A stretch of DNA of 64,000 bases from Caprella mutica. Taxonomy: Eukaryota; Arthropoda; Malacostraca; Amphipoda; Caprellidae. Numbering within the stretch: position 1 is the stretch's first letter; the number at the start of each line of letters is the position of its first letter. The translations under genes and the position numbers were made by a program. Shown in pieces: positions 1 to 64,000 of the stretch. The stretch lies in assembly GCA_947561585.1 (NCBI GenBank), contig CANNZV010001116.1:62001-126000 (forward strand), written 5' to 3'. The notes beneath the pieces were generated by a model. The model did not search any database. It was not told the origin of the DNA and saw only the letters and a program-made list of their open reading frames with translations.

Positions 1-259
1 TGGTGGAAGGGCTTAACAACATCGAGGAGGCAGGAGGAACAAGTGGTAGAGTCTTTACTTCTTGGTGATGGAGACAGAGCTCTGTGTCCAGGCCTTGGAG
101 AAGGAATCAGGAGCTTGAAGGAGCCTCCGGATGGAGCCCCTAGTCTCTCCACATCCCCCCGATCAGCTGATCCACTATCCCTCCGACCTTCTTCGTCACC
201 GGGGGAGTTTCTTCTTTGGCGGATGGGGCCAGTGCGGTGAGGATCCCGCATTGAATGGC
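1..259 (-). CDS. Alternative last exon E (partial) of the single-pass membrane protein gene
   Basis: Read on the minus strand, a splice acceptor (taaattccccag) is followed by GC CAT TCA ATG CGG, giving H-S-M-R-D-P. The frame stays open to base 1 (about 85 codons), so the stop lies outside the window. If joined to the shared exon ending at 5780, the split codon is A|GC (Ser). The peptide is Arg/Ser/Pro-rich with no membrane segment. It contains RQRRNSPGDEE, a basophilic-kinase-type site, and then KLLIPSPRPGHRALSPSPRS. That last stretch aligns with IPSPR..SP.LRS in exon A (983-1179) and LPSPH..SPQPRS in exon B (1914-2095), so the exons are duplicates. GC content is well above the flanking intron, which supports coding. 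The exon could also be internal, since its 3' end is not visible. The function of the tail is unknown. Confidence 0.68.
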
Positions 260-677
260 CTGGGGAATTTATACACTCAGCATTGGGGAGAAATGTTTGT
301 AAGTCTTATGACATTATCTTTATCAAACTTAACCTATGCAATTACAATGCAGGGTAAAACGTGCATGAAGTGATATGGGGATAACACAAATGTTATATGT
401 CCTGTTGAAGTAAAAACAAGTGAAAATCATTAGAATAGAGAATGTATAATACATACACATAGAAATTATTCCTTGTTCCAGATTAAAAAAATCTAATTCG
501 GAATGGTTTTTAGAATATTTTGTAATCAACTTGATGAAAAATTTATAACCTGATTTAGCATCCTATGAAGACTGTCAAAATCCAAGGTAAATAATTTGAA
601 TAATGGATATGAAAAATATCAAAAGTAATTTTAGTTATTCAATAAGAAAAATAATGAAAAACACGCATCAAAACTTG

Positions 678-683
678 TTTATT
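678..683 (-). promoter_or_regulatory. Possible polyadenylation signal for alternative exon A
   Basis: AATAAA on the minus strand about 300 bases downstream of the exon A stop (983). A plausible 3' UTR length, but the hexamer is frequent by chance in AT-rich sequence. Confidence 0.3.
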
Positions 684-982
684 GCAATAACTCCAAAATG
701 TAAAATACAAAAAGAAAAACCACCTAGGTATTCATTTTTCAAATAATCTAAGACATTGTTATTTATGCAGTAGAAACACCAATCCAAAGTTGAGGTGAGA
801 CGTAGAGATTTAGGGTAGAAATTTCGGACGAGACCAACACAGCAGGTGTGATCCGGACAGAAGAATGAGAGTCTAGGTCTAATACAGTGAGAACAGTTAG
901 TCTGGAAGAGAGGGCGGAAAACAGAGATTGAGGGTTGGTTGCTTGGTAGAATCCACCGAAAGAATCTCTTCTACATAGACAG

Positions 983-1179
983 TCAGTTTAGGAGTGGGTT
1001 GTGGTTACTTCTCAGTTGCGGAGAAGCTGATCGATGGTGGTAGGAGTGCGTCCTTGGCGATGGAATGAAATTACGAAGAGAGCCGCCTCTGTCGGTACTG
1101 GCCTGTCCTACTGAGGAAGCAGGACGTCTCATGTCCTCGTTAGTTAGGTAGTCAGGCCTTCCATTTCGCATAGATCGAC
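983..1179 (-). CDS. Alternative last exon A of the membrane protein gene
   Basis: A minus-strand acceptor with a good pyrimidine tract (cacctccgtcgtctacag) precedes GT CGA TCT ATG CGA. The codons read R-S-M-R-N-G-R-P-D-Y and continue for 64 residues to a TGA at 983-985. The entry phase (two bases completing a codon) is the same as in the four sister exons and matches the single A at the end of the exon at 5780-5852. The C-terminal third, NFIPSPRTHSYHHRSASPQL, matches the ends of exons B and E. An AATAAA lies about 300 bases downstream (forward 678-683), consistent with a 3' UTR. No domain is recognised. It looks like a flexible, basic, phosphorylatable cytoplasmic tail. Confidence 0.75.
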
Positions 1180-1913
1180 CTGTAGACGACGGAGGTGATG
1201 TCTCACTCATCGAATTTACCTATTTGGTCTATTGTCTCTAATGCACTGAAATATATCAAACTGAATGTTCATTAGCAATATAGCACAAGTTTCCCTCTTA
1301 TCAATAACACTTAATACTAAAGAGGGATGGTAATTTTTCTCACCTTTTGTTCCTGTTAGTTCATCATAATATAATTCAAAGGGAACACCAAAAGTAATCA
1401 ACTACAGACACATTTTATACCTCAATTAGGGTTCTGAACGAAAAATTTCGTCCTCGATAAATACATGGGTGGGATAACATAAAAACCCTTTTGGATCAGC
1501 AGTAAATTCTACCTTGATGGCCAAAATTCCAACTCACGAATAACTTAACACATGCTAAAGGTAAAATAAGCATAATAAAATTATTACATGGCTGATTTCA
1601 GAGACCTCTGGTTATCTAAACACAGAATAATTCGGATAGGACGGAGTAGACAACGGAAAATGGAGTCCGACAACTGTCGATCAGAAGAAGGTTTACAATA
1701 TTGAGGTAAAAGAAACGCTTTCAAAAGAATCAAGGAACTTCCAAAATACATTCTGGTGAGGTAGAAATCTGGTGGAATCGGTGATGTAGGTAGTTGTAAG
1801 TCGTGAGTAATATGGTAGAAATTTGGTAGAAATGGTTAGAACTAGGTATGAACTAGGAATAGAAGTCGTTTCCGATAGGTAGCACAACATCAGGTAGCAA
1901 GGAGACTAAACAT

Positions 1914-2095
1914 TCAAGGGTATATACTTCTTGGCTGTGGAGACAAAGATCGACGTAGTCTATTATGTTGTGGAGAATGGGGTGACGGTAGAAGTAGATT
2001 CACGCTGGGGGGTTCGTCGACGCTTGTGCCTCCACCCACGCGGGATATCGTGTTGGCAAGCTCCTCCCCTCGGGGCCTTTGTCTCATGGATTGAC
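1914..2095 (-). CDS. Alternative last exon B of the membrane protein gene
   Basis: The acceptor ccgccctaaag is followed on the minus strand by GT CAA TCC ATG AGA, giving Q-S-M-R-Q-R-P-R. The frame runs 59 residues to a TGA at 1914-1916. Its tail, LLLPSPHSPQHNRLRRSLSP followed by QPRS, is clearly related to exons A and E. The first half is divergent (RPRGEELANTISRVGGGTSV). The exon is too short for standard ORF calling and was recognised from the shared G-x-S-M-R entry motif and phase. A GC-rich island in an AT-rich intron supports coding. I found no clear AATAAA between it and exon A, so its polyadenylation site is unresolved. Confidence 0.7.
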
Positions 2096-2949
2096 CTTTA
2101 GGGCGGAAACATACTTTTGTGTTGCAAGAAATACTATCACTAACCTTAAAAAAAGTTGCACTGACAATATTCGTCTAGAAAAGTTATTCCTAAAATTTCA
2201 ATATTTTGCAAAGAATTTCACTGTTATAATATACGAAAAGAACACTGGAAGTAAAAGACATTATGAACATTAGGTAGTGGATCACAATAGTAACGGGTAA
2301 TGGACATAATTTGAAAAGAGGGTTGATAAAATATTGGTTGGAGTATTTCCACGCTGGTTCACTGTTTGGTATACATAGATTGTAATAACGGGTTCTAAAA
2401 ACAATATTAGCAATGGCTAACAACAAGAACAACATCAATGATAATAATAATGATTGAGTGTCAGCATTTGGGTCAACTTGGTATATTTTTTTGTCGATTG
2501 ATGCCCCATCTACTGAAAACAGCAGTTTTGGAATGCACTAGAGAAATAAATGGGGATTTGTGATGATAATAAAGCGGGTGTTCGCCAGGATGATACTCAA
2601 ACGCTGGTACAAAATACTAAACGAGTTACTTCGGTAATCTGTCTCTCAAGTACATTAAGAGGTTAAAGTAAACAGAAATATACAAGCAAGGTTGAGAAGG
2701 GTACACCGACAGCAATGCAAAAGAAAGTGTATCGCTTGGTTCGCTTTAGATCTGTCTTTTAGTTAAAGACCACCAAGAACATCTAAACAATCTCCTCACA
2801 CACTAGATGTATCTGTAATGTATTCCACTTCACCAAAAACCAAAATATTTGTACTGACTCTTGGATAAAAACAAAGAGATAGCAAAAAGATACATCAAGA
2901 GTAGGATCTGTCCTAGGATTAAAAATGGCACATCAACAAAAGTAGTCAG

Positions 2950-3437
2950 TCATGATGCGAGGAGAGAACCAATTACCGAAGCACAAATTTGTTTTGGACA
3001 GGCAAGCAAGGCAGATTCCGAATTTGAAACTCTACTTCTAAACTGTGAGTGGTGTCTCTGGGCCTGCTCCTGAGCCGTCTTGCTTCCCCGAAAACTGGTC
3101 CTCTGGAGCACAGCGTGGTTCTGGTGCAATTGAACCTGATGGAGTTGAGCTTGGGGTTGCTGCTGCAGCGACTGCTGTCGTTGTAGTTGGGGCTGTTGGT
3201 GTTGCACTGAGTTTGAGCGCGTGTAGGTTCTTCTCGGTCTCGGCGAAGCGGCCGGTAAAACCCGGTGACTTCCTCCTCTGGGCGACAGCGAGTTTGAACT
3301 TGTGTTAGGTGGCTCTAATACCGCACTGGCTACCTCTGCCCACCTATTGTACGATCTGGACGGCCTTAGGGCAGCTATAACATCTTCGGCACTAGTGATG
3401 GGCTTTTGATTTCCTTGCGTGAGTCGCATAGACTGAC
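2950..3437 (-). CDS. Alternative last exon C of the membrane protein gene (Gln-rich tail)
   Basis: The acceptor gacgcgtccacag precedes GT CAG TCT ATG CGA on the minus strand, giving Q-S-M-R-L-T-Q. It is the longest tail, about 161 residues, ending at a TGA at 2950-2952. In order it has a motif EDVIAALRPSRSYNRWAE, a Ser/Pro segment (SSNSLSPRGGSHRVLPAASP), a basic RPRRTYTRSNS segment, a Gln-rich stretch of about 35 residues, and a C-terminus with FRSRVSNSESALLA. RTYTRSNS and RTSFRGS are basophilic-kinase-like sites. The Gln-rich part may be low-complexity expansion. The last 15 or so residues could instead be intron if a downstream donor is used. Length and repeat content distinguish it from the other tails, but the entry motif and phase are identical. 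Confidence 0.72.
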
Positions 3438-3715
3438 CTGTGGACGCGTCAACGAGAGAAGAAGAGAAAAGGCTAGTTAAAAAGAGGAGAGGTAGGTCAG
3501 AGACATGTGCATTGAAAATCAACAAAACTTATTCAACTCCTTTAAAAGAGAAAAGAACTTAAAATCTAAGAGCAGTTTGTTCAAAATAGAATACATAATC
3601 AAAAAGTGAAAGAATAACTTATTATAAATTCATAGTTTCAACATAAATGAAGGTACGGATAATGTAAAGAGCTTTGTAGGTTTATTATGCTTGTATCCAA
3701 TTAGGGTGCTCTAGA

Positions 3716-3721
3716 TTTATT
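3716..3721 (-). promoter_or_regulatory. Possible polyadenylation signal for alternative exon D
   Basis: AATAAA on the minus strand about 310 bases past the exon D stop at 4029, with a second copy at 3681-3686. Two signals before the next alternative exon (C) would allow exon D transcripts to end here. Confidence 0.3.
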
Positions 3722-4028
3722 GAACAGTTTCTTTCATCTATTACTAACATACATCCAAAACCTGTTGAAAAAAGACAAAAGTTTATAAAAATTTAAAAAA
3801 ATCCGCAGCTACACCGATTTTAGTGATTCTTCACTACGAATCTGAAAAAAAATAGTACGGGTGACTCTCTGTAAGGTTCATTCAGTTTCTTGTAAAGGGT
3901 GTGATACACTTATAGTAGATGAGGACGATTTTCCTGACGAGTCCACAGTGTGGGGGTGACAATCTGCCAAGACGATGACACAAGTGGGTGGTGGGGGTGA
4001 CACAGAATAGTCTAAATGGTGGTGGGGA

Positions 4029-4333
4029 TCAAGACAGGTGGTTAGTACTTCTAGAATGAGGTGGAGAACCCCGAATTACGTAGCGTCGCTCCCCCTCCAG
4101 GTGGTGGCTGCTGTATTTCCAGCTGTTGGTGCGCTGCCGTTCCCCGTGGTAGCGACTGCTTCCGTAACTTCTCTCTTGACTGGCTATGGCGGCGAGCAAA
4201 GCGTCTTCTGCCGGAAGTACCACGGTGAGACTGCCGGCGCGACTCGCTCTGTGTGCCGCGTTGTACAGCGCGTCCTGGGACAGACGCCGATACACCGGGC
4301 AGCCCTCTGTGCGATTGTGGCGCATGGAGTGGC
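4029..4333 (-). CDS. Alternative last exon D of the membrane protein gene (first in transcription order)
   Basis: The acceptor caccgttctttag precedes GC CAC TCC ATG CGC on the minus strand, giving H-S-M-R-H-N-R-T-E-G. The frame gives about 100 residues to a TGA at 4029-4031. The tail includes CPVYRRLSQDALYNAAHRAS, a hydrophobic patch TVVLPAEDALLAAIAS, then RYHGERQRTNSWKYSSHH and SPPHSRSTNHLS. SPPHSRS recalls the SP..RS endings of the sister exons, and RQRTNS is a likely kinase site. AATAAA motifs lie about 310 bases downstream (forward 3716-3721 and 3681-3686). The hydrophobic patch is too short and too charged to be a membrane helix. It is the exon closest to the shared donor at 5780. Confidence 0.75.
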
Positions 4334-4740
4334 CTAAAGAACGGTGTTAGGGGGCATGTCCCATTAGAAAAGAACTGGAGACTCAAAAAAACCCTCGTGA
4401 AGTACAACAAAAGAAACATTTTGATTAGACAGGAAAAAATAGATTAACTTATTCAAACAGGAGATAAATAGAACTTAATATAGAAAATTAGCAACAAGAA
4501 TAACTTTAATTCTACTGAATTCAAGAAAATGATACTGTTTAGTTTATGTACATCAAAATTACCAACTTAGAAACAGGGAAAACCTTCACGAAACAACAAA
4601 CTGCTTTTATTTTATCAATTTAAATTTTTTTAGGGGAAATTATTAAAAAATAAATTAATATTGTATGTGCAGTTGTTGCATATTTTATCAATGCAAAAAA
4701 AGTTAGGAAGCACCGAAGCAAAAATAAATAACCAGAAACT

Positions 4741-5592
4741 AGTGAGTGGTTATCCACCACACAGTGAGTGGTTATCCACCACACAGTGAGTGGTTATCCA
4801 CCACACAGTGAGTGGTTATCCACCACACAGTGAGTGGTTATCCACCACACAGTGAGTAGTTATCCACCACACAGTGAGTAGTTATCCATCACACAGTGAG
4901 TGGTTATCCACCACACAGTGAGTGGTTATCCACCACACAGTGAGTGGTTATCCACCACACAGTGAGTGGTTATCCACCACACAGTGAGTGGTTATCCACC
5001 ACACAGTGAGTGGTTATCCACCACACAGTGAGTGGTTATCCACCACACAGCGAGTGGTTATCCACCACACAGCGAGTGGTTATCCACCACACAGCGAGTG
5101 GTTATCCACCACACAGCGAGTGGTTATCCACCACACAGTGGCTGGTTATCCACCACACAGTGAGTGGTTATCCACCACACAGTGAGTGGTTATCCACCAC
5201 ACAGTGAGTGGTTATCCACCACACAGTGAGTGGTTATCCACCACACAGTGAGTGGTTATCCACCACACAGTGAGTGGTTATCCACCACACAGTGAGTGGT
5301 TATCCACCACACAGTGAGTGGTTATCCACCACACAGTGAGTGGTTATCCACCACACAGTGAGTGGTTATCCACCACACAGTGAGTGGTTATCCACCACAC
5401 AGTGAGTGGTTATCCACCACACAATGAGTGGTTATCCACCACACGGTGAGTGGTTATCCACCACACAGTGAGTGGTTATCCACCACACAGCGAGTGGTTA
5501 TCCATCACACAGCGAGTGGTTATCCATCACACAGCGAGTGGTTATCCACCACACAGTGAGTGGTTATCCACTACACAGTGGCTGGTTATCCA
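4741..5592. repeat. 22-bp minisatellite, about 39 copies
   Basis: Unit of 22 bp built around agtgagtggttatccaccac plus ac, almost invariant, with single-base variants (gcgagtgg, gtggctgg) clustered near 5050-5150 and the 3' end. Lies in the intron between the shared exon 5780-5852 and alternative exon D. The forward strand carries CA|GTGAGT in each unit. Open frames across it are repeat artefacts. Confidence 0.95.
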
Positions 5593-5779
5593 AAGACCTT
5601 CTCTACCCTAAAAACAAACAATTAAATAATTACCACTCTAGCTACACTTCTTGATATCTTTTTAATATCATTTTAATTATCTCTTTAATGTTATCTTTAG
5701 TAATTATGACATCAAGAAGTTGTAGCTAGAAGCATTATGCAGTATGTACGGTCCATATCATGTAATGGAGTTGTCTCAC

Positions 5780-5852
5780 TTTTTCTAATTCGCGAAGGAG
5801 CTCCCAGTCGCTTCATGGCATTCAGCCCCGCAGACACAGGCTCTACGTCAGC
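5780..5852 (-). CDS. Shared cytoplasmic exon preceding the alternative tails
   Basis: On the minus strand the acceptor cacctccatttcag is followed by 24 codons, ADVEPVSAGLNAMKRLGAPS then RIRK, plus one base A, before the donor AAAAA|GTGAGA. It enters in phase 0, matching the phase-0 exit of the exon at 6375-6569. It leaves in phase 1 with A, which makes a Ser codon (AGT or AGC) with each of the five downstream exons, giving RIRKS-[RQH]SMR. An inverted-repeat element with an 8-bp target duplication sits immediately upstream of this acceptor (5874-6069), so the intronic bases beyond about -14 are transposon-derived. The segment is short and basic and has no recognisable domain. The phase agreement across six exons is the strongest evidence that the gene is real. 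Confidence 0.75.
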
Positions 5853-5873
5853 CTGAAATGGAGGTGAGAACTG

Positions 5874-6069
5874 GGATCAAGTATACTTTATTAAGGATCC
5901 CAAATTTTCAAACTATACCCCAAGTGTAGTTTAAGGACCCCAGTGTTAACCCAAGTGTAGTTTAAGGACCCCAGTGTTAACCCAAGTGTAGTTTAAGGAC
6001 CCCAGTGTTAACCCAAGTGTAGTTTAAGGACCCCAGATTGAGCTGGGGTCCTTAAACTATACTTGATTC
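5874..6069. mobile_element. Inverted-repeat MITE with perfect 8-bp target duplication
   Basis: The ends are imperfect inverted repeats (ggatcaagtata at the left, tatacttgattc at the right), flanked by GAGAACTG at 5866-5873 and 6070-6077. An 8-bp duplication is typical of hAT-like (or P-like) transposons. The interior has about four tandem copies of a 31-bp unit containing cccaagtgtagtttaaggac. The element sits 14 bases upstream of the splice acceptor of the exon at 5780-5852. Confidence 0.7.
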
Positions 6070-6080
6070 GAGAACTGTTG

Positions 6081-6163
6081 AGGGACGTACACACGCAGGG
6101 CTTTTAAATCTTTCCACCAGACTTTATGCTAAGCTCCTCCTACTTTTTCCACGAGAATATAAA
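6081..6163 (+). mobile_element. Solo end of the gtacacacgcaggg foldback family
   Basis: Matches one arm of the foldback element at 23463-23716 (cgtacacacgcaggg, ctttccaccagact, gctaagctcctcctac, ccacgagaatata). The other arm is missing, so it is a truncated copy. Confidence 0.6.
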
Positions 6164-6374
6164 TTGGCTTCGCACATCTTTATTCTGGTCTCATCTATAC
6201 CATCTGGTGTAACCATTTTAAACAAGACTCTACCATATTATGTTATCATCTATATGATATCCACGTGCAATTAATTATAATAAAGGGACCCTTTGAACTG
6301 TAATGACGTCATTCATTACCTTGCCAATGTATATACAACATGTACTAGTTTCAAAAGTACTATGCAGGCAGTAC

Positions 6375-6569
6375 CTTAGTGCGTCCAGTGGCATGCAGTG
6401 CGTTCTCATCTGGCACCAGACTTGCTTTTCTCACACTGACGGACACAGCATTCTTAACAGTGAGTTCTGTCTCACTCCCCTCCAGACTTCCACCAGTCTC
6501 TTCGGCTTCTCCACCACTCTCCTCCCCAACCATGTCCTCCTCGGTAGGGGACGGGGCGGAACTTCCCTC
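6375..6569 (-). CDS. Shared acidic cytoplasmic exon
   Basis: The minus-strand acceptor ccttttattcgcag leads into 65 codons ending at the donor AAG|GTACTG. The exon is phase 0 at both ends. The peptide starts EGSSAPSPTEEDMVGEESGG, is strongly acidic for about 35 residues, then becomes basic and Ser-rich with VSVSVRKASLVPDENALHAT. RKAS is a PKA/PKC-like site. The composition suggests an unstructured cytoplasmic linker between the membrane and the variable tails. The forward-strand frames over the same bases are shadows: they lack splice logic and would give repetitive Ser/Pro peptides. No family is recognised. Confidence 0.72.
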
Positions 6570-6599
6570 CTGCGAATAAAAGGTTACCGTTAAAATGTT

Positions 6600-7100
6600 A
6601 CCCGGTTTTAATTGAATGCTTTACCTGAAACTCTTTAAATAAATCCGAAAATAATCATTTCAGTATTTGATGATTCGCATATTTCTTAATAGCTTCAACA
6701 CATTAAACATATATGAAACATCTAAATTGTTAAAAAGATAGAAAATTATTTACAATATTGAGCTCTTTGTAATAGTTAGCTTATTAGTAAGTAGAACATT
6801 AATGTTTAGAACATATATTACACATAGTATTGAAGTCTCGAGCAATGATAATGTTAAAGCAGTTTTTAAAGATTATTTGACAGTTAGAAACGAGTTTTCT
6901 TAATTAGATATTTGATTTAACATTCATAGTTATAAAATAACAAGTATATATTTACAAATTAGTATACTTTAAAACAAACAAATAGACTTAAAGTAATACA
7001 AAATTCATATGATGTGGAAGTGAAGCTCCGCCCACTTGCTTACGTCATTCGCGGACAATCCTCTTACTTGCTTACGTCATTAGAACGATTGTCCTCGTAC
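6600..7100. other. AT-rich intron, nothing recognised
   Basis: Low-complexity AT-rich intronic sequence with no open frame, array or inverted repeat that I can support. Confidence 0.5.
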
Positions 7101-7104
7101 ACCT

Positions 7105-7542
7105 AGTAATGACGTCACTGTCTGAGAGTCTTGCCATTGGCTGACTTACACTGTCCAACAGTCTTGTCATTGACTGACTTACGCTGTCTAACAGTCTTGT
7201 CATTGGCTGACTTACACTGTCTGAGAGTCTTGCCATTGGCTGACTTACACTGTCCAACAGTCTTGTCATTGGCTGATTTACACTGTCTAACAGTCTTGTC
7301 ATTGGCTGACTTACACTGTCTGAGAGTCTTGCCATTGGCTGACTTACACTGTCCAACAGTCTTGTCATTGACTGACTTACGCTGTCTAACAGTCTTGTCA
7401 TTGGCTGACTTACACTGTCCAACAGTCTTGTCATTGACTGACTTACGCTGTCTAACAGTCTTGTCATTGACTGACTTACGCTGTCTAACAGTCTTGTCAT
7501 TGACTGACTTACGCTGTCTAACAGTCTTATCATTGGCTTACG
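7105..7542. repeat. 33-bp minisatellite, about 13 copies
   Basis: Unit of 33 bp (cttacactgtccaacagtct plus tgtcattggctga). Variants alternate ctgtccaac, ctgtctaac and ctgtctgag. On the minus strand, the gene's sense strand, every unit contains GTAAGTCAG, a consensus 5' splice donor. Open frames on both strands follow from the unit length being divisible by three. Confidence 0.93.
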
Positions 7543-7544
7543 TC

Positions 7545-8160
7545 ACAAACATACGTTACTTTTTATGACGCAAGTCATACCTCCCGTTTCAAACATTAAT
7601 TGCGTCATTGTGGCAACAGAGCACTTCAACTAAAGATAAAACAGTAAAAGTTCTGTTAATATCATTTTTCTATTTAATTAAGCTCTATAAGTTTAGTTGG
7701 GAAAGTTATAATATATTTACTTTCGTAAGCTTCATTCGCAGAAACTCAAACACACGTCATTTAATCCATTATAATATAAACACATTAAATAACCGTTCTG
7801 TAATTTCAGTGCATTTAAATAAAAATAGTGAATAAAGTTTATATCATATACATCATCGTACAAAGTTCACACACACATTTCTGAAAATAAAATTAGTAGG
7901 TAGAAACAACTGTTATGTACAATAAAGAATTAATGAGAAAAATATGAGAATGATCATGAAGAGGAAATTAAACCAAGAGATTATTTTAATGAGGGATTTT
8001 ATAACTCATAAATTACTATTATATTTTTCTAATAATTTCTAGGCAAGGAATTATAAGGTTTACTGCAGTGAGTTTGTTTCATGTTCTTTTTAATTTGAGG
8101 TGCGTATTGAATTACTAATGATTTATCTCGTGGTTTAGATTCCATTGTAGTATATTATTT
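7545..8160. other. AT-rich intron, nothing recognised
   Basis: No array, inverted repeat or convincing coding frame. A short forward ORF (7608-7835) has AT-driven composition and no splice context. Confidence 0.45.
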
Positions 8161-8166
8161 TGATAT

Positions 8167-8450
8167 AGGGTATGAACCGAGTTATCGGACGGTTCTGCAT
8201 TTACGAACATGTGAGAAAAGTATAATTTACCAATTCAACTGGTATTCTGGATCGGAATCATGGATACCAATTGTAGGTATCATGGATACCAATTGTAGGT
8301 ATCATGGATACCAATTGTAGGTATCATGGATACAAGTTTAATTCCCCTGCAGATATCATGGAGACCAATTAAAATAACGAGTTGAGAAAGTTGCATTATG
8401 TAGTTTTTTCTTACGTGTTCGAAAATGTGTCACCGACCGATAACTCGGAA
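8167..8450. mobile_element. Diverged GGGTA-family MITE with tandem expansion in its centre
   Basis: The left arm reads agggtatgaaccgagttatcggacggttc and the right arm cgaccgataactcggaacttcc, an inverted pair. The centre has four tandem copies of a 22-bp unit around atcatggataccaattgtag, the normal palindromic core of this MITE family. Confidence 0.6.
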
Positions 8451-8694
8451 CTTCCTCCCGTACGGTGAAGCAACATCGTGACAAACATACACATCTAACA
8501 TAGACAATACGCTGGTGAGATGAAACAAAAGGGGGGAGACCAACGACTGCACATACTATTGACTTCATAGAACTCATTTGTAAATTAAAATGAAAAACTG
8601 ATTTGAAAGTAACTACAATCAGCGATAGGAATAGACTGGTGAATGGACGTTACTATGCTTTTAACGTCTCCATATATCAGTTAACAATGTTTCT

Positions 8695-9922
8695 TGAGGC
8701 AACATTGCCCCAATATTGTTACAACATTGCCCCAATATTGTTACAACATTGCCCCAATATTGTTACGAACATTGCCCCAATATTGTTACGAACATTGCCC
8801 CAATATTGTTACAGCATTGCCCCAATATTGTTACAGCATTGCCTCAATATTGTTACAACATTGCCCCAATATTGTTACAACATTGCCCCAATATTGTTAC
8901 AACATTGCCCCAATATTGTTACGAACATTGCCCCAATAATGTTACAGCATTGCCCCAATATTGTTACAGCATTGCCTCAATATTGTTACAACATTGCCCC
9001 AATATTGTTACAACATTGCCCCAATATTGTTACAACATTACCCCAATATTGTTACAACATTGCCTCAATATTGTTACGAACATTGCCCCAATATTGTTAC
9101 GAACATTGCCCCAATATTGTTACAACATTGCCCCAATATTGTTACAACATTGCCCCAATATTGTTACAACATTGCCCCAATATTGTTACAACATTGCCCC
9201 AATATTGTTACAACATTGCCCCAATATTGTTATAACGTTGCCCCAATATTGTTACAACATTGCCCCAATATTGTTACAACATTGCCCCAATATTGTTATA
9301 ACGTTGCCCCAATATTGTTACAACATTGCCCCAATATTGTTACAACATTGCCTTAATATTGTTACAACATTGCCTTAATATTGTTACAACATTGCCTTAA
9401 TATTGTTACAACATTGGCCCAGTATTGTTACAACATTGCCTTAATATTGTTACAACATTGGCCCAGTATTGTTACAACATTGCCCCAATATTGTTACAAC
9501 ATTGCCCCAATATTGTTACAACATTGCCCCAATATTGTTACAACATTGCCCCAATATTGTTACAACATTGCCCCAATATTGTTACAACATTGCCCCAATA
9601 TTGTTATAACGTTGCCCCAATATTGTTACAACATTGCCCCAATATTGTTACAACATTGCCCCAATATTGTTACAACATTGCCCCAATATTGTTACAACAT
9701 TGCCTTAATATTGTTACAACATTGCCTTAATATTGTTACAACATTGGCCCAATATTGTTACAACATTACCTTAATATTGTTACAACATTGCCTTAATATT
9801 GTTACAACATTGCCTCAATATTGTTACAATATTGCCTTAATATAGTTACAACATTGCCTTAATATTGTTACAACATTGCCCCAATATTGTTACAACATTG
9901 CCCCAATATTGTTACAACATTG
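8695..9922. repeat. 22-bp minisatellite, about 56 copies
   Basis: Unit of 22 bp around ttgttacaacattgccccaa plus ta. Variants (gaacattg, cagcattg, ccttaata, ggcccagt, ataacgttg) occur in blocks, showing local unit duplication. Several open frames through it reflect the absence of stops, not a protein. Confidence 0.95.
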
Positions 9923-10179
9923 CTAACTGAGATATATATTTTATGTAGAAATACAGCGGTTAGATATTTAAAAGTGCACTACGACCATAACCTCAAATTA
10001 TTATAAAAACATATTTTTTTCACAAAATTTCTTAGTTTCAACACTCCAAAAATTAGATTTAGAGTAATTTTCAATTATGATTTCTATTGATGCTGAAATT
10101 TTTTTATCAAGTTAAAAATTTGACATTTAAATTTTATTAGTGTCAATTGTTAGTGGTGGAAGTTGGACTCCCCCTTGAC

Positions 10180-10276
10180 CTGCCTGGGGGGTGTTGGGGG
10201 GTGGATCGTTCTTTGAGGTGGGTGGAGGAGGTGAGCAACTGCACTCGAACACCCACTTTGGGTCCTCTTTGTCCAG
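10180..10276 (-). CDS. Possible frame-shifting cassette exon (97 nt)
   Basis: A GC-rich island in an AT-rich intron is bounded on the minus strand by an acceptor (ttcagccatcccag) and a donor (GGCAG|GTCAAG). Read in the frame offered by the exon at 11265-11430, it would encode LDKEDPKWVFECSCSPPPPT and further Pro-rich residues. Its length, 97 nt, is not a multiple of three. Inclusion would put the next exon (6375-6569) in a frame that stops after about 33 codons, removing all the alternative tails. It may be a cassette giving a short-tail isoform, part of another transcript, or not an exon. The opposite-strand ORF over it looks like a shadow. Confidence 0.28.
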
Positions 10277-10524
10277 CTGGGATGGCTGAATGGGTGGATG
10301 GATATAAACCCCTTTTCACTAATGTCTCCAGAAAAAATTTATCGTTTTTTTATACATTTTTTTAAATTTTTAGCTATAAATTTTTTTAAACTTTATTTTA
10401 AATTTTTTTAAATTAAATATAAACATAGGTGGAGAATGAAGTGAAAATCGTACATTTTTTCCGGTTTGGAAAAAGTTGTGAATTTCTTTTGGATTCATTT
10501 TTGTGTTTGAATATATTAACTATC

Positions 10525-10605
10525 ATTTTCGAATGGTATTAATTAATAATTGATAGTATTAATTAATAATTGATAGTATTAATTAATAATTGATAGTATT
10601 AATTG
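10525..10605. repeat. 20-bp tandem repeat, about 4 copies
   Basis: Unit aattaataattgatagtatt repeated with few changes. Confidence 0.8.
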
Positions 10606-10890
10606 TAAACTTTTTCACCTACTAAATTTCAGGCAGATTTTTTTTTTTGGATCCGGGGAATCTGGGAATGGCGTAGTAGTTCGGACACCCCTAGTACTCA
10701 GACAGTGGGTACTAATGTAGGTCATGAACCTATCTGACCTTGACCTTTAGAAATTACTACGTGACCTAACATGACCATTTATTAACACCAATTATCCGAG
10801 TACGGTCACGTTCACTCTAACTGAATTTATTTATTTCATTATTCCACTTTTGGTAAAATGTGAATTAAAATTACGATATCAAGTGTAATA

Positions 10891-11096
10891 GGGTACGTTC
10901 TGAGTTATCGGACGGTTCCACATTTTCGAGCATGTAAGAAAACTTATATGACTAGTTTTCAACTTTTATTTTAGTTGGTATCCATGATACTTGCATGTAT
11001 CATGGATACCAATTAAAATAAACGTTAAATAATTATCATATACATTTTCTTGTATGATCGAAAATATGGAACTGTCCGATAATTCAGAACGTACCC
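10891..11096. mobile_element. GGGTA-family MITE with TA duplication
   Basis: Arms gggtacgttctgagttatcg and cgataattcagaacgtaccc are inverted copies, flanked by TA on each side, as in Tc1/mariner-type MITEs. The centre has the palindromic core tccatgatacttgcatgtat. Confidence 0.75.
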
Positions 11097-11264
11097 TATT
11101 CTAAAGGTTTTGTTATATTGGGATTTTGATGAATTTAGGTACTGAAAATAGGTTAAAAACAATGGGTCCTAAAAAATGATTTAGTTGTACCAAAAAATGA
11201 AGGCTGTAAAATGAATTGATGACGAGAATGATAAGCTCATGGATGCACTAAAGCTACTCCCTAC

Positions 11265-11430
11265 CCCTGACAATAGCTGGTCCTTATTGCCCTCAGTCGC
11301 ATGGCTTGATTTTCTGGACCCCGGGGCACTGGAGTCATTAACAGCTCTGCTTTTTATGCTAGTCTGTCCCGTGTCTTCTCTTTTGACTCCTCCTGCTTCG
11401 ACGTCGCGACCCTTCGTCCATATACGTCTA
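11265..11430 (-). CDS. Juxtamembrane cytoplasmic exon
   Basis: On the minus strand the acceptor tcacctcccctttcttcag is followed by one base (T) completing a Ser codon from the preceding exon, then 55 codons to the donor GGG|GTAGGG. It begins RRIWTKGRDVEAGGVKREDT, an Arg/Lys-rich stop-transfer flank directly after the transmembrane segment. It continues with GQTSIKSRAVNDSSAPGSRK and ends QLLSG. The 2-to-0 phase matches both neighbours. The donor is weaker than consensus. Two alternative GT sites a few bases downstream would break the frame to the next exon, so this boundary is preferred. The positive charges indicate this side is cytoplasmic (positive-inside rule). Confidence 0.75.
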
Positions 11431-11477
11431 CTGAAGAAAGGGGAGGTGAGGGTACGGTATTGGTAATTAATTCAGTT

Positions 11478-11640
11478 TTTAACATCTGTTCGGATCAAAG
11501 GCCATATCGCTGACGTCAAAAGGAAATATGAAGGACTGGAAGAAGCAGTCAGAGAGGAAAGTGGCTCCATGAACAAAGTCACCTACCACCGTTGGTGACT
11601 ACGCTCATCTATGCAGAAAAGCTACTTTGTAAATGCAGTA
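11478..11640 (+). repeat. Dispersed repeat of the ggccatatcgctgacgtc family (partial)
   Basis: Shares catatcgctgacgtcaaaag, ggactggaagaagcagtcag, gtggctccatgaacaaagtc and atgcagaaaagctact with copies at 16.7, 34.2 and 35.2 kb. Conserved order and spacing suggest a SINE-like or other short interspersed element. Confidence 0.7.
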
Positions 11641-11900
11641 AAAAATGATAAAGTTGGTAAAATATAGGATATTGATAAAAAATTATATTTTTCTATAACT
11701 AAACAATTAATAATTTCATTAGAAATAATTCAAGAAAATTATATTCAGCCATAAAAAAAAATTTATACCAAGTTTCACTAAAAAAAATTTTACAATCAAT
11801 TTTAAATGAAACTATATAGGTGTTAAAGAATAATATATATAAATACACTATAGAGCCAATTAATATATGTTTTATGCCATATAAATGCCATATCACTAAC

Positions 11901-11997
11901 CTGGCTAGGAAGGCTGCAGCCCCAATACATAGCAGGGGTATGAGTGTAGATAATATTATCGCTGTAATCATATACTGTTGGGGTAACATTTCATTTG
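11901..11997 (-). CDS. Transmembrane exon
   Basis: On the minus strand the acceptor ttttttgtttcag opens a 97-nt exon ending CCAG|GTTAGTG. It encodes NEMLPQQYMITAIILSTLIP followed by LLCIGAAAFLA. The stretch from about MITAII to AAAFLA is some 23 hydrophobic residues, the length of a single membrane helix. It is followed by S-RR in the next exon and preceded by acidic residues, giving a type I (N-out) topology. Entry is phase 1 and exit phase 2, matching the donors and acceptors at 13379 and 11430. It is the only convincing transmembrane helix among the exons found, so the product looks single-pass. Confidence 0.78.
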
Positions 11998-12228
11998 CTG
12001 AAACAAAAAAATAATAGTCAAATTAAATAACTATCTAATATTAACTATATTTGCTATAAAATAAAAGGAAGGCAATTTCAGAAGCAAATATTTATTTTAG
12101 CTCATGTTTTACTTTAATATTTTTTTCCAAATGAATTGTGAATTATTATTATTTCTATACCTTTTACAGTTTAATTTAACATTAGGAAATAGTTTATAAT
12201 TGCAATACTTTATAAGCTATGTAATTAT

Positions 12229-12401
12229 TAGGGTTGTGACAATATGCCTTTAAAATTAAAGATCCCCAAAATATTATAGACGGAGTGAATTAAAGAGTAT
12301 TGAATCGTTCTAAATCAGCGGTAAATAGAATTCGATACCATTTCATTCGACTATGATATTCCTAAGATCCATGATTTTAAATGCATATTGTCGCAACCCT
12401 A
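12229..12401. mobile_element. hAT-like MITE
   Basis: Ends tagggttgtgacaatatgc and gcatattgtcgcaacccta form terminal inverted repeats. The flanks gtaattat (12221-12228) and gtaattac (12402-12409) are a near-perfect 8-bp target duplication. A relative lies at 49654-49878. Confidence 0.75.
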
Positions 12402-13378
12402 GTAATTACATACACATAATTATTTAGAACTAACTAATTGAGTTAGTTAGTCCATCCGGTACGCTTTCAGTAATTAAATATAAACAAATTGTTAACATAG
12501 AATATTAGATGTAAAAACTAGACGTCCTATTTAATCAACGTAAACTATACAATCACCGGTGACGATTGTCCGTATTTTTTAATCCATATTTTTTTACATC
12601 AGGAAATTATAAGGATGTTGATGTTGTCTGTTTTTTGCAAGAAAAATGTTAATCCGCAACATTTTTAGATACGACTTAATTTCATGAGCAAAACAATAGT
12701 CTGGATGACAGAGAATCACAAATTCAAAAGGAAAAAATTAGGAAAAGGTAATCCGGGAAATATATAGAAAAAAAATCTTTATAACAAAAACATCAGAAAA
12801 AATCTTGAGTTTTTAATTATCCATTTTTTTCGAATTTTCCGGTATGTTTTTTCCAGATTTTTTGCCCATTCTGCATTAGCCGAATTTTTTCCCCGGATTT
12901 TTTTTCAGATTTGTTATTATTCTGAATGAAATTAATTTAATTTTTAAGATTTATTTTAATTAATTATTTCAATGAAAATATTGAAACAATTCACCCTGTA
13001 TTAGTTGTAGAACGTTAGGAATCAGAATGATGAAATATTTTCAAAGATCCAATTCAATCATTTTGATCAAATTGAAATTCACAGGGGATCAAATTCACTT
13101 GGATCAAATTGAAATTCACAGGGGATCAAGTTCTATTTCAGTTAGATCAAATTCAACTGTAAATATATATAGATCTAACAGGTATGCAAGTAATCAACTC
13201 TTTAGTTGTTACTAGTGATAATTACCATGTCATACATCAATACAAATAGCAGAAGACTACCAAGGCAAGAAGGATTTATGTAATCCTGGGTTATTCCCGT
13301 AATATCCCAGGAATAAATTCTTCGTGTCCGAGTATCCGTGACAAAAATAAGAAGTGTGATAGAGATATTAGAACTCAC

Positions 13379-13456
13379 TGTCATCTTCGTCGTTGCCCCC
13401 TGCATTGGCTATCGTCATATTATCGGGGGGTAAATGTTTGCTCTGGACTCGCTTAA
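13379..13456 (-). CDS. Acidic extracellular exon next to the transmembrane exon
   Basis: The minus-strand frame KRVQSKHLPPDNMTIANAGG followed by NDEDD ends in a strong donor, GACA|GTGAGTTC. The N-M-T sequon fits an extracellular position. It exits in phase 1 with A, making Thr with the transmembrane exon, and enters in phase 1 after gggctcag, making Val with the donor at 15766. The acceptor has a weak pyrimidine tract. The 51-bp tandem array (13471-14190) begins almost directly upstream, and this acceptor lies in what looks like a degenerate terminal repeat unit. The array frames are also open (51 is divisible by three), so a longer exon running into the array cannot be excluded. Confidence 0.6.
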
Positions 13457-13470
13457 CTGAGCCCACATAC

Positions 13471-14190
13471 TTCATGAGGAAGTGATGCAACATGATGTAG
13501 ACCTGAAATGGGACAACATACTTCATGAGGAAGTGATGCAACATGATGTAGACCTGAAATGGGACAACATACTTCATGAGGAAGTGATGCAACATGATGT
13601 AGACCTGAAATGGGACAACATACTTCATGAGGAAGTGATGCAACATGATGTCGACCTGAAATGGGACAACATACTTCATGAGGAAGTGATGCAACATGAT
13701 GTCGACCTGAAATGGGACAACATACTTCATGAGGAAGTGATGCAACATGATGTAAACCTGAAATGGGACAACATACTTCATGAGGAAGTGATGCAACATG
13801 ATGTAAACCTGAAATGGGACAACATACTTCATGAGGAAGTGATGCAACATGATGTCGACCTGAAATGGGACAACATACTACATGAGGAAGTGATGCAACA
13901 TGATGTCGACCTGAAATGGGACAACATACTTCATGAGGAAGTGATGCAACATGATGTAAACCTGAAATGGGACAACATACTTCATGAGGAAGTGATGCAA
14001 CATGATGTAAACCTGAAATGGGACAACATACTTCATGAGGAAGTGATGCAACATGATGTAGACCTGAAATGGGACAACATACTTCATGAGGAAGTGATGC
14101 AACATGATGTCGACCTGAAAAGGGACAACATACTACATGAGGAAGTGATGCAACATGATGTAGACCTGAAATGGGACAACATACTGAGTG
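13471..14190. repeat. 51-bp minisatellite abutting an exon, about 14 copies
   Basis: Unit of 51 bp including cttcatgaggaagtgatgca and acctgaaatgggacaacata. On the minus strand each unit contains tgttgtcccatttcag|gt, a good 3' splice acceptor. The array begins about 15 bases upstream of the acceptor of the exon at 13379-13456. All frames are open because 51 is divisible by three. Variants tagac, tcgac and taaac mark subsets of units. Confidence 0.94.
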
Positions 14191-14975
14191 ACACAATATA
14201 ATCACACGAACCTAAACTGAAAATTACAAAAGATCCACGGACCACTTCTCATATAAATTATGTATAGTGTCTATACTTCAGGAAGTTAATACATATTGGT
14301 ACATATATGGTTTAGTACTATTATAACCAAATGAATAAACTACATTGAAGCAATACTTTGATAATAAACGGAAACTATATAACTAGACGAAAATGCCACA
14401 AACCAAGATGGTTTTGCTGTGAACCTACATCTGGTTCATAGGATCACAGCGAACCATTTTGAGAAACCCTGGACCAAGGCATCATTTTGAGAACGTTTAA
14501 CCCTGGTACGACCAGCGATCGAGCCTCAGAGGCCCGTTCCAGATTTGAATATTGATGCATAATTTGAAAACTAATTGGCTTCAGTTGCTGAAACTCGTAT
14601 TTATTCATCGTAAAATTATCAGTGAAAATAATGCAACATAATTTGTTCTATTTTGTTTCACAGAATTTTTGATAAAGTGGGCCTCTGGAGCCCGGATGAA
14701 GTACAGTCGCTGATGCGTCACATTTTTCATCACACTAGTAACATCACTTACAGGATTATTAGCTATTTTTTGCTGTAAATTACAATGTGATGCAACAGTG
14801 CATGTATTTCACCAGAAGTCTAGATTTACACATGGTAAAAAATGTTATAAAACTAAATAAAAACTAAATATGTTGCATTACTTTCATTGATTTTGCTTAA
14901 ATAGAACTTAAACTATAAAAATCATGGATTTCTAGATACTCTAGTCATGATTTAATAGTAAAGTATTATTTTCAG

Positions 14976-15261
14976 GCACTCTGGTATGTCTGTTCGTCAC
15001 AGAGTTAGAAGAGATTTTGACTACGTTCTAAATAGTGAAATTTTGCAAAGGAAACACTTCAACGATAATTCCGATTTCTTCGTTACTAATTTCAATCTGC
15101 TTACAGAACTCACAGCAATGACAAATCAATATCTACAACATGTTCTCCCAAAATATCAAAAAGAAAGTAACATAACTGTGATTATCACCCAAGGGAGAAG
15201 TTATAATCAGCTCAGCACATTTGTAGGTAGCTACACAAATAGTTACCATTTCTTTTTGTAA
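14976..15261 (+). CDS. Unassigned open frame preceded by an acceptor-like site
   Basis: A forward frame follows attattttcag at 14975 and reads HSGMSVRHRVRRDFDYVLNS and onward for about 95 residues to a stop at 15261. It is not in a tandem array, uses varied residues and has no recognised domain. It lies on the opposite strand from the surrounding gene, inside one of its introns. It could be a fragment of a transposon protein, an isolated exon, or chance in AT-rich DNA. Confidence 0.15.
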
Positions 15262-15765
15262 GAAGAGAGATATTTTCAGGGTCACGTACTGGTAGCGTCT
15301 TGCAAGTATATTATTTCGGGTCTCAGAAGCCGTTAGAGCTGATGAAAACATACTTCATATGAAAATGGAAGCTAGGAGACCTATCTAAAACTCTAGAACA
15401 CACTGATTTGTTCCAACAAACTTCTGGAATAATAAGACAGTCGGAAAAAGAAAGAGCATAGTTCGCAGCAAAAATGGTAGCCCGGAGATTCATCAGTAGT
15501 TGAAGTAATGATCAAGATTAAATCTTTAAAATGTAAAAGAGTATTTTAAGTAAACTAGTGTACTTTCCTGTTAAAAATAATGAACACTCAATGCTATTAA
15601 TATAGATTTAACTTACAATACCAATATAACAGAATATAAAAGCAATTAAAATATATTTAAAAAATATAACAAAAAATATATTCATACAAAAATTCTTCAG
15701 CGTGATTGATAAATAAATAAATAAAAACACTATGCTTTTTATTTATAGGGAGGAATTGTACTTAC

Positions 15766-15817
15766 CTTTTGATTTATTTTTTATTGCAGCAGTGAGGTTT
15801 CTTCCATATTTGGGAGG
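15766..15817 (-). CDS. Short extracellular exon with N-glycosylation sequon
   Basis: On the minus strand the acceptor gtatttgctactag precedes 17 codons, PPKYGRNLTAAIKNKSK, plus G, ending in a consensus donor AAAAG|GTAAGT. An in-frame TAG forms part of the acceptor itself, so the frame cannot extend upstream and the splice site is needed. Exit phase 1 (G) joins TT of the exon at 13456 to make Val. N-L-T is a potential glycosylation site. The exon is only 52 nt and has been inferred from phase agreement and donor strength. No domain is recognisable. Confidence 0.45.
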
Positions 15818-15994
15818 CTAGTAGCAAATACCGAAAAGTGTCTCAAATATATATATAATATATCTCTGAGTATATCCGTAAATATATTAGAGTAAAATCT
15901 TACAGTTCTATTTTGAGCAAAGAACTACCTAAAATCATTTCATTTTCTCGAGAAGCTGCCGAGAAATGGGAGCCTACTTTTTACAGGAGAACCT

Positions 15995-16089
15995 TCAAGA
16001 AGTCATGTACTCTGCTTCGTCATCTTTGTTCATAGCGTAGAAGTGGTCAAAGTTCTGGTATTCACCCTCGAATTGTTTTCAGAACACAT
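15995..16089 (-). CDS. Candidate microexon or alternative terminal exon
   Basis: The minus strand has a very strong acceptor (ctttctttcccccctttcag) ending at 16090. One possibility is a 24-nt phase-0 microexon, MCSENNSR, closed by AGG|GTGAAT at 16066, which would insert in frame before the exon at 15817. Another is that a second frame, beginning near 16068 and reading GEYQNFDHFYAMNKDDEAEY then MTS and a stop at 15995, is the C-terminus of a truncated soluble isoform. That frame cannot be entered from the strong acceptor without meeting a TGA, so it would need a weak AG 22-24 nt downstream. The acidic, aromatic-rich peptide looks coding, but its use is uncertain. Confidence 0.22.
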
Positions 16090-16675
16090 CTGAAAGGGGG
16101 AAAGAAAGTTGAAGCACATAAAATGGATAATGATATTTTTATAGATATTCAAATAATGATTTAAAATTTAAAAAAAGGATGGAAACTAAATTTTTCAATT
16201 TGACCCCGAAATCAACAGCTGAAAATGATATAAAAAACATTTTTAAAGGAAAAATACAAATTACAACAGTTGGGAGGAATGTTATATTTTCATTGTAGCA
16301 TACGGTACTGTAAGAAATAAGTCTATTAAAAAATTACTAATCTAAATGCAAAAACCGTCCAAAAATACACTTAATTCCAATTTCAGTATTTAATAGTTCA
16401 ATATAATATAGATTAATGATCAATATATAAAAATGAGAAATGTTCAATACCATTGATTTAATTAGTGACGAAATGTCACTTAAAGTGAAAGATAACAATA
16501 GTAATAAAAGAGAACAATAAACAGCACGATTATTAGGGAAGTTTCCAAATTAAAGTTCAAGTGCTCTAAGAGAGTGAGTAATCGTATCTTTGAAATTAAT
16601 TAATTTCAAGAAATTGAGAGCAGTGAAGAATAGAAGAAAAAACTAAAGGTTATCAACCTGAACAATTTTAACTTT

Positions 16676-16980
16676 AGTAACGTCTGCTTCAGACATTTTG
16701 TTGACCAAATCACTGATGTCAAAGGGAAATTAAATACAAGGGACTGGAAGAAGCAGTCAGAAAGGAAACTGGCTTATGCTCATTGATGCAGAAAAGTTAC
16801 TCCGTGAATGCAGTCACTTACCAAGGAATGTGACGAAAAGGGACACAAGCACCGGTGGCTGCACTCACGGATGGAAGAGGAAAATGAAGAGGTGATAATA
16901 TATGGTGTCAAAATGTAAGACCTCGTAGTTGAAGAGCATAACCCTAGCGCTATCCTCTAAAACTACAACTATTGCCCCAG
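16676..16980 (+). repeat. Dispersed ggccatatcgctgacgtc-family repeat
   Basis: Contains taacgtctgcttcagac, gggactggaagaagcagtca, gtcacttaccaaggaatgtg and gatggaagaggaaaatgaag. It ends with cctcgtagttgaagagcata and accctagcgctatcctct, the same end as the copy at 35.2 kb. Confidence 0.75.
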
Positions 16981-17034
16981 TTATGATAAATGATATATAA
17001 TAGGGGAGCTTTTGGCCCACTTGTCCTAACTACA

Positions 17035-17636
17035 ATCGGAAAAAACATTGACCCAATTGTCCTAAATACTATCGGACAACTATTGTCCCAGTTGTCCTAA
17101 ATGCTATCAGACAACTATTGTCCCAGTTGTCCTGAATGCTATCGGACAACTATTGTCCCAGTTGTCCTAAATGCTATCAGACAACTATTGCCCCAGTTGT
17201 CCTAAATGCTATCGGACAACTATTGCCCCAGTTGTCCTAAATGCTATCGGACAATTTTTGTCCCAGTTGTCCTAAATACTATCTGACAACTATTGCCCCA
17301 GTTGTCCCAAATACTATCGGACAACTATTGTCCGTCCCAGTTGTCCTGAATGCTATCGGACAACTATTGTCCCAGTTGTCCTAAATGCTATCAGACAACT
17401 ATTGTCCCAGTTGTCCTGAATGCTATCGGACAGCTATTGTCCCAGTTGTCCTAAATGCTATCAGACAACTATTGCCCCAGTTGTCCTAAATGCTATCGGA
17501 CAACTATTGCCCCAGTTGTCCTAAATGCTATCGGACAATTATTGTCCCAGTTGTCCTAAATACTATCTGACAACTATTGCCCCAGTTGTCCCAAATACTA
17601 TCGGACAACTATTGTCCCAGTTGTCCTAAGTAGGGT
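17035..17636. repeat. 35-bp minisatellite, about 17 copies
   Basis: Unit of 35 bp (ccagttgtcctaaatgctat plus cggacaactattgtc). A block of about eight units recurs with the same variant order (near 17131 and 17415), and a 4-bp insertion (gtcc) near 17333 marks the junction. Confidence 0.93.
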
Positions 17637-17784
17637 ATTGTTGTCCCATTTCAGGCGGAATAAGAGTCTCCGAACTTAACACCCTATAATTAGAGGGTAA
17701 GTTGGGTGCAGTTATTCCAATTACTTCGGCATGATTGGCAAACTTGAAGAGGGGATAGCTAAGAAATTACTTGGGAATGCGAGT

Positions 17785-18305
17785 GAGAGGGAAAAGTTAC
17801 GCCATATAAGAGGGGAAAGAGTGGAGGAGAGTGGAGGAGAGAGAGGAAAAGAGTGGAAGAGAGAGTGGGAAAGTTACGCCATATAAGAGGGGAAAAGAGT
17901 GGAGGAGAGTGGAGGAGAGAGAGGAAAAGAGTGGAAGAGAGAGGGGAGAAGAGTGGAAGAGAGAGGGGAAAAGAGTGGAGGAGAGAGGGGAAAAGAGTGG
18001 AGGAGAGAGGGGAAAAGAGTGGAGGAGAGAGAGGAAAAGAGTGGAAGAGAGAGGGGGAAAGAGTGGAAGAGAGAGGGGAAAAGAGTGGAGGAGAGAGAGG
18101 AAAAGAATGGAAGAGAGAGGGGAAAAGAGTGGAGGAGAGAGAGGAAAAGAGTGGAAGAGAGAGGGGAAAAGTTACGCCATATAAGAGGGGAAAAGAGTGG
18201 AGGAGAGAGAGGAAAAGAGTGGAAGAGAGAAGAGAGAGGGGAAAAGTTACGCCATATAAGAGGGGAAAAGAGTGGAGGAGAGTGGAGGAGAAGGGAGAAA
18301 AGAGG
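17785..18305. repeat. Purine-rich 22-bp array with interspersed spacer
   Basis: GA-only strand with a unit of about 22 bp (gagaggggaaaagagtggag plus ga), interrupted four times by agttacgccatataagaggg. Strong strand asymmetry could allow triplex formation. Lys/Glu/Arg-rich open frames are artefacts. Confidence 0.9.
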
Positions 18306-18479
18306 GGATTAAATTAACATTAATCATGTTATATGTAGAATAGTAATTAGATTACTGTATTTAATGTCTGAAAACATTTAATTACATCACTACGTAATTA
18401 TGCTAAAAAAACTATTTAGTTAGTTACTCTATTTACCAAGTGATACATACTAGTACAGACAGCTCTCCCTTTAAGAACA

Positions 18480-18560
18480 CTAAGTACAGCTCTCACTGTG
18501 AGAGCACTAAGCACAGCTCTCACTTCAAGAGCAGCCCTCACTGTGAGAGTACTTAGTCAG
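18480..18560. repeat. Short palindromic direct repeats
   Basis: Three copies of ctcactgtgagag-type palindromes within 80 bp, linked by agcacagctctcact. Confidence 0.6.
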
Positions 18561-18725
18561 TTCTAAGAGTAGAGACAAAGAGTTTCTACAGAGGCTAAAG
18601 AGACGCTATTGTTCCGTAGACTTTCTCTCCTTTGTCTCAACTATAAAAATGAATAGAGTTCTAAGCACCATTGTACATTGCACCAAAGAACTGCATTGCT
18701 ACTCTATGCACTTTGAATAGAACCA

Positions 18726-21372
18726 CATACGGTAAGAACCACACTACGGTAAGAACCACAGTGCGGTAAGAACCACAGTATGGTAAGAACCACACTACGG
18801 TAAGAACCACACTACGGTAAGAACCACACTACGGTAAGAACCACAGTACGGTAAGAACCACAGTACGGTAAGAACCACAGTGCGGTAAGAACCACAGTAT
18901 GGTAAGAACCACACTACGGCAAGAACCACACTACGGTAAGAACCACAGTGCGGTAAGAACCACAGTATGGTAAGAACCACACTACGGTAAGAACCACACT
19001 ACGGTAAGAACCACACTACGGTAAGAACCACAGTACGGTAAGAACCACAGTACGGTAAGAACCACACTACGGTAAGAACCACAGTGCGGTAAGAACCACA
19101 CTACGGTAAGAACCACACTACGGCAAGAACCACACTACGGTAAGAACCACAGTGCGGTAAGAACCACACTACGGTAAGAACCACACTACGGTAAGAACCA
19201 CACTACGGTAAGAACCACACTACGGTAAGAACCACAGTACGGTAAGAACCACAGTACGGTAAGAACCACACTACGGTAAGAACCACACTACGGTAAGAAC
19301 CACAGTACGGTAAGAACCACACTACGGTAAGAACCACACAACGGTAAGAACCACAGTACAGTATGAACCACAGTACGGTAAGAACCACAGTACGGTAAGA
19401 ACCACACTACGGTAAGAACCACACTACGGTAAGAACCACACTACGGTAAGAACCACACTACGGTAAGAACCACAGTACGGTAAGAACCACACTACGGTAA
19501 GAACCACAGTACGGTAAGAACCACAGTACGGTAAGAACCACAATATGGAGAGAACCACACTACGGTAAGAACCACACCAAGGTAAGAACCACAGTGCGGT
19601 AAGAACCACACTACGGTAAGAACCACAGTGCGGTAAGAACCACACTACGGTAAGAACCACACTACGGTAAGAACCACACTATGGTAAGAACCACACTACG
19701 GTAAGAACCACAGTACGGTAAGAACCACACTACGGTAAGAACCACAGTACGGTAAGAACCACACTACGGTAAGAACCACACTACGGTATGAACCACACTA
19801 CGGTAAGAACCACACTATGGTAAGAACCACACTACGGTAAGAACCACAGTACGGTAAGAACCACACTACGGTAAGAACCACAGTATGGAGAGAACCACAC
19901 TACGGTAAGAACCACACTTCGGTAAGAACCACACTACGGAAAGAACCACACTACGGAAAGAACCACACTACGGAAAGAACCACACTACGGTAAGAACCAC
20001 AGTGCGGTAAGAACCACAGTGCGGTAAGAACCACACTACGGTAAGAACCACACTACGGTAAGAACCACAGTGCGGTAAAAACCACACTACGGTAAGAACC
20101 ACACCACGGTAAGAACCACAGTGCGGTAAGAACCACACTACGGTAAGAACCACACTACGGTAAGAACCACACTATGGTAAGAACCACACTACGGTAAGAA
20201 CCACACTACGGTAAGAACCACACTACGGTAAGAACCACACTACGGTAAGAACCACACTACGGTAAGAACCATACTACGGTAAGAACCACACTACGGTAAG
20301 AGCCACAATACGGTAAGAACCACACTACGGTAAGAACCACACTACGGTAAGAGCCACAATACGGTAAGAACCACACTACGGTAAGAACCACAATACGGTA
20401 AGAACCACACTACGGTAAGAACCACACTATGGTAAGAACCACACTACGGTAAGAACCACAGTACGGTAAGAACCACACTACGGTAAGAACCACAGTATGG
20501 AGAGAACCACACTACGGTAAGAACCACACTTCGGTAAGAACCACACTACGGAAAGAACCACACTACGGAAAGAACCACATTACGGTAAGAACCACACTAC
20601 GGTAAGAACCACAGTGCGGTAAGAACCACAGTGCGGTAAGAACCACACTACGGTAAGAACCACACTACGGTAAGAACCACAGTGCGGTAAAAACCACACT
20701 ACGGTAAGAACCACACCACGGTAAGAACCACAGTGCGGTAAGAACCACAGTGCGGTAAGAACCACACTACGGTAAGAACCACACTACGGTAAGAACCACA
20801 GTACGGTAAGAACCACAGTACGGTAAGAACCACACTACGGTATGAACCACACTACGGTAAGAACCACACTACGGTAAGAACCACACTACGGTAAGAACCA
20901 CACTACGGTAAGAACCACACTACGGTAAGAACCACACTACGGTAAGAACCACACTACGGTAAGAGCCACAATACGGTAAGAACCACACTACGGTAAGAAC
21001 CACACTACGGTAAGAACCACAGTGCGGTAAAAACCACACTACGGTAAGAACCACACCACGGTAAGAACCACAGTGCGGTAAGAACCACAGTGCGGTAAGA
21101 ACCACACTACGGTAAGAACCACACTACGGTAAGAACCACACTATGGTAAGAACCACACTACGGTAAGAACCACACTACGGTAAGAACCACACTACGGTAA
21201 GAACCACACTACGGTAAGAACCACACTACGGTAAGAACCACACTACGGTAAGAGCCACAATACGGTAAGAACCACACTACGGTAAGAACCACACTACGGT
21301 AAGAGCCACAATACGGTAAGAACCACACTACGGTAAGAGCCACAATACGGTAAGAACCACAATAAGGTAAGC
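18726..21372. repeat. 17-bp minisatellite, about 155 copies, with 612-bp higher-order repeat
   Basis: Unit gtaagaaccacactacg (17 bp) with common variants agtgcg, agtacg and ccacg. A distinctive block (cagtatggagagaaccac, then acacttcgg, then acggaaag) occurs at 19881 and again at 20493, exactly 612 bp or 36 units apart, so blocks have been duplicated. Each unit has CG|GTAAGA on the forward strand, a good donor match. Confidence 0.95.
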
Positions 21373-22074
21373 AATGAACCACAAGTGGTTTGTACCATTT
21401 TACTTCTGTAGACTAAGTTACCTATCACCGGTCATGTAAGAAACAAGTGGGTACACACCCAATGAAAAGCAGATACCTGGGTATGTTTTTAACTGAAATT
21501 ATTCAAAGTAACATCATCTAAATCAGTAAAAGTTAATTTTTGAATAAAATTTCAAATAAGCTCTTCCAATAAAAATAATTAAGTCTGTGATGTACTGATG
21601 AAGTTATAGGAGAAATGATCCAACGAACAATAATCAATTATTTATAATAAACATACATTGATCATTACACTTCATTTTACATTATGTACAATACGCCTTC
21701 CATGGAATAAAAGGAAAAGAATCTTCGTGTGGGCATACTAGTTACGGGTTATAAAAACTATACAACATTATGGCTATCATGTTGATAACTTATATGTAGG
21801 TACAGAAACAAAAATGTAAGTAAAATCTTATAGAAAATAAAACGGGAAATAGATTATCAAGTAGAATAATAACCTATGCATCTATTTATTTTAAATATTC
21901 ATAATACCAATATAAATATTTATTTTGGAATAATTATCTCAAAACATGATTTTTTTCACGGGTCATATTATTTTTTTTTTGTTTTAAAAGACATTATTTT
22001 TCCATTAAAAACGAGACTTTAAATTTCCATTAAAAACAAGAATTTTAATTCACTATTATATTTATCAAGCGATA

Positions 22075-22237
22075 GGGTAAGTTACGAATTATCGGTCAGT
22101 ACTACATCTTCGGACACACAAGAAAAAACGATATAAAAATTATTAGTATTAAGTAGCACTGTGTAATAATAACAATTTCTATATATTTTTTTTTATGACC
22201 GAAGATGTAGTACTGACCGATAATTCGTACCTTACCC
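22075..22237. mobile_element. GGGTAAG-family MITE with TA duplication
   Basis: Arms gggtaagttacgaattatcg and cgataattcgtaccttaccc are inverted, flanked by TA. Inner arms include cttcggacacacaagaaaaa and its partner. About 160 bp with no coding capacity. Confidence 0.78.
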
Positions 22238-22281
22238 TAGTGTTCAGTTCATACACTACAAAGATTGCAGGTATACTGTAC

Positions 22282-22362
22282 CTCCATTTCATCTGTATCT
22301 TCAATTTCATTAGAGTTACCGCTCAAAAGTACACCAATGATGTAAAAATAGGCAGGCTGCAT
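22282..22362 (-). CDS. Candidate first coding exon (signal-peptide-like)
   Basis: On the minus strand an ATG at 22362, preceded in frame by TAA 12 bases earlier, opens MQPAYFYIIGVLLSGNSNEI and then EDTDEME. It ends at a good donor, GAG|GTACAG, in phase 0. Residues 3-14 are hydrophobic and could serve as a short signal peptide, followed by an acidic mature N-terminus. Phase 0 fits the entry phase of the exon at 15817, giving a complete short ectodomain. Upstream, atttcag sites could be acceptors for a 5' UTR exon. The signal peptide lacks a basic N-region, and no promoter element was identified. The link to the downstream exons rests on strand and phase only. Confidence 0.33.
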
Positions 22363-22906
22363 AATGCTTTGTCCTTAAATATTCCGCAGCAGCAAAAAGA
22401 ACAAGGACAATGGGCCTTTCTCAGCTACCAACCTGCTAACAAAAACCTACTCTGATTTTAACAGCTGAAATTGAATAAAAGTAGTTGATTAATAAGGGAT
22501 TATATTCGCTATAGTATATCTAGGAGTTTGAATAACAGAAGATATGTTATTTTTTTTACGTGAAAAAATGTCTTCATAAAAAGATAAATTTTAATCTCAC
22601 AATTTTATAATCCAAAATACAACTAAAAAATTCGCATTTTTCATATGGTAAAAGTGATAAAATATTATAAGGCGTACCAGTTTTTCTAAGAAAATCCATT
22701 CAACAAATAGTCTTACACCGTATCGCAAAGTTAATCAAATAATGTTCTCATTCTCCGTAGACTTAATTGGCTCAATTCACATTTTTACCAGAGAGAAGAT
22801 CTTGGATAATTATATTGAGAATAGTTAATCAAATAATGATCTCTTTCTCCGTAGACTTAATTGGCTCAATTCACATATTATTATTACTCAGAGTAGAGAT
22901 TCAGGG

Positions 22907-23042
22907 TAAGTTATGAATTATCGGTCAGTTCCACAATCCACATCTTGGTCATATAGGAAAAAACAACACAAACATTATTATTTTAATTTTTAGTATATCG
23001 TTTTTTCTTATAAGAACGAAGATGTGAAACTGACCGGTAATC
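22907..23042. mobile_element. Diverged GGGTAAG-family MITE
   Basis: The left arm agggtaagttatgaattatc and inner arm tataagaacgaagatgtgaaactgac match the family. The right end is eroded. Confidence 0.6.
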
Positions 23043-23462
23043 CATAAATTAAAGTAATAAAAAATAGTATATAACTTACATTAATTGAAAATAATACATT
23101 ATTAAGTGTGATAACTACAATTTATTCCTATTTTAATGATTTAAAGAATGGCATTTAAAATAGATTTATAAATGCATATGAAATGGTCAATATTACCTTA
23201 AAAATAGCTAGCGATTTCTTCTCAAGTTAACCGTAAGTTTTAACCTAGACTCACAGGCTTAAGGCTTCTTCACACGTGTCAGGTTTCTGTCCGGTTCGGC
23301 TCCTCTCGGTGCTTTTTTCAGTCCTGAGAGGAGCCGGTACTGTTTGAATGTGTCCGTTAAAATTAAAGTAATGATATATTTTCACTGACACTGAATCACT
23401 GAGAGGAGACGGACCTGACACATTACGGATAGAAAATTTATGTGTAAGAACAAGCCTTTTAA

Positions 23463-23716
23463 TGTCCGTACACACGCAGGGTTTTTTAAGTCTTTCCACC
23501 AGACATTTTGCTAAGCTCCTCCTACTTTTCCCACGAAAATATAAGAAAAAACGATATAATTTTTAGTTGGTATTGATGATACCTGCAGGTATCATCAATA
23601 CCAACTAAAATAAATAACAATTATATCGTTTTTTCTTATATTTTCGTGGGAAAAGTAGGAGGAGCTTAGCAAAAAGTCTGGTGGAAAGACTTAAAAAACC
23701 CTACGTGTGTACGGCC
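23463..23716. mobile_element. Foldback MITE, near-perfect inverted arms
   Basis: About 125-bp arms (tgtccgtacacacgcagggt to the left, tacgtgtgtacggcc to the right) pair almost completely around a centre, tatcatcaatacc/ggtattgatgata. TTTAA-like bases flank both ends, so the target duplication may be TTAA or TTTAA. It could form a long hairpin RNA if transcribed. Confidence 0.78.
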
Positions 23717-24727
23717 TTTAAGAAGCACCTTTAGTGACAATAAATAGAGTGAGTAAGAGTTGCTATACTCATGAATAAGGACACATGAATAACTCAGTGA
23801 GTCGGTGAATAACACATGAGTAGAGCTAACGCTTGTGCTCTAACTTCACTTCAACTTCACTGCTGTGAAGTAAAGAAACTTCAGTACTATGAAACTTCAT
23901 AGTGAGAACTAGTTGCGATATTGACAATAATAACAATTTTTTTAAAAATATTTTTCAATTAAAAAAGTTATTACGCAAATTATTTTAAAACAATAAAATA
24001 ATTTCAATACTGAAATTGTTTTCGTAATGAACGTTCATATAAATAACGAGAAATCAAAAAGGATTTCATAGAAGCAGACAAATAATGAAGAGGACCAATA
24101 ACAAAAATACTCTCAGACCAGTTTCCTGAAATTTCTAATGTATGCAGAAAAGCTATTTTGGTAACATACTACAGCAAAATTCCTCTACAAAAAAATACTA
24201 TATAGTGAATGTAGAGTCATGAGTAAGGAAGCAGCCGGTATAGTGAGCAAATTGTCTTTAGTCTGCCATAAGAGGACCATAAGTTTTCTATAACTGAGTT
24301 ATATTAAGGCAGACTAAATAAATTTTGTTCACTATAGAGTCTATCTCCTCACTCAGGAAAGGAACATAATCACTGAGTATTACATAATAGAGTACATTAT
24401 CAATTAGATATAATTTACTAACTCCAACTAGTTAGTAACTCCATGCAGTAGTAAGTTCATATTTAATACCTATACTAGTCTCTAACTCCTGCAACTGACA
24501 CACGGTATGAAAAAGCTCTCAAAACAGATGATCAGCAAGAGCGTCAATCCAGTCTTTTAGATGAAAGCAGTTAATAGCATTTGGCAATAGCAACACATCT
24601 ATTATTTTAATTGAACGAAACATCACAAAGCTCATGTGAACCGTGATGTTTTATTTCGACATATTTCGCTAGTGATTGAAATATTAAAGAGTAGAGGTTG
24701 TTTCACAGTGGAATAGAGATGGAAATG

Positions 24728-25595
24728 ATTATAAATACATGGCATTGATTATAAATACATGCCAATGATTATAAATACATGGCATTGATTATAAATACAT
24801 GCCAATGATTATAAATACATGGCAATGATTATAAATACATGCCAATGATTATAAATACATGGCAATGATTATAAATACATGAGTGATTATAAATACATGG
24901 AAATGATTATAAATACATGACAGTGATAATAAATACATGGAAATGATTACAAATACATGACAGTGATAATAAATACATGAAAATGATTACAAATACATGA
25001 AAATGATTATAAATACATGAAAATGATTATAAATACATGGAAATGATTATAAATACATGGAAATGATTATAAATACATGAAAATGATTATAAATATATTG
25101 CAATGATTATAAATACATGGAAATGATTATAAATACATGAAAATGATTATAAATATATTGCAATGATTATGAATACATGGAAATGATTATAAATACATGA
25201 AAATGATTATAAATATATTGCAATGATTATGAATACATGGAAATGATTATAAATACATGGAAATGATTATAAATACATGGAAATGATTATAAATACATGG
25301 AAATGATTATAAACACATGAAAATGATTATAAATACATGGAAATGATTATAAATACATGAAAATGATTATAAATACATGGAAATGATTATGAATACATGG
25401 AAATGATTATAAATACATGGAAATGATTATAAATACATGAAAATGATTATAAATACATGGAAATGATTATAAACACATGAAAATGATTATAAATACATGG
25501 AAATGATTATAAATACATGAAAATGATTATAAATACATGGAAATGATTATTAATACATGGAAATGATTATAAATACATGGAAATGATTATAAAAT
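24728..25595. repeat. 20-bp minisatellite, about 43 copies
   Basis: Unit aaatgattataaatacatgg with variants catga, catgc and tattg. A 60-bp trimer with tattgcaatgattat recurs around 25080-25240. Confidence 0.94.
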
Positions 25596-25932
25596 ACTTG
25601 TTCATTGATGCAGTTAATGCTATATTAGCAGATAATTATTCATGTATCTTGTATGTTCTAACTTTAAATGGAAAGTATAAAATGAGTTAATAATGAAATA
25701 ATGAATGCCTACTATTCAGAAATAACAGATTCCTGACAATAACAATCTTACAATTTAAAATGTGGGACTGAAAAATAAGAAACAGGACGATCTGGTAATC
25801 CCGCTTTTTTTTAGCAATCGATTTCATTGGTGTAGGGACGTTCTGTTGAAAGACGTATCGTCGACAAGACGTTTCGTCGACAAGACGTTTCGTCGACAGG
25901 ACGTTTCGTCGACAGGACGTTCCATCGACAGG

Positions 25933-26454
25933 ACATTAGGTAGAACTAAGAAGTTATTATTGTAGAACTAAGGTATTATTGTAGAACTAAGGTATTATTG
26001 TAGAACTAAGGTATTATTGTAGAACTAAGGTATTATTGTAGAACTAAGGTATTATTGTAGAACTAAGGTATTATTGTAGAACTAAGGTATTATTGTAGAA
26101 CTAAGGTATTATTGTAGAACTAAGGTATTATTGTAGAACTAAGGTATTATTGTAGAACTAAGGTATTATTGTAGAACTAAGGTATTATTGTAGAACTAAG
26201 GTATTATTGTAGAACTAAGGTATTATTGTAGAACTAAGGTATTATTGTAGAACTAAGGTATTATTGTAGAACTAAGGTATTATTGTAGAACTAAGGTATT
26301 ATTGTAGAACTAAGGTATTATTGTAGAACTAAGGTATTATTGTAGAACTAAGGTATTATTGTAGAACTAAGGTATTATTGTAGAACTAAGGTATTATTGT
26401 AGAACTAAGGTATTATTGTAGAACTAAGGTATTATTGTAGAACTAAGGTATTAT
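25933..26454. repeat. 19-bp minisatellite, about 27 near-identical copies
   Basis: Unit gtagaactaaggtattatt is essentially identical across the array, indicating a very recent expansion. Confidence 0.96.
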
Positions 26455-26659
26455 TATTAATCTTATTATTCTCTTAAGTACTCGAAAAGAAATCTTTACA
26501 ACATTTAGTTGTGATACAAGGCTACTTATACGCAAAGAAATAAATTTAAGAATGTTCTTAGTGTGTGGATTTAGCCCTTTAGTTTTCAATGATTTCATTA
26601 TTTTGTTAAAGTACATGTTTTGTAACATTAGAGTGTGTTAGTATCGTATTAACGAAAAT

Positions 26660-26912
26660 TTGTCGACAAAACGTCCTGTCGACGAAAACGTCTGTCAACG
26701 AAACGTCTGTCAACGAAACGTCTGTCAACGAAACGTCTGTCAACGAAACGTCTGTCAACGAAACGTCTGTCAACGAAACGTTTGTCAACGAAACGTCTGT
26801 CGACGAAACCTCTGTCGACGAGACGTCTATCGACGAAACGTCTGTCGACGAAACCTCTGTCGACGAAACGTCTGTCAACGAAACGTCTGTCGACGAAACG
26901 TCTATCAATCAA
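26660..26912. repeat. 15-bp array, about 16 copies
   Basis: Unit cgaaacgtctgtcaa with a cgacgaaac variant. It is the inverse of the short array at 25848-25935. Cys/Arg/Asn-rich frames are artefacts. Confidence 0.92.
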
Positions 26913-27054
26913 TTGTTTGCATGGTTAACACTCTAGATTGAAAGGGGTAAATTAAACATATATTATATCGCTAACTTATACAAATAATTTTTTGTTATAA
27001 TCTTATACCTGCAATAAGTCAGCTTTATAATCGAATACTGTACTGATTACTTAT

Positions 27055-27150
27055 GATAATCAGTACAAGGGACTTCAAAGAAACAGTCAGAAGGAAAAGG
27101 GCTCCATGAAAAATAATCACATAATGCTCATGGGAGCAAAAGAGCTACTG
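27055..27150 (+). repeat. Fragment of the dispersed ggccatatcgctgacgtc family
   Basis: Shares tacaagggact, aacagtcagaaggaaa, ggctccatgaa and gcaaaagagctact with the fuller copies. Confidence 0.5.
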
Positions 27151-27654
27151 TCCTAATAGACAGCTTCCGGATAGAGCTCGTATGAAAGTCAGCAGACACA
27201 ATTGCTTATGAATAAAATGATACGATATGTAATAGGTTTATACCCATTTTCCGTATACTATGAGTGTCCGAGTACCTCCTTATTACCATATTATTCATGT
27301 AAAGTCAAACAGATTCAACCTATTAGGCTGCAATTCAGAATATCTTCTCTTTCTAGATAGTTACCATTATTACAATATAATGCAGTAAATAATGAAGTAA
27401 TATAACATTATGATTGTGTTTCGATGAGGCAGGCAGAAACTGTTCATTATTTGAAATGTGTGTCTCACGTACCAGGTGGTGGATGGTCTCATTCCTTCTT
27501 TTTATTGCCAATCTAGAGAACAGTAGAGGCTCATTGGCTACCACTTATTATACCTAATAAATAAATCATAGAAAGAAATGGGCAAACTTAGGAATTAGTG
27601 TACAGTTACACATTTACGATCCGTATAAAAAATATGATATTTTAACTGGTTATT

Positions 27655-28035
27655 TTAATTTGTATCCATGATGCCTGCATGTATCATGTTGATTGTACAG
27701 TTTGAATTGGTATCCATGATACCTGCATGTATCAAATTGATTGTACAGTTTGAATTTGTATCCATGATACCTGCATGTATCAGGTTGATTGTACAGTTTG
27801 AATTTGTATCCATGATACCTGCATGTATCATGTTGATTGTACAGTTTGAATTTGTATCCATGATACCTGCATGTATCATGTTGATTGTACAGTTTGAATT
27901 TGTATCCATGATACCTGCATGTATCATGTTGATTGTACAGTTGGAATTTGTATCCATGATACCTGCATGTATCATGTTGATTGTACAGTTTGAATTTGTA
28001 TCCATGATACCTGTAGGTATCATGGATGCAAATTT
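27655..28035. repeat. 48-bp minisatellite derived from a MITE core, about 8 copies
   Basis: Unit of 48 bp containing tatccatgatacctgcatgt and atcatgttgattgtacag, the palindromic centre of the GGGTA MITE family expanded in tandem. Confidence 0.9.
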
Positions 28036-28039
28036 AAAT

Positions 28040-28700
28040 GAAATTTTATTTTCCTCATATTTCAAAATTGATAGTATAATTATTTAAACTAATAATTTAA
28101 ATATATTCAGTCACTTATAAAATGTTTACTAATACAAAATTATTCTCCCGAGTGATACCTGATAAAGATTATTTTCTTTTATGTTTTTTTCTCTCATAAC
28201 AAATCAATGGGAAAGGAATATTAAAAACAGTACACAAAATACCATTAAAAACTCAACACTCTATGGAATAATTTAAAACTCTTGAATATAAACACTTTTA
28301 TATTGTAGATAGCGAGTGCTGTAGAATATTAAGTAGCTCCAAATGTAGTACATTATAGAAAAACATTAAACTTAATTCTGTTGTGATAAATATACATATT
28401 CAAGTTATTCGAGTGACTATCACTATAAAAATATAATATTAATGTTGAATTTATTTTATTTTGAAAATACGTAAAACTTGCTACATGAAATTTTATCACA
28501 ATATACAGATTTCTCCACTAAAATAGCTATTGTAATTTAAATCAAGTACCCAGACTGTAGAAACTGGTGAAATGTTCTCAAAGAAATCATCTATTTTATC
28601 TTGATGTAGAATTTGTAATTAATTATAAATTAAAAAAAAATTGAATTAAAATAAAATTAATTTGTACAATTTAAAATTAGTTTATTTGATGTAAAATTAA
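28040..28700. other. AT-rich sequence, nothing recognised
   Basis: No coding frame, array or inverted repeat that I can support. Confidence 0.45.
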
Positions 28701-28844
28701 ATAAATGCAGGTTTTAGTGCGAAAAAGTTATTCCTGCATTGCAAGCAAATATCTGCTAACCAACGCTATTCAGCTTCAATTAAATGGTATGATAATAATG
28801 ATAGTATTTACTGACTATAAAACGAAAACATTAAATAGAGTACA

Positions 28845-29830
28845 TAACATGCATGTAGCTACACCAACATTACAGAGAGTACATGACATGCATGTAGCTA
28901 CACCAACATTACAGAGAGTACATGACATGCATGTAGCTTCACCAACATTACAGAGAGTACATGACATGCATGTAGCTACACCAACATTACAGAGAGTACA
29001 TGACATGCATGTAGCTTCACCAACATTACAGAGAGTACATGACATGCATGTAGCTTCACCAACATTACAGAGAGTACATGACATGCATGTAGCTTCACCA
29101 ACATTACAGAGAGTACATGACATGCATGTAGCTTCACCAACATTACAGAGAGTACATGACATGCACGTAGCTACACCAACATTACAGAGAGTACATGACA
29201 TGCACGTAGCTACACCAACATTACAGAGAGTACATAACATGCATGTAGCTACACCAACATTACAGAGAGTACATAACATGCATGTAGCTACACCAACATT
29301 ACAGAGAGTACATGACATGCATGTAGCTTCACCAACATTACAGAGAGTACATGACATGCATGTAGCTACACCAACATTACAGAGAGTACATGACATGCAT
29401 GTAGCTTCACCAACATTACAGAGAGTACATGACATGCATGTAGCTACACCAACATTACAGAGAGTACATGACATGCATGTAGCTTCACCAACATTACAGA
29501 GAGTACATGACATGCATGTAGCTTCACCAACATTACAGAGAATACATGACATGCATGTAGCTTCACCAACATTACAGAGAGTACATGACATGCATGTAGC
29601 TACACCAACATTACAGAGAGTACATGACATGCATGTAGCTTCACCAACATTACAGAGAGTACATGACATGCATGTAGCTACACCAACATTACAGAGAGTA
29701 CATGACATGCATGTAGCTTCACCAACATTACAGAGAGTACATGACATGCATGTAGCTTCACCAACATTACAGAGAGTACATGACATGCATGTAGCTTCAC
29801 CAACATTACAGAGAGTACATGACATGCACC
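28845..29830. repeat. 39-bp minisatellite with a long open frame, about 25 copies
   Basis: Unit of 39 bp (agtacatgacatgcatgtag plus cttcaccaacattacagag). On the forward strand it encodes RVHDMHV[A][S/T]PTLQ, 13 residues, inside an open frame of 424 codons (28705-29979). The minus strand is open too (Cys-rich). Both follow from unit length 39 without stops, and unit differences are few. There is no evidence of a real protein. Confidence 0.9.
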
Positions 29831-30188
29831 AAGTCCCTGACAAACAAGATAAAACATTAAATATATTCAACCAATTTGGTTGTTTTGAAAACAAAATGGC
29901 ATATCATTTAGATTTAGGAAAGTGCATTGCGTCAATTTCGAGTGCAAACAAAGTATTTAAACAGCGTAATGGGATATAGTCGAACAATTTCAAAACAATT
30001 AACTTGAGAATGCGATTCAATAAATTCAATGATTATTTTGTAATGAACGATACACTCCTGAATGTTAATTATTTCATTATTTTGGTAAATGCTTTAATTT
30101 ATTTACTTTATTTATTAATAGGATCATTCTGAAATTGTACTACCATGTGGTTTAATAAAGAATTCTTGAAGTATTTTAGCATCTCTAT

Positions 30189-32118
30189 ATTTACCGTTGT
30201 AAAGGACCCAGTATTTACCGTTGTAAAGGACCCAGTATTTACCGTTGTAAAGGACCCAGTATTTACCGTTGTAAAGAACCCAGTATTTACCGTTGTAAAG
30301 AACTAGTATTTACCGTTGTAAAAAACCCAGTATTTACCGTTGTAAAGAACCCAGTATTTACCGTTGTAAAGGACCCAGTATTTAGTATTTACAGTTGTAA
30401 AGAACTCAGTATTTACCGTTGTAAAGGACCCAGTATTTACCGTTGTAAGGAGCCCAGTATTTACAGTTGTAAAGAACTCAGTATTTACCGTTGTAAAGAA
30501 CCCAGCATTTACCGTTGTAAGGAGCCCAGTATTTACCGTTGTAAAGGACCTTAGTATATACCGTTGTAAAGAACCCAGTATTTACCGTTGTAAAGAACCC
30601 AGTATTTACCGTTGTAAAGAACCCAGTATTTACCGTTGTAAAGAACCCAGTATTTACCGTTGTAAGGAGCCCAATATTTACAGTTGTAAGGAGCCCAATA
30701 TTTACCGTTGTAAAGAACCCAGTATTTACCGTTGTAAAGAACCCAGTATTTACCGTTGTAAGGTGCCCAGTATTTACCGTTGTAAGGAGCCCAGTATTTA
30801 CCGTTGTAAAGGACCTTAGTATATACCGTTGTAAAGAACCCAGTATTTACCGTTGTAAAGAACCCAGTATTTACCGTTGTAAAGAACCCAGTATTTACCG
30901 TTGTAAAGAACTCAGTATTTACCGTTGTAAGGAGCCCAATATTCACCGTTGTAAAGAACCCAGTATTTACCGTTGTAAGGAGCCGAGTATTTACCGTTGT
31001 AAGGAGCCCAGTATTTACCGTTGTAAGGAGCCCAATATTTACCGTTGCAAAGAACCCAGTATTTACCGTTGTAAGGAGCCCAGTATTTACCGTTGTAAGG
31101 AGCCCAGTATTTACCGTTGTAAGGAGCCCAGTATTTATCGTTGAAACGACCTTAGTATTTACCGTTGTAAAGAACCCAGTATTTACCGTTGTGAAGAACC
31201 CAGTATTTACCGTTGTAAAGAACCCAGTATTAACCGTTGTAAAGAACCAAGTATTTACCGTTGTAAAGAACCCAGTATTTACCGTTGTAAGGAGCCCAGT
31301 ATTTACCGTTGTAAAGAACCATATGTATTTACCGTTGTAAAGGACCCACTATTTACCGTTGTAAGTAGCCCAGTATTTGCCATTGTGAAGAACCCAGTAT
31401 TTATCGTTGTAAAGGACCCACTATTTACCGTTGTAAGTAGCCCAGTATTTGCCGTTGTGAAGAACCCAGTATTTATCGTTGTAAAGGACCCAGTACTTAT
31501 CGTTGTAATAGACCAAGTATTTACCGTTGTAAAGAACCATGTATTTACCGTTGTAAAGGAGCCCAGTATTTACCGTTGTAAAGGACCCACTATTTACAGT
31601 TGTAAAGAATCCACTATTTACAGTTGTAAAGAACCCAGTATTTACCGTTGTAAAGAACACAGTATTTACCGATGTAAGGAGCCCAGTATTTACCGTTGTA
31701 AAGAACCATGTATTTACCGTTGTAAGGAGTCCAGTATTTACCGATGTAAGGAATCCAGTATTTACCGTTGTAAAGGACCCAGTATTTATCGTTGTAATGG
31801 ACCCAGTATTTACCGTTGTAATGGACCCGGTATTTACCGTTGTAAAGAACCATGTATTTACCGTTGTAAAGAACCATGTATTTACCGTTGTAAATGACCC
31901 AGTATTTATCGTTGTAAAGGAGCCCAGTATTTACCGTTGTAAAGGACCCAGTTTTACTGTTGTAAAGATCCCAGTATTACTAGCTGTTCTAAATAACTCA
32001 GTATTAAGTATTTACCGTTGTGAAGGACCCAGTATTTAGTATTTACCGTTGTAAAGAACCCAGTATTTAGCATTTACCGTTGTAAAGAACCCAGTATTAA
32101 GCATTTACCGTTGTGAAG
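30189..32118. repeat. 24-bp minisatellite, about 80 copies
   Basis: Unit of 24 bp (cagtatttaccgttgtaaag plus aacc) with many variants (ggaccc, ggagcc, accatg). It is more diverged toward its 3' end. Each unit contains GTAAAG...CCCAG, a donor-like then acceptor-like pair. Confidence 0.94.
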
Positions 32119-32389
32119 ACCCCTCTATCAGTGTTTTTCTCATTTGCTACAGTAGCAGGTGTCCACAGGTTCGCATCACATTCCTATCTACAGACCAACT
32201 GATGAACTAACTGATTCAGCTCTAAGTTAATGGGTCGACTGAGGGAAGGGATGGGACTTAATGCCCCACTCAAGGGGATTACTGCTGATGATGTCCAATT
32301 GGAACCTTCATCTGGAGAACTCAATTAAGGAAATTACGGTTCCGCATTATTAGTCATATAAGAAAAAACTATGATTATTTATCTCTTTA

Positions 32390-32757
32390 TTTGTATTTGT
32401 ATCCATGATACCAGTAGGTATAATTTTAATTGGTATCCATGATATCAGTAGGTATTACTTTAATTGGTATCCATGATATCAGTAGGTATTACTTTAATTG
32501 GTATCCATGATATCAGTAGGTATTACTTTAATTGGTATCCATGATATCAGTAGGTATTACTTTAATTGGTATCCATGATATCAGTAGGTATTACTTTAAT
32601 TGGTATCCATGATATCAGTAGGTATTACTTTAATTGGTATCCATGATATCAGTAGGTATTACTTTAATTGGTATCCATGATATCAGTAGGTATTACTTTA
32701 ATTGGTATCCATTATAACAGCAGGTGCTATTTTAATTGGTATCCATGATACCTGTAG
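32390..32757. repeat. 34-bp minisatellite derived from a MITE core, about 10 copies
   Basis: Unit of 34 bp (ttggtatccatgatatcagt plus aggtattactttaa), again the tggtatccatgata core of the MITE family in tandem. Just upstream is tcatataagaaaaaact, an arm of the same family. Confidence 0.92.
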
Positions 32758-33106
32758 GAGAATATTGCGGTAAAATGTATTCATTATTGGAGTTTATACA
32801 AGGGACCCTGAAGAAGCAGTCAGAAAGGAAAGTAACTCATTGACAAAATCATCCACCACCAATAGAATACAAAAATTTCAAACGTATTTCAAAAGCATCT
32901 GGTGAATGATGTGTCATTTATAAAGGACATTACTTCATGACCTGTAATAATGCCCACTTACCGAGTACGGTGGACTTTAAGAGTAGTTGACATGTCACAT
33001 CGAGAGAATAAATGTCAAATGTGTTCCATTGAGTTCTATCGCAAGTTTTGCAATGGCACACAGTTAAAGTTAAAATGAAGTGAGAGTTTCAATGCAAAAT
33101 AAGTAG

Positions 33107-33360
33107 CTAGGATCAGTTACGGGTTATCGAACAGTTCTGCATTTCCGATCGTACAAGAAAAAATATTTTATAGCATTTTAACTTGTTATATTGATTAGAG
33201 TTTTAAAAAGGTTTTTCTTTCATATTTTTTTTTCATTTTTTTTTTTTCATATTTTTTTCATATTTTTTTTTCATATTTTTTTTCATATTTTTTTTTCATA
33301 TTTCATATTTTCTTAAAATATCGAAATGTAGAACCGATCGATAAGCTTGGAACTTCCCCT
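33107..33360. mobile_element. Diverged GGGTA-family MITE with homopolymer-rich centre
   Basis: The left arm gatcagttacgggttatcga and right arm cgatcgataagcttggaactt are degenerate family ends. The centre is a (cat + T-run) array at 33219-33310. Confidence 0.5.
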
Positions 33361-34131
33361 ATATATTTTAATTTAATGGTGACGTGTATAACAATTTTGA
33401 GGGGAGACGCATTTTGCTATTTTGATAGCAATCATCAAAATAGTTCCAGTGTTCGGAACTGTTTTTTTTTTTCTCATTACATACAAATATCACGAGTTAC
33501 AAAATAATGAATTAAAATACACATTCCTCGCTTTCATCAGATCACAACTCTGACGTAAATTCAAACAGAATGTAATAAAATGAATTTTTAAGAATAAAAT
33601 AAAAACATTTTATTTATACATCATATGATAACTAGGTATTATATTCACTGCGATATACTAGTAATATTAATAATACAGTGATACTAGTGTTCACGTGCCG
33701 TTGAAAATGACAGTATTTTAAATATACATTTAATATCATAGACACTGATAGAAAATAATTAATGTAAATAAAACATTAGGTTTTAGTGTGACGGACAGAC
33801 AGACAGAAGCTTCAATTATTTCATCATATACATCATAATTAATATATTAATAAATATTAATATACTATTAATTGAGCTTTCTTACACATTTACAATATTA
33901 TTAGTTAATTATTACAATATAAAATAGTATCAAGTAATTAAATATTAATATATTCCTCGATAATTAAAACTGATCATAAATAAATAAGACAATATAATTA
34001 CTCGAAGCTCAAAGAAGCAAAACATTTTCTTGAAAGCTGGAATATAAATGACATGAATATTAATTAAACTATCAGTACAATAAATGAAAGAAGAAATGAA
34101 TGAAGATGATATAATTAATTTATATACTATT

Positions 34132-34400
34132 GGGTTTAACGTCTTCTTTGGAAAAAAGGTCATATCGCTGACGTCAAAAGGAAATTAAATACAAGGGAAA
34201 TTCGAAAAAGAAAGAAAAGTTGCTCCATAAACAAAGTCATGCTAGCTCATGGAAGCAGAAAAGCTACTCCGTGAATGCAGTCGATTACCAAGGAATGTGA
34301 CGAAAAGGGACACAAGCACCGGTTGCTGCACTCACTGATTGAAGAGGAAAATGAAGAGGTGATACCGTCCAATAATTCGAAAGTTACTCTACTAAATAGG
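34132..34400 (+). repeat. Dispersed ggccatatcgctgacgtc-family repeat
   Basis: Full-order copy: gtttaacgtcttctttgg, catatcgctgacgtcaaaag, gctccataaacaaagtca, aagctactccgtgaatgcag, gacacaagcaccggttgctg. Confidence 0.75.
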
Positions 34401-34932
34401 TAAAAAAAGTACTCACCTTTAATTATTTTAAGTAGCTCTATACTTTTCTATTTTCTCTTTCCATTGTATTTTCACCATTCACTTTCTCCTTCAAAGTCAC
34501 TGCACTGTGCATCACTGTCTCTGTTCATTGTTTCACTGCAAGTACGATCATAGTGAGCTTCATTGTTTCACTGTAAAAGTATCACCGCCAAATAAATATC
34601 TTTCATCGGAGAAATGATTAGCAAAATTTAAAATGAAAAACCGATGTCCACTTTTACACAGCACATATAAAAATGTTTTGTTAAAAGATTTTATAAGAGA
34701 AGTAGTTTAACTGAAAAGAAATCAAAATTAGTCTTCAAACTAACATAGTTTCGAATATAATAATAATGAATAACCATTCAAATAAATCTATAATGCGTAA
34801 ATGAATCGTTTAAATCTTCACAAGTCAGATAAATTTTCAGAAATTCATATCCTTTACTGTCACAGACAGAAATTTTTTTCCTTTGGAGATCATTCAGGCC
34901 TTTTATTTCCAGCTGTGAATTCACCAGCATAG

Positions 34933-35940
34933 TACAGCGTATGGATGAATGGGTACTGTACAGCGTATGGATGAATGGGTACTGTACAGCGTATGGATGA
35001 ATGGGTAATGTACAGCGTATGGATGAATGGGTACTGTACAGCGTATGGATGAATGGGTACTGTACAGCGTATGGATGAATGGTTACTGTACAGTGTATGG
35101 ATGAATGGGTACTGTACAGCGTATGAATGAATGGTTACTGTACAGTGTATGGATGAATGGGTACTGTACAGTGTATGGATGAATGGGTACTGTACAGTGT
35201 ATGGATGATTTATTATTTTAGTAGGGGTTTAACGTCTGCTTCGGAACCAAAGGCCATATCGCTGACGTCAAAAGGAAATTAAGTACAAGGGACTAGAAGA
35301 AGCAGTCAGAAAGGAAAGTGGCTCCATGAACAAAGTCACTTACCACCGTCGGTGACAATGCTCATGGATGCAGAAAAGCTACTCCGTGAATGCAGTCACT
35401 TACCAAGGAATGTGACGAAACGGGACACAAGCACCGGTGGCTGCACTCACGGATGGAAGAGGAAAATGAAGAGGTGATAGTAAATGAAGCCTACGAGCCT
35501 ACCTAACACAAAAATCTAAGACCTCGTAGTTGAAGAGCATAACCCTAGCGCTATCCTCTAAAACTGCAAGTAGCGTTAAAAAAATGATAAACATGGTAAT
35601 AATGAAAAAAGACAATCCATAATCCAAATTACAACAGTTCGGGGCCCAAGGGACGCCACCCCCCTTCTCTTCCATTCACCACAGACAGCTTCAGGATAGA
35701 GCCCCTGGGGGCAGTGTATGGATGAATGGGTACTGTACAGCGTATGAATGAATGGTTACTGTACAGTGTATGGATGAATGGGTACTGTACAGTGTATGGA
35801 TGAATGGGTACTGTACAGTGTATGGATGAATGGGTACTGTACAGTGTATGGATGAATGGGTACTGTACAGTGTATGGATGAATGGGTACTGTACAGTGTA
35901 TGGATGAATGGGTACTGTACAGTGTATGGATGAATGATAT
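34933..35940. repeat. 26-bp minisatellite split by an insertion
   Basis: Unit of 26 bp (gtatggatgaatgggtactg plus tacagc), about 11 copies at 34933-35210 and about 9 at 35711-35940. The intervening 500 bp is a dispersed repeat inserted inside the array. Confidence 0.92.
35211..35710 (+). mobile_element. Longest copy of the dispersed repeat, inserted in a minisatellite
   Basis: Begins near ttattattttagtaggggtt, continues taacgtctgcttcggaacca and passes through all segments shared with the other copies. It ends in a GC-rich tail with ccaagggacgccacc and gatagagcccctggggg. Array sequence on both sides defines the element boundaries to within a few bases. No coding capacity; the class (SINE, MITE or other) is undetermined. 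Confidence 0.65.
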
Positions 35941-36616
35941 CCTCAAAACATTCATAAAATTAATCAATTATTTTGTTATGCAACATTTCAATATATATTC
36001 AGTTCAGTAGGAATTAGAGACCATTGAGTAAAGTTGCTTAACGTTTAAAAAGACTCATTTTACATTTGTGACCCTATTTAGAATATGCATTCTCAGTAAA
36101 ATTAAACATCAATAACAGAACTTATTTCAAAGATTTAAACTCAACACCATTTCCATATTAGCAAGAGAGTATTTTAAACTAAACATTCAAGGTATTTTCT
36201 AGGATGATTCCTAGGAAAAAAATACATGATTCTTGGAAAATACCTTCAACGTTGAGTTTAAAATAAAACTTGAAAATAAGAAAACTACAGAAGGAAGAAT
36301 AGATACTTCTGTTTACAAAATTTAAATTGCATTTTTTTTTGCCTAACATGAATTAACTATTTCTCCAATATCAATTTATTCCCCTCAGTAAAATTGGTGT
36401 ACGAAAAAATCCACGGCTATTTACTTTAATCTGGCCGAGTGGCGCATTAAAATAACATTTGATTCGTACTTAGTAAATTAACTAGAGGGGGAAGGGGAGG
36501 GGGAGTAGCAAGGAAATTTAATAGTAAAGCATTAAAAGTAAATTAGAGTTAATATAACATGTTTAACATTAATAATATAGCATGTTGATATATGTATATC
36601 ATTAGAATTAGTTTAT

Positions 36617-36782
36617 AGGGTAAGTTTCGAGTTATCGGTCGGTTCAACGTTCTCGATGATTATTTAACTTTAATTAGTATCCTTGATACCTGTAAGTATC
36701 ATGGATACTAATTAAAATAAAAGATAAATAATATTTTTAATGAAAAAAATTCTTGCATGTCCAATGACTAAAAACTTGTACG
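36617..36782. mobile_element. GGGTAAG-family MITE, right end degraded
   Basis: The left arm gggtaagtttcgagttatcg and the core tatcatggatactaattaaa fit the family. The right arm is eroded (cttgcatgtccaatgac). It ends against the polyglutamine exon's 3' side. Confidence 0.55.
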
Positions 36783-36784
36783 TA

Positions 36785-36790
36785 TTTATT
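36785..36790 (-). promoter_or_regulatory. Polyadenylation signal AATAAA
   Basis: AATAAA on the minus strand, 18 bases after the stop codon of the polyglutamine exon at 36809-36876. Its position supports that exon being terminal. Such hexamers are common in AT-rich DNA, so on its own this is weak evidence. Confidence 0.35.
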
Positions 36791-36808
36791 TTTAGAATTC
36801 ATAGCTAG

Positions 36809-36876
36809 TCACTTGACAACAGATTCAGAGACTTGTTGTTGTTGTTGTTGTTGTTGCTGTATTCGAAGGCTTCGAT
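36809..36876 (-). CDS. Candidate terminal exon with R-S-L-R entry and polyglutamine
   Basis: A strong minus-strand acceptor (tctttctcttttcag) precedes AT CGA AGC CTT CGA, giving R-S-L-R-I, nine Gln codons, VSESVVK and TGA. The entry phase is the same as in the five alternative tails at 0-4.3 kb. The first bases (TCGA....T.CGAA) also resemble exon A, so the R-S-[M/L]-R motif may be homologous. An AATAAA on the minus strand (forward 36785-36790) lies 18 bases past the stop, as expected of a terminal exon. It is upstream of the first gene's candidate start, so it probably belongs to a neighbouring, perhaps duplicated, gene. Other frames give polyAsn or polyThr, and the choice rests on phase and motif. 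Confidence 0.42.
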
Positions 36877-37770
36877 CTGAAAAGAGAAAGAAATACAATG
36901 TTATTTCATTGGATTTTTAAAAAAAAACAGAAAACGAATAGTCACAATTTTTCAGTAGCTGTTCAACATATCATTCTGTAGCTTTAGGTACATGAACTGT
37001 TGTAAAACGCTAAGTTATAGAAGAGAAAGATGAAAAGAATATCGGAAAATATTAGAGAAAAAACATAGGATGATCTTTTTAATATATATCTAATAAAAAT
37101 AAAATATATCTATCTATATATTTCATGGCAAACTGAAGAATTTTCGTACATTATACAGGCTACTTCCTTACTCAGAACACTACATTCACTATACAGGATT
37201 TAATTATAGAGGAGTTTACTGCAATATTAATCTGCCCAAATACTCTATATCGAATATCTGGAAATGAAACATAGCAAGAGTTACCAGTGAAATTGTAAAA
37301 AAAAATTTATTTAAAGGAGACGGTGAATTTAAAAAAGTCTTGCATACGAAATATTTGTGATGGATCGGAAAATTGTACTTTTTCGTCAATATGAACTCAT
37401 GTGAGAGAGATATGATTATTGCAATGGAGTTATTGGTAAAAATATTATTTATGAAGTTTTACTTTGAATGTTACTTATAAATAAGAATTAGACATCCTAT
37501 CGTTAGAAATAATTTCACATACAATCAATCTAAAACAGTTTTTGAAGAAAAAACTTACAAATTAAAAAAAAAAAAAATGGATGGCTAAATTGTTTCCTCT
37601 CATATTAACTATATACTTTTTAACAAGTAGAAAGATCATTGTAGAATTTAGTATCATTTACCTAATACTTCATTTAACCATTTCAATATTAATAACAATC
37701 AGAAGTATAGGTACGGATTTAAATATTAAATAATTATACCATTTGCCATTTAGAATCGACTGCTCTAAAG

Positions 37771-38556
37771 GGCCGTACACACGTAGGGTTTTTTTAGTCT
37801 TTCCACCAGACTTTTTGCTAAGCTCCTCCTACTTTTTCCACGAGATTGCAAGAAAAAACAATATGATTATCTTCGCAGAATGCGGGAAGTTCATATTTTA
37901 CCCATCATTTATTTATCTATTTATTAATTTATCATCTTGTTATTCGCTTAATTGAAAAAGAGTTCAATCAAATTGCCTGAAATTTGGTGAAACGATTGGT
38001 CCAGTGACCTGCTGGTAGAATTTTGGGAGCGACTCGGTCAAAGGTCAAGGTCATGGTCATTCATATCTCAAAAAGATTGAACCATATTGCATGAAGCTTG
38101 GTGGGACGATTGGTCAATATACAGGAACCATTTTGTTAGATTTTGGGAGCGATCAGTTCAAAGGTCAAAGATCAAGGTCAAGGCCATTTGTAACTCAATA
38201 ACTCAAAAAGTGTTCATCTAAATTGTCTAAAATATGATGGTACAATTAGTCAATGTCCTGGAACCATCTGGTAGAATTTTGGGAACGATCCGGTCAAAGG
38301 TCAAGGAGTCTTCATCCAGTTACCAGTTTATCAAATTTTGGGAGAGAACGGGTTAAAGCGGCGGCACAGGCATGCTCTCTACCGAGTGCACTTATTCTAG
38401 TTATTATTTATTTTAGTTGGTATCCATGATACCTGCAGGTAACACGGATACCAACTGAAATAAATAATAATTATATCGTTTTTCCTCATATTCTCGTGGA
38501 AAAAGTAGGAGGAGCTTAGCAAAAGTCTGGTGGAAAGACTTAAAAAACTCTACGTG
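37771..38556. mobile_element. Foldback MITE interrupted by a Helitron
   Basis: The left arm (ggccgtacacacgtagggtt and onward) and right arm (ctcgtggaaaaagtaggagg, ctggtggaaagact) match the intact element at 23463-23716. The 531 bases between 37870 and 38400 are foreign. Confidence 0.72.
37870..38400 (+). mobile_element. Non-autonomous Helitron
   Basis: Begins TCTTCGCAGAATGCGGGAAG and ends with CTAG, inserted between A (37869) and T (38401). Near the 3' end gctctc-tacc-gagtgc forms a short hairpin 10 bases before CTAG. These are Helitron hallmarks: 5' TC, 3' hairpin and CTRR, A|T target, no target duplication. The interior is rich in aaggtcaaggtca-type repeats. The nested insertion confirms the ends. 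Confidence 0.72.
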
Positions 38557-39164
38557 TTTTCATTGTTTTTAAAATGTGAGATCAGGTAACCGTGAAATTG
38601 ACTAATGGTGTTCAAGGGTGCAGAGATTAATGTACTATATATGAAATATTGGAGGGAGTGTATGAATAATGGAGAGCAAAGTTTATAGAAGATATAAATA
38701 TAACTCAAACAGGTTTGATATTAAAATATAGCTTATTCTTATACCTCATCTCAAATAAAATTTTTACAGCAATTGTCGTACTTTTCTTAAATAACGAAAA
38801 CCTATAAAAGTTCAATCACCGGGTAAATAAAACCTATAGCGGCAATTGTTGTCTATTACTCATTTTTTGGTACATAGGCTGGTCGTTTTAACAGATTTAC
38901 ATGTGCACAGTTTTTAAATTAAACACTCATTAAAACATCTTAAAATCTTACGACTTGATACATATTTCATAAACTCACTGTATTTCCATAAACAAACTCT
39001 TCGTTTGTGATATTTCTTAGCATTAAACATAGTGGAAAAACTTCTGGAAATACTCCTGCTAGGTTATTAAACAATCATGAGTGCAGTACAACAAACTAGC
39101 GAATACAACAAACTACACTACAGCCATCTATATTGAACACCACACTTATTTCATCCCCTTAAAG

Positions 39165-39710
39165 CAGTGGTTCTTAAACGGAGGTGCGCGGCACCCCTTT
39201 GGGGCATGTATTGTGTACAGGGGGTGCATGAGATGGCTGTTGTTTATAAGTTCTGTTCTTGCTATTAATATCATGCAGAATATACATGTAGTATATTTTT
39301 CTCAAAATGTTGCGATGTGAGGTAGTTATAAAACTATACGAATTTTCTGATATAAACACCTAATTATCATTGTGGCTTTCGATAAAAAAATTATATCTTT
39401 GAGTGCGGGATTTATCGTTTTGTGTGCCTGTAACTTTTATTCCTTCTGTACTATAATCTAACACAATATACTGCATTATTATCACAAATTGTATGGTTTT
39501 CTTTGATTTCTAATGAATTGTAATTTTCCTTACCTAAAAAAATAATTTTACATTATGAAAAAAAAACAATCATTTTTCTAACTTTTTCAATTTGCATATT
39601 TAATTCTCAAATCATAGTAACCAAATATATAATAATTGTATGTTTTCAATCTATTTCAATGCAGTACAATGCTCAGGGGGTGCACGAGAAAAATACTTTA
39701 AGAACCACTG
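39165..39710. mobile_element. hAT-like non-autonomous element
   Basis: Terminal inverted repeats cagtggttcttaaac and tttaagaaccactg. The flanks ccttaaag (39157-39164) and cctcaaag (39711-39718) are a 7-of-8 match target duplication. Ends of the CAGTGGTTCT type are characteristic of the hAT superfamily. No transposase frame. Confidence 0.78.
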
Positions 39711-40254
39711 CCTCAAAGCCTGCATTTCCATAAACAAAGTCATCGCTAGGCATATTTCTATGCATGGAATATGGCATAGAAACTTCAGTGGCCTGGATAT
39801 CACATTGACACCGAACACTAAGTTGCCTTAACTCCTGCGGAAGCTGTCAAACTCTCCCATCCTGTGCTGAGACACCTAAAGCTCCTTATACCGAAAGAAG
39901 GAGAGTGCACCAGATTGAACTAGGATGCTTAGCACTGATAAAACTATAGCCTTCATCAACGGATGAAACGGATAAAACGATGTTTCCACTTGACGAAAAC
40001 ATGATTGGGTTTCAATTAAATACCATACGAGGAGATTAAATTTTTAATTGGTTAATCATTGTTTAATTGGAGAACTTTTTGAAGATAGTATAAGTTGATC
40101 TGCTCAAGAGAATAAGACACAATCGTACGTGATAAAAACGGATCTATCCTCTTTGGTGGCTGTCCAAATAATCCGAAAATTATAACCATTTTTGTAGAAA
40201 CTAATACTTTTTGATCCATCAGGGTTTGACGTTATTTATTCCCTACCTATTACT

Positions 40255-40570
40255 GATGAAACGCCGAGTTTGAAATTTCTTCTCATTTTGATGAATCTCA
40301 ACATTGATGGCCGAAATGTAGTTTGCTGTATCCGCTGGTTTGCTGTACTGCACACTGGCAGGGAGTTTGAAGGGGGGGGGGGGGCACGTCCACTTTCACA
40401 TATATATCAGTATTGAGTAATAAATGGAAAAATCACCGAAACTGGAGTATCCGATGTATGTATATCGGGGGACATGCCGCCCCTCGAACCCCCCTGCCAG
40501 GTCATTAAACAATCATGAAGTGTGCAGTATAATAAACTAGCGGATACAAAAAACTACATTACTGCATAAT
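40255..40570. mobile_element. Foldback element with poly-G tract
   Basis: Arms tgtagtttgctgtatccgct and agcggatacaaaaaactaca, plus the inner pair ctgtactgcacac/gtgtgcagtata, are inverted. A 13-base G run lies at 40372-40384. Related sequence recurs at 39050-39125 and 41185-41385. Confidence 0.6.
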
Positions 40571-41184
40571 ACAAAAAAAATCAATACTGTCCGAATCTCT
40601 TCAATGAAGACACTAATTTTGTAAAATTTTAAATCCTTCAGTAAGGCATAGAGAATAAATGACTTCAAACCCTCATATCTCAAAAAGTATTAGTTTTTAC
40701 AAAAAAACGGTTATGCTTTTCGGATTCTTTTGACAAAAATACATATGAATATCACAATAAAATTAGGTGTTATGCACCAACAGGAAATATCCTATGAATA
40801 TATAACTTACTTGCATTATTAACCATCACAGAAAAAGTTACTAAAGCTAAAAAAATAGTGCACTTTTGTCAATTAATATGCAGGAGGTTTCCTTTTTGAG
40901 CTGCAGTTTTCTTTTGTTGCTTTCGACGTAGAGCAGCAGCTAGAAAGAAAGCCTTTGATAGTTTTCCACGTCAAATTGAGCTTCAAAAGGTTGATGCTAG
41001 AAAAAATAGTTTCTATCTTTTTAGCAGAGGACGTATATATATTATATGAACTGAAATAAAATGGTGCTGCATGCGGTCATAGAGATGAAAGTATGTAACA
41101 AATAAGTTAAAGCTAGGCTATATTGCAGAATCAGAAATAAAATAAATATCTATACGCTATTCCATTTAATCAACCGAAAAGTAA

Positions 41185-41385
41185 AACTTGAAGTTTCTTC
41201 TCATTTTGAAAAATCTCAATATAGATGGGCGTGATATAGTTTATTATATCCGCTTGTTTGTTGTGCTGCACACCTCATGACTGTTTGATGACCTTGCAGT
41301 AGGGTTAGGGGGAGAGAGCACTCCCCATGTAACACATATATCAGTATTGAAGTAATAAATGGAAAATATAACCGAAACAGGTTTT
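41185..41385. repeat. Diverged copy of the 40.3-kb foldback sequence
   Basis: Shares aagtttcttctcattttga, tatccgcttgtttgttgtgc, tgcacacctcatgactgttt and catatatcagtattgaagta with 40255-40450. Confidence 0.6.
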
Positions 41386-41769
41386 TTTTGTTTTGATATG
41401 TCATTGTAAAATAAAGTCTTATTAGCATTTATTACATATCCACGACAACCAAAAACTCAATGTGCATCATCGGAAGAGCAGGTGACTTTGGAATAAAAAG
41501 AAGCAAGCCAAGAAGCTGCATATTCTAGAGCATCATCACCTTCAAAGTCAACCTCTGAATTATTCCGGCCCGCAATACATCCACTTCTTACTGAAATAAT
41601 CTTTAATTTATGCACACTTCACCGCAGCAAAAGCCATTTTCTGAATAATGTCAGAGAAGTACGTCTTGAAAGTGTTGCAGCGGCCCATTGTAGTGTAGAT
41701 AGTGTCTTGTGATCAGCAATTCTAAAAAGTTATTCTTTTTTATGGTGAGCACTTTTCGGAGCGATGCAT

Positions 41770-42480
41770 TATACCTACAGAAGATCAGCCTAACAAAGGA
41801 TGAGGAAGGAATATTCAGCGGATATTGAGTAATGATGCAGAGGGAATATTCAGCGGATATTGAATTATGATGCAGAGGGAATATTAATCAGATATTGAGT
41901 TATGATGACGAGGGAATATTAATCATATATTGAGTCACGATCCTGAGGGAATATTCTACGGATATTGAGTTAGGATACAGAGGGAATATTCAACAGATAT
42001 TGAGTCAAGATGCAGAGGGAATATTCAAGGAATATTGAATTATGATGCAGAGAGAATATTCAAGGAATATTGAATTATGATGCAGAGGGAATATTCAGCG
42101 GATATTGAGTTATGATTCAGAGGAAATATTCAGCGGATATTGAGTTATGATGCAGAGGAAATATTCAGCGGATATTGAGTTAGGATGCAGAGGAATTATT
42201 CAGCGGATATTGAGTTATGATGCAGAGGAATTATTCAGCGGATATTGAGTTAGGATGCAGAGGAAATATTCAGCGGATATTGAGTTATGATGCAGAGGGA
42301 ATATTCAGCGGATATTGAGTTAGGATGCAGAGGAATTATTCAGCGGATATTGAGTTATGATGCAGAGGAAATATTCAGCGGATATTGAGTTATGATGCAG
42401 AGGGAATATTCAGCGGATATTGAGTTAGGATGCAGAGGAAATATTCAGCGGATATTGAATTAGGATTAACAAAGGATGAC
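41770..42480. repeat. 35-bp minisatellite, about 19 copies
   Basis: Unit of 35 bp (tgatgcagaggaaatattca plus gcggatattgagtta). The 5' units are more diverged (aatcag, catat) than the 3' ones. Confidence 0.92.
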
Positions 42481-43984
42481 GAGGGAACATTTCATTTATT
42501 TATCTTTATTTATTTCATTATTGAACCCATCATAATATTGAGAGTTGAACTCCAGATATATCATACCAGAAATTATGCCAATATCGAGACAATGTTATAA
42601 CGATATCCTAGCAATACTTTGCTGATACCATACATGGCAATGTTGTACGAATACCCAGCCAATATTGGGACAATGTTGCTGAGGAGTATATTGCAACAAC
42701 ATCACAGGTGCAGTTTTACACTGGAAATGCTAGCTTGTTCTCCTCTATAATTAGAGTGACTACAGTGTTAGGGACACATAAAAATGAGACTCAGGAGCGA
42801 TAACAGTTTCACATGTCAACAAAATAATATTTATTATTCAAGAGAAAAGCAAAAGGAAATTAAGCTTCGCAATTGCTAGCTATGCAGTGTGTACACTCAA
42901 AAATTTAGGTACGCAAATGTGATAATTAGAGGTTTTGACATGCAATGAATATTAATGGGTTTGAAGAATTATATAATCTAGCTCAAACATGGAAGCATGT
43001 TTTATAAACAGAAGGTTCCATTCACCTGCGACTCTGCTAACGTTTTCATTAAAGTGAACCAGAATATTTTTCATTGGACAGAGAGCTCTTTAATTTTCCG
43101 GCCATTTTCCCCCTTTAAGAATAAGACGGAGACGAGTTTTTTTTTCACTGCCATTGCATGGGTAACGCGGACATTAACGGGCAATGCCGTCTACTAAATT
43201 CTCGTTAAATGATACACACAGAGCAATAATATTCCCCTGCTAGTGTTGACGATGACAAGTTTTTTTAATATCACAAATGGGGATGGCTCCAGAAACCTTA
43301 TGCGAGAGCCTGCTTCTGCTTCTTGTGGTATTGCCAAAGCTTCTTTATATTTGGAAGGCTTTGGGGAGATGTACCACTGATCAAAAGATTGCCGATCTAT
43401 CATCTAGGATACTCCAGTGTCCCAAATATACATCCTATATAGGATACCATAAATAACAACCCCAATTTTATCGTTAGGATCCGTATCTATGATACGGATA
43501 AGAAATATGTCTCCTACCATATTCTTTATCGGTTGAATCTGTATCCATGATACTGATTCAACAAGTGGCCAAGCACTTTCAGGGATGAAATATGCACTCA
43601 ACGCGATAAATATTTATGCATAAAGAATGTTCTTTATATTTATATATACTTATATAGAATGGAAATAGTTACGAGAATATTCTGACAGAAAATGAACCAC
43701 TCGGAAGTTAATGTCCCAAACATTTCTGGTCATAGTAACCCTTTTCTCCGTTAAAGGTACATATTAACTAAGTATGTAAGATATTTATATTTAGTATATA
43801 TATATATATATAAGTATATATGATGTACACAACCGTAGAGTCACTGTGATTATAATCAGTGAGGGTGACTGATATTAATTATTAATATACTACAGTGTTC
43901 TGGAGTATATTTTCCATTCAATTAATCATACAATTTTTTAATTACTCAATGAAAAAAATATTTGGCTTACAATACCTAGTATAT

Positions 43985-44150
43985 TAATATTGTACTCCAA
44001 TATTGTGTCACAATTATTGTACTCCAATATGGTGTCACAATTATTGTACTCCAATATGGTGTCACAATTATTGTACTCCAATATTGTGTCACAATTATTG
44101 TACTCCAATATTGTGTCACAATTATTGTACTCCAATATTTTGCAAATTTT
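43985..44150. repeat. 27-bp tandem repeat, about 6 copies
   Basis: Unit of 27 bp (tactccaatattgtgtcaca plus attattg). A related ccccaatattgtgccaata follows at 44200. Confidence 0.9.
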
Positions 44151-44504
44151 AGTACACATTACATTTATAAATTTACTTCCAATAGCCACAACGTGTGCCC
44201 CAATATTGTGCCAATACTGCGTTGCTCTGTACCAAGATGTGTTACTCTAAGAGCGTTTGGATAAAGTTCTTGCCAAGTTATTGTTCGAATGGAGTGTCTC
44301 TAACTTTAGCAGAAGAAACACTTTAGATCTCGAAAAAGTTATGGCACTGTCACTAGTTGGAGTGAGAACTTTGCTCGCACGGACTCTTTATTTCCCTCCT
44401 TACCTGTCATAATGAATATCTCACAAAAACTGCACCATCGTGATTAATTGAAAGTAGAAAATACACAAAATAAATTCAGGAAATGTATTTCCCGGTTTTG
44501 AAAT

Positions 44505-44735
44505 TCAATAGGATTCGACCAGTTCCAAATTTTCGATCAGATTAAAAAATAAATATTTAATTTATATTTAAATACGTAGACATGATACCTGCACTGGCAA
44601 GTATCATCTAATTATTTCGCATCCACGATACCTGGCGGGTATCATGGATACAAACTATAATAAGAGATGAATTTATATCCTTTTTATATGATCGTAAATT
44701 AGGAACAGTCCGATAACTCAGAGATTACCTGAGAA
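44505..44735. mobile_element. Diverged GGGTA-family MITE
   Basis: Inverted arms around accagttccaaattttcgatcag and gatcgtaaattaggaacagtcc, with core copies tggcgggtatcatggatac. The ends are degraded. Confidence 0.55.
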
Positions 44736-45084
44736 TAGACCAATAATTGGGCTCGTTTAGCCCCTCCAATTTCTGATCTGGAAAGATCTACCGCTGGTTA
44801 AATTGATGACCAAAATGGATCATTCTACTTTTCTTTGGAAAATAATGGGATTTAAAAAGCAAAACGAATTTTGGAAGATTCTTGATTAGAAGGTGAAAGA
44901 GAACCTATTAAATAATAAAATAATTTGAACATTTCCCCCCTTATTTGGAGCTTTTAATGGTGTTGAATCATGAATAGTTTTTTTATAAATTGCTAATATC
45001 ATAAACTCCATGACAATAAAAATAAAACTTAAATATATTTAAAAAAAACATCAACTAATTTGGCCCAATCCATTCTAGCAGATT

Positions 45085-45235
45085 AATCGCTGCGTTCATA
45101 CCGCGCTGTTTATGCCTCTTCAATAATCACGATTAAAAGAATGAAAAGCAAATTTGCAGTCTGTACTAACGTTTCTACCGCCCACCATTCATTTAACCGC
45201 CATTAATTGAAGAGGGGCGGTAAAACCGCAGCGTT
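45085..45235. mobile_element. Possible MITE with GC-rich inverted ends
   Basis: tcgctgcgttcataccgc and gcggtaaaaccgcagcg are inverted, and an inner pair ctaccgccca/ggggcggtaa is also present. No target duplication was confirmed. Confidence 0.45.
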
Positions 45236-45611
45236 TTATCTGTTAGTATAGAATAAGCTAGAACATGGAAAGAATTTATTAAAATAACACTTTATTAAGA
45301 TAACACGAAGACATAGCAACAGTGTTTAATGGAGCTATCCATTTCTCTCCTAGCCATCCACTACCCAGCAAAAAAACTAGCAACCAATAGCTAATTATGA
45401 TAGAACCAAGCAATAGAGAACTTGATTAAAAGTGTTCTTTGACAGTACAGAGTAAATACAATCGGCATCTCTCGAGATAAATATGTACGTAAGAGTTTTG
45501 CGAAAGTATTAGGTATTCTTTCTGTCAGACACAGACACCATTTTTGGTGAGGGATAAATGAGAAAAAGAAAAGTGATGGCAAATAGAATATAGAGATGAA
45601 GATGATTGAGA

Positions 45612-45882
45612 TGGGAATGGAGTGAGAGTAGAGTGAGAGTAGAGTGAGAGTAGAGTGAGAGTAGAGTGAGAGTAGAGTGAGAGTAGAGTGAGAGTAGAGT
45701 GAGAGTAGAGTGAGAGTAGAGTGAGAGTAGAGTGAGAGTAGAGTGAGAGTAGAGTGAGAGTAGAGTGAGAGTAGAGTGAGAGTAGAGTGAGAGTAGAGTG
45801 AGAGTAGAGTGAGAGTAGAGTGAGAGTAGAGTGAGAGTAGAGTGAGAGTAGAGTGAGAGTAGAGTGAGAGTAGAGCGAGTAT
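45612..45882. repeat. 11-bp array, about 24 copies
   Basis: Unit agtagagtgag repeated with essentially no variation. Ser/Leu/Tyr-rich minus-strand frames are artefacts. Confidence 0.96.
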
Positions 45883-45989
45883 AAATAAAAGAGATTTAAT
45901 GGATGAAACATACAATAGATATATTCCAGGAAAAATGAAGACTAGTGAGTAAATGTAGATATTATCATATATATTTTATCCAGTAGGAC

Positions 45990-47272
45990 ATGTTGTAGCT
46001 AAATGATAGATATGTTGTAGCTAAATGATAGACATGTTGTAGCTAAATGATAGATATGTTGTAGCTAAATGATAGATATGTTGTAGCTAAATGATAGACA
46101 TGTTGTAGCTATATGATAGACATGTTGTAGCTAAATGATAGATATGTTGTAGCTATATGATAGATATGTTGTAGCTAAATGATAGATATGTTGTAGCTAA
46201 ATGATAGATATGTTGTAGCTAAATGATAGATATGTTGTAGCTAAATGATGGATATGTTGTAGCTAAATGATGGATATGTTGTAGTTAAATGATGGATATG
46301 TTGTAGTTAAATGATAGATATGTTGTAGCTAAATGATAGATATGTTGTAGCTAAATGATGGATATGTTGTAGTTAAATGATGGATATGTTGTAGTTAAAT
46401 GATAGATATGTTGTAGCTAAATGATAGATATGTTGTAGCTAAATGATAGATATGTTGTAGCTAAATGATAGATATGTTGTAGCTAAATGATAGATATGTT
46501 GTAGCTAAATGATAGATATGTTGTAGCTAAATGATAGATATGTTGTAGCTAAATGATAGATATGTTGTAGCTAAATGATAGACATGTTGTAGCTAAATGA
46601 TAGATATGTTGTAGCTAAATGATAGATATGTTGTAGCTAAATGATAGACATGTTGTAGCTAAATGATAGATATGTTGTAGCTAAATGATAGATATGTTGT
46701 AGCTAAATGATAGACATGTTGTAGCTATATGATAGACATGTTGTAGCTAAATGATAGATATGTTGTAGCTATATGATAGATATGTTGTAGCTAAATGATA
46801 GATATGTTGTAGCTAAATGATAGATATGTTGTAGCTAAATGATAGACATGTTGTAGCTAAATGATAGATATGTTGTAGCTAAATGATAGATATGTTGTAG
46901 CTAAATGATAGACATGTTGTAGCTATATGATAGACATGTTGTAGCTAAATGATAGATATGTTGTAGCTATATGATAGATATGTTGTAGCTAAATGATAGA
47001 TATGTTGTAGCTAAATGATAGATATGTTGTAGCTAAATGATAGATATGTTGTAGCTAAATGATGGATATGTTGTAGCTAAATGATGGATATGTTGTAGTT
47101 AAATGATGGATATGTTGTAGTTAAATGATAGATATGTTGTAGCTAAATGATAGATATGTTGTAGCTAAATGATAGATATGTTGTAGCTAAATGATAGATA
47201 TGTTGTAGCTAAATGATGGATATGTTGTAGCTAAATGATAGATATGTTGTAGCTAAATGATAGATAAGTTTC
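45990..47272. repeat. 22-bp minisatellite with higher-order blocks, about 58 copies
   Basis: Unit of 22 bp (tgttgtagctaaatgataga plus ta). Variants gacatg, ctatatg, gatgg and gttaaatg recur in the same order around 46090, 46720 and 46915, showing duplication of multi-unit blocks. Confidence 0.95.
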
Positions 47273-47739
47273 AATATAGTTATCTCAATTAGTCTAATTC
47301 ATAGTCCGTGTTTACTTGAATGAAACTAGATCGAAAAATACGAAGAAAAAAAAGAGAGGAAGTTAGCTGGGAAGCGTAAGTTACAAAGTAAATTGTAGCT
47401 TTTTATTTTAGTCCTTAAGATATCTTGTAATTGAATGCATGTGTGTACATCATAACTAAAGAATAAGAATGAAAGCAATAGCAGTAATTTAGCTCGAAAG
47501 GTATCATATTACTATCTTTCGAAATAGCATTAGATGAAAAATGTTCAGTTTCATCACCTAATGTTAAATTACTATTTATTTATTTGATACCTTTTTCTAA
47601 AAATGGTGAATTTGGCAAATTGACAAGTAATTCCATTGAAAGCATATATTTATAGAATGCATGTTTAAAATACTCTCACTGCTCGTGTATGTTGAAAAGC
47701 TACTCAGTGCTGACATCGATTCACTACCAAACATTACTA

Positions 47740-47921
47740 GGGTAAGTTACGAATTATCGGTCAGTTTCACATCTTCGATCATATAAGAAAAAAACGATAT
47801 AATAATAATTATTAATTGTAACCTGCATAATATATACCAATAAAAACAAAAAATAATTAACATATTGTTTTTTCTTATATGACCGAAGATTTGAAACCGA
47901 CCGGTAATTCGTAACTTACCC
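47740..47921. mobile_element. GGGTAAG-family MITE
   Basis: Arms gggtaagttacgaattatcg and ccggtaattcgtaacttacc, inner arms cttcgatcatataagaaaaa and its partner. TA is present at the left but the right flank is altered. Confidence 0.7.
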
Positions 47922-48139
47922 CACACGCTATTCCAATAAGAACCATAGCCATTGACTAGTTTACTTTATCTGATATACTTTGTGTTTAAACAATCCATTT
48001 CGCTAGAACATACGGGACGTTATTGTAAATTAGTTGCGGCAATAACTGCAGCGATCAAACCGCTGGTAACGGTCTGGTAAATTGATTGGGGCAACCGAAT
48101 AACGGGAGAGGAAAATGAAGAGGTAAGGGGAAAGAGGGG

Positions 48140-48560
48140 AAACTGTGAGAAGGGAAACTAGGCATAGAAACAAAGGGAAACTGTGCAGAGAAACAAAGGG
48201 AAACTGTGCAGAGAAACAAAGGGAAACTGTACAGGGAAACAAAGGGAAACTGTACAGGGAAACAAAGGGAAACTGTGCAGAGAAACAAAGGGAAACTGTA
48301 CAGGGAAACAAAAGGAAAACTGTGCAGGGAAACAAAGGGAAACTGTGCAGGGAAACAAAGGGAAACTGTGCAGAGAAATAAAGGGAAACTGTGCAGGGAA
48401 ACAAAGGGAAACTGTGCAGGGAAACAAAGGGAAACTGTGCAGGGAAACAAAGAGAAACTGTGCAGAGAAATAAAGGGAAACTGTGCAGGGAAACAAAGGG
48501 AAACTGTGCAGAGAAACAAAGGGAAACTGTACAGGGAAACAAAGGGAAACTGTGCAGTAA
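48140..48560. repeat. 23-bp minisatellite, about 18 copies
   Basis: Unit of 23 bp (gaaacaaagggaaactgtgc plus agg or aga). Followed at 48616 by a short GAA run. Confidence 0.94.
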
Positions 48561-48687
48561 AATGGTGGATCAAGTGAAAATAAGGTCTAATTTTCACGCT
48601 GTGAAGGGATAGTGAAGAAGAAGAAGAAGAAGAAGGGTTTCCCCTTCATTCAATATATTGTAAATCATGGCCGGTCCTTGCAAGGGG

Positions 48688-48815
48688 CTAAAATGGCGAC
48701 TTTGCTGGGGATATTGTCGAGTGCAAATTGATATGAGGCACATCAAAGAACTCTTTCTGTTGATTTAAAGTGGAAAGAAGCGACGCTCTGACATCAAGGG
48801 GAGCAATCTTATGAA
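48688..48815 (-). CDS. Candidate terminal exon of the upstream minus-strand gene
   Basis: A minus-strand acceptor (tttagcgtttcttcag) precedes TT CAT AAG ATT GCT. The frame reads HKIAPLDVRASLLSTLNQQK then EFFDVPHINLHSTISPAKSP and F before TAG. It is phase 1 on entry, like the other terminal exons, and would complete a Val codon with the G left by the 17-nt exon at 54857-54873. The amino-acid composition is protein-like and GC content exceeds the surroundings. It has no S-M-R motif. The region lies between a 23-bp array (48.1-48.6 kb) and a 30-bp array (48.85-49.4 kb). No clear polyadenylation hexamer follows. Confidence 0.4.
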
Positions 48816-48849
48816 CTGAAGAAACGCTAAAGACCTTCACACGCACACA

Positions 48850-49390
48850 CTGCTACACACACTGGTGTGTAGACACACGCTAGTACACACACTGGTGTAT
48901 AGACACACGCTAATACACACACTGGTGTATAGACACACGCTAATACACACACTGGTGTGTAGACACACGCTAGTACACACACTGGTGTATAGACACACGC
49001 TAATACACACACTGGTGTATAGACACACGCTAGTACACACACTGGTGTATAGACACACGCTAGTACACACACTGGTGTATAGACACACGCTAATACACAC
49101 ACTGGTGTATAGACACACGCTAATACTCACACTGGTGTATAGACACACGCTAATACTCACACTGGTGTATAGACACACGCTAATACACACACTGGTGTAT
49201 AGACACACGCTAATACACACACTGGTGTATAGACACACGCTAATACATACACTGGTGTGTAGATACACGCTAATACACACACTGGTGTATAGACACACGC
49301 TAATACATACACTGGTGTGTAGATACACGCTAATACATACACTGGTGTGTAGACACACGCTAATACATACAATGATACACTGGTGTGTAC
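48850..49390. repeat. 30-bp minisatellite, about 17 copies
   Basis: Unit of 30 bp (tgtatagacacacgctaata plus cacacactgg). Alternating purine/pyrimidine stretches are frequent. Confidence 0.94.
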
Positions 49391-49653
49391 ATGTATCATT
49401 TCAAAAAACATTGTCACTTCACACTATACAATATATCTTATTTACATTTTCTTTTACAATTTACAGGTGAATTGGCCTGTTAACAATAGTTACAATATAC
49501 CTTATTTACACTATCTAACCCTATTTACAAAGGGTGCCTTCATTGCATACAAGAGATACCAAGTACACAAACAATAACAGAACTGTACAAAGGAAACAGT
49601 CACATGGATCGGTATGATCAAATGAACGTCATATCTTTGGTATATGTAATTAT

Positions 49654-49878
49654 TAGGGTTGTGACAATATGCTTGTATTAGGGTTGGGACAATATGCTTG
49701 TATTAGGGTTGGAACAATATGCTTTTAAAATCATAGATCCCGAGAATATTATAGACGGAGAGAATTAAACAGTATTGAATTGTTCTACACCAGCGGTATA
49801 TAGTAGTCGATACCATTTCATTTCGTCTATGATATTCTTAAGATCTATGATTTAAAAAAGCATATTGTCACAACCCTA
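49654..49878. mobile_element. hAT-like MITE with triplicated left end
   Basis: Related to 12229-12401. The left terminal repeat tagggttgtgacaatatgc is present three times in tandem (49654, about 49679 and about 49704). The right end is gcatattgtcacaacccta. The flanks gtaattat and gtgatgat match at 6 of 8 bases. Confidence 0.7.
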
Positions 49879-51028
49879 GTGATGATACATGATTCACTGT
49901 TGAATAAAAAATGTTTCAACATAAGAATTATCAGTCATAATTTGCTGATGTAGAATCTTAAGATTATTGAAATGTTATCCATGGATGTAAATGAATTAAC
50001 GGAATACATAAATTTATCCATGGAGGATGTATAACTTTATCCATGGAGGATATATAAATTATCCATGGGCGGTACATGAAATTAAAACGTCAACTGCAAC
50101 TTAATATTTGTCTATTGAAACATGGCAACCTGGGACAATGTTCCTAGGTTTCTGATAGAATGAGAATGGCAACCGCGTTACCCAGATTTCAATGGTCAGG
50201 ATTATAGTGTGGGAGAGGGAAGCTAGGGCTACCACCGTGACGTTTGTGGAGGACTTATAAACCATTTCATTTTATGTAGTTATTCCCTTAAAAAAAAGAC
50301 TACAAAGAAGTCGGGATGGTCTCTTAATTCTACTCCATCAATCAAAACTAGGGATGATTTATTAAATATTTGAAATTTATTTAACATTAAACAATTGATT
50401 CAAACATTGATGGCCTAGTAAAAAATAACCACTGTGACGTTTGTGGAGGACATAAACTTTCATTGCAGACTTAGGACTTTTATTAAATGAAAGGGCGACC
50501 ATTTTGAATACTTTTTTTCCCATTCGGTATAGTCTGAGTGAAAAATTTATATTAAAAAACAGTTTCAATTGGTATATGTATAGAATGCACTACTACAAAC
50601 ACCGTGAATGGTTTCAATGGTATTAAAATCAATTAGCCAACAGAGGCAGCTGTACCTGACAGTATTCATAATAACGATAGTTATTAAAAAGACTAAGACA
50701 TTTAATACTATTATGGTAAATTGATTTATTCAATAAAAAAAAATGAAAGGATGTGGTAGCTTTTCAAGAATCATTTAAACTGAATCTCTTCCAAAGCATC
50801 ATATATCAAAATAATATTTCTTTTTATTAAAATCAAACTTGATCTGCAACCTTTAAAATCTTGTAAATTAATTTAGTAAAATAATTTACAAGGTAAATTC
50901 TTATATTAAATAAATAATCATAGAACTCACTTATGATTTTTGGCTTGGTTGTATTTCCCCATTATTTTCTATATTAATGGTACTGGTGCAACTCTTCATA
51001 CAGGATATGTACGTTATTCAGACCGTTA

Positions 51029-51167
51029 GGGCCCCGGTCACACGAGCGTTTTCAAAGCGTTTTTGACTCTGATGAAATTAGTGTTAAACCCATTTCTTAT
51101 GTATCCATGTTACGCAACGCTTTTGGAGCGTTGAAAACGCTCCAAAAACGCTCGTGTGACATGGCCC
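51029..51167. mobile_element. PIF/Harbinger-like MITE
   Basis: Ends gggccccggtcacacgagcg and cgctcgtgtgacatggccc are inverted, with TTA on both sides (51026-51028 and 51168-51170). A 3-bp TWA duplication is typical of PIF/Harbinger. An inner inverted pair, gcgtttt/aaaacgc, is also present. Confidence 0.72.
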
Positions 51168-51720
51168 TTAGGCCTCATCGTACATTTGTTACTTATAATA
51201 TAAATATACTGTATATTCCTGTTTCACGTCCCAATTTCATTTAGGGACGTGAAACAGGAAAGGGGGCATTTTAGAATTTATATTTCTTACATTTAATTAC
51301 CTTTTATCTGTTAAAATATATTGCACTAATAAATATTAATTGGCAGAAAATCTAGTATCTAAACTTCATATACAAATAATAAAGAATTGGAATATTTTGA
51401 ATTGAAACACAGCAAATTTGAGATTTCTTTTTCGTTTTTAAATGGTTACCATTATAAGAAAATAACAAATTTACACAGAAACATATGTATTTTATCCAGA
51501 TTTCATTATTTGCTAAATATGTAAGCCAAAGAAAAAATAAATAAAATATAGGACGTTTATACCCTTCCTAGTTCACGTCCTTAAATGAAATAGGGACGTG
51601 AACTAGAAATTTACCAACTATACGGACAGTTTAATAGAACGTGTCACAGTGGGTGATAACTTTAATCGTTATAACACTTATATTTAATAGAGAAACAGTT
51701 TTGAACATCTGTGAATGTGG

Positions 51721-53690
51721 TGTACGGCAATAGGGTAACTGTACGGTAATAGAGTAATTGTACGGCAATAGAGTAATTGTACGGTAATAGGGTAACTGTA
51801 CGGCAATAGGGTAACTGTACGGTAATAGGATAACTGTACGGAAATAGAGTAATTGTACGGCAATAGAGTAATTGTACGGTAATAGGGTAACTGTACGGCA
51901 ATAGGGTAACTGTACGGTAATAGGGTAACTGTACGGTAATAGAGTAACTGCACGGCAATAGGGTAACTGTACGGCAATAGGGTAACTGTACGGCAATAGG
52001 GTAACTGTACGGCAATAGGGTAACTGTACGGCAATAGAGTAACTGTACGGCAATAGAGTAACTGTACGGCAATAGGGTAACTGCACGGCAATAGGGTAAC
52101 TGCACGGCAATAGAGTAACTGTACGGCAATAGGGTAACTGCACGGCAATAGAGTAACTGAACGGCAATAGGGTAACTGTACGGTAATAGAGTAACTGTAC
52201 GGCAATAGGGTAACTCTTCGGTAATAGAGTAACTGTACGGCAATAGGGTAACTCTTCGGTAATAGAGTAACTGTACGGCAATAGGGTAACTCTTCGGTAA
52301 TAGAGTAACTGTACGGCAATAGGGTAACTCTTCGGTAATAGAGTAACTGTACGGCAATAGGGTAACTCTTCGGTAATAGAGTAACTGTACGGCAATAGAG
52401 TAACTGTACGGTAATAGAGTAACTGTACGGCAATAGGGTAACTCTTCGGTAATAGAGTAACTGTACGGCAATAGGGTAACTCTTCGGTAATAGAGTAACT
52501 GTACGGCAATAGGGTAACTCTTCGGTAATAGAGTAACTGTACGGCAATAGGGTAACTCTTCGGTAATAGAGTAACTGTACGGCAATAGGGTAACTCTTCG
52601 GTAATAGAGTAACTGTACGGCAATAGAGTAACTGTACGGTAATAGAGTAACTGTACGGCAATAGGGTAACTCTTCGGTAATAGAGTAACTGTACGGCAAT
52701 AGGGTAACTCTTCGGTAATAGAGTAACTGTACGGCAATAGGGTAACTCTTCGGTAATAGAGTAACTGTACGGCAATAGAGTAACTGTGCAATAGAGTAAC
52801 TGTACAGCAATAGGGTAACTGTACGGTAATAGGGTAACTGTACGGCAATAGAGTAACTGTACGGCAATAGAGTAACTGTACGGCAATAGGGTAACTGTAC
52901 GGCAATATGGTAACTGTACGGTAATAGAGTAACTGTACGGTAATAGAGTAACTGTACGGCAATAGGGTAACTCTTCGGTAATAGAGTAACTGTACGGTAA
53001 TAGAGTAACTGTACGGCAATAGAGTAACTGTGCAATAGAGTAACTGTACGGCAATAGAGTAACTGTACAGCAATAGGGTAACTGTACGGTAATAGGGTAA
53101 CTGTACGGTAATAGGGTAACTGGTAATAGGGTAACTGTACGGTAATAGAGTAACTGTACGGTAATAGGGTAACTGTACGGCAATAGGGTAACTGTACGGC
53201 AATAGGGTAACTGTACGGCAATAGGGTAACTGTACGGTATTAGAGTAACTGTACGGTATTAGAGTAACTGTACGGCAATAGGGTAACTGTACGGCAATAG
53301 GGTAACTGTACGGCAATATGGTAACTGTACGGTAATAGAGTAACTGTACGGCAATAGGGTAACTCTTCGGTAATAGAGTAACTGTACGGCAATAGGGTAA
53401 CTCTTCGGTAATAGAGTAACTGTACGGCAATAGAGTAACTGTGCAATAGAGTAACTGTACGGCAATAGGGTAACTGTACGGTAATAGGGTAACTGTACGG
53501 TAATAGGGTAACTGGTAATAGGGTAACTGTACGGTAATAGAGTAACTGTACGGTAATAGAGTAACTGTACGGTAATAGAGTAACTGTACGGTAATAGAGT
53601 AACTGTACGGTAATAGAGTAACTGGTAATAGGGTAACTGTACGGTAATGTGTACCTGCACGGTAATGTGTACCTGCACGGTAATGTGTAC
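51721..53690. repeat. 19-bp minisatellite, about 103 copies
   Basis: Unit gtacggcaatagggtaact. Between 52190 and 52770 it alternates with a ctcttcgg variant as a 38-bp dimer, itself repeated in larger blocks. The long minus-strand Tyr/Thr/Leu/Pro frames (up to about 700 codons) exist because no frame of the 57-bp triple unit has a stop. Confidence 0.95.
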
Positions 53691-53784
53691 CTCCCCCCAA
53701 ATATTCCCTAGGCTCTGTGTCATAAAAACAAAACAGAAGACAGAGCAATTAAAGGTGGAGTTACACTGGTACAAAAGTTAAAGA

Positions 53785-54335
53785 GAGAAGGCGCTGAATG
53801 AAGGCGCTACCTGAGAGAGTGAAGGCGCTACCTGAGAGAGTGAAGGCGCTACCTGAGAGAGTGAAGGCGCTACCTGAGAGAGTGAAGGCGCTACCTGAGA
53901 GAGTGAAGGCGCTACCTGAAAGAGTGAAGGCACTACCTGAGAGAGAGTGAAGGCGCTACCTGAGAGAGAGTGAAGGCGCTACCTGAGTGAGTGAAGGCGC
54001 TACCTGAGTGAGTGAAGGCGCTACCTGAGAGAGAGTGAAGGCGCTACCTGAGAGAGAGTGAAGGCACTACCTGAGAGAGAGTGAAGGCGCTACCTGAGAG
54101 AGAGTGAAGGCGCTACCTGAGAGAGAGTGAAGGCGCTACCTGAAAGAGTGAAGGCACTACCTGAGAGAGAGTGAAGGCGCTACCTGAGTGAGTGAAGGCG
54201 CTACCTGAGTGAGTGAAGGCGCTACCTGAGTGAGTGAAGGCGCTACCTGAGTGAGTGAAGGCGCTACCTGAGAGAGTGAAGGCGCTACCTGAGAGAGTGA
54301 AGGCGCTACCTGAGTGCGTGAAGGCGCTACATCAG
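53785..54335. repeat. 21/23-bp minisatellite, about 25 copies
   Basis: Unit gaaggcgctacctgagagag plus t or agt. On the minus strand each unit reads ttcactctctcag|gta, an acceptor-like followed immediately by donor-like sequence. Confidence 0.93.
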
Positions 54336-54856
54336 AGTAAAATGGATTAAAAATAAATTTGGTCTGAGTTTCAAAGTTTGATAATTTTAATCTAAAATTC
54401 ATCAATGAAAGTCTTGAGCAAAAAAAAATCAAAGCAATTTTGAAGCTACAGAAGAGTATGTTATGATACTAAAATAAAAATTTCAGTGTTTGCAATTCCT
54501 ATCTTCAAATACAAAATTGATTTATTGAAATACAGTAAGACAATCCTCCTTATTGATTAGTTTATCGAGAAAAATAATAACATAATATACATCACGAAAA
54601 CAATGATACATTTTAGTCATTTTTTATGAAGACACAGCTAGTTATACATTCAAAGATAACATTGAGAAAAAAGAGAACAGATCTAAATACTATCAAAGAA
54701 AGAAAGCAATAAAGCGTACCCTAAGGTATCAAAAATTGACTTCCTTTTAGGTGATATTTGTTTGCAGGGTTTACATTTGCGACAAGTTCTTTGAATTCAA
54801 TACGCTAAGAACAAAAGAGTTCTAGCTTCTCTGTAGCCGCGGCACAGTGTCCTTAC

Positions 54857-54873
54857 CTACATTATTTGGTCTA
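54857..54873 (-). CDS. Candidate 17-nt microexon
   Basis: On the minus strand an excellent acceptor tract (ttccttccccttcctcattcag) is followed 17 bases later by a consensus-like donor, GTAG|GTAAGG. Read as T AGA CCA AAT AAT GTA G it encodes RPNNV with phase-2 entry and phase-1 exit. The entry bases TAGAC are the same as those of the juxtamembrane exon at 11430, which also follows ttcag in phase 2. The exit base G fits the terminal exons at 48815 (Val) and 36876 (Asp). If the donor is unused, the frame continues to RLQRS and a stop. I found no transmembrane exon upstream within the window. Confidence 0.3.
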
Positions 54874-55560
54874 CTGAATGAGGAAGGGGAAGGAAGGTGT
54901 ACGACGAGCGGCACTTTTAGATATGAACTTCAATGAGCGAGGAATTTTAATTAAGAGATTATCCCTTTGCGACAAGTTTCGAGCATTGAAAAGAATGGAT
55001 GTGTTAGAGTTCACATGAAATGGGGGGATCTACGAAGAAAAAGAAACACTGTCGAATACCAAGCCTCATTAAAAAGATATTATTCGTTCAAGAAGAAGTT
55101 TTAAAATAATAGCAATTGATAAATTAATGAAAGGACATAAAATAAGTGAAACAAGTATTTGGACCCAAAAAAACGTTAATTCTTCAGCTTTTTTGTAAAG
55201 TACATAAGCAAAATTATAGAATACTTTTTAACATAATAAAGAGAAAATTATAATTGTACATGATCTAAGTTTTACTGTTAATCTTTAATATATAGATAAA
55301 CGATATTTGAAGGGGTAATTCGTAGGTGAAATCCTTCAAGGTTCTATTTTATTTAGGTCACGCATTTTCCAACATCAAAAGCGGACAGTATTTTTCAAAT
55401 AAATATTTAATCAACGATCTGAAAGGTCAATGTTCGTGTCTGAAGCTTCAACAATTCGAACAACCGACCGAACATTATTTTCTATTGAATTTCAGGCCTG
55501 GGGTTGCGGATGCAGAAAAGCTACTTCGTGACAATGAATACAGAAATATCCTACCTTTAT

Positions 55561-56101
55561 TACCTTCGCAGAATGCGGGAAGGTCATATTTTAGCCCTCA
55601 TTTTTTTTATCATTTTGTTATTCGCTTAACTCAAAAAGTGTTCAGCCAAATTGCCTGAAATTTGGTGGAACGATTGGTCCATGTCCAGTAACCTGCTGGT
55701 AGAATTTTGGGAGCGACCCGGTCAAAGTCATGGTCATTTATAAGTCAAAAAATATTGAACCATATTGTATGAAACTTGGTGGGACGATTGGTCAATATAC
55801 AGGAACCATTTTGCAATTGGGTCAAAAGGTCAAGGCCATTTATTACTCAAAAAAGTATTCAACTAAATTGTCTGAAATTTGATGGTTCAATTGGTCAATG
55901 TCCAGGAACGATCTGGTAGAATTTTTGGAGCGATCCGGTCAAAGGTCAAGGTCATTTATAACTAAAAAAGTATTGAAACATATTGCATGAAAGTTGGTGG
56001 GACGATTGGTTATTATCGAGTAAGCAAGTTATTAAATTTTGGGAGAGAACATGTCAAAGCGGCGGCGAATGTATGCGCTCTACCGAGTGCACATAATCTA
56101 G
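55561..56101 (+). mobile_element. Second non-autonomous Helitron copy
   Basis: Same family as 37870-38400: ttcgcagaatgcgggaaggt near the 5' end, aaggtca repeats inside, hairpin gcgctc-tacc-gagtgc, then CTAG followed by T at 56102. The 5' terminal dinucleotide differs (TA instead of TC at the inferred boundary). Confidence 0.65.
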
Positions 56102-56309
56102 TTATCTTATGTTTTCATTAAGACTAGTCAGATAGACCAAATTTATTTTAAACTGACTAGAAGGATATAAAATAATAAATACAATGCAGAAAACATAAGA
56201 ATTAAACCAGAATTTAGTTTCATCTATTTATTAATTTATCATGATGGAACGTAAGAATTATATTAGAAAATACGTAGAATTTCACTCAAATGTTCACTTT
56301 CCAGACCTA

Positions 56310-56523
56310 GGGTAAGTTCTTAATTATCGGTCAGTTCAACATTTTCGGACACGTAAGAAAAAAATATATAATAATTATTATTTAATTTTAATTTTAATTG
56401 GTATCCATGATACCTGCAGGTATCATGGATACCAATTAAAATTAAAATTAAATAATAATAATTATATATTTTTTTCTTACGTGTCCGAAAATGTTGAACT
56501 GACCGATAATTAAGAACTCACCC
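56310..56523. mobile_element. GGGTAAG-family MITE, nearly perfect hairpin
   Basis: The two halves pair over about 100 bp each (gggtaagttcttaattatcg to cgataattaagaactcaccc) around ccatgatacctgcaggtatc. Flanked by TA (56308-56309, 56524-56525). It is the best preserved copy in the window. Confidence 0.8.
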
Positions 56524-56553
56524 TAGTCATAACTTACCAACATAGGCAATGTA

Positions 56554-56694
56554 CAGTTCACTTTACAGACCTAGTCATTCAGAGCCTTACAGCATAGGAC
56601 CATTCCCAAGTGGCCAGTCCACCATCACATTAATGGTTCACAGTGCAGCGCTCTGCAGAACAACAACATCTTGCCGATTCCTTTGCATGAAGTG
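56554..56694 (+). CDS. Unassigned forward open frame
   Basis: After an acceptor-like cactttacag the forward frame reads PSHSEPYSIGPFPSGQSTIT then LMVHSAALCRTTTSCRFLCM and K before TGA. GC content is higher than in the surroundings and no tandem repeat is involved. There is no recognised motif, and the minus-strand frame here (NITSCKGIGKMLLFCRALHC) is also open. Recorded as a possible terminal exon only. Confidence 0.15.
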
Positions 56695-57371
56695 ATGTTG
56701 CAGATGATTGTGCTACTTACTCACATGTTAGTGATAACTTGGAAATGGTTTAAATATTGCATAACAATAATTCTTGACATTTGCAATAGAATAAGTAATA
56801 TTGAAAAAAAATTATAGTTTCAGAGATGGGTGCAAGATACATTAGTGGTGATAGTCCCAGTAGACCTGCTCGGTAGTATTATGTTTGCGATAAATTCTAA
56901 AAAGTAAATGCCCTACAACACTGGTTTGCAATTCATTTTTCACAGTGTACAATCGTACATATGCTAACTCATTTCCTTTATAACCTGATTTTTGAAAACT
57001 TTATATGAGAAAAATCTACTTAAATAAAAATGGCATATAGTGTTTTATACATTTATTAGATATGAACCTATTCAATTAAAAATATAATAGATAAGTACCT
57101 ATCGGCGTATTATTTATTTAGTTTACAAATAGATTACATTTTTAAATTAACAAAAAAAAAAATTAACAAAATATGTATTATATGTATTTTACTGTCCAAT
57201 AAGTGCCAATTAGATTAAACTTATCGTCAATTCTTACAATTAGGATAAACAAATCTGGAAAAATATACTGCAGAGCTAATTATAAATAAGACAACCAAAT
57301 TTCTATCTTTTCAATACTTTTCTATGAGATATCAGCACTATAAAGCGTGATGATATATTACCAAGTGTGCC

Positions 57372-57476
57372 AGCTTTTATTGCAGTCAGTCACCTATCAA
57401 GAATTGTGACGAAAGGGACACAAGCACCAGTGACTGCACTCATGGATGCAAGAGGAAAATGAAGAGGTGATAGTAA
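57372..57476 (+). repeat. Fragment of the dispersed ggccatatcgctgacgtc family
   Basis: Shares tgcagtcagtcacctatcaa, gtgacgaaagggacacaagc and aagaggaaaatgaagaggtg with other copies. Confidence 0.6.
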
Positions 57477-57714
57477 ATTAAATTTCTACTAACCGAAATT
57501 GTTGCTATAGAAAAAAGCTTTTCCAGTTATTTTCAATAAATATAATATGTGTGAATGATTATAAAATTGAATCTATAACGCATAATCAACTAAAATCATT
57601 AATTTAATCCAATTGATGCACAAATATTTTCAAAATCAATCACGAGGTAAAATGTTCATAATTATCAATGAACACCAATTTAGACAACGAATTTTTCATG
57701 TAGAGGAGAACCTA

Positions 57715-58140
57715 TAAGGTAAGTAACAAATTACTGGACGGATCTATTTTTCGATGATGTAAGAAAACTGTAAATAATTATTATTCAACTTTTATTTTAA
57801 TTGGTATCATAATAATAACATTTAACCAGAAAGTAAATAATATTTATTATATATTTTTTCTTACATCATCGAAAATGTGGAACAGTTTATAATTGGTACA
57901 ATAACAATAACAGGTAACATGGGTTGAAAAATATAAATAATTTTTTAAAACATGGAACCGTCCGATATAACGCGTAGCCTACCCAGACGGGGTAAAAGTA
58001 CGCTAGTGTGACCCCATACGATTGCTCGGGGAGTCGTAAGGGCGGCCCAACAGCCCAACTTCGGATATTTCGAAAGTTCCATCGAGACAACATTAAATTA
58101 TTCATGGGATGCAAGACGATGGCTGCTCTAGGATTAGAAT
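57715..58140. mobile_element. Composite of diverged MITE and a GC-rich element
   Basis: The MITE arm taaggtaagtaacaaattac and partner gaaaatgtggaacagtttat are followed by a GC-rich block (57985-58110) with gggtaaaagtacgctagtgt and gtcgtaagggcggcccaaca. The second block looks like a separate repeat with no partner arm in the window. Confidence 0.35.
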
Positions 58141-58149
58141 CGATGGCGT

Positions 58150-59290
58150 CACTTTGTGGTCTTTTTTTCCAATTCTCTGTATAAGTTTATATATTTGGAC
58201 TTGGAGACAGCGGGTAGAAAAAAAAATAAACATTTACACTTAATTCAGCTTTCGATTTTATAAAATAGAGTTAAGGGAAAACTAAGTTCTTTGGTTCTTT
58301 ATTTTAGATTTTTTTTTTTAATTCATATTTTAGTTGTGTTTCTTTTCCCTAATTTAATTTTCTTAAATTCATTTAATAATGAAGAGTAGGTACGGAAAAC
58401 TATTTAAACTTATCCATCTTACAACTCTTCCAAAATAAAGTTATCGGGAAACCAAAATTCTTTCATTCTTTAGTTTAGATTTTTATTTTATTTGGCGTTT
58501 TTTTCTCTTTATTTCAGTTGGACCGCACCAATTATCAAGGTTAAAAATATTTAACATGATATTAAGAAAAAATTCTGATTTCAATTGTTTCAATGATTTT
58601 TTGTTTTAGCTAACAATGAATCATTTAAAATTGATATTGCTTTCCTTTTTCAGAAATTGGCTTTACTATTTCAAACTTTATAACAATAAGAGCATTTTTC
58701 AATAAAATAGAGAAATAAAAATGTAGTAAATAATTTTCCTAGACGAATAATTTCGACATGACACATTTAATCTATTTTTGATAAGGACACAAGTCTAACT
58801 TTAATTATTGATTTGAACTAAATAGTTTATCAAGTATAACTGTATTTTAGAAAGGTTTCTATATTGTATATAAATAAGTAAAAAGAAGAAATAAATGAAA
58901 CACGTTTGGTTAGCATATTCAATGGAGGAAAAACATTTCTAAATAATGAATAGAAATTCTCTACGAAAATACTCTATACCTTCAGAGTAATAAAAGCTGA
59001 GATGCTCATTAAAAATCTTTGAAAGTTTTTAATGAAGTTAATGTCTTTGTTTGCCCCAGAATTCTTTTTACAACTCAATATTACTATAAAAACTTCTCAT
59101 TCATGACAGCACGAACTTATTCAAAGGAATGAAGGCAAAGAAATCTTAATTCATTGCAGGGAAAAATGAATGGGAACATTCTGTGAAAAGAAAGTGAATG
59201 AAATTATTTACACTTTCACTCGGAAAATAATGATGATTATTAGACAAAACCTTTCTCCACTTTTCCTCTCTTTTCACCACTCCTATCATT
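58150..59290. other. AT-rich sequence, nothing recognised
   Basis: Over 1 kb without array, inverted repeat or credible exon. Only low-complexity AT-rich tracts are seen. Confidence 0.5.
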
Positions 59291-59317
59291 CACACTCGTT
59301 TTCATGTTCCACTTCCT

Positions 59318-59762
59318 CCTCCCTCTATCCACTCACTCCTCCCTCCACTCACTCCTCCTTCCCTCTCTCCACTCACTCCTCCCTCTCTCCACTCACTCCT
59401 CCCTCTCTCCACTCACTCCTCCCTCTCTCCACTCACCCCTCCCTTCCTATCCACACACTCCAATTTCCTCTCTCCACTCACTCCTCCCTCCACTCACTCA
59501 CTCACTCACTCCTCCCTCTCTCTCTCCACTCACTCCTCCTTCCCTCTCTCCACTCACTCCTCCTTCCCTCTCTCCACTCACTCCTCCTTCCCTCTCTCCA
59601 CTCACTCCTCCTTCCCTCTCTCCACTCACTCCTCCTTCCCTCTCTCCACTCACTCCTCCTTCCCTCTCTCCACTCACTCCTCCTTCCCTCTCTCCACTCA
59701 CTCCTCCTTCCCTCTCTCCACTCACCCCTTCCTTCCTATCCACACACTCCAATTCCCTCTCT
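59318..59762. repeat. 24-bp pyrimidine-rich minisatellite, about 16 copies
   Basis: Unit of 24 bp (tccactcactcctccttccc plus tctc), purine-free on the forward strand apart from A in cactcac. Ser/Pro/Leu-rich frames are artefacts. Confidence 0.93.
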
Positions 59763-60475
59763 CCCCTCTTACCTCCACTCCTCTGATCCACTCCATTTCC
59801 CGTACTCAGATCATCCCCATCACAAAACAACAACAACAACAATAGCCTCCGTTACTTACTCTAATTATAATATCTAGATCATATTGTGAGTGTACAATAG
59901 ATTGAATAGCTTTCTTAGAACTCTTTAGCAGCATCCTTATTTATCCTTCCAATGTTATTCTACCAAAGGAAGTAAGCCCAAATTGAATGGTTAAAGTTGA
60001 ACTTGAGAAAAAAATATTCTTGATATACTTGAACATGAATCAATCAACTTATTCCATAGATATCTATCATCAAATACAAAAAAAAAGCATCCTATAATTA
60101 TATAAAAAGGCAAGCTACAGCAATCCTATTTGTTGAATATCGTTTCCATACGATATGGTACAAATGTTTGTAATAGCATTCAGAATTAGCTAAAAAGTAT
60201 ATTAGAAAATTATAGATCTGCAATAAGTTATAAAGTAATGGGATGTGTCTACCTGCCTTTGAGTCAAATGTATTTTTCCACGAAGTAATAAAAAATTTAA
60301 GGATGTGTAGAAGACAGCTTAGCAAATCATGTAATAATAATGGATCTTTTTCTATGTGAGCCGATTGATGCTTAATGACTTCGAATTCTTGTTTATAGTG
60401 TGCCTATGAGAATTGGTTAGATCGAGCCATACAAAATGTAACCGACTAACGAGAGTTCCGGGGCGAAAATCACGG

Positions 60476-60483
60476 TATATAAA
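60476..60483 (+). promoter_or_regulatory. TATA-box-like element
   Basis: TATATAAAGG in a locally GC-richer context, with an initiator-like TCAGT about 50 bases downstream (60525-60529). The spacing is longer than the usual 30 bases. It could be a core promoter for the acidic frame at 60.7 kb or part of an old LTR. Confidence 0.22.
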
Positions 60484-60680
60484 GGCATGGAATTATGTAG
60501 CTAGCTTAAGTCGATAGTAGTTAGTCAGTTGAGTACAGTACGCTGAGACCAGTTGTACCATCTGCTGTAACCATTTTAAATAAGGCACTACCACTACAAC
60601 TAATCTTTTGCAAACTTTCATCTTCATTTAAACCTCCCATATTCATTCTTGTATAATGTACAATATCATTTCCATACGAT

Positions 60681-60971
60681 ATGGTCCCAATGTTCGTCAT
60701 ATGGCATATCATTTCCATACGATATGGTCCCAATGCCATATGGCATTCAAAGGAGGAATGCCAACAGACATTAGATTCTCATTTGAAGTTAAGCTCAAAA
60801 AGGCCAAACTTTGAAATTCAATCAGAGACTCAGACAGACGAAAGCTTCTACGATGATGACAATCCAGAGTTTCTCAGACCTCGTCACTCGACATATATCT
60901 GCATAATAGCACTGGCAGTAGGGAATGTACAGGCATTTCTACCTACAGGGACTACAGGCATCTACCTATAG
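60681..60971 (+). CDS. Unassigned forward open frame with acidic segment
   Basis: The forward frame from an ATG at 60681 contains CQQTLDSHLKLSSKRPNFEI followed by QSETQTDESFYDDDNPEFLR, a protein-like acidic stretch not derived from tandem repeats. The first 20 codons overlap short direct repeats of a palindrome (ccatacgatatgg) and the last 15 run into the 23-bp array, so only about 60740-60915 is likely to be coding, if any. A TATA-like box lies 200 bases upstream. No family is recognised. Confidence 0.2.
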   Translation: MVPMFVIWHIISIRYGPNAIWHSKEECQQTLDSHLKLSSKRPNFEIQSETQTDESFYDDDNPEFLRPRHSTYICIIALAVGNVQAFLPTGTTGIYL

Positions 60972-60994
60972 TGATTCCATGACTCTACCTACAG

Positions 60995-63900
60995 TAATTT
61001 AAGTCCTCTCTACCTACAGTGATTCCATGACTCTACCTACAGTGATTCCAGGCCTCTACCTATAGTGATTTCATGACTCTACCTACAGGGACTACAGGCA
61101 TCTCTAGCTATATACGGTGATTCCAGGCCTCTACTTACAGTTATTCCATGACTCTACTTACAGTAAGTCAAGTCCTCTTTACCTACAGTGATTTTATGAC
61201 TCTACCTACAGTTAGTTAAGTCCTCTCTACCTACAGTGATTCCATGACTCTACGTACAGTGATTCCATGACTCTACCTACAGTGATTCCATGACTCTACC
61301 TACAGTGATTCCATGACTCTACCTACAGTGATTCCATGCCTATACCTACAGTGATTCCATGCCTATACCTACAGTGATTCCATGCCTTTACCTACAGTGA
61401 TTCCAGGCCTCTACCTACAGTGATTCCAGGCCTCTACCTACAGTGATTCCAGGCCTCTACCTACAGTGATTCCAGGCCTCTACCTACAGTGATTCCAGGC
61501 CTCTACCTACAGTGATTCCAGGCCTCTACCTACAGTGATTCCAGGCCTCTACCTACAGTGATTCCAGGCCTCTACCTACAGTGATTCCAGGCCTCTACCT
61601 ACAGTGATTCCAGGCCTCTACCTACAGTGATTCCAGGCCTCTACCTACAGTGATTCCAGGCCTCTACCTACAGTGATTCCAGGCCTCTACCTACAGTGAT
61701 TCCAGGCCTCTACCTACAGTGATTCCAGGCCTCTACCTACAGTGATTCCAGGCCTCTACCTACAGTGATTCCAGGCCTCTACCTACAGTGATTCCAGGCC
61801 TCTACCTACAGTGATTCCATGACTCTACCTACAGTGATTCCATGACTCTACCTACAGTGATTCCATGACTCTACCTACAGTGATTCCATGACTCTACCTA
61901 CAGTGATTCCATGACTCTATCTACAGTGATTCCATGACTCTATCTACAGTGATTCCATGACTCTATCTACAGTGATTCCATGACTCTATCTACAGTGATT
62001 CCATGACTCTATCTACAGTGATTCCATGACTCTATCTACAGTGATTCCATGACTCTATCTACAGTGATTCCATGACTCTATCTACAGTGATTCCATGACT
62101 CTATCTACAGTGATTCCATGACTCTATCTACAGTGATTCCATGACTCTATCTACAGTGATTCCATGACTCTATCTACAGTGATTCCATGACTCTATCTAC
62201 AGTGATTCCATGACTCTATCTACAGTGATTCCATGACTCTATCTACAGTGATTCCATGACTCTATCTACAGTGATTCCATGACTCTATCTACAGTGATTC
62301 CATGACTCTATCTACAGTGATTCCATGACTCTATCTACAGTGATTCCATGACTCTATCTACAGTGATTCCATGACTCTATCTACAGTGATTCCATGACTC
62401 TATCTACAGTGATTCCATGACTCTATCTACAGTGATTCCATGACTCTATCTACAGTGATTCCATGACTCTATCTACAGTGATTCCATGACTCTATCTACA
62501 GTGATTCCATGACTCTATCTACAGTGATTCCATGACTCTATCTACAGTGATTCCATGACTCTATCTACAGTGATTCCATGACTCTATCTACAGTGATTCC
62601 ATGACTCTATCTACAGTGATTCCATGACTCTATCTACAGTGATTCCATGACTCTATCTACAGTGATTCCATGACTCTATCTACAGTGATTCCATGACTCT
62701 ATCTACAGTGATTCCATGACTCTATCTACAGTGATTCCATGACTCTATCTACAGTGATTCCATGACTCTATCTACAGTGATTCCAGGCCTCTACCTACAG
62801 TGATTCCATGATTCTATCTACAGTGATTCCATGATTCTATCTACAGTGATTCCATGACTCTATCTACAGTGATTCCATGACTCTATCTACAGTGATTCCA
62901 TGACTCTATCTACAGTGATTCCATGACTCTATCTATAGTGATTCCAGGCCTCTACCTACGGTGATTCCCGGCCTCTACCTACGGTGATTCCAGACCTCTA
63001 CCTACGGTGATTCCAGACCTCTACCTACGGTGATTCCAGACCTCTACCTACGGTGATTCCAGACCTCTACCTACAGTGATTCCAGGCCTCTACCTACAGT
63101 GATTCCATGCCTATACCTACAGTGATTCCATGCCTATACCTACAGTGATTCCATGCCTTTACCTACAGTGATTCCAGGCCTCTACCTACAGTGATTCCAG
63201 GCCTCTACCTACAGTGATTCCAGGCCTCTACCTACAGTGATTCCAGGCCTCTACCTACAGTGATTCCAGGCCTCTACCTACAGTGATTCCAGGCCTCTAC
63301 CTACAGTGATTCCAGGCCTCTAACTACAGTGATTCCAGGCCTCTACCTACAGTGATTCCAGGCCTCTACCTACAGTGATTCCAGGCCTCTACCTACAGTG
63401 ATTCCAGGCCTCTACCTACAGTGATTCCATGACTCTACCTACAGTGATTCCATGACTCTACCTACAGTGATTCCATGACTCTATCTACAGTGATTCCATG
63501 ACTCTATCTACAGTGATTCCATGACTCTATCTACAGTGATTCCATGACTCTATCTACAGTGATTCCATGACTCTATCTACAGTGATTCCATGACTCTATC
63601 TACAGTGATTCCATGACTCTATCTACAGTGATTCCATGACTCTATCTACAGTGATTCCATGACTCTATCTACAGTGATTCCATGACTCTATCTACAGTGA
63701 TTCCATGACTCTATCTACAGTGATTCCATGACTCTATCTACAGTGATTCCATGACTCTATCTACAGTGATTCCATGACTCTATCTACAGTGATTCCATGA
63801 CTCTATCTACAGTGATTCCATGACTCTATCTACAGTGATTCCATGACTCTATCTACAGTGATTCCATGACTCTATCTACAGTGATTCCATGACTCTATCT

Positions 63901-64000
63901 ACAGTGATTCCATGACTCTATCTACAGTGATTCCATGACTCTATCTACAGTGATTCCATGACTCTATCTACAGTGATTCCATGACTCTATCTACAGTGAT
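60995..64000. repeat. 23-bp minisatellite running off the window, about 130 copies
   Basis: Unit of 23 bp (ctctacctacagtgattcca plus ggc or tga). Subfamilies (aggcc, atgac, tatct) occur in long homogeneous blocks. The diagnostic attccatgcctatacc block occurs at 61331 and again at 63102, exactly 1771 bp or 77 units apart, showing a large internal duplication. Confidence 0.96.

What the first reader, a model, noticed from the sequence alone, without database searches (positions are those of the whole stretch)
1..4333. Tandem cluster of at least five alternative last exons encoding variable cytoplasmic tails
On the minus strand five exons (4333-4029, 3437-2950, 2095-1914, 1179-983, 259-1) each start after an AG acceptor with G(T/C) and the codons for [R/Q/H]-S-M-R, in identical phase. 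Four end in their own stop. The ends share an SP...RS pattern while the rest is divergent. All fit the single A left by the shared exon at 5780, giving RIRK-S-x-S-M-R. This is the architecture of a gene that picks one of several duplicated 3' terminal exons, varying the intracellular tail of a membrane protein. I do not recognise a described gene with this arrangement.
Basis: partly seen in the sequence, partly recalled or inferred. Interest (0 to 1): 0.85.

Follow-up and report, generated by a model that had tools for sequence, protein, structure and literature searches.

The report
Serial repeat exons, membrane protein tail
A run of seven look-alike exons in an animal gene probably encodes one long repetitive tail of a membrane protein, joined one after another, rather than seven alternative endings to choose from.

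Summary
The five exons are real and start where reported; two more copies lie beyond base 1, making seven. They are very probably not alternative last exons. In six of them the shared 'SP..RS' end is the DNA string AGAA|GTA, once per exon and always in the same phase (6 of 6; 0.12 expected), with unconserved DNA on both sides. It reads as a 5' splice site, so each exon runs phase 1 to phase 1 and the 'own stops' are intron read-through: coding score falls from 0.36 to -0.02 per codon there. Polyadenylation signals are at chance level, and absent after three exons. Joining everything gives one frame of 1078 codons over 14 exons, closing 6.3 kb beyond the window: one membrane segment, then a ~1000-residue Ser/Arg/Pro-rich tail in which [R/K]-S-x-S-M-R is rebuilt at seven joints. 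All 64 ways of skipping exons 6-11 keep the frame, so a variable tail is possible but unproven. Against this reading: several of these donors are weak, and no transcript or orthologue was available. The outer part and family of the protein stay unidentified.

The parts
13379..13502 (-). exon 1 of the model: juxtamembrane, acidic (ends ...GGNDEDD); start uncertain because it lies on the edge of a 51-bp minisatellite
   Evidence: in frame with exon 2, CAG acceptor and GTGAGT donor
11901..11997 (-). exon 2: transmembrane segment (MITAIILSTLIPLLCIGAAAFLA) followed by basic SRRIW
   Evidence: strongest hydropathy peak of the modelled protein, 2.42 over 19 residues against 1.49 elsewhere; splice sites
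11265..11430 (-). exon 3: shared cytoplasmic part
6375..6569 (-). exon 4: shared cytoplasmic part
5780..5852 (-). exon 5: shared exon that leaves a single A (phase 1)
4049..4333 (-). exon 6: first SMR exon, 285 nt, phase 1-1, donor AGAA|GTACTA
3036..3437 (-). exon 7: SMR exon, 402 nt, phase 1-1, donor AGAA|GTAGAG
1928..2095 (-). exon 8: SMR exon, 168 nt, phase 1-1, donor AGAA|GTATAT
1009..1179 (-). exon 9: SMR exon, 171 nt, phase 1-1, donor AGAA|GTAACC
59..259 (-). exon 10: SMR exon, 201 nt, phase 1-1, donor AGAA|GTAAAG. Exons 11 (contig 61550-61350), 12 (59010-58367), 13 (56357-56125) and 14 (55982-55706, with the stop) lie beyond base 1

Best explanation
The cluster is an array of tandemly duplicated internal exons inside a single gene for a membrane protein with one recognisable transmembrane segment. 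Exon 5 leaves an A; each array exon (6-12) begins G[TC]-x-Ser-Met-Arg, and exons 6-11 end AGA-A| before GTA, so exons 6-11 are symmetric (phase 1 at both ends). The spliceosome joins them in series, so the tail reads R-S-x-S-M-R (K-S-x-S-M-R at the first) across every joint and ends at the stop of exon 14, 6.3 kb past the window. Shown by sequence: the exons, the conserved donor block, the phases, the open 14-exon frame. Inferred: that these donors are used in the cell; that some exons are skipped (several donors are weak, and any skip of exons 6-11 keeps the frame); and that the tail is a disordered scaffold whose repeated [R/K]-S-x-S-M-R and SP sites are phosphorylated, so that exon inclusion sets their number.
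For: AGAAGTA once in each of 6 exons, 6 of 6 with GT in phase 1, 0.12 expected at the contig rate. Column identity is 1.00 over those 7 bases and 0.13-0.40 in the columns shown on either side (2 before, 17 after), while the synonymous sites of the SMR codons have drifted (0.24, 0.52, 0.24 over exons 6-12). Arg AGA and Ser AGT 6 of 6 each has a joint chance of about 2e-8, a rough figure from the gene's own codon use. Coding score 0.356 per codon before the site (476 codons) and -0.021 after (106 codons), 27 of 20000 permutations as large, with no array exon in the training set. Distance from the site to the read-through stop, mean 17.7 codons, against 13.9 expected in non-coding DNA. GC 0.53-0.61 in exons 6-12 and 0.22-0.49 in the 150 bases after each. 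Between read-through stop and next acceptor, over all 7 gaps: AATAAA 13 seen, 12.8 expected; ATTAAA 9 seen, 10.9 expected; neither after exons 7, 8 and 10. One frame of 1078 codons through 14 exons with AG/GT at the borders. Exons 13 and 14 in the chosen frames have positive coding scores (29.3 and 15.2).
Against: No transcript or orthologue could be consulted. The array donors are the weak ones: exons 6-11 all have A at -1, and five of six lack G at +5; simple donor scores -0.1, -0.1, 0.2, 0.5, 0.5, 1.5 against 0.6-2.2 for the seven others, and the acceptors of exons 8 and 12 are poor too (0.32, 0.45). The few codons after the donor in exons 6 and 9 (5 and 7 codons) do score as coding (0.85 and 0.63). 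AATAAA does follow the read-through stops of exons 6, 9 and 11 within about 310 bases. Exon 13's acceptor was chosen because its phase fits, and another frame of exon 14 scores higher (25.9) though it has 3 stops. No exon upstream of 13502 could be found, so the gene model has no start.
Confidence: 0.86

Rival explanations
1. Alternative last exons: 5780 joins to one SMR exon per transcript, each with its own stop and poly-A site.
For: Each frame does reach a stop; AATAAA lies about 300 bases after the read-through stops of exons 6 and 9 and about 60 after that of exon 11. The codons behind the site in exons 6 and 9 score as coding, though they are few. Tandem terminal exons are known in Drosophila pip and PGRP-LC.
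Against: Conserved donor block, loss of coding signal behind it in the pooled exons, poly-A signals at chance level and missing after three exons, continuous 14-exon frame.
Confidence: 0.06
2. Mutually exclusive internal exons (Dscam-like): one SMR exon is chosen and joined to exon 12 or 13.
For: [quoted passage not shown]
Against: Lengths differ widely (168-402 nt) and the units are only 26-41% identical to the first as proteins; all six lengths of exons 6-11 are multiples of three, so nothing in the frame forbids joint inclusion. No 7-base word is shared by four or more of the 7 upstream or 6 downstream flanks; two T-rich 8-base words are shared by three upstream flanks.
Confidence: 0.06
3. 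Composite use, a variant that overlaps with the best explanation: serial splicing is the default, but a weak donor is sometimes ignored so that the transcript ends in that exon, giving short tails.
For: Weak donors in exons 6-10 and AATAAA within about 310 bases after the read-through stops of exons 6, 9 and 11.
Against: Those signals occur at chance frequency.
Confidence: 0.15

Closest known systems
CD44 variant exons v2-v10
   Same: A series of exons in a single-pass membrane protein gene that can be included or left out to give longer or shorter isoforms (passages of PMC10722200; that they keep the frame is recalled).
   Different: CD44's variable exons encode the membrane-proximal part of the ectodomain; here they would lie in the cytoplasmic tail and rebuild one motif at each joint. 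Alternative use is shown for CD44 and unknown here.
Titin PEVK / elastin-type arrays of symmetric exons (recalled, not looked up)
   Same: Many small in-frame exons, repeats at exon scale, length tuned by skipping.
   Different: Not membrane proteins; no relation tested.
Drosophila pip and PGRP-LC tandem 3' exons
   Same: Tandemly duplicated exon clusters at the 3' end of one gene (passages of PMC9013439).
   Different: There the clusters or 3' variable regions are terminal and mutually exclusive; here the exons carry donors and a later stop exon follows.

Membership tests
Alternative last exon cluster | each exon ends in its own stop with no usable 5' splice site before it | tested here: not met
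   phase-1 AGAA|GTA before the stop in 6 of 6 exons 6-11, ATCAG|GTAAGC in exon 12; use in the cell not tested
Alternative last exon cluster | a polyadenylation signal behind each exon | tested here: not met
   no AATAAA or ATTAAA before the next acceptor for exons 7, 8, 10; over 7 gaps 13 AATAAA against 12.8 expected. Present after exons 6, 9, 11, 12
Alternative last exon cluster | transcripts ending in more than one of the exons | not testable with these tools
   no RNA data
Tandem symmetric (phase 1-1) exon array | same phase at both ends, length a multiple of three | tested here: met
   exons 6-11: 285, 402, 168, 171, 201, 201 nt; exon 12 (644 nt) runs phase 1 to 0
Tandem symmetric (phase 1-1) exon array | any subset can be left out without frame shift | tested here: met
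   64 of 64 skip combinations of exons 6-11 stay open to the final stop; skipping exon 12 does not
Tandem symmetric (phase 1-1) exon array | exons are homologous copies | tested here: met
   S-x-S-M-R start in 7 of 7 units aligned (exons 6-11 whole, first 54 residues of exon 12), PSPR/SPxPR-like ends clear in exons 8-12 only
Tandem symmetric (phase 1-1) exon array | variable inclusion in transcripts | not testable with these tools
   no RNA data
Mutually exclusive exon cluster | shared selector/docking sequences in the introns | tested here: inconclusive
   no 7-mer shared by 4 or more flanks; longer-range pairing not tested
Sarcoglycan family | Sarcoglycan_2 domain at this locus | tested here: not met
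   the two matches up to E 10 lie on other contigs

The most novel reading that the evidence does not exclude
The array is a splice-set counter: all 28 forward joints between exons 5-11 and later array exons (6-12) rebuild [R/K]-S-x-S-M-R, so the number of these sites in the tail, from one to seven, is set by how many exons with weak donors are included, tuning multivalent binding of a kinase or 14-3-3-like partner under a membrane receptor.
Probability: 0.25. Interest if true: 0.6.

Novelty: new member of a known kind. Interest (0 to 1): 0.35.

Why it matters
If the exons are internal, the gene has one long modular tail instead of seven exclusive ones, and up to 64 exon combinations (40 distinct lengths). 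A motif that straddles the splice joint and is rebuilt by every choice of exon would be a neat way to let splicing set the number of phosphorylation-like sites. The case also shows how a conserved exon end read without its splice site can look like a conserved C-terminus.

Tried and rejected
Sarcoglycan idea for the membrane protein: the two PF05510 matches lie on other contigs. Paralogues in the same genome, by searches that score only the best candidates: shared exons plus exon 6, this locus only; exons 8-12, this locus plus one hit at E 4.6 that holds two stops (exon 7 was not searched); exons 13-14, this locus only. Homologous proteins: none in three searches, up to E 0.001 in the first (whose query also carried a few intron residues at the exon 2-3 joint) and up to E 10 in the other two; that collection may hold few animals. 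Pfam: nothing over a cut-off, only PAT1 at E 0.56 in one joined query. NCBIfam, exons 1-3 only: none. PDB sequences, first 229 residues only: three ghrelin-receptor rows at E 1.5-2.5, taken as chance. Upstream exons: four scans of the contig with a codon model and splice scores gave no candidate I found convincing between contig 75.5k and 216k; the top one, at 197.5k, overlaps the MARVEL-domain exon on the other strand (the listing was cut). Shared intron words: none in four or more flanks. Papers: seven searches (three of the listings capped at 8-20 of 19-839) listed no paper that I recognised as describing this array, judged from titles and the starts of abstracts only; passages read only in PMC10722200 and PMC9013439.

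Full report
What the sequence is. The window is bases 62001-126000 of a 272,347-base contig in a 903-Mb genome without a name. Neighbouring stretches match CRAL/TRIO and tyrosine-phosphatase domains, a MARVEL domain and a TTC21 domain, so I take it for an animal (inference).

Observation. The five minus-strand exons are as described. Scanning 164 kb around them found two more, at contig 61550 and 59010, and the stricter pattern has no other match in the contig. It is far above chance: 7 against a mean of 0.15 in 40 Markov versions of the contig, both strands. The shared exons upstream (13502-13379, 11997-11901, 11430-11265, 6569-6375, 5852-5780) join in one frame and contain the only strong hydrophobic segment of the model. 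Acidic residues before it and basic ones behind it suggest that the array is cytoplasmic (inference).

Why these are not last exons. At the DNA level that shared end is AGAAGTA in all six of exons 6-11, once per exon, GT always at phase 1. The block is 7 columns of full identity between columns of 0.13-0.40. At the other end of the same exons the peptide S-M-R is invariant, but its synonymous sites have drifted. So the start is conserved as protein and the end as nucleotides, which is what a splice donor predicts. Behind the site the pooled coding signal vanishes (0.356 to -0.021 per codon, 27 of 20000 permutations), GC falls, and the distance to the next in-frame stop is close to that of non-coding DNA (17.7 against 13.9 codons). 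Polyadenylation signals in the seven gaps are as frequent as anywhere (AATAAA 13 against 12.8, ATTAAA 9 against 10.9) and absent after exons 7, 8 and 10. Results against: AATAAA does follow exons 6, 9 and 11; the codons after the site in exons 6 and 9 score as coding, but number only 5 and 7; and the donors are weak by a simple score, as are the acceptors of exons 8 and 12.

The complete frame. Exon 12 ends ATCAG|GTAAGC in phase 0; exons 13 and 14 follow (contig 56357-56125, 55982-55706), and the frame closes with a stop after 1078 codons in 14 exons. Exon 13's acceptor was picked because it fits that phase. Skipping any subset of exons 6-11 keeps the frame, 64 of 64 (40 distinct lengths); skipping exon 12 does not.

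The protein. The tail is 17% Ser, 11% Arg and 10% Pro. The repeat unit is S-x-S-M-R, a variable stretch, then PSPR- and SPxPR-like ends, clear in exons 8-12 and not in exons 6 and 7. Each joint gives [R/K]-S-x-S-M-R, at residues 218, 313, 447, 503, 560, 627 and 694, and so do all 28 possible forward joints. R-x-x-S occurs 37 times and SP 29 times, more than in any of 500 shuffles of the tail (maxima 31 and 27). R-x-x-S is the recalled consensus of basophilic kinases; no binding or phosphorylation was tested.

What stays open. No transcript, no orthologue, no protein family over a cut-off, and no exon found upstream of 13502. The outer part of the protein is therefore unknown. Whether the exons are always included, or skipped to vary the tail, cannot be told from this genome alone.

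Noticed in passing
window 13465-14185: A 51-bp (17-codon) minisatellite of 14 copies abuts exon 1, and its unit contains the CATTTCAG|GTC acceptor and the first codons of that exon, so it may have grown out of the exon start.
   Followed up: partly
window, throughout: Tandem Repeats Finder gives 61 rows in the window (overlapping rows describe the same arrays), including long arrays at 18719-21371 (17 bp), 51721-53684 (19 bp) and 60938-64000 (23 bp).
   Followed up: no
contig C1116 about 216-220 kb, minus strand: CRAL/TRIO and tyrosine-phosphatase exons close together, resembling PTPN9 (the gene name is recalled).
   Followed up: partly
contig C1116 about 197.2 kb, plus strand: MARVEL-domain exon resembling synaptophysin (the gene name is recalled).
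   Followed up: partly
contig C1116 39378 onward, plus strand: TTC21-type exon (ARM_TT21_2nd, E 5e-30), apparently convergent with the gene studied here.
   Followed up: partly
G000:C4461:48130 (locus L030): An open frame of 4035 residues around a weak Sarcoglycan_2 match below cut-off.
   Followed up: no
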